A stretch of DNA of 34,173 nucleotides from the IMG/VR virus record IMGVR_UViG_3300023174_000413, positions 1 through 34,173 of that record; one strand, 5' to 3'. Both the position numbers and the translations under genes were made by a program. The stretch is from a virus. This document shows, piece by piece, positions 1-34,173 of this stretch. A model generated the notes under the pieces. It was not told the DNA's origin. It did no database searches and saw only the letters and a program-made list of their open reading frames with translations. Each line of letters opens with the position of its first letter. The stretch's first letter is position 1.

Positions 1-1482
1 AGTACCTTGTCTATGTATATAGATGGGTTACCCAGAGAATATAAAGTACCTGTTATTGCTCACAACAGGAATCACATTTCGTTGAAGAACCGCAGTCGGT
101 TGTTTTATCAGGTGGCTGGATTGCGTTCTAAGGGGTCTCTGGGGCGCGGTAAGGCGATAACGTACCTGCATGGTACTGAGACATCCAGTTGGGGAGATGA
201 GGAGGGCCTGGCATCTCTCTTGGCTTCTCTTGCGGAGACCAATCCTCAGAGGTTGTATTTATTTGAGAGTACTGCTCGTGGGTTTAATATGTTCCACGAT
301 ATGTATGTGACGGCTAAGAAGGCTAGAACTCAGAGGGCTATATTTTGTGGGTGGTGGAGAAATGAACTTTATTCTGTAGAAGCAGAGACGGATGTTTATA
401 AGGTTTACTGGGATGGCAAGTTAACTGGGGAAGAGAAGGAATGGGTGAAGGACATCAAGAAGTTATACGGGGTGGAGATCAACAGCAGGCAGATGGCGTG
501 GTGGAGGTGGAAGCTGCACGAGGGGATCAAGGACGATGCGCTGATGTACCAGGAGTTTCCTCCTACGGAAGACTACGCATTCGTGATGACTGGTACGAGC
601 TTCTTCTCAAACTCCCGGTGTACTGACGCTGCCAAGAAGTCTCGTGCGCTTCATCCGGAGTGTTTCCGCTATGCTTTCGGGGCAATGTTCCAAGACACAG
701 ATGTTTTGAAGTCCACGGAGAAGTTGGGGACCTTGAAGATCTGGGAACAGCCTATTGACACGGCCTATTACGTCATTGGTGCTGATCCTGCTTATGGATC
801 ATCTGATTGGGCAGACCGATTTTCTATCCAAGTGTTTCGCGTCTATGCGAATGGCATGGAGCAGGTGGCGGAGTTTGCGACCAGTGAGATGAATACCTAC
901 CAATTTGCGTGGGTTATTGCTCATCTTGCCGGTGCGTACAAGAATTCAACTCTGAACTTGGAAGTCAACGGTCCCGGTCAGGCGGTAATCAACGAGATGC
1001 GTAACCTCAAACGTCTTGCTGCCGCCCAAGGTACTGCCGGTCACGGCATCATGGACGTTCTGGGGTCTATGCAGAACTACATCTGGCGTCGTAACGATAC
1101 GATGTCTGGTCTCTCCAACTCTATTGGCTTCTTGACTACGAGTCAGACCAAGGAACGGATGCTGACCTACATGAAGGATTACTTCGAACGTGGTCTGATG
1201 GAAATCAAATCTATGGATTTGCTAGACGAGATGAAGGGCATCGTTCGTGAGGGCGGGTTTATCGGTGCGCCTGGGCGCGGCAAGGATGATAGAGTGATTG
1301 CCAGTGCGCTGGCTGCTGTTGCCTATGCCGAGCAGGTTCAACCTCGATTGATTGCGATGAGATTGACGAAAGAAATCTCTCATGCCCAAGAAAACCAAAC
1401 GCCAGAGCAGATCGCTGCTGGACGTAACGTATCCAATTATCTAAAACGTATCGGGATGTACGGTGGCAACTCCACACACTGA
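1..1482 (+). CDS. terL: Terminase large subunit, 5' truncated by window edge
   Basis: This is the DNA-packaging motor: an ATPase that drives genome translocation, joined to an RNase H-like nuclease that cuts concatemers. The frame is open to position 1, so the N-terminal Walker A part is missing. Counting from the TTG at 7, a Walker B-like strand (YLHGTE, about 53-58) and the coupling motif ESTARG (87-92) remain of the ATPase. The nuclease domain shows GADPA (D260), LEVNGPG (E319) and GKDDR (D427/D428), the expected acidic triad. The bridge EFPPTEDYAF is typical of the family. The last 20 bases overlap the next gene. No small terminase is identified beside it; it may lie upstream of the window. 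Confidence 0.93.
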   Translation, partial: STLSMYIDGLPREYKVPVIAHNRNHISLKNRSRLFYQVAGLRSKGSLGRGKAITYLHGTETSSWGDEEGLASLLASLAETNPQRLYLFESTARGFNMFHDMYVTAKKARTQRAIFCGWWRNELYSVEAETDVYKVYWDGKLTGEEKEWVKDIKKLYGVEINSRQMAWWRWKLHEGIKDDALMYQEFPPTEDYAFVMTGTSFFSNSRCTDAAKKSRALHPECFRYAFGAMFQDTDVLKSTEKLGTLKIWEQPIDTAYYVIGADPAYGSSDWADRFSIQVFRVYANGMEQVAEFATSEMNTYQFAWVIAHLAGAYKNSTLNLEVNGPGQAVINEMRNLKRLAAAQGTAGHGIMDVLGSMQNYIWRRNDTMSGLSNSIGFLTTSQTKERMLTYMKDYFERGLMEIKSMDLLDEMKGIVREGGFIGAPGRGKDDRVIASALAAVAYAEQVQPRLIAMRLTKEISHAQENQTPEQIAAGRNVSNYLKRIGMYGGNSTH

Positions 1483-2263
1483 ACTCACAATCGTATCTAT
1501 CTACGGACACACAGATGGAACTGCCGCTATTCCAAGCCTTGTGCAAAGTTTGCGGGAACTCCCAGGCAGTAGGGGTCTCCTCATCTCCATCTCTAGACCC
1601 GCAAATCTGCCGGACCACATTGCGTGGAAGCAGACCGCCCCTCTGGACTACTACCAGTACTCAATCTTTTGTATGTACTCGTTGCACCAGTACATCGAGA
1701 CTGAATATTGCCTCGTGGTTCAAGATGACGGTTGGGTCATCAACGGGCTGAATTTCACGGGTGAGTACTACGAGTATGACTATGTGGGCGCACCTACTCA
1801 CATGGGCATCGCTGGCAACCAAGCCATGTTCCACTTCTCGTGGGTTCATGTGAAAGACCCCATCGTTGTGCAGAACGGCGGGTTCTCCCTGCGTAGCCGC
1901 AAGTTTTTAGAAGCACCTTCCAAGCATGGCATCGTCCACAAGCTGTACGCACAGCAGCCGTTCATCAACGAAGATGTCCAGCTCTCGGGTTTGCTGCGTT
2001 CTCAGTTGGAATCTGTCGGCGTGAGGTTCGCCCCACTGAACATTGCCAAACACTTCTCGATTGAGTACATGGGTCCAGGCCTACACGATGATATTGACCT
2101 TGAGAGCCTTGTGGGTCACCATGCACCCAGTAGAAAATTGATCGGCCACAAATCTATTGCCTTGCGACACACCGCAGAAGAATGCGATAACGTCTTTGGT
2201 GAACTAGACTTCCTCATGTTTTTGCAAGACAAGGGATACAAGTTTGAATACCGTTATTCCTAA
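1463..2263 (+). CDS. DUF5672-type glycosyltransferase
   Basis: A 266-residue protein that fits the family I know as DUF5672, GT-A-like putative glycosyltransferases. Visible motifs are VVQDDG (85-90, the DxD-type nucleotide-sugar/metal site), YDYVGAP (105-111), NGGFSLRSR (138-146) and INED (168-171), in the order and spacing seen in that family. The start is a GTG inside the terminase end, with GGGAT 7 bases upstream. Its place between terminase and portal is unusual for a sugar enzyme and suggests late expression, perhaps to decorate virion proteins or modify host surface glycan. Family assignment is confident; substrate is unknown. Confidence 0.82.
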   Translation: MATPHTELTIVSIYGHTDGTAAIPSLVQSLRELPGSRGLLISISRPANLPDHIAWKQTAPLDYYQYSIFCMYSLHQYIETEYCLVVQDDGWVINGLNFTGEYYEYDYVGAPTHMGIAGNQAMFHFSWVHVKDPIVVQNGGFSLRSRKFLEAPSKHGIVHKLYAQQPFINEDVQLSGLLRSQLESVGVRFAPLNIAKHFSIEYMGPGLHDDIDLESLVGHHAPSRKLIGHKSIALRHTAEECDNVFGELDFLMFLQDKGYKFEYRYS

Positions 2264-2627
2264 ACAAGAACTCAAGATCTTGGTTGGGCGATTCCTCAAG
2301 GATAAGCAACGCGGTATTTCCATTCAGAAATTTGCTGACCTATGCGGTATCTCCAGAGAATACTTGGCAGACGTTTTCATCTATGAAAACTCACCCATGA
2401 GTGAGACCACCCAACGTCGGGTCTCTGCCGCCTACCAGAACTGGCGCGACGGCAACGTCAGAATCATGAGAAGGAAAGACCAGACTCAATACGTTGACTA
2501 CCGCAAGGTTGCAGAACCTGCTATCTTCTCTCACATGGGGATCACAAAGTCCCCTGACGGATTCAAAATATCTATCGGCCCCCGTAATCGTCACGATTAC
2601 TCTTATCCTACTTTGGACGAATCATGA
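2244..2627 (+). CDS. Helix-turn-helix protein
   Basis: A 127-residue protein whose residues about 20-65 read as a helix-turn-helix: a KFADLCGIS recognition segment is followed by EYLADVF and a SETTQRRVSAAY helix, like Cro/LacI-type bacterial HTHs. The C-terminal half is basic and Tyr-rich with no motif I know. The start is a TTG overlapping the glycosyltransferase end by 20 bases; no better start lies downstream. Its position next to terminase makes a DNA-binding packaging accessory, possibly a small terminase analogue, as plausible as a transcription factor. I cannot tell these apart from sequence. Confidence 0.7.
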   Translation: MNTVIPKQELKILVGRFLKDKQRGISIQKFADLCGISREYLADVFIYENSPMSETTQRRVSAAYQNWRDGNVRIMRRKDQTQYVDYRKVAEPAIFSHMGITKSPDGFKISIGPRNRHDYSYPTLDES

Positions 2628-3088
2628 GCGTACTTCACGACTATCTTTGCGCATCTCACGGCCTCTTCGAATCTTATGAGGCAGAGTGCCCTATCAAATT
2701 CTGTACAGCAGAACTCAACATGGTTTTCCTAAAACCAGTCGCTCTCAAATCAGATAAAACCAAACAGGCTGACCGTAATCTTCGCGGCCTCGCCCAAGAC
2801 TTCAAGATGTCCGACATCAAGTCCACCCGTGAAGGTGACACACAAGCCGGTTACCATCATCATCAACTCCCTGAAGAGCCAAAAGAGAGAGAACCTCGCC
2901 CAGGTGATGCCGCAATCTGGGGTGGCAACTTCCAGAACATCAATATGCAAGCAGCACTTGCCGGACAAGTCGCTCAGTCTGTCCGTGGAGAATCTGTTGG
3001 CGTAAACCCGAAAGATACTGGTAATCTCACGGGACCCAAAGCAGCGAGTTACATCTCTGACCATGAGAACTTGGCAATAGCACCATGA
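2624..3088 (+). CDS. Small zinc-finger-like phage protein
   Basis: A 154-residue protein. The N-terminus (DYLCASHG, then ECP and FC within the first 30 residues) has Cys/His spacing like the zinc-ribbon start of FmdB-like proteins. The middle (70-100) is rich in Lys, Glu and Pro and looks disordered; the C-terminus is Gly/Asn-rich. It starts with an ATGA overlap on the HTH gene and ends with an ATGA overlap on the portal gene, so its translation is coupled to both. The function is unknown; a packaging or portal-assembly role is inferred from position only. Confidence 0.72.
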   Translation: MSVLHDYLCASHGLFESYEAECPIKFCTAELNMVFLKPVALKSDKTKQADRNLRGLAQDFKMSDIKSTREGDTQAGYHHHQLPEEPKEREPRPGDAAIWGGNFQNINMQAALAGQVAQSVRGESVGVNPKDTGNLTGPKAASYISDHENLAIAP

Positions 3089-4683
3089 GAATTCCGAGCG
3101 AACCGGTAGAACGAGAAAACTTCTACCTAGACCTCATCCACAAGTGCAGCGTCTCCATGCCGGAACGCCGCACCGACTACGGAGGTCTTCGCTCGTGGTA
3201 TCTCTTTGGGAACGGACCGGACGAAGCACCGGCCATGTACAACAAGATCTTTCCCCACATAGATCAGTTGTCATCCTTCCTCTACTCTGCCGAGACCACC
3301 CGATTCTCCATAGACTTGGGTGCGGCAGTACCAGATGAAGAGCAGGCCAAGCTCCCAGTCCTCACCCGCGCACTCAACGATGAATGGCTAAACAGCAATG
3401 CTGACCAAGTATTCTCGACAGCGGTTTCATGGTCGCTGTGTTACAACAGCACCTTTATTAAACTGGTTTATAGAAACGGTATTCATCCGTATCTCGTGGA
3501 ACCGGCCAGCATCGGTGTCCTACGAGAGGACACTCCATACACCGACAGACAAGAAGCAATAATTCAGACTTACTACATCACAAAGTCTGAACTTTTCAAT
3601 CGCCTCTACAGCCACCCGCAGCGGGAAAAGATCGTAGAGCGCGTGTCGTATGTGCAGCACGAGCGCACCGAAGTTGCCAACGGCGTCCAGCGCATTATCA
3701 TGAGTCAGACGGACCCGACTCTTTACGGGAACGTCAACCTAGATCTCTCCGGCGGAAACCGCTACAAAGCCCAAGTCTCTGAGGAAACCGTCGAGATGAC
3801 GGAACTTTGGGTCTGGAACGATGAGACCGGAGACTACCAAGTGGTCACCCGCGCAGATCCAGATGTCATCATCTACGATCGTCCTGGCGAAACCGTCTTT
3901 TTGAAAGGCGAGCTGCCCTTCATCCAGATCTGCCCCCTGCCGCTCTACGATTACTACTGGGGCCAGTCAGAAGTATCCCGTCTAATCTATCTCCAGCAGA
4001 TGCGTAACAAGCGCATGACGGAGATTCTGGACATCCTGTCTAAGCAAGTCAGCCCACCTACGGCACTCATCGGGTTCACTGGAATTTTGGATGAAAAGAA
4101 CTTTGCTCTTAACCGTGCAGGCGGGATCTTGGCAACAGATATGCCAAGCGCCAAGGTTGAGAAGCTGGCCCCGCAAATGCCGCCAGATCTATTCCGTGAG
4201 ATCGGTGAAATCGACTCTATGTTTGAGGAAGCCTCTGGAATCGTCTCTGTCTTGCAAGGACGGGGGGAATCTGGTGTCCGATCATCCGGTCATGCCAGTC
4301 AACTTGCCCGTTTAGGGTCATCTCGTGCCAAAAAACGGGCGCTTGTTATCGAAGATTCGCTAGAAAAGATGGCGACTCTGTATCTCAAGCTCATGCAAGC
4401 GTATCCAAACACGCATTACACGGATACTAGGGGCAATCGGTTCATTGCCGAGCAATTGCCTAAGAATTACGCTGTAAAAGTAGATGCACACAGCAATTCA
4501 CCCATCTTCATGGAAGATTTGCGTCAATTGGCGTTCAATCTGTTCAAAGCACAAGTCATTGACAAAGAATCCTTGCTAGACTTGCTTGAACCACCCATGA
4601 AACAACAATTGAAAGACCGTCTCAAGAAGATGGAATCCGCACAAGCCCAGCAAGCAGCTATGCAACCCCCACAGGGACAATAA
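3085..4683 (+). CDS. Portal protein
   Basis: The portal forms the dodecameric DNA-entry ring at one capsid vertex. This 532-residue protein has a normal length and the expected place after terminase. Supporting stretches are the early FPHIDQLSSFLYSAETTRF segment, the YYWGQSEVSRLIYLQQMRNKR region near 290-310 (the helix-rich stem/wing portion of portals), and the conserved EASGIVSVLQGRGESGVRSSGHASQ-type region (about 380-405) preceding a long helical C-terminus. The last residues are Gln-rich. It starts by ATGA overlap with the gene before. The assignment rests on motif resemblance and gene order. Confidence 0.85.
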   Translation: MRIPSEPVERENFYLDLIHKCSVSMPERRTDYGGLRSWYLFGNGPDEAPAMYNKIFPHIDQLSSFLYSAETTRFSIDLGAAVPDEEQAKLPVLTRALNDEWLNSNADQVFSTAVSWSLCYNSTFIKLVYRNGIHPYLVEPASIGVLREDTPYTDRQEAIIQTYYITKSELFNRLYSHPQREKIVERVSYVQHERTEVANGVQRIIMSQTDPTLYGNVNLDLSGGNRYKAQVSEETVEMTELWVWNDETGDYQVVTRADPDVIIYDRPGETVFLKGELPFIQICPLPLYDYYWGQSEVSRLIYLQQMRNKRMTEILDILSKQVSPPTALIGFTGILDEKNFALNRAGGILATDMPSAKVEKLAPQMPPDLFREIGEIDSMFEEASGIVSVLQGRGESGVRSSGHASQLARLGSSRAKKRALVIEDSLEKMATLYLKLMQAYPNTHYTDTRGNRFIAEQLPKNYAVKVDAHSNSPIFMEDLRQLAFNLFKAQVIDKESLLDLLEPPMKQQLKDRLKKMESAQAQQAAMQPPQGQ

Positions 4684-4847
4684 TGGTTACTCAAGGCTAC
4701 ACAAAGACCGGGGATCAACCCCGCGTCACTGCAAAAAGTCTAGATGCAAGACAAACAACTCCATCCTTGACGTACCGTACACAGACGAATAGGATGGGAA
4801 GTGCGGGTAATTCCTCCCGCATGACCCGTGACTACACACGAAGGTAA
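4683..4847 (+). CDS. Small hypothetical protein, coupled to portal
   Basis: A 54-residue ORF starting at MVTQGYTKTG and ending DYTRR. Its ATG shares one base with the portal stop (TAATG), a junction used by many genes here, which supports translation by coupling. It is rich in Thr, Arg, Ser and Gln and has no known domain. It is followed after 5 bases by the first Arg/Lys-rich micropeptide. Short length and lack of homology I can recall keep confidence moderate. Confidence 0.5.
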   Translation: MVTQGYTKTGDQPRVTAKSLDARQTTPSLTYRTQTNRMGSAGNSSRMTRDYTRR

Positions 4848-4852
4848 TTGCA

Positions 4853-4894
4853 ATGTACAAAGCAATGAAGCGCGGTCGTAAAAGCCGCAGGTAA
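4853..4894 (+). CDS. Arg/Lys-rich micropeptide 1 (13 aa)
   Basis: The ORF encodes MYKAMKRGRKSRR and is preceded by GAAGG at a ribosome-binding distance. It shares the core RGRK[S/G]R with the second micropeptide at 4962, and the two coding sequences share GGTCGTAAA, so they look like diverged duplicates. Such a charged tail could bind DNA, RNA or the acidic face of a capsid protein; this is inference. It is below the size any gene caller would report, so expression is unproven. Confidence 0.45.
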   Translation: MYKAMKRGRKSRR

Positions 4895-4961
4895 GTTTTA
4901 AAGAGTTTGATGGGTATGGCTGCTTGCCCTTCTCAAGTGGCCCCGCAACCAGGAGATCGTC

Positions 4962-4994
4962 ATGGCACGTCGTGGTCGTAAAGGTCGGAAGTAA
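4962..4994 (+). CDS. Arg/Lys-rich micropeptide 2 (10 aa)
   Basis: The ORF encodes MARRGRKGRK, with a strong ribosome-binding site AGGAG seven bases before the ATG. It is similar to micropeptide 1 at both peptide and DNA level. A good Shine-Dalgarno in front of a ten-codon basic ORF is not expected by chance, yet a leader-peptide or remnant explanation is possible. Function is unknown. Confidence 0.45.
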   Translation: MARRGRKGRK

Positions 4995-5051
4995 TCCGAA
5001 CGTAACAGGTTTTTGAACCGGCCTGCGGGAGGTGGGCGATGAGCCTCCCAC

Positions 5052-5078
5052 TTGACTTAAATTGTAATTAGGTATAAA
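5052..5078 (+). promoter_or_regulatory. Candidate sigma70-like promoter
   Basis: TTGACT (5052-5057) and TATAAA (5073-5078) are separated by 15 bases, a close match to consensus hexamers with a short spacer. It lies in the longest gene-poor gap of the late block, just before the gene starting at 5088. An inverted repeat GGGAGG...CCTCCC (about 5028-5050) lies immediately upstream and could end transcripts from the portal region. No start-site evidence exists. Confidence 0.3.
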
Positions 5079-5087
5079 AGGTCGCAC

Positions 5088-5543
5088 ATGAGCGTACCAG
5101 CAGATAAATTGATGGAGTTGATGAAAGGCGACCGTAGTGCCAATGCACCGGTTCCAACTACTCCGTCTCCGGAAGCATCGTCTCCTGAGACGCCTCCTAT
5201 GGCTTCTCCAATGTCCACTCCTGAAAAGCAGATGGGCACTCGTGAAGCGGCAATGATCAATATTTCTATTGCGCTTGATCTTCTTGACCAGTCTCTTCCG
5301 GCAGTCGGCGCAGAGTCGGATGAAGGCAAAGCAATCATGGAAGCCTCTCGCAAACTTGGTGGTTTGCTGGGCGGCAAGCGTAATGAAACTGGAGAACTCC
5401 AGCAGTCAGAGATTCTGCAAATGTTGCAGACGCTACCTAAAGCCGGTGGCATGACTCCTGAGTCCCGTGCAATTCAGTCAGCCCCGCCTCCGGGAATGAC
5501 GCCCCCTGGCGCAGGTGCGCCAAAACCCCCTGGACTAGGATAA
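5088..5543 (+). CDS. Pro-rich hypothetical virion-module protein
   Basis: A 151-residue protein in three parts: a Pro/Ser/Thr-rich low-complexity stretch (about 20-48), a helical core (50-120) with REAAMINISIALDLLDQSL, and a Gly/Pro-rich C-terminus. It sits between portal and scaffold. I do not recognise a family. The helical core with flexible flanks would suit a head-assembly accessory, but that is inferred from composition and position. Confidence 0.65.
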   Translation: MSVPADKLMELMKGDRSANAPVPTTPSPEASSPETPPMASPMSTPEKQMGTREAAMINISIALDLLDQSLPAVGAESDEGKAIMEASRKLGGLLGGKRNETGELQQSEILQMLQTLPKAGGMTPESRAIQSAPPPGMTPPGAGAPKPPGLG

Positions 5544-5546
5544 GCA

Positions 5547-5729
5547 ATGGACCTCTTTAAACCTCGCGGAGCTTCTGCTCCCCGCCGCCCAACTGACGAC
5601 CGTCAGGAAAACGGCCAGATCGTAAACACACCACGCTTTGCTCGCTTCGGCGGTCTTGACAAGCCATCTGATGTTTCTAAGAACAAGATGGCAGTTCAAA
5701 AGCCTGGTGACGGCAAGAAAGTTATCTAA
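5547..5729 (+). CDS. Small basic hypothetical protein
   Basis: A 60-residue, Arg/Lys/Pro-rich protein. It starts three bases after the preceding stop with AGGATAAGCA before the ATG. No domain is recognised and it looks largely disordered. Its place between portal and scaffold genes and its dense packing support a real gene. Confidence 0.55.
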   Translation: MDLFKPRGASAPRRPTDDRQENGQIVNTPRFARFGGLDKPSDVSKNKMAVQKPGDGKKVI

Positions 5730-5752
5730 ACCACATTGTAACGAGGGTAACA

Positions 5753-6283
5753 ATGTCTCTTGAAAATCTATCAATTGATGCTCGCGACGAACTCGCGGCA
5801 TTGGCACAGCAACTCGCTGAGAATCCTTCCACTCGCAAAGAATTTTTGCGGATGACCAAGAAGGTTAAGCCCGATCTTCCGATTCCAGAACTGGAAATTG
5901 AAGATCACACCAACAATGCGATCTCCGCAGCAGAAGCGCGAGTCCAATCTCTGGAGAACAAACTCCGAGAGCGTGACGCCGTGGAAGAACTGCAAAAACG
6001 TCGCAATTCGTTGAAGCAGAAGGGCTTGGCAAGTTCTGACGATGATATCAAGGGCATTGAGAAAATCATGCTTGAGCGCGGTATTACTAATCACGAGACC
6101 GCCGCTGAGTATCACGAGTGGATGAAGCAAGCCGCGACACCCACACCTTCTGGGTACAATCCACAAGTTATTCAGAAATTTGATCTGAATAAGTATTGGA
6201 AAAACCCAATTACTGCAGCAAGAAACGAAGCGGTCAATGCGTTGCAAGATTTGCGGCGACCGACTCGTCCTATTGGTTTGTAA
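5753..6283 (+). CDS. Scaffold-like head assembly protein
   Basis: A 176-residue protein immediately before the major capsid gene, the usual place of the scaffolding protein that guides procapsid assembly and is then lost. It is helical: a predicted coiled coil runs about 55-85 (AAEARVQSLENKLRERDAVEEL), and the C-terminus is basic (LQDLRRPTRPIGL), like the capsid-binding tail of many scaffolds. The start has a GAGGG ribosome-binding site seven bases upstream. The call is by position, helix content and basic tail, not by family match. Confidence 0.68.
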   Translation: MSLENLSIDARDELAALAQQLAENPSTRKEFLRMTKKVKPDLPIPELEIEDHTNNAISAAEARVQSLENKLRERDAVEELQKRRNSLKQKGLASSDDDIKGIEKIMLERGITNHETAAEYHEWMKQAATPTPSGYNPQVIQKFDLNKYWKNPITAARNEAVNALQDLRRPTRPIGL

Positions 6284-6301
6284 ACCTCACCGGAGATCGT
6301 T

Positions 6302-7312
6302 ATGCCTATTGGTGGCGGAATTCTACCGGCAACGGGATCAACTCAGTACACTGAGTTAACTTACGTCACTCGTAGGGCATTCATCCCGAAGCTGGTTGTA
6401 CAGCTTTATAACTCGACCCCTCTTCTCGCAGCACTGATTGCCAACAGTCAGCAAGCTAGCGGCGGTGTGTCTTCCGTAACAGTGCCCGTCCAGGGCGCTC
6501 AGTTTGTAAACGCACAGTGGTCAGACTACAGCGGCTCGTTCGCTCAACCGTCTGTCCAGCAGGGTGCCTACAACGCTGAGTTCAACCTCAAGCTGATGAT
6601 CACACCAGTCCCGTTCCTCGGGATGGAAGGTGCGGTTCAGCAGGACGCAGCAATTATCCCGCTGATCGAAGCACGGATGAACGATGCGACCAACGTGATG
6701 ATGGACGCGATGGCAACATCGTTGTACAACAACACCACAAACACCCAGCAGTTTATCGGCCTCCCAGGCGCGATTGACGATGGCACGAACCTAGTGACCT
6801 ACGGCAACATCAACCGTAACACCTACACTTGGTGGAAGTCGAAGGTCTACAACGCTGGTAACGTCAACCCAACCCGTCAGAACATCCTGCAATACATTTC
6901 TGGAACCGTGAAGAACGGCGCAGAAGTGCCTAGCTTTGGTGTTTGCGGATTCGGTACTTGGACTCTGTTGGCTCAAGACTTTGTTGGTCAAGAGCAGTAC
7001 ACCATCACCCCAGGCTCTGCCTTTGATGGTGACAACAACGGGCCACAGGCTGCGTTCCGCGCACTGATGGTTGCTGGTGTGCCGATCTATCCAGATCCGT
7101 ACTGCCCAGAAGGCGTTGTCTACTTTGTCAACACGAACTACCTGAACCTGTACATCCACGAGCAGGGTTCGTTTGTGTTTACTGGGTTTGAGTCCACTCT
7201 GCCTAACTGGCAGATTGGTTACGTCGGCGCAGTGCTGATGATTGCTGAGTTGGTTAGCACTAAACCGAAGTCTATGACTCGGGTTAGTTCTTACAACTCG
7301 CTGACTCTGTAA
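6302..7312 (+). CDS. Major capsid protein
   Basis: A 336-residue protein with the size, position and features of an HK97-fold capsid subunit: an N-arm, a central helical segment (EARMNDATNVMMDAMATSLY, about 123-142), a P-loop/A-domain portion with ALMVAGVPIYPDPYCPEG (about 258-275), and a C-terminal strand region ending in TRVSSYNSLTL. It has a near-ideal GGAGATCGTT ribosome-binding region and is followed after 10 bases by a small beta-rich protein. Codon use favours C-ending codons in its middle, as expected for a highly expressed gene. Confidence 0.88.
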   Translation: MPIGGGILPATGSTQYTELTYVTRRAFIPKLVVQLYNSTPLLAALIANSQQASGGVSSVTVPVQGAQFVNAQWSDYSGSFAQPSVQQGAYNAEFNLKLMITPVPFLGMEGAVQQDAAIIPLIEARMNDATNVMMDAMATSLYNNTTNTQQFIGLPGAIDDGTNLVTYGNINRNTYTWWKSKVYNAGNVNPTRQNILQYISGTVKNGAEVPSFGVCGFGTWTLLAQDFVGQEQYTITPGSAFDGDNNGPQAAFRALMVAGVPIYPDPYCPEGVVYFVNTNYLNLYIHEQGSFVFTGFESTLPNWQIGYVGAVLMIAELVSTKPKSMTRVSSYNSLTL

Positions 7313-7322
7313 GGAGAGAAAC

Positions 7323-7649
7323 ATGGCTCTCGCCCTAAACAAGATCCTGATTGCCGGTGCTAACAGCAACACGGCTGGTGCTTACTTCACCACTCAGACT
7401 CTGATCGCTCCCGCCACCGTTGCCGGTAACGTAGTTCCTGCTGGCGTATATCTGATGTTCCCCACACTGAACAGCCAGATCTACGCTAACAACGGAACCG
7501 CGTTGGTTTTGCTGACCCCAGCAAACACTGGTGGCGTGCTGATCAGTGACGGTGTGAACGTAGTTGCCAACTCGACCACGACTGCAAACACCATCACCTT
7601 CTTGACGGTGAACGGTGGTCTGACTGCAAACTCCACGTTTGCTAGCTAA
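7323..7649 (+). CDS. Small beta-rich head protein, possible decoration
   Basis: A 108-residue protein rich in Ala, Asn, Thr, Val and Gly with no charged clusters, typical of an all-beta virion component. It directly follows the capsid gene with AAGGAGAGAAAC before the ATG, one of the strongest ribosome-binding sites in the window. Position and composition suggest a capsid decoration protein, but no family is recognised; a fibre-like head appendage is the alternative. Confidence 0.62.
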   Translation: MALALNKILIAGANSNTAGAYFTTQTLIAPATVAGNVVPAGVYLMFPTLNSQIYANNGTALVLLTPANTGGVLISDGVNVVANSTTTANTITFLTVNGGLTANSTFAS

Positions 7650-7658
7650 GGAGTAAAC

Positions 7659-8114
7659 ATGGCAAGCGCAGATGCAGTCCGATCAAACCTACCAGACTCT
7701 TTTGGTAACTATGCAATAGCAAGAGTTAGCGGAGCGTCTTTGGCAACGGCTGGCAATGCGGTAGTGGCTATCCCGTTCTTTCAAGGCGGTCTCACCAATG
7801 GGAACGCACTTGCAACATCGGGTCAGGTAATTATTCGTCGGGTTACGGTACAAAACGCAAATGCTAGTGCATCTTTGGCTAACGTGAATATCACGACAAC
7901 CAATGATGGCAACACTAGCAATGCGGTTGTAGCAACAGTCTCATTAGCAAATTTGACTGCTGTTAACAGGTTCCAAGACCTAACGGTTGCCAGCCCTTAC
8001 GCACTGACCACAACAGTCAACGGAGCGAATACTTCGGTATTGTATTTGAACGTCACCAACGCGGCATCGGCCATTGTTGACATTCGCATCTACGGTGACT
8101 CGGTATCGTTCTAA
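7659..8114 (+). CDS. Beta-rich virion protein
   Basis: A 151-residue Ala/Asn/Thr/Val-rich protein, resembling the preceding 108-residue product in composition. It has GGAG seven bases before the ATG. The pattern of short strands (VIIRRVTVQNANASASLANVNITT) suggests a beta sandwich. It is likely a head decoration or connector-associated protein. The stop codon shares a base with the next start (TAATG). Confidence 0.6.
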   Translation: MASADAVRSNLPDSFGNYAIARVSGASLATAGNAVVAIPFFQGGLTNGNALATSGQVIIRRVTVQNANASASLANVNITTTNDGNTSNAVVATVSLANLTAVNRFQDLTVASPYALTTTVNGANTSVLYLNVTNAASAIVDIRIYGDSVSF

Positions 8115-8434
8115 TGGAAGTCTATGTAACCAACTGTAGCGACACCGATCTGGCTGATCGTCATGCCGGTGTTGACTATAAGTTTAAAAAAGGTGTGCCT
8201 ACGTCAGTCCCTATCGAGGCTGCTAGGCACATCTTTGGTTACCAAGATGATGACAAGCTCCCATACGCAGTCCGTCTGGGTTTTGCAACCCACTCGTCGG
8301 ATGTTGAAATCGGACTTGAACGGTTGGCTATGTTCCGCATTGGCCAACATTCAGCGCAGGACCGCATTCCCTCGGCGGTAGGCGTAGTACCCCTACCCGT
8401 CAAAAAAGTAGGGGTAGGGGGAAAAGTCTCTTGA
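8114..8434 (+). CDS. Hypothetical protein between head and adaptor genes
   Basis: A 106-residue mixed-charge protein starting MEVYVTNCSD. It has no ribosome-binding site of its own; the TAATG junction implies coupled translation. The start has a beta-strand look (YKFKKGVPTSVPIEAARHIFG) and the C-terminus VVPLPVKKVGVGGKVS is encoded by a strong inverted repeat. The function is unknown; a head-completion role is suggested by position before the adaptor. Confidence 0.6.
   Translation: MEVYVTNCSDTDLADRHAGVDYKFKKGVPTSVPIEAARHIFGYQDDDKLPYAVRLGFATHSSDVEIGLERLAMFRIGQHSAQDRIPSAVGVVPLPVKKVGVGGKVS
8390..8420 (+). other. RNA hairpin inside the 3' end of a coding region
   Basis: CCCCTACCC (8390-8398) and GGGTAGGGG (8412-8420) form a perfect 9-bp stem with a 13-base A-rich loop, just before the stop at 8432. 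No T-tract follows, so it is not a standard terminator. It could act as a processing or stability element between the head genes and the adaptor gene. Confidence 0.5.
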
Positions 8435-8452
8435 GGGTTACAATAGGCAACT

Positions 8453-9298
8453 ATGGCAACCCTAAATTCGTACATCACAGACGTTCGCAGGCTTCTACAC
8501 GATGCCAATGGGAACTTCTGGTCTAACGATGAGATTACGGATTACATTAATGATGGGCGTGAAAGGGTAGTACGAGACACTGGTTGCCTGCGTACTCTGC
8601 AAATCTCGGCCACACCCCTTGCACCAGACGGCACAGCCGCAATTATCTGGTCTGCTGGACTTGTTGTCACCGCCGGACAATACATATTCTCAAATATCTT
8701 TATCTACCAAGTCACAGTAAGTGGGACGCTGGGGACTACATCTCCTCCGTATCCAACATCTGGCACTAATTTCCCTCCGTCAACCGCTTTTACTAACGGT
8801 ACAGCAACGCTGTTGTACGTTCAGAATGCAGAAGTCATCCCATTTTCGTCGTTACCTAATGGTTCGCAGACTCTGGATGTTCTTAACCTGACAATCTACT
8901 GGGGAAATTCTAGGATTCCTCTGCGTTATTTGCCTTGGACGAACTTCAACGCCCAGTTACGTTACTGGCAGAACTACGTTGGACGGCCTGTGTGCTTCTC
9001 AACGTATGGTCAATCTCAGATTTACATCTCACCTATCCCTGACCAGTCCTATAGCATGGAAGTGGATACGGTTATTTTGCCTTCTCCGCTGGTTTTGACA
9101 AATCCTACGGTCAATGACGCCATCAATGATCCGTACACCGTTCCTGTGGCGTTCTACGCGGCCTACAAGGCAAAGTACAAGGAACAAAGCTACGGAGAAT
9201 CTGAGATTTTCCTCCAGCAGTACAACCGTCAAGTACAGAGCGTGTTGAATTCAGTTTTCACGCGCAGGATTCCGGACCCGTATAGCAGTCCTTACTAA
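8453..9298 (+). CDS. Head-to-tail adaptor (SU10-adaptor-like)
   Basis: A 281-residue protein. The N-terminal stretch (TDVRRLLHDANG, then WSNDEITDYINDGRERVVRDTGC, about 9-45) is the hallmark of phage adaptor proteins of the SU10 type, in which a helical bundle docks under the portal ring. The middle is beta-rich and contains WGNSRIPLRYLPWTNF. The C-terminus (FYAAYKAKYKEQSYGESEIF) is helical and follows the expected pattern. Such adaptors occur in podoviruses with a portal-adaptor-nozzle tail. GAGGGTTACAATAGGCAACT precedes the start. Confidence 0.8.
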   Translation: MATLNSYITDVRRLLHDANGNFWSNDEITDYINDGRERVVRDTGCLRTLQISATPLAPDGTAAIIWSAGLVVTAGQYIFSNIFIYQVTVSGTLGTTSPPYPTSGTNFPPSTAFTNGTATLLYVQNAEVIPFSSLPNGSQTLDVLNLTIYWGNSRIPLRYLPWTNFNAQLRYWQNYVGRPVCFSTYGQSQIYISPIPDQSYSMEVDTVILPSPLVLTNPTVNDAINDPYTVPVAFYAAYKAKYKEQSYGESEIFLQQYNRQVQSVLNSVFTRRIPDPYSSPY

Positions 9299-9299
9299 C

Positions 9300-11513
9300 A
9301 TGGCATCTCAGGAACAGCAAAAAAGATACACTGTCCTGAAAACGTTTGGTGGCATAAACACAAAAGCCAACCGAACGGCCATTAAGGACGATGAATTCTC
9401 GTGGTTGGAAAACGCCATGCCTATTGGCGACTCCAACATCAAGATTGTCCCCGCTCAAGAAGCCGTCAGAGACAGCACAGGCAATGTTGTCGTGTTTTCC
9501 AACACAACATCTTACCTAACGTCTACAAATATCAATGTATCTGACTACATAGTCAGTTTTGAGATAGACGGTAGAGCGCAAGCGTTCAATCTGACCAGCA
9601 ATGTGACCAGTAACGTGGCCGTTGCAGGCACATTCAGCAACGCAAACGTTAGTGCTGCCCAGTGGAAGAACGAAAGACTGATTATTGCAGACACAGACAA
9701 GGGGTTGTCAAGCTGGAACGGCGCTAACGTAGTCTCTATAGGTTCAGTTGGCCTGATTGCCGTATCAAACCCAGGTTCTGGCTATACAGCTGCGCCAAAC
9801 GTGGTGATCAGCGCACCAAACGATGCTAACGGGGTGCAAGCAGTAGCTACAGCCAGCATTGTCATCGGATCTGGTGGCATCAGATCTGTTTTTGTGACTT
9901 CTGGTGGATCTGGATACACGGCTGTGCCAGATGTAACCATCGGGGCACCCAATATTACGGGTGGAACACAGGCTACAGCAGTCGCAAGTATTAGTGCTGG
10001 CGCGGTTGTTTCTATCGCAGTGGTAGACGCAGGGTCTGGATACACTTCTATCCCTACTGTTAGCTTCTCCAGCGGTTCAGCCACAGCCAATGCAGTCATT
10101 TCAACTGGTGGCGTAAACAGCGTATCCCTGACAAATGCAGGCAGTGGATATACATCATCTCCCACCATAACTTTTTCAGGTGGTGGAGGATCTGGAGCCA
10201 ATGCTATAGCCCAGATCGTCACGTTCAAGACAGGCACAGTCAGCGTCCTGCTCAACAACGGTGGTTCTGGTTATACGTCAGCCCCAACGGTGGCGATTGA
10301 CGGTGCTAATACCACTCCTGCTACTGCTACAGCGATCGTCTTGGGCAATACCGTCTCACAGATTGTGATGACTAATCCTGGCGCTGGGTACACAACTGCC
10401 AATGTGACACTCTCTGGTGGTGGGTTCACAACTGCTGCTAATGTCACCGCAGTTGTAAACACAGATCAGGTAGTTTCTGTAGCCACATTCTCTGGAAGAA
10501 CATGGGTGGCGGCTGGGCGTACCGTCTACTACTCCGCAGCAGATTCCTACAGTGATTTCACCAGCATATCCGCTGGGTTGCTAACAATTTCAGACTCTAC
10601 GTTGCACGGCAACATTCGTGCGCTGCTCTCAGCCAACAATTTTTTGTACATTTTTGGTGAGACAAGTATTAACGTCTTCTCTGACGTTCGCGTTGACACA
10701 AACGGTCAGACTTTATTTACAAATACCAACGTATCGGCAAGCGTAGGAACCAAGCGCATCTACGCCATCTACCCGTTCTTTAGAGCTGTGCTGTTCATGA
10801 ACGACTATGGGATCTATTCCCTGGTCGGATCTACCACCAGCAAGTTGTCAGACCCTCTTGACGGGATATTCCAACTCATAGACTTTACGCAGCCAATCAG
10901 TGGTGGTCAGGTCTTACTGAACAACATACTATGCGCGGCATTCTCCTTCACTTACAACGACCCGGTAGTTGGAGCGAGAAAGGTCCAAGCCGTGTTCTTC
11001 GAGAAGAAGTGGTTTCTAACCTCCCAAGGAGCGTTGGACTACATCACTTCCGTCCCTACAGCGGGGGTCATTCGCCTCTATGGGACCGCAGGCTCAAGCC
11101 TCTACCGTCTCTATGCTAATTCTACGGCCAACGTAGCAACAATGATTCAGACTGCTCTCATGCCTATGGGTGATCCCATACGCACCAAGCAGGCATTGAA
11201 GTTTGGTATCGAAGCCCAGTTGCAAGCATCGTCTACTCTTTTGATCAGCGTAGACAACGAACAAGGTATTGGTTCTACTGGTGCTTACACCATAGACAAC
11301 TCAGTTGTCTGGTTAAACAACTTTTACCAACCAGTAACTTGGCAAAACAATAGTTTGCAAACGGTTGGATGGCAAACGTCTTACGGGTATGCTCTGTACA
11401 AGTCAGATGCCCAGCAGTACGGAAAGTACCTCGGTCTGACTATTAACAGTAACAGTGCTGGTTATACTGTGAATACTTTCGAGTTTGAACACGAATTGAG
11501 AGCGAGGTTCTGA
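9300..11513 (+). CDS. Nozzle-like tail protein with GSGYT repeats
   Basis: A 737-residue protein placed right after the adaptor, where the nozzle (tail stabilisation) protein lies in podoviruses. The N-terminus (LKTFGGINTKANRTAIKDDEFSWLENAMP, about 13-41, here quoted in two parts: FGGINTK and DDEFSWLENAMP) is typical of that group. The C-terminal half (about 410-737) looks like a beta-propeller with VSVATFSGRTWVAAG and FFRAVLFMNDYGIYSL. Between about 150 and 400 lie six GSGYT-type repeats of about 40 residues that most homologues I know lack. It starts one base after the adaptor stop and shares a base with the next start. Confidence 0.72.
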   Translation: MASQEQQKRYTVLKTFGGINTKANRTAIKDDEFSWLENAMPIGDSNIKIVPAQEAVRDSTGNVVVFSNTTSYLTSTNINVSDYIVSFEIDGRAQAFNLTSNVTSNVAVAGTFSNANVSAAQWKNERLIIADTDKGLSSWNGANVVSIGSVGLIAVSNPGSGYTAAPNVVISAPNDANGVQAVATASIVIGSGGIRSVFVTSGGSGYTAVPDVTIGAPNITGGTQATAVASISAGAVVSIAVVDAGSGYTSIPTVSFSSGSATANAVISTGGVNSVSLTNAGSGYTSSPTITFSGGGGSGANAIAQIVTFKTGTVSVLLNNGGSGYTSAPTVAIDGANTTPATATAIVLGNTVSQIVMTNPGAGYTTANVTLSGGGFTTAANVTAVVNTDQVVSVATFSGRTWVAAGRTVYYSAADSYSDFTSISAGLLTISDSTLHGNIRALLSANNFLYIFGETSINVFSDVRVDTNGQTLFTNTNVSASVGTKRIYAIYPFFRAVLFMNDYGIYSLVGSTTSKLSDPLDGIFQLIDFTQPISGGQVLLNNILCAAFSFTYNDPVVGARKVQAVFFEKKWFLTSQGALDYITSVPTAGVIRLYGTAGSSLYRLYANSTANVATMIQTALMPMGDPIRTKQALKFGIEAQLQASSTLLISVDNEQGIGSTGAYTIDNSVVWLNNFYQPVTWQNNSLQTVGWQTSYGYALYKSDAQQYGKYLGLTINSNSAGYTVNTFEFEHELRARF
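9774..10440 (+). repeat. Six GSGYT-type protein repeats within the nozzle gene
   Basis: Six copies of [N/D/S]xG[S/A]GYTxxPxV are spaced by roughly 40 codons (first at residue 159, last at 361), each followed by a Gly/Ala/Asn-rich strand pair. The DNA copies differ considerably, so this is an old protein-level repeat rather than a recent expansion. The layout suits a beta-solenoid or row of small beta domains projecting from the tail. Confidence 0.75.
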
Positions 11514-12565
11514 TGGCTGTTCCATTTGCTTTTGCCAATCTAAGCGGAAACATTGCTCTTTCTAAGCTAGATAGCAACTTCAACACGCCGATCACTATCG
11601 GCAATACGTCTGTCCAGCTCGGAGGCACGATCACCACACTCAATAACATGACGCTATCTAACGTCACAATCAGTGGTGGGACAAACAACGTCACGGAAAC
11701 GCTTGCAAACGTCACAACGCTCAATGCCACCAGCGCGTTCATCACTACCGGCAACATTTCAACTGCCAACGTCGGTAACCTAACGTTGCTCAACGCATTG
11801 ACTGTGCCAAATGGCGGCACGGGAATGGTTACGTTGCCAGTTAATAGCGTGTTATTGGGGAACGGAACAAGTCCTGTTGCGTCTGTGGCCCCAGGCACGG
11901 CAGGTAACGTACTGACAAGTATTGGTGGCGTATGGGTAAGTAATGCCGCAGTCGGAGGAGGCGGGAATGGAGTTACTTCAATATCTTTTGGTTCAACTGG
12001 ATTGACTCCAAGCACTGCAACAACTGGGGTTGTCTCGGTTGCAGGCACGTTATCAGTTGTAAATGGTGGCACCGGAGCGAACAGTTCAACGGGTAGTGGT
12101 TCGGTTGTTTTGTCTACCAGCCCAACGCTTGTTACGCCAATTTTAGGAACCCCAACTTCCGGAAACCTAGTTAATTGCACATTCCCGACTCTTAATCAAA
12201 ACACAACTGGTAATGCCGCAAATTTGTCAGCCACGCTTGTAGTAGGTAGAGGAGGAACTGGATTAACTTCACCAGGAACAACCGGAAACGTATTGACCAG
12301 CGACGGAACAGTATGGACAAGTAGTGCTCCATCTGTCCCTTCGTCTGGCGGCGTTGGAACCTTGATTTTTGCTCTCTACCCTTCAGCCTCTGGCCCTGTA
12401 CTATTTGGATCTACTGTTAGCGGTGGAAGTTTGGCTTACAGCAACGCTTACGGTACTAATTCAGGCGCTGGGCCAGGAGCTGGAACTTGGAAATGTTTAG
12501 GATATGCCACTACTCCGGCTACTGATGATGCTCAAGCAACAACTCTTTGGATTAGGACAATATAA
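11513..12565 (+). CDS. Tail fibre protein with NGGTG motifs
   Basis: A 350-residue protein with three phage-fibre motifs: NGGTG near 100, NGGTGANSS near 182 and RGGTGLTSP near 242, with associated SPTLVTPILGTPTSG and NVLTSDGTVW segments. These are widespread in trimeric tail fibres. The N-terminus LSGNIALSKLDSNFNTPIT resembles the attachment end of short fibres; the C-terminal 65 residues (after SSGGVGTLIFALY) differ and may form the tip. It shares a base with both neighbours' junctions. Host receptor is unknown. Confidence 0.8.
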   Translation: MAVPFAFANLSGNIALSKLDSNFNTPITIGNTSVQLGGTITTLNNMTLSNVTISGGTNNVTETLANVTTLNATSAFITTGNISTANVGNLTLLNALTVPNGGTGMVTLPVNSVLLGNGTSPVASVAPGTAGNVLTSIGGVWVSNAAVGGGGNGVTSISFGSTGLTPSTATTGVVSVAGTLSVVNGGTGANSSTGSGSVVLSTSPTLVTPILGTPTSGNLVNCTFPTLNQNTTGNAANLSATLVVGRGGTGLTSPGTTGNVLTSDGTVWTSSAPSVPSSGGVGTLIFALYPSASGPVLFGSTVSGGSLAYSNAYGTNSGAGPGAGTWKCLGYATTPATDDAQATTLWIRTI

Positions 12566-12768
12566 TGCTTGACAATTACACGGTTTCAAATCCTGTTTGG
12601 GCCAATCAGGAACACACAATTGTTAATTGCACTCTGACTGAAAAAACCACGGGTCAGCAATTTGAGTTTTCTGCAAATCCTTTAGACCCAGAACCATATG
12701 GGCGTCAAATATACGAGGACTGTGTTAACGGTGTTTATGGCCCAATAGCACCTTATCAGCCGAAATGA
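12565..12768 (+). CDS. Small tail-module protein, fibre-assembly-like
   Basis: A 67-residue protein starting at a TAATG junction after the fibre. The pattern W(A)NQEHTIVNC, then FSANPLDPEPYGRQIYED and GVYGPIAPY, resembles small proteins found next to fibres in many tailed phages. A fibre chaperone or tip subunit is possible. Assignment is by resemblance and place only. Confidence 0.6.
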   Translation: MLDNYTVSNPVWANQEHTIVNCTLTEKTTGQQFEFSANPLDPEPYGRQIYEDCVNGVYGPIAPYQPK

Positions 12769-12787
12769 AACAATTAAAGGTCAAATA

Positions 12788-13120
12788 ATGGGAATTCAAG
12801 CCTTTACCCCTATGGGGAACACGATAACCTTCACGGCTACCGCTAGTTCTCCCACAACTTCCGTGCAAGCTGCGTCTACCACTCTTGGTGGTAACCAGTA
12901 CCGCATCATCAACAGCGGTAACGTGACGGTGTTTATGGGGTACGGGCAGTCTAATGCCAGTGCCGTAGCCAACGCAGTAATCGTCACCAGCACTCAGTCA
13001 TCTATCCCGTTACTGTCAGGTACAGACGAGATCTTGACGTTCACGCCTAACGCTTACTTTGCTGGTATAACTAGCACTGGTAATGCTGTGATATACATCA
13101 CACCAGGAGATGGGGTCTAA
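12788..13120 (+). CDS. Beta-rich tail/fibre accessory, paralogue of 23540 gene
   Basis: A 110-residue protein rich in Thr, Ser, Asn and Val. It opens with QAFTPMGNT and closes with GITSTGNAVIYITPGDGV. The 115-residue product at 23540 opens QAFYPMGKT and ends FITSTGSHTITVTPGEGI, so the two are probable paralogues. Both look like single beta-sandwich domains. AAAGG lies about 10 bases upstream of the start. The role is unknown; a fibre or virion-surface component is likely. Confidence 0.62.
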   Translation: MGIQAFTPMGNTITFTATASSPTTSVQAASTTLGGNQYRIINSGNVTVFMGYGQSNASAVANAVIVTSTQSSIPLLSGTDEILTFTPNAYFAGITSTGNAVIYITPGDGV

Positions 13121-13121
13121 C

Positions 13122-14834
13122 ATGGTTCTAAAGACTGTTTCTACTCTTGGTGGTGGTGCTGGTGGTGGTGGTAGTGGTACTCCTGGGGGCGCTAACACTC
13201 AAGTTCAGTTTAATAGTTCTGGATCTTTTGGTGGCTCTGCCAACCTTACTTGGGACGGTGCCAACGTACAGGTAGGGTCTAGCGGCCTAGTCAAGTTCTC
13301 TAACGGTGTTAGCAATTACGTTGCTTTCAAAGCACCGACCGTCATTTCTGCCAATGTTGCCTGGACACTTCCAAGCACGGACGGGACTGCTAATCAGACG
13401 TTGATCACTAACGGGTCTGGTGTGCTCTCCTGGGCAACGCCAACGCTGACACCAACCGCGCCAACAAACAACACGGTGCCAGTAGTTTCTGGCACGGCGA
13501 CTGTTGGCCAAACGCTATCAAGCACGACAGGAACGTGGTCCGGTTACCCAACACCAACTTACGCCTACCAATGGGTCCGTGGGGCGTCAACCAACATTAG
13601 CGGGGCTACATCGTCAACGTATCAATTGGTTGATGCTGACTACAACACAACGGTCAAATGTACCGTCACTGCTACCAACTCAGCAGGTAGCGCGAGCGCT
13701 ACGTCGGCTGCAACCGCGACTATTGCAGCCGGAGTTCCGGGCGCTCCAACAATTGGCACGGCTACGCCCGGAAACACACAGGCGACCGTTCCATTTACTG
13801 CGCCTGCTATTACTGGCGGGGTGGCTATTACCAGCTACACGGCAACGTCTAGTCCCGGAGGATTCACTGCTAGCGGTTCAGCGTCACCTCTGACTGTAAC
13901 GGGACTTACTAACGGCACTTCTTATACGTTCACCGTAACAGCGACTAACAGCGTAGGAACCGGGTCTGCAAGCGCGGCCAGCAATGCAGTAATTCCGTCA
14001 ACATTCCCGACTTCTGTTGAATATTTAGTTGTCGCAGGTGGTGGCTCTGGCTCTGGTAACGGCGGTGGTGGTGGCGGTGGTGGCGGTTTATTAACTAACG
14101 CTGCGTACACAGTATCAGGGTCAACTTCTTACACAGTAACTGTTGGTGGTGGTGGGCCTTATTCATCGTTTCAAGGATCATCCGGATCTCCTTCTGTTTT
14201 TGGAACGGGGACAGTTACTAATTCTGCTGCAACAAGCGGAACTATTACTTCGGTTGGCGGGGGCGCTGGTGGATCTGCTAGTAATGGGTCATCGGGTGGT
14301 AGCGGCGGTGGCGGTGGAAGATTAGGTGGATTAGGCCAATCAGGAACAACCGGACAAGGTAATTCTGGCGGCAACGGAGTGGCAGGAAGTATTGGAGCGT
14401 CTGGCGGTGGCGGTGGCGCTGGCGGGCCTGGTGCAGTTGGAACTGGGTCGGGTACTACCGGAGGAGCAGGTGGACTTGCTTTTTCTTCATCAATAACCGG
14501 AACCCCTACGTCATATGCAGGTGGCGGCGGTGGCGGCGGTGGAGACACTGCAGGCGGCGGATCAGGTATATCTGGAGTTAGTGGCAATGGTGGTGGTGGC
14601 AGTGGGACTGCTGGAACCGCAAATCGCGGCGGCGGAGGAGGGGGGGCAAACAATTCAACACCTCCGTATAATGGGGCTGCAGGGGGTTCTGGTGTTGTTG
14701 TTATTGCTTACCCGGACAGTTACACAGCAATCTCTTCAATCAGCGGCGGGTTGACTTATTCTGTCAGTACGTCTAGCAGGTCCGGCTATCGCGTTTACAC
14801 GTTTACTGCCGGAACCGGAACCATTTCTTGGTGA
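13122..14834 (+). CDS. Large composite tail fibre: Ig-like, FN3, Gly-rich
   Basis: About 570 residues. In order: a fibre-type N-terminal region (to about 100, with GGANTQVQFNSSG and NQTLITNGSGVLSW), an Ig-like domain (about 110-204: GQTLSSTTGTWSGYPTP, YAYQWVRG, VKCTVTATNSAGS), a fibronectin type III domain (about 205-293: TSYTATSSPGG, GLTNGTSYTFTVTATN), and a long Gly-rich region (about 297-540) starting VEYLVVAGGGSG. Gly-rich tips bind host receptors in some phages. Two starts are possible: ATG at 13110, inside the preceding gene with AGGAG only one base away, and ATG at 13122 with GGGG five bases upstream; I prefer 13122. Confidence 0.82.
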   Translation: MVLKTVSTLGGGAGGGGSGTPGGANTQVQFNSSGSFGGSANLTWDGANVQVGSSGLVKFSNGVSNYVAFKAPTVISANVAWTLPSTDGTANQTLITNGSGVLSWATPTLTPTAPTNNTVPVVSGTATVGQTLSSTTGTWSGYPTPTYAYQWVRGASTNISGATSSTYQLVDADYNTTVKCTVTATNSAGSASATSAATATIAAGVPGAPTIGTATPGNTQATVPFTAPAITGGVAITSYTATSSPGGFTASGSASPLTVTGLTNGTSYTFTVTATNSVGTGSASAASNAVIPSTFPTSVEYLVVAGGGSGSGNGGGGGGGGGLLTNAAYTVSGSTSYTVTVGGGGPYSSFQGSSGSPSVFGTGTVTNSAATSGTITSVGGGAGGSASNGSSGGSGGGGGRLGGLGQSGTTGQGNSGGNGVAGSIGASGGGGGAGGPGAVGTGSGTTGGAGGLAFSSSITGTPTSYAGGGGGGGGDTAGGGSGISGVSGNGGGGSGTAGTANRGGGGGGANNSTPPYNGAAGGSGVVVIAYPDSYTAISSISGGLTYSVSTSSRSGYRVYTFTAGTGTISW

Positions 14835-14839
14835 CAAAC

Positions 14840-15208
14840 ATGGCGCACTACGCATTCATTGATTCAAATAACGTCGTTACCCACGTTATTGTCGGCAGAA
14901 ACGAAGGCGACCAAGGCGTTGATTGGGAGCAGTGGTACGGCTACACGACAGGAAATATTTGCAAACGTACAAGTTACAACACCGTTGGTGGAGTACATAC
15001 AAGTGGTGGGATTCCGTTTCGCAAAAATTATGCGGGAATTGGCTACACCTACGACTCGACACGAGATGCGTTTATCCCTCCGCAGCCGTTCCCGTCCTGG
15101 GTTCTAAACGAAGAAACTTGTCTTTGGAACCCACCAATATCTATGCCTACTGATGGTCAGTTTTACAATTGGGACGAGGCCACTACTTCATGGGTGGTAA
15201 ATGAGTGA
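14840..15208 (+). CDS. Conserved phage protein of the fibre module
   Basis: About 122 residues starting MAHYAFIDSNNVV. The pattern (VDS/IDSNNVVTHVIVG, then FRKNYAGIGYTYDSTRDAFIPP, then NEETCLWNPP and MPTDGQFYNWDE) is a widespread one in phages of aquatic bacteria, always near tail genes and of unknown role. A TTG at 14828 overlapping the previous stop is possible, but the ATG at 14840 gives the start that family members use. It overlaps the next gene by 8 bases. Confidence 0.75.
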   Translation: MAHYAFIDSNNVVTHVIVGRNEGDQGVDWEQWYGYTTGNICKRTSYNTVGGVHTSGGIPFRKNYAGIGYTYDSTRDAFIPPQPFPSWVLNEETCLWNPPISMPTDGQFYNWDEATTSWVVNE

Positions 15209-15398
15209 AACTACCGAGACCAAACTAGCCGTGCATGAAGCAATTTGTGCCGAGAGATACAAGCAAATCTCTGATACGTTGGCTTCCGGCGACAAGAGAA
15301 TGACCAAGATTGAGTATCTCCTCTACGCAGTGATTGCAGCGGTGTTGTTTGGTCCAGGTGTTGCAGCAGAGTTTGTAAAGAAGTTGTTTGGCATATGA
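15201..15398 (+). CDS. Small membrane protein, XhlA/holin-like
   Basis: A 65-residue protein with a charged helical N-terminal half (ETKLAVHEAICAERYKQISDTL) and one hydrophobic segment (YLLYAVIAAVLFGPGVAA, about 39-56), ending KKLFGI. This plan is typical of XhlA-like and other single-pass phage lysis accessories. It lies far from the peptidase at 24054, so it may instead be a membrane-associated infection protein. Ends overlap both neighbours. Confidence 0.6.
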   Translation: MSETTETKLAVHEAICAERYKQISDTLASGDKRMTKIEYLLYAVIAAVLFGPGVAAEFVKKLFGI

Positions 15399-15733
15399 AT
15401 ATGGATGACTTGTCTTACGTCGAGTTTGGAGACGTAGACGGTCTAGGGGTGATGCTGTTTGAGAACGGTGTGCAGCACAAGTTATTCTACGAGCAGTTGG
15501 CTGACAAAGGAATATTGATACCTCAGTATCCTTTGATAGACGCAGATCCGGATAACCTAGATGACTGGTTGTTTGTACACAACCAAGAGCATGAAAGACT
15601 GGCAAGTCAACTGAACCTAGACAATCCTTTTCAGTTGATCAACGCAGACTGGCAAGTAGAAGATGACTTCTATGATTGGATAGGGGTACATTTGAGCATC
15701 CATGAACAGATTGTCAAAGTGTTAGGACTGTAA
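15395..15733 (+). CDS. Hypothetical acidic protein
   Basis: A 112-residue acidic protein with many Asp and several Trp, no Cys and no hydrophobic segment. It repeats the pattern His-x-x-(L/I)-(F/V) and contains NQEHERLASQLNL, which suggests helices. It starts by ATGA overlap with the gene before and ends at a TAATG junction. I do not recognise it. The packed context and conserved-looking composition support it as a real gene. Confidence 0.65.
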   Translation: MNMDDLSYVEFGDVDGLGVMLFENGVQHKLFYEQLADKGILIPQYPLIDADPDNLDDWLFVHNQEHERLASQLNLDNPFQLINADWQVEDDFYDWIGVHLSIHEQIVKVLGL

Positions 15734-15984
15734 TGGACCCGCAACTGGAACAAGCACTAATTGCTACACAAGAGTTTATGCAGCAATACGGCATAGATGC
15801 TCGAACTATGGCTTCTATTGGTCAGATGGCCGAGCAGGCTATCCAAGACCCTAGTTTGTACGCAATGCTCAGAGAACAGTTAATAGGTGCTGGAATTCTT
15901 GATGAAGAAGATTTGCCTGAACAAACTAATTACATGGCTTTAGCGGCTTTAGTGGCTATGGGCGCCTTGGCAGGAGGTATGTAA
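15733..15984 (+). CDS. Small helical hypothetical protein
   Basis: An 83-residue protein, mostly helical and acidic, with a hydrophobic Ala/Gly/Leu-rich C-terminus (MALAALVAMGALAGGM) that could enter a membrane or packed helical bundle. TAATG junctions on both sides couple its translation to the neighbours. No family known; it precedes the ejection-type proteins and could belong to that set. Confidence 0.6.
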   Translation: MDPQLEQALIATQEFMQQYGIDARTMASIGQMAEQAIQDPSLYAMLREQLIGAGILDEEDLPEQTNYMALAALVAMGALAGGM

Positions 15985-17261
15985 TGGGTTTTCGTTGGAA
16001 AAAAGTTCTTAGGTTTGTTGCTCCTATTATTGCTATTGCTGCTCCTGGTATTGGGACAAGTATTGGATATGCAATTCTTGGGGTGGGTGATGTTATTGCT
16101 GGTGCGGCATTAGCAGGAAACATTGCTGCTGCAACGGGGGTTTCTACGATAACTGCTGCGTCTGTTGTTGCAGCCACAGGTGCGGCAACAATTTCTGCTG
16201 GTGTGACCGCCGCTCAAGGTGGAGACGGCGCGGACATTATTAGAGCCGCAGCTACAGCAAGCTCGGCAAGTATTACTAACGTTGCGGCGGGGGGTGGAAT
16301 TGGCGGAGCGAGCGCTGGATCTGCTGTTGGAACTGCTATAGCAGGTGGAAATTTAGAAAATGTCGCTACCAACGTAGTCGCTGCTGCTACTGGGGCTGCT
16401 GTTACTCAACAACTAGGACCAGGCGCGGGTGCAATTGCTACCGATTTGGTGAAGACAGGCGGAGTGTCTGACCGAACATTGATAACCGCAGCACTTGCTG
16501 AAGGTAGAGTAGAAGGAACTCCGCAGTCTGGTGCGTCTAAAATTGAAAGTCTTTACGATCGTCTGACCGCTCCTGCTGCAAAAGAAGGGTCTCAACCAAT
16601 CACTATTGGTAATGCAACATATCAAGAATTGCAAGATGGGAGCGCAAAAGTAACAAGAGGGTCAAATGTAACAATCATGAGTCCGGACAGTTTTGCAGAT
16701 GTCAAAGAGCAGTATTTGCAAGACATGGTGACCACTCCTGTTACCGATCCTTCAACAACTCTTCCTCCTGTTAATGTTACTGCTGGGAACGAAGTTGGCT
16801 TATCCCCTACGGTTACAGACACAGACGTAGTCAATCAAATTGTTGCGGAACAACCATCAACGGCATTAGACCCAGTCACAATTCAAGGAAAAAGAGAAGC
16901 AAACGTATCACCAGTTGTTACAGGGTTAGATCCAGTCACTGTTACCGCACAGACTGACGTTCCTTCTGAACCTACTCCTGAACCAGAAAAAAAAGAAGAA
17001 GAACCTAAAAAAGAAAAAGAACCTGAAGAAAAACCTAAAGAACAACCTAAAAGTCTATACCCAACTGTCACCAGCGTTCCACCTCCCAAGAGACCAGGAA
17101 GACAACCTATAATCACGGGTGAAAGTCCCGCTAGGTTGCTCGCAGACGCTCTGGCGGCGTACCGGCCATCTGGTGCTATAGAGGGCGGAGAGTCTGGCAA
17201 AGAAAGGCAAAATGTCTGGAATGAAAAATCACTGCGTCTCAAAGACGCTCTGGGGTTGTAA
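15984..17261 (+). CDS. Ala/Gly-rich candidate ejection protein
   Basis: A 425-residue protein. Residues about 10-160 are hydrophobic Ala/Gly/Ile-rich with glycine-zipper spacing (IIAIAAPGIGTSIGYAI; AAATGVSTITAASVVAATGAA, cited as short pieces), as in proteins that insert into the host membrane on DNA entry. A central region follows, then a disordered Glu/Lys/Pro stretch (about 333-356, EKKEEEPKKEKEPEEKPK). It is the first of four large genes between fibres and lysis genes, where podoviruses keep internal virion proteins. No enzymatic domain is seen. Function is inferred from composition and place. Confidence 0.62.
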   Translation: MGFRWKKVLRFVAPIIAIAAPGIGTSIGYAILGVGDVIAGAALAGNIAAATGVSTITAASVVAATGAATISAGVTAAQGGDGADIIRAAATASSASITNVAAGGGIGGASAGSAVGTAIAGGNLENVATNVVAAATGAAVTQQLGPGAGAIATDLVKTGGVSDRTLITAALAEGRVEGTPQSGASKIESLYDRLTAPAAKEGSQPITIGNATYQELQDGSAKVTRGSNVTIMSPDSFADVKEQYLQDMVTTPVTDPSTTLPPVNVTAGNEVGLSPTVTDTDVVNQIVAEQPSTALDPVTIQGKREANVSPVVTGLDPVTVTAQTDVPSEPTPEPEKKEEEPKKEKEPEEKPKEQPKSLYPTVTSVPPPKRPGRQPIITGESPARLLADALAAYRPSGAIEGGESGKERQNVWNEKSLRLKDALGL

Positions 17262-18413
17262 ATGAGTGAACTACGCAAGATGACCCGTATGGGTGGAGAT
17301 CTCCGCAAGATTGCCCGTCTGTTGCAAGACAAGGGCAGGAACGGGGATACGATCCTGGCGCACATCAACCCCCGTGAGGCTGCACTCCTGCGTGAGCAAG
17401 GAGGGTCTGGGACCGTCAACCCAGAAACAGGATTGCCAGAGTTCTACACTGATGATTACGGGAACCCTATTCCTGAAACTGGTTACGAAAACGTGCCAGA
17501 AGGATTGTTTGAGGGAGCGGCTTACATTCCAGACAGCACAGGGTATGAGTCTGTTTCTCAAATGCCGTTTGAATGGCCACGGTCTGTATTGCCAGCAACT
17601 GGTTATGATGCTCTACGCGGCCCTATTGGTCCCGAACTTGATATTACCGCTCCTGCTACACGTTCATTTGCCGCTCAACCTCAGCAACAAACATTTGAAG
17701 CAAATTACTTCCCTGAGTCAACATTCCAAGACATGGCTGGTTTTAGACCAGCGTTTGCTGACAACGCGCCAACGTCTCTCGGACTTGCTCAAGGAATATA
17801 CGGTCAAGACACAACTCCTTTTTCAACTCCTACTTCACTTGGCCTGACACGCGGTGCATATGGTCAAGACGCAACTGGTCTTTTAGAAAAAGGCGGTCTA
17901 CCAGAAAAAGGGTTCTTGGATTCCCTCACTGGTGGTGACAAATTACGTTTGGGACTAGGTGCACTAGGTGGTCTACAGACTGCACTGACAGCTCGCAAAG
18001 CTCGTCAGGGTTCTCAAGATGCTGCAAGGCGTATATCTGAAATTGGCAGGCCGTATCAACAGCAAGGTCTGGCTCAACAGTCTGCCGCTTCTCGCGGTGA
18101 GTTGACCCCAGTTAACCAGCAGGCTCTGGACGCTATGAGAGCCAGGGCTTCTCAAGCCGGTGTTGCTCGTGGTGGAGTAGGTGTGGCACAACAGCAGAGG
18201 GCAGAGGAAGACCTGCGTCAGAGGCTGTTGGCAGCGCAGCAGGACTTTGGGTTAAAGTTGTCTGGTATTGGCGATCAATACACGGCCAAGGCCATCACAG
18301 AGGGTATCCGTGCTGATGCGGAGATTGCTTCTTTGTACGGTCAGTATTTTGGTAACTTGACTCGATTAGCTGCTCCTAGCGTAATCCAAGCAAATCAACC
18401 TGTTGGAAAGTAA
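17262..18413 (+). CDS. Candidate internal virion protein
   Basis: A 383-residue protein starting immediately after the preceding stop. Residues about 29-64 carry GDTILAHINPREAALL followed by GGSGTVNPETGLPEFY, a block I recognise from uncharacterised virion proteins of other phages. The middle is Pro/Gly/Tyr-rich and repetitive (SLGLAQGIYGQDTTPFSTP and SLGLTRGAYGQDATGL are an internal repeat pair near 170-205). The C-terminal third (about 240-383) is a long helix-rich, Gln/Ala/Arg-rich segment, typical of internal core or ejection proteins. Confidence 0.65.
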   Translation: MSELRKMTRMGGDLRKIARLLQDKGRNGDTILAHINPREAALLREQGGSGTVNPETGLPEFYTDDYGNPIPETGYENVPEGLFEGAAYIPDSTGYESVSQMPFEWPRSVLPATGYDALRGPIGPELDITAPATRSFAAQPQQQTFEANYFPESTFQDMAGFRPAFADNAPTSLGLAQGIYGQDTTPFSTPTSLGLTRGAYGQDATGLLEKGGLPEKGFLDSLTGGDKLRLGLGALGGLQTALTARKARQGSQDAARRISEIGRPYQQQGLAQQSAASRGELTPVNQQALDAMRARASQAGVARGGVGVAQQQRAEEDLRQRLLAAQQDFGLKLSGIGDQYTAKAITEGIRADAEIASLYGQYFGNLTRLAAPSVIQANQPVGK

Positions 18414-18415
18414 CC

Positions 18416-20173
18416 ATGGCAACCACTTTTGACGCGGTAAACAATCCATTAAGTCCGCTGGGTCTTACTTCTTTAATAAGTGGTTCTTCAAAAGAAAATC
18501 CTGCAAATACAGGAAATCGTCTTGAAGACGAAGCCTCCGATCTCGGGAAAAGAGAAGAAAGATTTTTAAGTTCTAACATTGATTTAACTCGCGAGCTTGG
18601 CGATTTGATGATTAGAGATGCAGAAGGGAAAAACCTTCTTGCAATAAGAGAAAAAGAATTACAATCGGAACACGACAGAGAAAGAAAACGTATCCGAGAC
18701 AAATTGGGAGAGGAATACTACAACTCTCCTGATATGCAAGAATTTAAAAAATTTGCTGATGAGTCGGCAGATAAAATGATGTTTGTTCCAAGTGAAACAA
18801 CAATTCCTTTGTTGGGTGTTGTATTTGCAACCATTGGCGCAACTGGACTCTTGCTAGGTGGATTAAGTAAAAACAATGCCAAAGCAGCGTTGTCGGCAAT
18901 GAACGGCATGGCAGAAGGTTTTGGCAAAGGAAAAGAAGATCTGTATAAACAAGAACGTCAGACATTTGACGCCAACGTCAAGGCTATGACCCAACGAATG
19001 GGAATTTTAAAAGCAAAACTTGATGTTGCTAGAGAAAAAATGAAGTACGACGCTGAATCAGCCGATCTTGAAGCTAATGCAGCTTTTGCAGAGGCCGGTG
19101 CTGATTTTTTGAAAGCTAACAAAGACAAGTTTGGTTTGCAAGACAGCATCACTAAACTTGAAACGCAGATCAAACAGAATGATACCTGGGCTAGGTTGAT
19201 GGCGACCAAGAGAGAGTCTGCTATGAAACAACTAGAATCTCAAAAATTTAGATCTCACGAATCTGAATTGACAAGAAGCTCAAACATAGCAATTCAGAGA
19301 ATGCTGGAACTTGGCAGAGACGAAAGAGCAGAAGAAAGCCGTCAGGCTGCAGCAGAAAGGCAAGCAGAAAATATTAAAGCCGCGAAAGAGAGAGATGAAA
19401 AAAACCGTCAGGATGCAAAAGAAAGAGCGGCAGCAGATAGAAACATGAGAGCATACATTGCTCAATTGGGTCAGCAAAAAGTCCAACCAATTGGAATGGC
19501 AGACGGTCAATTATTAGTAATGGATGGCCGTGGAAACATTAGTTCTAAACTATTACCAAAAGGCGCCCAATTAGCTGGCAAACTAGCCGAGAAAGGCGGC
19601 ACATCTTTGAAGCCAGGAGTTAAGTTACAAGAAGGGTATGTGGCTCAGAATATTTTTTTATCAGATATAACAGAAATGAAAAATCAGTTGCAAGATCCTG
19701 ACCTACAAAAACTCATTAAAAACTACAGGCCAGAAGCATTTTTCTCTGAAAAGTCAGAGTATTTAGATCAACTGTTGTCTACAAATCTTCCTCCAAAACT
19801 GAATAAATTTTTGACAACAGTTAAAGATTTTAGGAATAACTATTATCTTGACAAGTCTGGTAAAGCAGTTACCGCGGGTGAAGCGTTGCGCAGCTACGGT
19901 GTTGTTCCTCAACCTGGAGACACCGCAGAAAGAATGACACAAAAATTTGATGGATTAGAAAAAAGAGTAAAAAATCAAATTGCAATCAATCAACAATTGT
20001 ATGGATTCCCAGAGTTAAAAATCCCCTCTGGAACATCGACTGGCCTTGTTCCAAATCAAAGTTACGGGATCTCGGCACAAGAATCTTCTGGCCCAAAAGA
20101 AGGTGATGAAGCTCCATCTAAAAGTGGTAAGCCTATGGTATTCAAGAATGGTTCATGGGAGTACAAGCAATAA
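18416..20173 (+). CDS. Coiled-coil candidate internal virion protein
   Basis: A 585-residue protein. A hydrophobic segment (IPLLGVVFATIGATGLLLGG, about 129-148) is followed by a long charged coiled coil (about 160-350: KYDAESADLEANAAFAEAG, ERAEESRQAAAERQAENIK). The C-terminal part is mixed and ends KPMVFKNGSWEYKQ. A membrane-active helix combined with a long coiled coil suits a protein ejected with the DNA. ATG is preceded by GGAAAGTAACC. No enzymatic motif is seen. Confidence 0.65.
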   Translation: MATTFDAVNNPLSPLGLTSLISGSSKENPANTGNRLEDEASDLGKREERFLSSNIDLTRELGDLMIRDAEGKNLLAIREKELQSEHDRERKRIRDKLGEEYYNSPDMQEFKKFADESADKMMFVPSETTIPLLGVVFATIGATGLLLGGLSKNNAKAALSAMNGMAEGFGKGKEDLYKQERQTFDANVKAMTQRMGILKAKLDVAREKMKYDAESADLEANAAFAEAGADFLKANKDKFGLQDSITKLETQIKQNDTWARLMATKRESAMKQLESQKFRSHESELTRSSNIAIQRMLELGRDERAEESRQAAAERQAENIKAAKERDEKNRQDAKERAAADRNMRAYIAQLGQQKVQPIGMADGQLLVMDGRGNISSKLLPKGAQLAGKLAEKGGTSLKPGVKLQEGYVAQNIFLSDITEMKNQLQDPDLQKLIKNYRPEAFFSEKSEYLDQLLSTNLPPKLNKFLTTVKDFRNNYYLDKSGKAVTAGEALRSYGVVPQPGDTAERMTQKFDGLEKRVKNQIAINQQLYGFPELKIPSGTSTGLVPNQSYGISAQESSGPKEGDEAPSKSGKPMVFKNGSWEYKQ

Positions 20174-22935
20174 TGGCTACCGTACCTAAAGAAGACATAC
20201 CAAGCAATCTTGTACCGGCATCTGATTTGCCACAAAACTTTCGAACACCAGAGCCAAAAGACGAAGATAGTTTTGGAACTCGTGCTAGAAAAGTTGCAAC
20301 AGAAGCACTTGTTGGTGGTGGAGCCGGTTACTTTGCTCCAGAAATAATGACTGGATTGGGTGCTGCTGCGTCTGCTTTCCCTGCTACCGCTCCTGCTGGG
20401 CGAGCGTTGTTTGAGATTGGCAGAGCAACTCGTGGCGCCAGATTGGGAAGCGCAACTGCTGGTGCGTTTGGTGGTGCAGCATCAGAAGTTGTTGGTCAAG
20501 GAACAAAAGCAGCAGGATATAGCGAGCCAGTAGAGCAGGCAGCAAGGTTTGTTAGTGGACTTGCTGGGCCATCTATCATTGCAGAACCAGCAAGATTGTT
20601 GACCAACCGTTTTGGTTATGGTTTGGCTAGTTTGATAAATAGAGGTACTGGTCTTCCAATTGGTACTGGATTGAGGACAATTGGACAAATTGCATCAGAG
20701 AAAGGAGTCAAAGAACTTAATCTCACTGCACAACAGCAGCAGTTTATCAATGATAAGTTGACTGCCATCCGTGGTGGTGCTGAGTCTTTCCAGCCAGCCA
20801 AGGATGTGTTTGCCATGTTCCGCCAGGGCGCAAACAGCATCTTGCGTCAAGCAGAGACACAATCAGCAGACCTAGAGCGCCAAGCAAACGATTTGATCGC
20901 ACAGGCGCAGTCCCAAGCTGGACCGGCATCAGCAGAGACAGCATCAAGAATTAGCAGGCTACAAAGCCAACTCAATGCTTCGGCTGACAAGATGAGGGCT
21001 GGTGCAGAAACAGAAGCTAACAAACTACGAGATCAGGCTAAGAAATTAGCTCAAGCAGTTCGAGACAAAGCAGATACTCAAGCACCAGAACTGCGCTCAA
21101 GAGCAGAGCAAGAAGCTAACTCTATCTTGGCTACAGCAGATCAGGAGGCCAATAATATTATCAACGAGGCCCAGCGTCGCGTCACTAAAACGGAAGGCGT
21201 CAGAGACAGACTTGGCCCGAAAATGCAAAAAAGAATTGCAGCGGTTGAACAAAAAACTGGTGAGTTAGGTGAAAAGCGAAAGCCATCTGAATTGGGTGGT
21301 TCTATCCGTCAGTTCTTTGAAGGTGAGTTCAACAGGCTCAAAGGAGTGAGAGAGGGTAACGTACAGACACTCAAAACAGCAGCATTTGATGAAGCTGCCG
21401 CAAAAGAAAGGTCTGGAAAAAGATACCAAGAAACCAAGGCATATAAAGAAGCAATTTCGTTAATTGACAACAAAGTCAGAAACGCAGAAACCGGATTGCT
21501 CAATGTTGGTCCTGATGAACTCAAAGGTCTAACTGCAATCAGAGATGTAATCAGGCGCGGCGTTGGTAAGCAAGGTGTAGATGAAGCAGGTAACCCAACT
21601 GTTACCTACACTCCCCTGAGTTTCCAAGCACTGGAGAACATGAGACGCCAGTTGCGTGACCGTGCGTTTGGGCTCCCAGCAGAAGGTTACGATGCCATAG
21701 CACAGCAACGCGCTGGTGATCTTGCTGACTCTATTGAGAAGATTCAGAGAGAATTTTCTCCTGGGTTTGGCAAATACCTCGAGCAGTACAAGGCTGACTC
21801 TCAGCCACTAAATGATTTTAAGAGCAAACTTGGTCAGGCAATTCTTGGTAAGTCTGAGTCAGATTTTGGGAAGTATTCTACGGATGAGTTTGCGCTGGCA
21901 GACAAAGCGTTCTACAGCGCAGGAAGTGTAGACCAGCTCACGAAGGTTGCCGGTCCTAAAGCAGCAGAACAATTGGCAAGATCGTTCATTGCTAACCGGA
22001 TCAAAGGTGGAAGTGCTAAAGAAATCTTGTCTGTGATTCAAGACAGGAACATCTCTGACTGGATTGGCAAATTTCCTGCGCTTGAACAGGAACTCAATAA
22101 TCTTGCACAACAAGCAGGAATTGTTGAGCGTGTTGGAACGAAACGAGGAAAACTGGCAGCAGCCTTGCGTACTCAAATTAGCAATTTGCCTACTCAAGAG
22201 GGAACAAAGGCAAGAACCTTGGAACGAGAGGCAGAAAGAAAGGCCGGTAGTATTACCCGTAAAGCGGAGACTGCTGCTTCCAAGTTGGAACGTCAAGCAG
22301 AAAATTTGCCGCCTAAGATTGAAGAGCGTGGTGAGCGCGCAGCAGAGCGAGTGATGGGACGAACAGAGGCTGACATTACCGCTGGTGCTGGGCAAGTCAG
22401 CAAAGAAGCCTCAAGACTTAAAACAGAAGCCGCCGATGTGCAGGCCGCTCTTGAGGAAGAAGCTAAAAAGCGTGCAAAGCCATTGACTGAACAAGCGGGT
22501 GAAATCACAAAAGAAGCCAAGAAAAAAGCAGATCTTATCCTTGGGAAGACCGTTGAACCCAAGCGTGTGGCTGACTTCTTATTGCGTGGCGATCGTGACG
22601 AATGGTCAACAATTGCTCCTATCATCGCTGGAACTCCTGGTGGTAAAGAAAAACTTGCCAGTGCTGTTGGTCAAGTCATAGCAGACAGGGCCAACCAAAG
22701 CCTCAAGGGTGCTATTGCAGACATGAAATTAATGGCAGACAACCTTGTGTCAAGCAACTTAATGTCTAAGGCAGAAGCAGACAAATTGATTGGCAAACTT
22801 GAAGAAGTGTTTGTTATGCCCATAGATGAAGCAACGAGAACAACATTTACTGATCGTTTGATTAGAAACGCTATTATTACTGTTTATCCAATGGCAGAAA
22901 GTGCTGGTGAAAAAGTAGGAGAAGCCACGAGATGA
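20173..22935 (+). CDS. Very large coiled-coil candidate ejection protein
   Basis: About 920 residues, starting MATVPKEDIP at a TAATG junction with the preceding gene; an ATG at 20155 would add six residues but lacks a ribosome-binding site. It has a hydrophobic Ala/Gly region (about 40-110), then a first long charged repeat helix (about 223-372: ETEANKLRDQAKKLAQ, EQEANSILATADQEA), a middle globular part, and a second repeat helix (about 653-796: TLEREAERKAGSITRKAE, KEAKKKADLILGK). Such size, location and helix content match internal virion or ejection proteins. I see no lysozyme motif. Confidence 0.68.
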   Translation: MATVPKEDIPSNLVPASDLPQNFRTPEPKDEDSFGTRARKVATEALVGGGAGYFAPEIMTGLGAAASAFPATAPAGRALFEIGRATRGARLGSATAGAFGGAASEVVGQGTKAAGYSEPVEQAARFVSGLAGPSIIAEPARLLTNRFGYGLASLINRGTGLPIGTGLRTIGQIASEKGVKELNLTAQQQQFINDKLTAIRGGAESFQPAKDVFAMFRQGANSILRQAETQSADLERQANDLIAQAQSQAGPASAETASRISRLQSQLNASADKMRAGAETEANKLRDQAKKLAQAVRDKADTQAPELRSRAEQEANSILATADQEANNIINEAQRRVTKTEGVRDRLGPKMQKRIAAVEQKTGELGEKRKPSELGGSIRQFFEGEFNRLKGVREGNVQTLKTAAFDEAAAKERSGKRYQETKAYKEAISLIDNKVRNAETGLLNVGPDELKGLTAIRDVIRRGVGKQGVDEAGNPTVTYTPLSFQALENMRRQLRDRAFGLPAEGYDAIAQQRAGDLADSIEKIQREFSPGFGKYLEQYKADSQPLNDFKSKLGQAILGKSESDFGKYSTDEFALADKAFYSAGSVDQLTKVAGPKAAEQLARSFIANRIKGGSAKEILSVIQDRNISDWIGKFPALEQELNNLAQQAGIVERVGTKRGKLAAALRTQISNLPTQEGTKARTLEREAERKAGSITRKAETAASKLERQAENLPPKIEERGERAAERVMGRTEADITAGAGQVSKEASRLKTEAADVQAALEEEAKKRAKPLTEQAGEITKEAKKKADLILGKTVEPKRVADFLLRGDRDEWSTIAPIIAGTPGGKEKLASAVGQVIADRANQSLKGAIADMKLMADNLVSSNLMSKAEADKLIGKLEEVFVMPIDEATRTTFTDRLIRNAIITVYPMAESAGEKVGEATR

Positions 22936-23129
22936 GTAAGAAGCGTGGCATCAGCACAGATCTGGAGAAGGCGATCGCAGATATGCTGCGCGTGACCATC
23001 TCAGACCCGGAAGCCAGTTTGGATGCTAAGATGAAGGTTATCGACCGTGCGCTCAAGTTGGAAGCCCTACGCCTGAAAGACGAGGGTTCTGACTGGGGTA
23101 CGGGTTTTATGAACGATGACGATGAGTAA
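22932..23129 (+). CDS. Small helical hypothetical protein
   Basis: A 65-residue protein starting by ATGA overlap with the large preceding gene. It is helical and charged: STDLEKAIADMLRVTISDPEAS, then KMKVIDRALKLEALRLK, ending GFMNDDDE. I have seen this pattern in phages as a conserved small protein of uncertain role. Size and helix-rich nature leave open a DNA-binding packaging accessory, including a small terminase, but nothing decides that. Confidence 0.65.
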   Translation: MSKKRGISTDLEKAIADMLRVTISDPEASLDAKMKVIDRALKLEALRLKDEGSDWGTGFMNDDDE

Positions 23130-23134
23130 TCTAT

Positions 23135-23356
23135 ATGGAAGCTATCCAACTGATCAAACTAGCCTTGACCGTGGTGACGGACAGGCTTATTACCATCCTA
23201 GCCCTGCTGACCTCGTTTGGTTTAGGATGCTGGACAATGTGGGAGCCAACGTGGGAGCGAGTGGCAACACTCGGTATCTATGTGGCCTTCTGTTACCTTA
23301 CGATCACTGTCAAGGAGTATCGAAATGAAGAGCCGACCCCAGCAACGGGACCATAA
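23135..23356 (+). CDS. Small two-helix membrane protein (holin candidate)
   Basis: A 73-residue protein with two hydrophobic segments: about 15-33 (VTDRLITILALLTSFGLGC) and about 43-57 (VATLGIYVAFCYLTI), then a charged tail KEYRNEEPTPATGP. It opens the lysis region. Two helices with a charged C-terminus suit a class II holin. Another frame from 23116 is open, but its product has no plausible features. The ribosome-binding site is weak. Confidence 0.65.
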   Translation: MEAIQLIKLALTVVTDRLITILALLTSFGLGCWTMWEPTWERVATLGIYVAFCYLTITVKEYRNEEPTPATGP

Positions 23357-23540
23357 TCTAAACCAGCAGGTTGCCAGTCCTTTCCGGCCCCAACTGCCAC
23401 AGGAAGGCAGTCCTCACATGGTACGGTGGGAGCCAGGACAACTGCCTAAGGGTGGTTTCCGGTCGATCATTCCTTTCTGCGAAGGCGCGTACGATACCAA
23501 GCAGAGTCCGACTAGCGGTGCAGGCAAGAGGATCTACTGA
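23325..23540 (+). CDS. Small hypothetical protein in lysis region
   Basis: A 71-residue Pro/Gln/Arg-rich protein. I chose the ATG at 23325 because AAGGAG lies seven bases upstream; an upstream ATG at 23280 lies inside the membrane-protein gene and has no such site. There are no hydrophobic segments, signal peptide or lipobox, so it does not look like a spanin. Function is unknown. The stop shares its last base with the next start. Confidence 0.6.
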   Translation: MKSRPQQRDHNLNQQVASPFRPQLPQEGSPHMVRWEPGQLPKGGFRSIIPFCEGAYDTKQSPTSGAGKRIY

Positions 23541-23887
23541 TGGCCTACAACCAAGCCTTCTACCCTATGGGGAAGACGTTTGTTCTGGCTGGGAACGTCA
23601 ACATCCAGAGTGCAAACATCTCTGCTGACAGTCCTTGCAGTCAGTATCTATTTGTCAGTCATGAGCCATCAACTACACCTCCGGTGTATGTCAGGATCTC
23701 GGCTACATCTGGCGCTAATGCTGCTGTGCCAACGTCTGGCACTCCGGGGTATGGGGTACCTATCAGGCCGCAAGAATCAATTGTTTTGAGTGGACCTCAG
23801 TCTTCTACCAGCGCGAATGTGTTTATATCTTTCATTACTTCGACTGGATCTCACACGATCACAGTCACTCCTGGAGAAGGGATATGA
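23540..23887 (+). CDS. Beta-rich protein, paralogue of 12788 gene
   Basis: A 115-residue beta-rich protein. It begins MAYNQAFYPMGKT and ends FITSTGSHTITVTPGEGI; start and end match the fibre-module protein at 12788 (QAFTPMGNT; GITSTGNAVIYITPGDGV). The middle is Pro/Ser/Thr-rich (PSTTPPVYVRISATSG). It overlaps the holin-like gene by ATGA-type sharing. A virion-surface or adhesin domain seems more likely than a lysis function, although it sits among lysis genes. Confidence 0.6.
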   Translation: MAYNQAFYPMGKTFVLAGNVNIQSANISADSPCSQYLFVSHEPSTTPPVYVRISATSGANAAVPTSGTPGYGVPIRPQESIVLSGPQSSTSANVFISFITSTGSHTITVTPGEGI

Positions 23888-24057
23888 AATACTTGATTGA
23901 ACGATTTCGTGAGCCTAGCTCTTGGGCAGGCATTGCAGTCTTGATCAACGTCTTGACTCCATTTGTTGGAATCCCTCCCGGATTGGGAGACGCTCTGGTT
24001 CAGTTAGGAACCGCAGCGGCTGCTTTCGGAGCAGTGTTTCTGAGAGAAGGTGAGTGA
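23884..24057 (+). CDS. Small holin-like membrane protein (57 aa)
   Basis: The ORF starts at 23884, overlapping the preceding stop, and ends by overlapping the peptidase start at 24054. It reads MKYLIERFREPSSWAG, then two hydrophobic stretches (IAVLINVLTPFVGI and LVQLGTAAAAFGAVFL) with a short Pro/Gly turn, ending REGE. This layout is typical of small phage holins encoded just before the endolysin, which form membrane pores to release it. Overlaps on both sides support translation. Confidence 0.72.
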   Translation: MKYLIERFREPSSWAGIAVLINVLTPFVGIPPGLGDALVQLGTAAAAFGAVFLREGE

Positions 24058-24395
24058 GTCTTGTTAATGAGCAGGCAGAGTTCCTCAAGGACGTTGCCAA
24101 ACTTATCAACAAGTGTTTTGAGTTAGGATTCGTTGTGACCGGGGGTGAGCTGTGGCGCACTTCCGAGCAACAGGAGATCTATCTCAAGAAAGGATTGAGT
24201 AAGACCTCCAACTCCATGCACTTAAAAAGGTGCGCTATTGACTTGAACTTCTTCAGGGATGGAGTGCTGGTAGGCAAGAGGGAGCCATTGGTTCCTATTG
24301 GTGAGTATTGGCAGAGTCTCAATCCCAAGAATCGTTGGGGTGGCAATTTCACCAGCATTGTTGACTGCCCTCATTTTGAGAGGAATGTTGGCTAG
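24054..24395 (+). CDS. Endolysin, M15-type peptidase
   Basis: A 113-residue protein that cuts peptidoglycan cross-links, like the L-alanyl-D-glutamate peptidase of phage T5. The family signature is complete: SMHLKRCAIDLNF gives H56 and D63, and DCPHFE gives D104 and H107, forming the zinc site and catalytic acid. It has no signal peptide or separate wall-binding domain, so it needs a holin, which lies just upstream. The start is a GTG overlapping the holin end. It is slightly shorter than T5's enzyme. Confidence 0.88.
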   Translation: MSLVNEQAEFLKDVAKLINKCFELGFVVTGGELWRTSEQQEIYLKKGLSKTSNSMHLKRCAIDLNFFRDGVLVGKREPLVPIGEYWQSLNPKNRWGGNFTSIVDCPHFERNVG

Positions 24396-24496
24396 GCGGT
24401 TTGCAAATCTGAATTATTAAAACGAAAACAATCAGAAGTAGATCTTCTGTAACAATTGTGTGCTATTTGACGGGTTCCGTACTACGGGACTGAATC
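24396..24496 (+). other. Intergenic gap with a short hairpin
   Basis: This 101-base gap ends the lysis region. It holds an inverted repeat CAGAAG-TAGAT-CTTCTG (24433-24449), followed by TAACAATTG rather than a T-tract, and a near-palindrome CCGTACTACGG about 24476. It could be a weak terminator or processing site. No promoter is evident, and the metallophosphoesterase start at 24497 lacks a clear ribosome-binding site. Confidence 0.4.
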
Positions 24497-25456
24497 ATGG
24501 CAAAAAAGCCAATCATCTCTGACCAAGAGTTTCTTGAGTTATGGGAGCAGCACAACAGTGCCATAAAGGTTGCAAGAATAGTAGGCATCTCTGAACGACA
24601 CGCTCACACCAAAAGGCGACAAATCGAAGGAAGGCTGAAGGTAGAACTCACCAGCAATGGATTGCAGCCACACGTCCAGAAAGCAAGGCACTATGCCGGT
24701 CTTACAGACGGGATAGCCCTAGTCTTCTCAGACGCACACTTCTGGCCTGGGATCAGAACGACTGCTTTCAAGGGCTTGCTATGGGCGATAAGCACCCTTA
24801 AACCGCACGTTGTAGTTGCCAACGGCGATATCTTTGATGGTGCAGCTATATCTAGATTTCCACGCATAGGGTGGACGCATAGGCCAAACGTGAAGCAGGA
24901 GTTAGATGCATGCCAAGAGGCTATGAGGGAGATCGAAGAGGCTTGTAACAAGGCAAGACACCATACTCAACTGGTGTGGCCGATAGGGAACCACGATAGC
25001 CGTTTTGAGACCCGTTTAGCCCAGTCTGCACCAGAGTTTGAGAACGTGCAGGGTACATCTCTCAAAGATCATTTCCCGAAATGGCATCCATGCTGGAGTT
25101 GTTGGCTGTCGGACGAGGTTGTCATTAAGCATAGGTATAAAAGTGGAGTTCATGCAACACACAACAATACCGTTGGGTCAGGCACGAGCATCGTAACTGG
25201 GCACCTGCACAGTCTTAAATGCACGCCCTACGGAGATTACCGGGGAACCCGTTGGGGGGTCGATACCGGAACATTGGCAGAGATAGATGGTCCCCAGTTC
25301 TTGGATTATTTGGAAGACAGTCCAGTCAACTGGCGGTCTGGCTTTGCTGTCCTGACCATGAAAGACAACAAATTGTTGTGGCCTGAGTTGGTCAGCAAAC
25401 ATTCCGAGGGTATCATTGACTTTCGAGGGGCGCTCATTGATGTGAGTACGCTGTGA
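24497..25456 (+). CDS. Metallophosphoesterase with N-terminal HTH
   Basis: A 319-residue calcineurin-like phosphoesterase. The five metal-site motifs are visible in order: SDAHFW (D79/H81), NGDIFDG (D111), GNHD (N165/H166), a histidine near 219-222 (HATHN), and GHLHS (H236/H238). Residues about 8-45 read as a helix-turn-helix (NSAIKVARIVGISERHAHTKRR), so the enzyme probably has a DNA- or RNA-contacting head. The substrate is not predictable; such enzymes include nucleases and cyclic-nucleotide or protein phosphatases. It ends overlapping the next start. Confidence 0.87.
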   Translation: MAKKPIISDQEFLELWEQHNSAIKVARIVGISERHAHTKRRQIEGRLKVELTSNGLQPHVQKARHYAGLTDGIALVFSDAHFWPGIRTTAFKGLLWAISTLKPHVVVANGDIFDGAAISRFPRIGWTHRPNVKQELDACQEAMREIEEACNKARHHTQLVWPIGNHDSRFETRLAQSAPEFENVQGTSLKDHFPKWHPCWSCWLSDEVVIKHRYKSGVHATHNNTVGSGTSIVTGHLHSLKCTPYGDYRGTRWGVDTGTLAEIDGPQFLDYLEDSPVNWRSGFAVLTMKDNKLLWPELVSKHSEGIIDFRGALIDVSTL

Positions 25457-25674
25457 AGAAGTTTCCAAATTTAAGTGTTGGCAGGGGTGAGAAGTTGCCT
25501 GCCAGCAGAGGTGCTGGACTGACTGCCAAGGGTAGAGCTAAGGCTCGTGCTGCGGGATCTAACCTACAAGCCCCTACCAAGTCAGGACCGCGCCACAAAA
25601 GTTTCTGTGCAAGAAGTGCCGGGTGGACCGGCGAAAGAGGAAAAGCCGCAAGGAGGCGCTGGGGATGTCGTTAG
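25453..25674 (+). CDS. DUF6321-like small basic protein
   Basis: A 73-residue basic protein. The pattern KLPASRGAGLTAKGRAKARAAGSNLQAP followed by HKSFCARSAG and a C-terminal RRWGC is the family I recall as DUF6321, small Lys/Gly-rich proteins found in many phages, including cyanophages. The motif quoted here spans residues about 14-42 and 47-73. The start is a GTG sharing bases with the preceding TGA. The end overlaps the methyltransferase start by 10 bases. Function is unknown. Confidence 0.75.
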   Translation: MKKFPNLSVGRGEKLPASRGAGLTAKGRAKARAAGSNLQAPTKSGPRHKSFCARSAGWTGERGKAARRRWGCR

Positions 25675-26294
25675 CAACTATTCATCGTCAGAAAACAGGT
25701 AAAGTTTCTGACAAGTGGTCATCGTATCTAGACTTTTATGACGACAGATTTTTCTACTTGCAAGACAGTCAGGTCAGCATTTTAGAGATAGGCGTCCAGA
25801 ACGGTGGCTCACTAGAAACGTGGGCGAAGTACTTTTGGAATGCCGAGAAGATCGTCGGGATTGACGTAGACCCCAAATGCGCTGACCTCAAGTTTGAGGA
25901 TAAGCGTATTGAAGTCATCGTTGGTGATTCCAAGACAACTCACATTGATAGCACATTTGATATCATCATTGACGACGGATCTCATCAGTCAGACGATATG
26001 ATTGAGAACTGGAACGTCTGGTGGCCTAAACTCAACAACGGCGGTTTGTACGTTGTAGAGGACTTCCACACAATGTGGATGCCTGGGTATGGGAATAACG
26101 CTATACGCTTCTTCTCTGGCTTTATAGCGGCTGTCAACGCACAGACCAAGACTAACCATCAAGTCAGGCGTTTAGAGTTTACGAACTCGATAGTGATGCT
26201 AGAGAAGGGAGAGCCGGTTCTTGGTGATCGACTGATCACTGGTAGTGTTGCTTATGTAAACCCAGACGTTATAGGTATCAGAGATGGCAAATAA
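25665..26294 (+). CDS. SAM-dependent O-methyltransferase-like protein
   Basis: About 209 residues of class I methyltransferase fold: motif I EIGVQNGGS (41-49) binds the methionine moiety, GIDVD (65-69) supplies the acidic loop, IIDDGSH (101-107) and YVVEDFHT (129-136) follow. This set resembles demethylmacrocin/capsule-type O-methyltransferases acting on sugars. I start it at the ATG at 25665, which has a perfect AGGAGG eight bases upstream; an earlier GTG at 25623 lies well inside the preceding gene. It may methylate a glycan made with the two glycosyltransferases. Confidence 0.82.
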   Translation: MSLATIHRQKTGKVSDKWSSYLDFYDDRFFYLQDSQVSILEIGVQNGGSLETWAKYFWNAEKIVGIDVDPKCADLKFEDKRIEVIVGDSKTTHIDSTFDIIIDDGSHQSDDMIENWNVWWPKLNNGGLYVVEDFHTMWMPGYGNNAIRFFSGFIAAVNAQTKTNHQVRRLEFTNSIVMLEKGEPVLGDRLITGSVAYVNPDVIGIRDGK

Positions 26295-26415
26295 AGGTCT
26301 GTACTACAACATCAACCGGCGTAGAAAACTTGGACTTCCTGCGAAAAGGCCGGGGCAGAAGGGTTACCCAACTGCCTCAGCCTTCCGTAGATCTGCCAGA
26401 ACGGCTAAGAAATAA
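26284..26415 (+). CDS. Small basic phage protein (KGLYYNI type)
   Basis: A 43-residue basic protein starting MANKGLYYNINRRRKLG and ending TASAFRRSARTAKK. It matches a pattern of tiny phage proteins (KGLYxNIxxKRxRI ... AFxxAARTAKK) known from T4-like cyanophages and others, with no assigned role. It overlaps the methyltransferase end by 11 bases and is the last gene of the rightward block; three bases later the convergent gene ends. Confidence 0.68.
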   Translation: MANKGLYYNINRRRKLGLPAKRPGQKGYPTASAFRRSARTAKK

Positions 26416-26418
26416 GGA

Positions 26419-26655
26419 TCAGACAGTTTGTTCGTCGATCTCTTCTGCTTCTTCCTCTACCTCTTCGCCGTCCTCTTCGTCGTCATCTTGCTCATGCACT
26501 TGGAACAGCGCGTCCATAGTGGAGGAGAAGAGGCTTCCCAAAGTGAACTCGTTGATGTTAGAGGCTTTGGCAACCAAGAACGAGACTGAGAATAGTGCGT
26601 GCAGCGCATCAACAGGCTCTGAATCATTGATTGCGTCAAGTATCTGATCTTTCAT
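26419..26655 (-). CDS. Acidic-tailed small hypothetical protein
   Basis: A 78-residue protein with a helical N-terminal half and a very acidic C-terminus (EQDDDEEDGEEVEEEAEEIDE, about 54-74). GGAG lies eight bases before the ATG. It is the last gene of the leftward block. Extreme acidity is seen in DNA-mimic inhibitors and in regulators of DNA-binding proteins, but no homologue is recognised, so this is only a suggestion. Confidence 0.65.
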   Translation of the reverse strand: MKDQILDAINDSEPVDALHALFSVSFLVAKASNINEFTLGSLFSSTMDALFQVHEQDDDEEDGEEVEEEAEEIDEQTV

Positions 26656-26666
26656 AACAAACTCCG

Positions 26667-27398
26667 TTAAGGTGCGGGGATTAGGGAACCTTCGAAAAGG
26701 TAGCTGCCGTAGTGCCCAAGTCGTACCCAGGGTGCGGCATAGATGTTATACCCCTGCTTTCTTGCAATTGTGCAAAACGCGAAGTCCTCTGAGAGCAGTC
26801 TTGAATTCTCGACCATCACGGGGAAATACTCGTGCATCAGGTCTGGCTTGAACGTGCCTGCCGTATCCAACACGTCGTTGTGGTAGGTGGCTACGAATGG
26901 CTTCAGTCCAATGAATACGTCACGCTTGATGAGCATGAATCCAGTCCCACCGTTGACGATCTCCAGCGGCTCATTCTGCGGGACTGTGACCTCACCTTCT
27001 TGGCCTACTAGGTTTACCACCATCGCACCCGTGTGGTTCTTGAGCTGATCAACCGGAACACCAGCAGCGGCTGATAGTGCTACCTGCTGCCAGTTGATCT
27101 CCTTCTTGGGGTAGAGACCGCAGATAATGTCCTTGTCTGCTGCAACCATTGTCAGGATGTCTCTGGCATCAAACCGGATGTCAGCGTCGATGAACATCAG
27201 GTGAGTGCAGTCTGTCTTCAAGAACTGGTGTGCAAGACCGTTCCTGGCACGCTGGATCAATGACTCGTTGAACATGAAAGAGCAGGAGACTTCTACCTCT
27301 GACTGCTTGGCAATGCTCACCAGTGAAAGCATTGATTGCAGGTAGAAGCCGGTACACATCCCACCGTACATGGGAGTAGCTACAAATAAACTTGTCAC
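26667..27398 (-). CDS. Glycosyltransferase family 2-like protein
   Basis: A 243-residue GT-A-type enzyme. It shows ATPMYGG at the N-terminus, SLIQRARNGLAHQFL (47-61), the DxD motif FIDADIRF (69-76), CGLYPKK (93-99), NGGTGFMLIKR (149-159) and SEDFAFC (203-209), all hallmarks of a phage-borne glycosyltransferase group. It would transfer a sugar from an NDP-sugar. The start is a GTG overlapping the preceding TGA with GAGG upstream. It is expressed with recombination genes, opposite to the other glycosyltransferase, so it probably acts early, perhaps on DNA or host surface. Confidence 0.85.
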   Translation of the reverse strand: MTSLFVATPMYGGMCTGFYLQSMLSLVSIAKQSEVEVSCSFMFNESLIQRARNGLAHQFLKTDCTHLMFIDADIRFDARDILTMVAADKDIICGLYPKKEINWQQVALSAAAGVPVDQLKNHTGAMVVNLVGQEGEVTVPQNEPLEIVNGGTGFMLIKRDVFIGLKPFVATYHNDVLDTAGTFKPDLMHEYFPVMVENSRLLSEDFAFCTIARKQGYNIYAAPWVRLGHYGSYLFEGSLIPAP

Positions 27399-27703
27399 GA
27401 TATATCCTCGATTCTCATTACATATTTACCAGCGGAGTTCTTCCGCCACCCGTGTACTTCTATCCTGATCCCTGCTTCTCTGACCGTCCCTACCGTCTCA
27501 GATGCAGTGATCTTCTTGATGCGGTCTGACACTCCAGATGCTGTGACCTGGACTGCCAGAACCTCGTTCTTGCGGATAGCCAAGATGTCGCACCAACCCC
27601 AGAGATCCTGCCGTATCCGAGCGTGAGGATTCCACTTCTCGACTATGGCGCAGAGATAGCCTTGCTCACGCAGGTACTCTAAAGACCTCTGGGTGGGAGT
27701 CAT
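27395..27703 (-). CDS. PD-(D/E)XK nuclease-like protein, partly degenerate
   Basis: A 102-residue protein. N-terminal TPTQRSLEYLREQGYLCAIVEKWNPHARIRQDLWGWCDILAI then VLAVQVTAS (given here in pieces, residues about 2-55) has the restriction-enzyme-like core order: an acidic residue in WCDILAI and a second strand. The usual E-x-K is replaced by Q-V-T (AVQVT), as in a known phage subgroup. It therefore may bind DNA without cutting or use a shifted site. Overlaps both neighbours. Confidence 0.68.
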   Translation of the reverse strand: MTPTQRSLEYLREQGYLCAIVEKWNPHARIRQDLWGWCDILAIRKNEVLAVQVTASGVSDRIKKITASETVGTVREAGIRIEVHGWRKNSAGKYVMRIEDIS

Positions 27704-28032
27704 CAGAAAGGCACGTCACTATCGTCATCAACCGGCTTCTTGAATGTCCCACCATAAGGTTTGTAGGAAGCAGGCACTTCCTTGGGGGCATTATCTGCAA
27801 CCTCTTTGTCCTTGAAGTAGGTATTTTCTTTAACGGTGAAGTACTCTTTCCCGTTCCTAGCCATAGACTTCCAGATCGATAACTTCAGGGTTTGACCTTC
27901 GGTATACGATCTGGTTAGAACTAAATCACCATCCCAGTCTGGTTGATTAGGGTTCTTCTTTTGGGAGGGATCTTTGTAGAAAAGAGTTGCCTTGCCTGGG
28001 GTCACTGGATATTCGTTTTTGCCGTAGCTCAT
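27703..28032 (-). CDS. SSB-like protein with acidic C-terminal tip
   Basis: A 109-residue protein. The N-terminal two thirds, with LFYKDPSQKKNPNQPDWDGDLVL and LKLSIWKSMARNGKEYFTVKE (short pieces of residues about 17-70), resembles small OB-like phage proteins. The end DDDSDVPF matches the acidic tip of bacterial SSB, which recruits partners such as nucleases and polymerases. It stands next to RecT- and YqaJ-like genes, a standard partnership. Annealing or ssDNA binding is inferred from tip and context. Confidence 0.75.
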   Translation of the reverse strand: MSYGKNEYPVTPGKATLFYKDPSQKKNPNQPDWDGDLVLTRSYTEGQTLKLSIWKSMARNGKEYFTVKENTYFKDKEVADNAPKEVPASYKPYGGTFKKPVDDDSDVPF

Positions 28033-28074
28033 GAAAACCTCTGATGTTGATCTGACCTATACGATAGAATCCGC

Positions 28075-28899
28075 TTACAGTTCCTCCGATATCTCCGGGT
28101 CTGGCCCCTCCCTGATTGCGTTTGGGAGGTTCGATCCCTCCCCGATAAGAGCAGCCTTTAGCTGGATCTTGGCGAGAGCAGGCAGTGCTTCTATCTGCTT
28201 GTTGTTGGCCGTGAGAAGACTGGTGATCTTCTGCTTCTTCTCTTCTTCGGTGAACTTGGTGCTGTTGGTTATCTTCGCAACCATAGACCTAATGCCTTCC
28301 ATGTACTCGGTGAAATCCGGGTAGCCTTTGTAGACACTTCCGTCTGCGAGAAAGAGTGAGAACGGATGGTCTACCTTCTCCTCCTCTACAACGACCGCTG
28401 CGCCCATATCACGAGCCGGTTGGTGTGTAGGTATGTCCTGCACTTCTTCAGGCGTGTAGACGCCCAGCACAACGCCTGGGAAGACCGTCCTGATACCTTC
28501 CGATACCACCCTTGCTCTCAGCATCGCACGAGGATAGTTCTTCCAGTTGTCCTTACCGGTCAGTCCCGCCTTCCTGGCCTGCTCAAACGTCCAGGTGATG
28601 GTTGCAGAACCACCAGATGGATGTGAGAAAGTTGCGGTAACTTCCTCGTCAGTCAGAGTCTTCCACTCGACACGTCCACCCTGCTGCTGAAACCTTGCCA
28701 TCATGGTCTCTGCCTTGAGAGTAGGACGACCTTGGATGATGTGATAGTCACGCGCTGCGAGAGCAGGGTGATAGCCCTCTGCCTGGGCGATGAGCATGAG
28801 AGCAGTAGCTTGTTCTACTGTCTTCATCCCAAATAGTTGTGATTTAACGACAGCATTAGCCATCGTCTGTATTTGATCAACGGTGATTAACTGGCTCAT
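28075..28899 (-). CDS. recT: RecT-like single-strand annealing protein
   Basis: A 274-residue protein. The core (about 25-150) shows LMLIAQAEGYHPALAARDYHIIQGRPTLKAE, WTFEQARKAGL and NWKNYPRAMLRARVVSEGIRTVFPGVVLGVYTPEE (short parts of it), which is the RecT/Bet-type annealing domain. It anneals single strands produced by the exonuclease. The C-terminal 100 residues are acidic and helical. It lies between an SSB-like gene and a YqaJ-like exonuclease gene, as expected for a phage recombination module. Confidence 0.88.
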   Translation of the reverse strand: MSQLITVDQIQTMANAVVKSQLFGMKTVEQATALMLIAQAEGYHPALAARDYHIIQGRPTLKAETMMARFQQQGGRVEWKTLTDEEVTATFSHPSGGSATITWTFEQARKAGLTGKDNWKNYPRAMLRARVVSEGIRTVFPGVVLGVYTPEEVQDIPTHQPARDMGAAVVVEEEKVDHPFSLFLADGSVYKGYPDFTEYMEGIRSMVAKITNSTKFTEEEKKQKITSLLTANNKQIEALPALAKIQLKAALIGEGSNLPNAIREGPDPEISEEL

Positions 28900-29062
28900 T
28901 TTCTAATCCTTCACACATAAGATTGGCATATTCAGAAGCAGAATCCTTGATCATCTGTTTGCTTTGATGATGGTAGGGATTCTCTCGTTTGATGATAAAT
29001 GCGGCCATCGCAAGAGCACGATAGAGATGCCACACATCATCGTCATTGACTTCTTCATTCAT
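28877..29062 (-). CDS. Small hypothetical protein in recombination operon
   Basis: A 61-residue protein starting MNEEVNDDDVW. It is helical, Asn/Tyr/His-rich, with no Cys cluster or membrane segment. It overlaps the RecT-like gene by 23 bases and the exonuclease gene by 4, which supports a real coupled gene. No family is recognised. Confidence 0.6.
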   Translation of the reverse strand: MNEEVNDDDVWHLYRALAMAAFIIKRENPYHHQSKQMIKDSASEYANLMCEGLENEPVNHR

Positions 29063-29946
29063 TTGATAAGGAACCTTCTAGATCCGGGAACCTCCCGGAC
29101 AAACTGATCGTACATCTGAGGATAGGCTGCTTGGAATGCCTTGGGATCAAACTTCCTAGATCCCTTGGCTGACTTCCAGGTGACTAACACACTACCATCA
29201 ACAGCCGTTAGAACGTCCCTGTCGCGCATGAAACGCATCACTGCGAGCTTATGCTGCTCCTCAGCGTCTTCTATGCTCTTACGCTGTTCTGTGAGGCTAG
29301 AGAGCCTATCTAGGATAGATTCAAGTTCAGCACTAGCAGTGGCTACAGATGACTCAGACTGTGGAAAGAGCAACCGAGCCTGCTCGATAGTTTCAGGTTC
29401 AGGTTCTGTCTTGCTGGCAACGTAGCCCCACCATTTAGCGCACCACTTAACGTGGTCTAGCATCATGTCAGGAGTGACATCTACCGAGATTACTTGCAGC
29501 TCCTGGCCTCCCAGCAGGACAGCCAGATAGACCTTGCTGATCCCGTGAACGGTAGCCTCGTGGATACATTGGACACGATCAGCATCCGGCATGATCCCGG
29601 ACTCATCAAACTTCTTGCGTTGACTGCCGTTGTAGTTCTTGGCTTCAACCAGGAAACTTCCATCAGCAGAGATGAAGTCAAAGTGAGAACGTAGCCAAGG
29701 TTCTTTGGGATGAGTCATGGAGTAGTCAGCATCCTTGAGCTCAACCTGCAATCGTTCCTGCACGAGCCTGCCGATCACTGGCTGCATGACATGACCCATC
29801 TTGACGTTCTCCTTATCGGAGATGTCTTCAGGAATGATCTTGCCCTGCTTAACGAGGATAGCTTCTGCTGCTCGACCGTTAGCAGCCATCCTGGAGTCAC
29901 CGGACCACCAAGCAGAGTTACGGATCTCAGGGGTGAAGTCACTCAT
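29059..29946 (-). CDS. YqaJ-like exonuclease of the recombination module
   Basis: About 295 residues. I start it at the ATG at 29946 (MSDFTPEIRN): GAGGAG lies seven bases upstream; an ATG three bases earlier is also possible, and the longer GTG frame from 30003 only extends into the preceding gene. The lambda-exonuclease/YqaJ core is visible: GHVMQPVIGRLVQERL (51-66), HFDF (88-91, D90), LVEAKNYN (99-106, E101/K103). A helical coiled coil (about 190-240) follows. It probably resects DNA ends for the RecT-like protein. Confidence 0.87.
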   Translation of the reverse strand: MSDFTPEIRNSAWWSGDSRMAANGRAAEAILVKQGKIIPEDISDKENVKMGHVMQPVIGRLVQERLQVELKDADYSMTHPKEPWLRSHFDFISADGSFLVEAKNYNGSQRKKFDESGIMPDADRVQCIHEATVHGISKVYLAVLLGGQELQVISVDVTPDMMLDHVKWCAKWWGYVASKTEPEPETIEQARLLFPQSESSVATASAELESILDRLSSLTEQRKSIEDAEEQHKLAVMRFMRDRDVLTAVDGSVLVTWKSAKGSRKFDPKAFQAAYPQMYDQFVREVPGSRRFLIK

Positions 29947-30160
29947 CATTGATCTCCTCTTTTGGTTCCCAAAAAACAGCGGATTCCCCACACTTTCCCT
30001 CACCGGTGTTGACTAGGAACATCCGTTGGTTGAAGGCATAGGAGTACATCTTCCTGCCAGAGACGGGATGGATGTTGAAGAATGCAGCGCACTTGGCGAG
30101 CGTGAAGTCCGGGTCCCCATCGCGGGGCAGGAGATGTTTGCAGTGTATGCACAGTTTCAT
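29939..30160 (-). CDS. Small zinc-binding hypothetical protein
   Basis: A 73-residue protein. MKLCIHCKHLLP and LAKCAAFF in the first 30 residues, with a later KCGES, give four cysteines in a knuckle-like arrangement known from small phage zinc proteins (CxxCxx ... KC). It overlaps the exonuclease start by 8 bases and has AGGTGATCTT before its ATG. Function is unknown. Confidence 0.68.
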   Translation of the reverse strand: MKLCIHCKHLLPRDGDPDFTLAKCAAFFNIHPVSGRKMYSYAFNQRMFLVNTGEGKCGESAVFWEPKEEINDE

Positions 30161-30217
30161 AAGATCACCTATAGATAAGATACGAGAGACACGACTAGAA
30201 CAGAAAAAAAAAGACTG
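30161..30217 (-). promoter_or_regulatory. Gap with T-tract and a perfect TTGACA
   Basis: Reading the minus strand, TTGACA is followed by GTC and a run of nine T, then a spacer before the ribosome-binding site AGGTGATCTT of the zinc protein. A good -10 is not seen at the usual distance (CTAGTC at 17 bases). The T-tract could end the upstream gene's transcript, but no hairpin precedes it. I call it only a possible promoter or terminator remnant. Confidence 0.25.
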
Positions 30218-30388
30218 TCAATAGAGTTGTTGTTGCTTCACCTCCTTGTTGTCAGAAACCTCTTCATTCTTGCCCTTTTTAGGGCGATACAGGACTTCGT
30301 ACCGGCGACAGGCGCTACACCACCAGCGCTCTCTACCGTCAACAAGTGCACCTTTACTTATAAATCCACCACATTTACAAGTTAACAT
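30218..30388 (-). CDS. Small zinc-ribbon protein
   Basis: A 56-residue protein starting MLTCKCGGFISKG. CKCGG and WWCSACRRY form a CxC...CxxC zinc ribbon; the C-terminus is Lys/Glu/Gln-rich. I chose the ATG at 30388 because AGGAA lies about nine bases upstream and the longer frame adds 28 residues with no ribosome-binding site. It could bind nucleic acid. It lies at the downstream side of a long gene-free stretch. Confidence 0.62.
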   Translation of the reverse strand: MLTCKCGGFISKGALVDGRERWWCSACRRYEVLYRPKKGKNEEVSDNKEVKQQQLY

Positions 30389-30622
30389 TTCTACTGTTCC
30401 TGATCTGTAGGTAAAGAGAACTGCTGGAAGGTGGACGACACCTAGCCCTCCTAACGGACTAGATGCCTTCAATGCTGGACGGAGCCACGCATACCCGACA
30501 GTCGTTCGCTCCAGGGCACTATCTTCGCCACCCTGTCCGGTCTCTCAGAGCTTCCCCACAGTACCAGATATCCCCCATCCCCTGCCGTGTTGACCCCGAC
30601 GAGATGAGCGGTTGCGTGGACC
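30389..30622. other. Gene-free region with possible RNA structure
   Basis: No convincing gene lies here on either strand: frames that are open read through terminators or lack any ribosome-binding site. On the minus strand several pairings are visible: GGAGC...GGCTCC with flanking CTG...CAG, CAGGG...CCCTG, and CTAGTCC-GTTAGGA-GGGCTAG (30442-30462). It may be a structured leader of the genes ending at 26419, or a non-coding RNA, or control DNA. No clear promoter is found. Confidence 0.45.
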
Positions 30623-30689
30623 AAAAAAAAGACTTACTGCTGCACCCTGTGGAACCCCCAACGGCGGGGAAGGTGCATGAGTAAGTCTT
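30623..30689 (-). terminator. Long-stem minus-strand terminator or small RNA end
   Basis: On the minus strand AAGACTTACT (30689-30680) pairs with AGTAAGTCTT (30638-30629), a 3x3 internal loop follows, GCACC pairs with GGTGC (30676-30672 with 30646-30642), and an inner CCCC...GGGG stem closes it. An eight-T tract follows directly. It is a rho-independent terminator whose stem is far more elaborate than needed, so it may also be the 3' end of a small RNA. Confidence 0.72.
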
Positions 30690-30727
30690 CTCTGTCGCGT
30701 TCCACGGCAACGGGTAAACCCTAACAC

Positions 30728-30754
30728 AAAAAAAAACCCAGTGCAAGGACTGGG
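30728..30754 (-). terminator. Rho-independent terminator, minus strand
   Basis: On the minus strand CCCAGT-CCTTGC-ACTGGG (30754-30737) is a perfect 6-bp stem with a 6-base loop, followed by nine T (30736-30728). It lies 46 bases after the gene ending at 30800 and should end transcripts from the upstream leftward genes. A second terminator follows 39 bases later. Confidence 0.85.
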
Positions 30755-30759
30755 CTGAA

Positions 30760-30774
30760 CGGTCTCACAGACCG
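30760..30774 (-). other. Perfect hairpin beside the terminator
   Basis: CGGTCT-CAC-AGACCG is a perfect 6-bp hairpin with a 3-base loop. It lies between the stop at 30800 and the terminator at 30754. There is no T-tract, so it is probably a stabilising or processing hairpin. Confidence 0.5.
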
Positions 30775-30799
30775 AGAGGAGACAACCGAACAAACTAGA

Positions 30800-31075
30800 T
30801 CATATCAGGTCTGGCTCACCGATCTCGGCTCGGCGCTTGATCTTAGCAACCTCCACGACAGATCTACGTCCTACCCATCCACCTTCTGACTTATGAAACA
30901 GAGTACCGGGGTACTGGCAACGATTCTCTCTGATCATCTTGGCCTGGAAGTCAGGGGTGCAGTCTTCGCAGTAGGAGTGTGCGGGTGCAGGATGGGACAT
31001 TCTTGCTGCGTCAACCCAGCCTTTGAACTGCTTGGCAGTGTCGAAACACTTGGGTGTTGTCTTGTCGATTGCCAT
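30800..31075 (-). CDS. Hypothetical protein with Cys/His pairs
   Basis: About 91 residues starting MAIDKTTPKCFDTAKQF. It has HSYCEDCTPDFQAKMI in the middle and NRCQYP further on, giving a CxxC and nearby His and Cys, so zinc binding is possible. GGAG lies seven bases before the ATG at 31075; a longer frame runs back into the preceding gene without such a site. The C-terminus is Lys/Arg-rich. Family not recognised. Confidence 0.62.
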   Translation of the reverse strand: MAIDKTTPKCFDTAKQFKGWVDAARMSHPAPAHSYCEDCTPDFQAKMIRENRCQYPGTLFHKSEGGWVGRRSVVEVAKIKRRAEIGEPDLI

Positions 31076-31076
31076 T

Positions 31077-31304
31077 TCAAACTCCAACCTTGATTGTGCT
31101 GATCCAGTCATACGGGGCTGGCTGGGGGAAGAGCTGCTCATACGACACCTTCGCTTTTAGAAAGATTAACTCTTGCATGGTTTTGGTTTTTCCGCCGTAG
31201 GATACCCAGTGTCCGGGCTGCAGCAGGTGCGGAACGTACATGGCACGACCCAAATAGAAACAGGGTTGTAATACTTTCTTACGGGATTCTTTACGTTCTG
31301 TCAT
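31077..31304 (-). CDS. Small hypothetical protein
   Basis: A 75-residue basic protein starting MTERKESRKK, with GGAG eight bases upstream and an ATGA overlap with the preceding gene. It contains several aromatic residues (CFYLGRAMYVPHLLQPGHWVSYGG, about 15-38) and looks beta-rich. No family known. Confidence 0.6.
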   Translation of the reverse strand: MTERKESRKKVLQPCFYLGRAMYVPHLLQPGHWVSYGGKTKTMQELIFLKAKVSYEQLFPQPAPYDWISTIKVGV

Positions 31305-31618
31305 GACAGTTTCTCCAGTGTTTCAGTTACGGATTGGATAGCGATAGCGATAGTGTCAGCCTCTTGTTCGGGCGTGACGGGTTGAATCTTCAACATATAG
31401 TAGGCACTGTCCAAGGCACTCAGGGCCTTCTGTAGGGCTGGCTTGCAGTCCTCATGACCTCTAGCCATCCCTGAGTAGAACGAATGCTTTAGCTCGTCTC
31501 TGGCGGTCTTGTAGGCCTGGAAGTAAACGGCATGACCAAACTCTAGAGCCTTCTGCTCGACCTCCCGGTTGGGGGTCTTGACTGCTCTCCAGTACTGCAT
31601 CATTTGATAGTCAGTCAT
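31301..31618 (-). CDS. Hypothetical helical protein
   Basis: About 105 residues starting MTDYQMMQYWRAV. GGAG lies seven bases upstream of the ATG at 31618; a longer frame starts inside the neighbouring gene. It is helix-rich (QKALSALDSAYYMLKIQ; AIAIQSVTETLEKL) with no motif I know. Its end overlaps the next gene's start. Confidence 0.62.
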   Translation of the reverse strand: MTDYQMMQYWRAVKTPNREVEQKALEFGHAVYFQAYKTARDELKHSFYSGMARGHEDCKPALQKALSALDSAYYMLKIQPVTPEQEADTIAIAIQSVTETLEKLS

Positions 31619-31814
31619 GATTCTTCTCCCTGTTGGGCCATTCAGCCCACATGATTGGTTTTCCATATAAAAACTCTCTATCAAGCGCCGCCGCTATAAA
31701 CTCTAATGGGGACACTTGAACGGGTTTGACATCGGGGGTAACCATTGGGTCTCTCATAACAGAGGGCCATCCATCCTCGAAATAAACTTCCTTTAATATC
31801 CATTCTCCTTTCAT
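31611..31814 (-). CDS. Small hypothetical protein
   Basis: A 67-residue protein starting MKGEWILKEVYFEDGWP. I chose the ATG at 31814 because it has GAGGAG six bases upstream and makes an ATGA overlap with the membrane mini-protein before it. Trp, Pro and Glu are frequent. It overlaps the next start by 8 bases. Function is unknown. Confidence 0.6.
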   Translation of the reverse strand: MKGEWILKEVYFEDGWPSVMRDPMVTPDVKPVQVSPLEFIAAALDREFLYGKPIMWAEWPNREKNHD

Positions 31815-31945
31815 GCTTCTCTCCTCATCAATATAATGATCAGGCACATAGCAGATGACAATCCTACTGCGCAGATAAATGGGTCTCCGATCATAGCTGA
31901 TGCTATACCGAGTGAGAACATAATAACGATCAGGGTTTGTAGCAT
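31811..31945 (-). CDS. Membrane mini-protein (44 aa)
   Basis: A 44-residue ORF starting MLQTLIVIMFSLGIASAMIG and ending CLIIILMRREA. It has two hydrophobic stretches split by DPF and a positively charged tail, so it should sit in the inner membrane with its end inside. GGAG lies five bases upstream, and its stop overlaps the next start (ATGA), which supports translation. Early phage membrane mini-proteins often act in superinfection exclusion or host shut-off; this is only a suggestion here. Confidence 0.62.
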   Translation of the reverse strand: MLQTLIVIMFSLGIASAMIGDPFICAVGLSSAMCLIIILMRREA

Positions 31946-31963
31946 GATTACTCCAGATATGAT

Positions 31964-31982
31964 GGGGGACTCACAATCCCCC
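31964..31982 (-). other. Intergenic hairpin
   Basis: GGGGGA (31964-31969) and TCCCCC (31977-31982) form a 6-bp stem with a 7-base loop, eight bases after the H-NS-like gene stop. It lacks a T-tract. It resembles other strong, T-less hairpins between leftward genes (at 32301-32377 and 32989). Confidence 0.55.
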
Positions 31983-31989
31983 GGAAGGA

Positions 31990-32283
31990 TTAGATAGCGT
32001 ACTGGGACCTATCGGCTCCGTTGATCCACTTGGGGGTCTTACCCCTTCCGGACCATGTAGCACCACTAGCTGGGTCTCGATACTTAGGGGACACCTTGTT
32101 CCCAGGCTTAGGTCCTGACTTAGCCTTGGGAGACTTATCCAGTCCCAGGTCTTTGGCCGTGATCCCGTAGGTGGAGATCATGACACGCACAGTGTCAATT
32201 GTTTTCTGTCTCTCTTCCGACTTGACCTGCTCTGCCTGGGCCAGAATCTCGGCTGCTTTTGCTCTCAATTCTTCGTACAACAT
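31990..32283 (-). CDS. H-NS-like DNA-binding protein
   Basis: A 97-residue protein. Residues about 1-45 form a helical oligomerisation domain (LYEELRAKAAEILAQAEQVKSEERQ), a Lys/Pro/Gly linker follows (50-68), and the C-terminus KYRDPASGATWSGRGKTPKWI (67-87) holds the H-NS-type AT-DNA binding motif WSGRGKTP. The exact form resembles Burkholderiales H-NS paralogues. It starts at the ATG at 32283 with GGAG six bases upstream. A phage-borne copy could silence or counter-silence host or phage genes. It follows a structured leader. Confidence 0.88.
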   Translation of the reverse strand: MLYEELRAKAAEILAQAEQVKSEERQKTIDTVRVMISTYGITAKDLGLDKSPKAKSGPKPGNKVSPKYRDPASGATWSGRGKTPKWINGADRSQYAI

Positions 32284-32300
32284 ACACTCTCCGATGTGAT

Positions 32301-32377
32301 GCCCCAAAAGGGGCGATAGAAGCCTCTCAGTGAGGCGAAAAGGGATCGGTTGACCCTACCCTACACGGTAGGGGTCA
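32301..32377 (-). promoter_or_regulatory. Three-hairpin leader of the H-NS-like gene
   Basis: On the minus strand three hairpins lie one after another before the ribosome-binding site: a GACC(C)CTACC-type stem (32376-32352, with one bulge), GCCTC-ACTGA-GAGGC (32336-32322), and GCCCC-TTTT-GGGGC (32314-32301). The first may end the upstream gene's transcript; the other two form a compact 5' untranslated element. None has a T-tract at a terminator distance. Regulation of the H-NS-like gene at RNA level is inferred. Confidence 0.5.
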
Positions 32378-32396
32378 GAATCGCTTGTAGGCCCGT

Positions 32397-32627
32397 TTAT
32401 GCGGGTTCGATTGTGTTGCCGGATTCTCGGGGTTCCCACACGGATACGATGATTCGCTCCCGAGTGTCGCTGTACACAACGATGGGGGATTCCAGCACGA
32501 TATGGTGTTTGTAGGATTGGTTCATCGTGTGAGGTCTAGCGTATTCCACGGTCCCAACGTATGGTTGGCCGTGATAAACACCGCGCACACGTTCGCCCAC
32601 GGCGTAGCATCGTTCGTTCGTATTCAT
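32397..32627 (-). CDS. Small beta-rich hypothetical protein
   Basis: A 76-residue protein starting MNTNERCYAVGERVRG. The alternation of strands (VGERVRGVYHGQPYVGTVEYARPH; HHIVLESPIVVYSD; ERIIVSVWEP) resembles an SH3-like barrel. It overlaps the preceding gene by 4 bases and has AAGGACA upstream. No family is named. Confidence 0.62.
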   Translation of the reverse strand: MNTNERCYAVGERVRGVYHGQPYVGTVEYARPHTMNQSYKHHIVLESPIVVYSDTRERIIVSVWEPRESGNTIEPA

Positions 32628-32788
32628 TGTCCTTCCTCAGTAGTTATGGGTAAGTTTGCGATTACTCGGGTTTGACCGTCTGACATCACTGCGACAATCC
32701 TGAGACCGTCGGGGGTTCTGGATATCTCCCACGCAACGGGGTCACCGTCTAGCAGGAGATCCAACAGTTGATCGACTGTCGGGTTCAC
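32624..32788 (-). CDS. Small hypothetical protein, GTG start
   Basis: About 54 residues starting at a GTG that shares bases with the TGA of the preceding gene (GTGA). It reads (M)NPTVDQLLDLLLDGDPVAWEI and ends ITTEEGQ; a strand-rich middle (GLRIVAVMSDGQTRVIANLP) suggests a beta fold. A longer frame from 32869 overlaps the neighbour completely and is rejected. Function is unknown. Confidence 0.6.
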   Translation of the reverse strand: MNPTVDQLLDLLLDGDPVAWEISRTPDGLRIVAVMSDGQTRVIANLPITTEEGQ

Positions 32789-32949
32789 AGGTAACCCAGA
32801 GGATGGCCGTCTTCGTCGTGCACAGCTACCACCCAATACTTGCCGCGTTTCTCTACCTTGTAGGTCCAATCGTCACGGTCGTACCATGCATCTTCGCTGT
32901 TAATCTCAGCGATAAACTTGGCTTGATCTAGGTTTGTGAAGTAGGTCAT
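32785..32949 (-). CDS. Small hypothetical protein (54 aa)
   Basis: A 54-residue ORF starting MTYFTNLDQAKFIAE and ending HPLGYL, with GGAG six bases before the ATG. It is rich in Asp, Trp and Tyr (DAWYDRDDWTYKVEKRGKYW in the middle, shortened here) and predicted beta. Its end overlaps the next start by 4 bases. It is too short for many gene callers but codon packing and overlaps support it. Confidence 0.62.
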   Translation of the reverse strand: MTYFTNLDQAKFIAEINSEDAWYDRDDWTYKVEKRGKYWVVAVHDEDGHPLGYL

Positions 32950-32988
32950 GATTAACTCCAGATAAGATAAGTGAGTGAGAGGATGTTA

Positions 32989-33005
32989 GGGGAGATAATC
33001 TCCCC
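32989..33005 (-). other. Perfect hairpin after the DUF7227-like gene
   Basis: GGGGAGATAATCTCCCC is a perfect 7-bp stem with a 3-base loop, 14 bases beyond the stop of the gene ending at 33019 on the minus strand. No T-tract follows, so it may be a processing or protective hairpin rather than a terminator. Confidence 0.55.
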
Positions 33006-33018
33006 CGTCAAGTGTTAT

Positions 33019-33699
33019 TTATGCTGCTAGTGCAATTGGTATCACACGACGCGCAACAGCATCGGCTTTCTTCGCACGAGTACCGTGTGCCAGAAAACCT
33101 ACGATTACCTTACGATTGGCACGCTGGCACAATTTGCACGAGTAGCACGTCACATCCTCGCGAGTCTGTGCAGGACACACGACGATAGGCCTACCCTGTG
33201 GTGTGGTAGTGCGTTCTGGTGTGTCTAGTGGCACGACGACAGCAACAGGTAAGCCGTGTGCAGCAAGAGTGTCAGCGTGTCCAGCATCATCCGCCGATAG
33301 GTTTACGGTAAACCCACGTTCAGTAGCGAATCTCGCAAACTTGATAGCGCGCGCACTATGCTTATGAGTGTAGGTAAACCCACGTTTCCCACGATTAGCG
33401 TGCACCAGTTTCGATACTGCAGCACCATCGATATCTTCACCAGCACCCGGTAGGTCACCAGCTACATTGAAACGCCACAACGTTTCCGGCTTTAGCTTGC
33501 GAATCTTATCCGCTACAGTTTCGAGTGTAGAACCACGCACGCTAACCTTATCCCACACCATCCTAGTATGAAAACCGGCTTCAGCGTAGCAGCTATCACG
33601 CTGACCACACGACGGTGGGCAAGTATCACGTTCAGAGTATGTTACCGGTATAGGTCCGGTCTTGACGTCGCTAGACTTAGCGACAAAGTGAATCTTCAT
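33019..33699 (-). CDS. Cys-rich DUF7227-like protein
   Basis: About 226 residues starting MKIHFVAKSSDVKTGPIPVTY, with a GAGAGAG ribosome-binding site. CPPSCGQRDSCYAE gives C27/C31/C37; WRFNVAGDLPG, RGFTYTHK, FTVNLSADD, VVVPLD and a C-terminal CPAQ...CYSCKLC cluster follow. This is the layout of a phage/plasmid family I recall as DUF7227. The Cys clusters suggest a metal or Fe-S site, but no reaction is known. A longer frame from 33768 adds 23 residues without support. It is likely an early gene. Confidence 0.78.
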   Translation of the reverse strand: MKIHFVAKSSDVKTGPIPVTYSERDTCPPSCGQRDSCYAEAGFHTRMVWDKVSVRGSTLETVADKIRKLKPETLWRFNVAGDLPGAGEDIDGAAVSKLVHANRGKRGFTYTHKHSARAIKFARFATERGFTVNLSADDAGHADTLAAHGLPVAVVVPLDTPERTTTPQGRPIVVCPAQTREDVTCYSCKLCQRANRKVIVGFLAHGTRAKKADAVARRVIPIALAA

Positions 33700-33789
33700 A
33701 ATGCTCTCTCTCTTGATATGATTAAATGCGATACCGGAACAGTGTCCGACACTACCGACTGTTGCCAATCGGTAGTATTTGAAACTGTC

Positions 33790-33894
33790 TTACCAGCCTA
33801 GCAGTGCTGCTGTGTAAAAGTACCAGTTAGCTACCATCAGTGCTGTGAACCCTACACAGATAACCACTACTGCTGTTCCACTTAAATCTCTCAT
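33790..33894 (-). CDS. Membrane mini-protein (34 aa)
   Basis: A 34-residue ORF starting MRDLSGTAVVVICVGFTALM and ending YTAALLGW. One hydrophobic helix spans about 7-22, followed by aromatic residues. GGGAG lies eight bases before the ATG. It is the first gene of the leftward block. A role in the host inner membrane soon after infection is possible, but it could also be a leader ORF. Confidence 0.55.
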   Translation of the reverse strand: MRDLSGTAVVVICVGFTALMVANWYFYTAALLGW

Positions 33895-33951
33895 TTTGCT
33901 CTCCCTCTGTTAATCCGGTATCGATGTGATCCGGTAGAGAGATAGTCTCAC

Positions 33952-33957
33952 AATATA
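33952..33957 (-). promoter_or_regulatory. Weak candidate promoter for leftward genes
   Basis: On the minus strand a TATATT hexamer lies about 60 bases before the first leftward ATG, downstream of two A-tracts (nine and ten A, 33972-33990) that could act as an UP element or bend. The -35 position reads AAAAAA rather than TTGACA, so this is tentative. Confidence 0.3.
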
Positions 33958-34015
33958 ATCAGTCTGTGTTCTTTTTTTTTCTTTTTTTTTATAGGTACTT
34001 TCCCTAATGTATGGA

Positions 34016-34077
34016 TGTACAGTAGTCTACCTGTACAACCTGTACAGGTCCTATATATGTATATAGGTGGTACAGGT
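34016..34077. promoter_or_regulatory. Operator-like array of ACCTGTA/TACAGGT half-sites
   Basis: TGTACAG (34016-34022), ACCTGTACA (34029-34037), the perfect palindrome ACCTGTACAGGT (34038-34049) and TACAGGT (34071-34077) lie within 62 bases. Between the last two sits CCTATATATGTATATAGG (34050-34067), a second palindrome with a 2-base centre. Regular half-sites of the same word suggest cooperative binding of a dimeric regulator or an initiator. Confidence 0.65.
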
Positions 34078-34173
34078 TAGTGGTCTATAGATCTACTGCG
34101 ACACCACCTCTGGGACAACATGGGGTTGGGACCACATCCATAGTTCATACGTTTTGGTCCATTCTTCTTACAC
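34077..34173 (-). CDS. Possible C-terminal end of a gene cut by window edge
   Basis: On the minus strand a frame enters from the right edge and stays open for 31 codons to a TAA at 34077. The peptide is basic with three Cys (YGCGPNPMLSQRWCRSR). It could be the end of a real leftward gene, which would place the operator array directly behind it, or chance. Too short to name. Confidence 0.3.
   Translation of the reverse strand, partial: CKKNGPKRMNYGCGPNPMLSQRWCRSRSIDH

Follow-up and report, generated by a model that had tools for sequence, protein, structure and literature searches.

The internal proteins of bacteriophage T4 are small basic products tied to the head genes, and they are processed by the prohead protease. 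In the lambda-type N proteins an arginine-rich motif forms a segment of a longer protein that also carries an antitermination domain. Viral protamine-like proteins, i.e., baculovirus P6.9, WSSV VP15 and the adenovirus core proteins, are very small and Arg-rich, come from dsDNA viruses, and have almost no hydrophobic or acidic residues. The composition of P6.9 is 40% Arg, 31% Ser/Thr, 13% Tyr and 9% Gly (PMC5899202). T4 gene 32 is under autogenous translational control, in which a nucleic-acid-binding protein, gp32, represses its own mRNA (PMC535899). Small phage genes have been predicted in metagenomes (Fremin et al., 2022, in the account of that work given by PMC11323111), and the GMSC catalogue has predicted ORFs from 30 nt (PMC11364881). 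The open library was searched for small basic head proteins and for protamine-like proteins of phages; nothing specific was returned, and no paper found there describes such a family.

We have studied two very short genes in a viral DNA of 34,173 bases, the whole of which is termed the window. Micro1 (4853-4894, plus strand) encodes the 13-aa peptide MYKAMKRGRKSRR and ends with a TAA stop; it was recognized by its translation, its conservation and selection in frame. Micro2 (4962-4994, plus strand) encodes the 10-aa peptide MARRGRKGRK, with a TAA stop followed by T, and was recognized by translation and conservation. The preliminary description had placed two micro-ORFs between the portal and scaffold genes, each with its own ribosome-binding site and with an RGRK core in common. 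This is borne out. The translations are exact, and both ORFs lie between the portal gene and a scaffold-like gene. Micro1 is preceded by the Shine-Dalgarno (SD)-like sequence CGAAGG (4839-4844, plus strand; GAAGG at 4840-4844), which overlaps the end of the p54 gene and is replaced by AGGAG or AAGGAG in relatives. Micro2 is preceded by AGGAG (4951-4955, plus strand), 6 nt before the ATG and conserved in the alignment. The common C-terminal consensus of the two peptides is [KR][RK]GRKxR[RK]. Similarity of the two ORFs at the DNA level, also claimed, proved only partly right, in that synonymous positions differ freely. The p54 gene, the pseudoknot between the two ORFs, the range of copy numbers among relatives and the greater constancy of micro2, all described below, had escaped that description. 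Using as criteria an ATG start, an SD matching at no fewer than 4 of 6 positions, a length of 8-25 codons and a K/R content of 50% or more, micro1 and micro2 are the sole ORFs to qualify on both strands of the whole window.

The order of the head module in the window is terminase, portal, p54, micro1, micro2, scaffold-like gene, a 60-aa gene (p60), a 176-aa gene and MCP. The terminase gene lies at 7-1482. The portal gene (3085-4683, plus strand; Pfam SU10_portal, 41.5 bits; PHROG portal) was the flank used for unbiased retrieval of relatives. The scaffold-like gene p151 (5088-5543, plus strand) encodes an acidic protein of 151 aa with a pI of 4.9, and its position is conserved in relatives; a scaffold-like role is suggested by that position. 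The MCP gene (6302-7312, plus strand) matches the PHROG major head protein with E 2.9e-35, and its product has a K+R content of 4.2% and a pI of 4.8. The portal protein is likewise acidic. Between the portal gene and micro1, p54 (4683-4847, plus strand) is an unannotated basic gene of 54 aa with a pI of 11.3. Homologues identified by tblastn occupy the same place in most close loci, and their C-terminus is often DYARR or DYTRR. Pfam and PHROG searches gave no known protein family for p54, p151 or p60. Elsewhere in the window, 25453-25674 encodes a small basic protein that matches DUF6321 (Pfam E 9e-8), a family without assigned function and a further case of a basic phage product, and 33019-33768 on the minus strand encodes a DUF7227/GP88-like protein (Pfam E 1e-74).

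Is the pair of micro-ORFs retained in related phages? Relatives were fetched by the portal protein alone, giving 80 IMG/VR loci, to which two GenBank Manatee Spring genomes were added via tblastn. A second close set of IMG/VR loci was fetched using the portal of MW202753. The preliminary description had named relatives devoid of such an ORF as the observation that would count against it; in all of the ~170 portal-found contigs, with portal identity down to ~26-33%, the portal-MCP interval contains one such gene or more, although the loci compared are phylogenetically non-independent. In the first close set, every locus with a complete portal-to-scaffold interval has both ORFs at near-equal distances, each with an SD. 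Micro1 has 12-14 and micro2 10-13 residues there, or more if alternative starts are used. The set obtained with the MW202753 portal gives the same picture. At least one micro-ORF is found in 128 of 128 close portal-found loci having 500 nt or more of downstream sequence; by a stricter count of the same loci, there are two in 107 and one in 21. Micro2 is the nearly constant copy, found in every close relative whose interval is complete, and micro1 has been lost in some clades (e.g., L270, L201 and L197). Three copies are found in L182, L189 and L107, so that the copy number ranges from 1 to 3, and each copy has its own SD. The conservation in relatives upholds the earlier view that these are genuine tandem or duplicated SD-led genes for basic micropeptides.

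At ~33% portal identity, all 10 loci contain one basic ORF of 13-15 aa directly before the scaffold-like gene, with peptides that include METLRYRRGRKHRRK and MITRNRRKGRKHRK. Two further portal searches revealed the gene in the sense orientation in 35 of 36 loci with downstream sequence. The exception, L464, contains an intact MARKRKHRRGRRR at 1762-1721 on the minus strand with a perfect AGGAGG, inverted relative to the portal and capsid genes. In this orientation the gene cannot serve the capsid genes of L464 as a leader in cis, and it follows that its working does not depend on which way the capsid operon points. The inverted gene is followed by a terminator-like GC hairpin and a T-rich tail. 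Within a clade the R/K order is strictly maintained, and so is the central G. The central G is often S, T, A or N in micro1. Between distant clades the order of residues varies (GRKH, GKRKH, GGRKH, GRRSK and KGMRKSK), while charge and length persist, as expected of a polycation.

The distribution of the peptides was also examined by pattern scans of IMG/VR. Codons for RKGRKxRK followed by a stop occur in at least 119 places, and among the matches listed all except L123 are micro-ORFs of 10-22 aa; the L123 match is the terminal part of a longer ORF that has no ATG. A portal gene lies directly upstream in 107 of the matches listed, and in the other micro-ORFs listed an MCP is present, the contig being truncated or the gap longer (L130). 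For KRGRKTRR-stop, 49 of 49 examined matches are in the portal-MCP locus. RRGRKHRR gave 74 matches, of which the micro-ORFs of 12-21 aa with an ATG and an SD are all beside homologues of head genes (portals mostly 26-41% and MCPs 36-65% identical). The remaining RRGRKHRR matches, among them a few longer ORFs with an SD, have no head genes around them and look fortuitous. As a background count, 3.77 Mb of related loci contain 444 matches to the micro-ORF criteria with both strands summed, 9 of them of another type.

INPHARED contains no phage with a close portal except two metagenomic Manatee Spring genomes, and isolates with remotely similar MCPs (Mx8, BUCT555, ppBjS10J-1 and a TM7 phage) gave no convincing candidates under looser criteria. 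In phiEco32 and SU10 the gap from the portal to the next gene is only ~10 nt. The MCP is also present on three contigs of GTDB MAGs; two of these are binned as beta-proteobacteria and the third as Saccharibacteria. The host signal from these bins is weak and contradictory, since the contigs are phage-sized or short and the bins disagree.

The comparison of synonymous and nonsynonymous changes that had been proposed earlier was carried out on the aligned cores. By pairwise counting without a tree, pN/pS in frame is 0.17 for micro1 (40 distinct cores) and 0.39 for micro2 (21 distinct cores). In the shifted frames the ratio is about 2 or more (above 2 for micro1), and the third codon positions vary most. 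Frame-specific purifying selection, together with the conserved start, SD and stop, places the micro-ORFs in a family of protein-coding genes. On this comparative evidence micro1 and micro2 are confirmed as real genes, and they are presumably translated. Micro2 has marked codon preferences: 98% of its Arg codons are CGT or CGC, compared with 47% in the late genes of the window, and 95% of its Gly codons are GGT or GGC, compared with 60%. A TAAT stop context is found for micro2 in 225 of 232 loci, compared with 8 of 28 late genes. Such codon use and stop context are features of strongly expressed genes, and suggest that micro2 is one of these.

The peptides themselves are almost wholly basic. 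In 148 distinct peptides R accounts for 34%, K for 28% and G for 9% of residues, i.e., R+K for 62%; D and E together number 9 residues in total, I, L, V, F and W 17, and Pro makes up 0.2%. This composition is protamine-like, and the place is always beside head genes, so that the earlier interpretation is supported in part; the condensation of DNA and the contact with scaffold or capsid that it proposed would be possible roles. There is no Pfam match even for members of 21 and 22 aa, these peptides being near the length limit of such searches.

The interval between micro1 and micro2 contains a further conserved element, an H-type RNA pseudoknot (4912-4942, plus strand) directly upstream of the micro2 ribosome-binding site. 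Stem 1 pairs GGG (4912-4914) with CCC (4927-4929), and stem 2 pairs GGCTGCTTG (4918-4926) with CAAGTGGCC (4934-4942). The aligned intervals have in common GGG-UNUGGCUGCUU-CCC followed by AAGUGGCC. Over 64 distinct sequences 88.5% of the pairs are standard, and 79 cells are changed on both sides compared with a mean of 22 after shuffling. The covariation score is 0.261 against 0.085 for shuffled alignments (reached in 0 of 500), and slid registers are all far worse. Stem 1 occurs as AGGG/CCCU, CGGG/CCCG, GAGG/CCUC and CCGG/CCGG, and stem 2 as GGCUGCUU/AAGUGGCC, GGCUGACUU/AAGUUGGCC and GGCUGCAUU/AAUGUGGCC; one group of sequences, with stem 2 GGCUUCCUU/AAGGUCGCC, has an internal mismatch of two pairs. 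The window matches the pseudoknot model with E 1.6e-6, being one of its training sequences. A search with the stem 2 model matches the MAG loci and, weakly, a site upstream of the first micropeptide gene in L104 (portal 50%). This model gave no pseudoknot match in the distant clades, where the peptide persists. The pattern of matches indicates that the pseudoknot belongs to the leader of the micropeptide gene in one large clade. Rfam 15 gave only a below-threshold match of 14 bits (E 1.9) in the window and none at this place in seven relatives. Minimum free energy folding of 4895-5100 is unremarkable (z -1.5), as the program is unable to form pseudoknots. A role in -1 frameshifting was considered and set aside, there being no ORF that reads into the pseudoknot in the conserved arrangement. 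The pseudoknot is shown by its covariation, and it would add a regulatory dimension to the micropeptide genes.

Downstream of micro2 and before the scaffold-like gene lies a hairpin with the stem GGGAGG/CCTCCC (5027-5049, plus strand); in the alignment its stem sequence differs between relatives and the pairing recurs. By consensus matching, distant clades have a terminator-like hairpin and a T-rich tail after the gene (L331, L329, L334 and L316), L330 has a promoter-like site before the micropeptide gene, and TTGACA-like sequences precede the scaffold-like gene in relatives. In relatives such as L024, L051 and L064 a TTGACA-like hexamer is followed by the inverted repeat GTTTGTAA-GTGG-TTACAAAC directly before the scaffold-like gene. 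This is possibly a promoter with an operator; the window sequence differs there. L051 also contains a tRNA-like gene upstream (253-324; Rfam tRNA, 60.9 bits). A second basic micro-ORF of the type MRGRKxKRKGRRGY, with an SD of 5/6, was seen in the scaffold region of L288 (3548-3586), L290 (7867-7911), L292 (7834-7878) and L293 (8280-8330). In L288, L290 and L292 it lies inside a 202-aa gene in another frame, and it may reflect overlapping coding or simply result from conservation of the scaffold.

What do the peptides do? The explanation that we favour, with confidence that is evenly balanced, is that they are trans-acting polycations in head assembly or DNA packaging, protamine-like in character, with the translation of micro2 probably tuned by the pseudoknot. 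Micro1 and micro2 would belong to a family of ultra-short polycationic phage genes that extends through the whole lineage, and would be translated independently and at a high level. Made together with the portal, scaffold and capsid proteins, the peptides could serve as counter-ions of head morphogenesis, acting in trans on the packaged DNA, on the acidic head proteins (p151, MCP and portal), or on both. In the clade of the window the pseudoknot would set the level of micro2 translation from its place just upstream of the ribosome-binding site, possibly with feedback by the peptide itself. Universal retention beside the head genes, the expression signals, variation of dosage, independence of orientation and extreme basicity with no other features are together explained with the fewest assumptions by a trans-acting polycation. 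The MCPs of carriers contain 3.6-6.4% K+R, compared with 8.1-11.1% in seven non-carrier phage MCPs; we give this little weight because the carrier MCPs are also poor in D/E, i.e., low in total charge, and the comparison is a single phylogenetic contrast. Three considerations speak against a simple counter-ion. The strict R/K order and central G within a clade exceed what bulk neutralization needs, the peptides at plausible copy numbers could neutralize no more than a modest part of the charge of the genome, and a pseudoknot leader suggests regulation for which a counter-ion has no need.

It is the strict order of residues, together with the pseudoknot, that points to specific nucleic-acid recognition, and an RNA-binding or self-regulating role is thus the main rival. 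The peptide would be a free-standing arginine-rich motif that binds the pseudoknot leader or the adjacent terminator, and by this binding regulates either translation or termination between the portal operon and the capsid operon. The pseudoknot before the first micropeptide gene of L104, the terminator-like hairpins of distant clades and the phage precedent of T4 gp32 are all in keeping with such a regulator. Against this, the peptide persists in distant clades that the pseudoknot model does not match, the inverted gene of L464 is unable to regulate the capsid operon in cis, and the expression signals suggest more product than regulators normally need. We regard this as a serious but rather unlikely explanation. 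Roles in head assembly and in RNA binding may also coexist, by analogy with gp32 (PMC535899).

A host-directed function is less probable still. Here the micropeptide would act late in infection on a host target that is universal, either a nucleic acid or a machine (ribosome, RNA polymerase or nucleoid), its gene merely lying in the head operon, and the persistence of this type of peptide among phages with portals only about 26-33% identical would be accounted for. However, the pattern scans never place short SD-led micro-ORFs of this kind outside the portal-MCP interval, and invariant linkage to head genes is atypical of host-takeover genes. We consider it quite improbable that the ORFs are cis-acting leader peptides, where translation of a polybasic stretch controls the scaffold and capsid genes by stalling or attenuation and the peptide itself is irrelevant. 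The geometry, a short ORF with a hairpin or terminator behind it and the next operon beyond, does resemble that of an attenuator, but the Arg codons are frequent rather than rare, the stop context is strong, synonymous codons drift freely, the copy number varies and the L464 gene is on the opposite strand. The common codons, strong stop and inverted copy also take these genes outside the definition of the attenuator or leader-peptide class. Chance ORFs, or a conserved non-coding DNA or RNA element whose translation gives basic peptides by accident, can be dismissed: low-complexity Arg/Lys-rich short ORFs are easily over-read, but the frame-specific substitution pattern and background counts refute this reading, as do retention in all portal-found loci, the conserved start, SD and stop, and the intact inversion in L464.

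Returning to the trans-acting polycation, a bolder form is that heads of this lineage are packaged or assembled with polycations of 10-17 residues, the shortest viral protamine-like genes, and that recognition of the pseudoknot by the peptide gives feedback in one large clade. This we put forward tentatively, as the less probable outcome. Should the peptides prove to be part of the virion, they would be an equivalent of viral protamines encoded by tailed phages themselves, and the view that ions and polyamines alone handle the charge of phage DNA would have to be revised. These genes are among the shortest for which selection has been demonstrated by comparative sequence alone. Their presence seems to be universal in a lineage of environmental phages that is diverse and without a cultured member in INPHARED, and annotation misses them because they are too short. 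As the preliminary description had anticipated for standard gene callers, both GenBank relatives leave the micro-ORFs unannotated; the records show instead hypothetical ORFs on the antisense strand, which overlap the place or adjoin it and are unsupported. The pseudoknot and micropeptide would constitute a compact RNA-peptide pair that is directly testable.

How do the micropeptides compare with the known systems? They belong to the same discovery class as the predictions of Fremin et al. and GMSC, i.e., conserved small ORFs in uncultured phages, and the raw ORFs may be present in smORF catalogues whose length cut-off is low (PMC11364881). AT-hook peptides were considered and rejected, given the lack of an R-G-R-P core, the scarcity of Pro, the frequent replacement of the central G in micro1 and the absence of a Pfam match. 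Like the T4 internal proteins the micropeptides are small, basic and linked to head genes, although those proteins are larger and processed by a protease, whereas here the mature size is encoded directly. They have the length and charge of the RNA-binding segment in lambda-type N, with a conserved RNA structure nearby, but in the micropeptides the basic segment is the whole protein. With T4 gene 32 (PMC535899) the clade of the window shares a pseudoknot upstream of the ribosome-binding site and a putative nucleic-acid-binding product; the micropeptide is unrelated, the feedback is only proposed, and distant clades do not match the pseudoknot model. Compared with the viral protamine-like proteins, the micropeptides, known here from their sequences, have only 10-17 residues, Lys is as important as Arg, the phage DNA is packaged by a motor, and homology to a known protamine-like family is lacking. 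Like those proteins they are nonetheless very small, rich in Arg and encoded by a dsDNA virus, and they share the near absence of hydrophobic and acidic residues that characterizes protamine-like composition.
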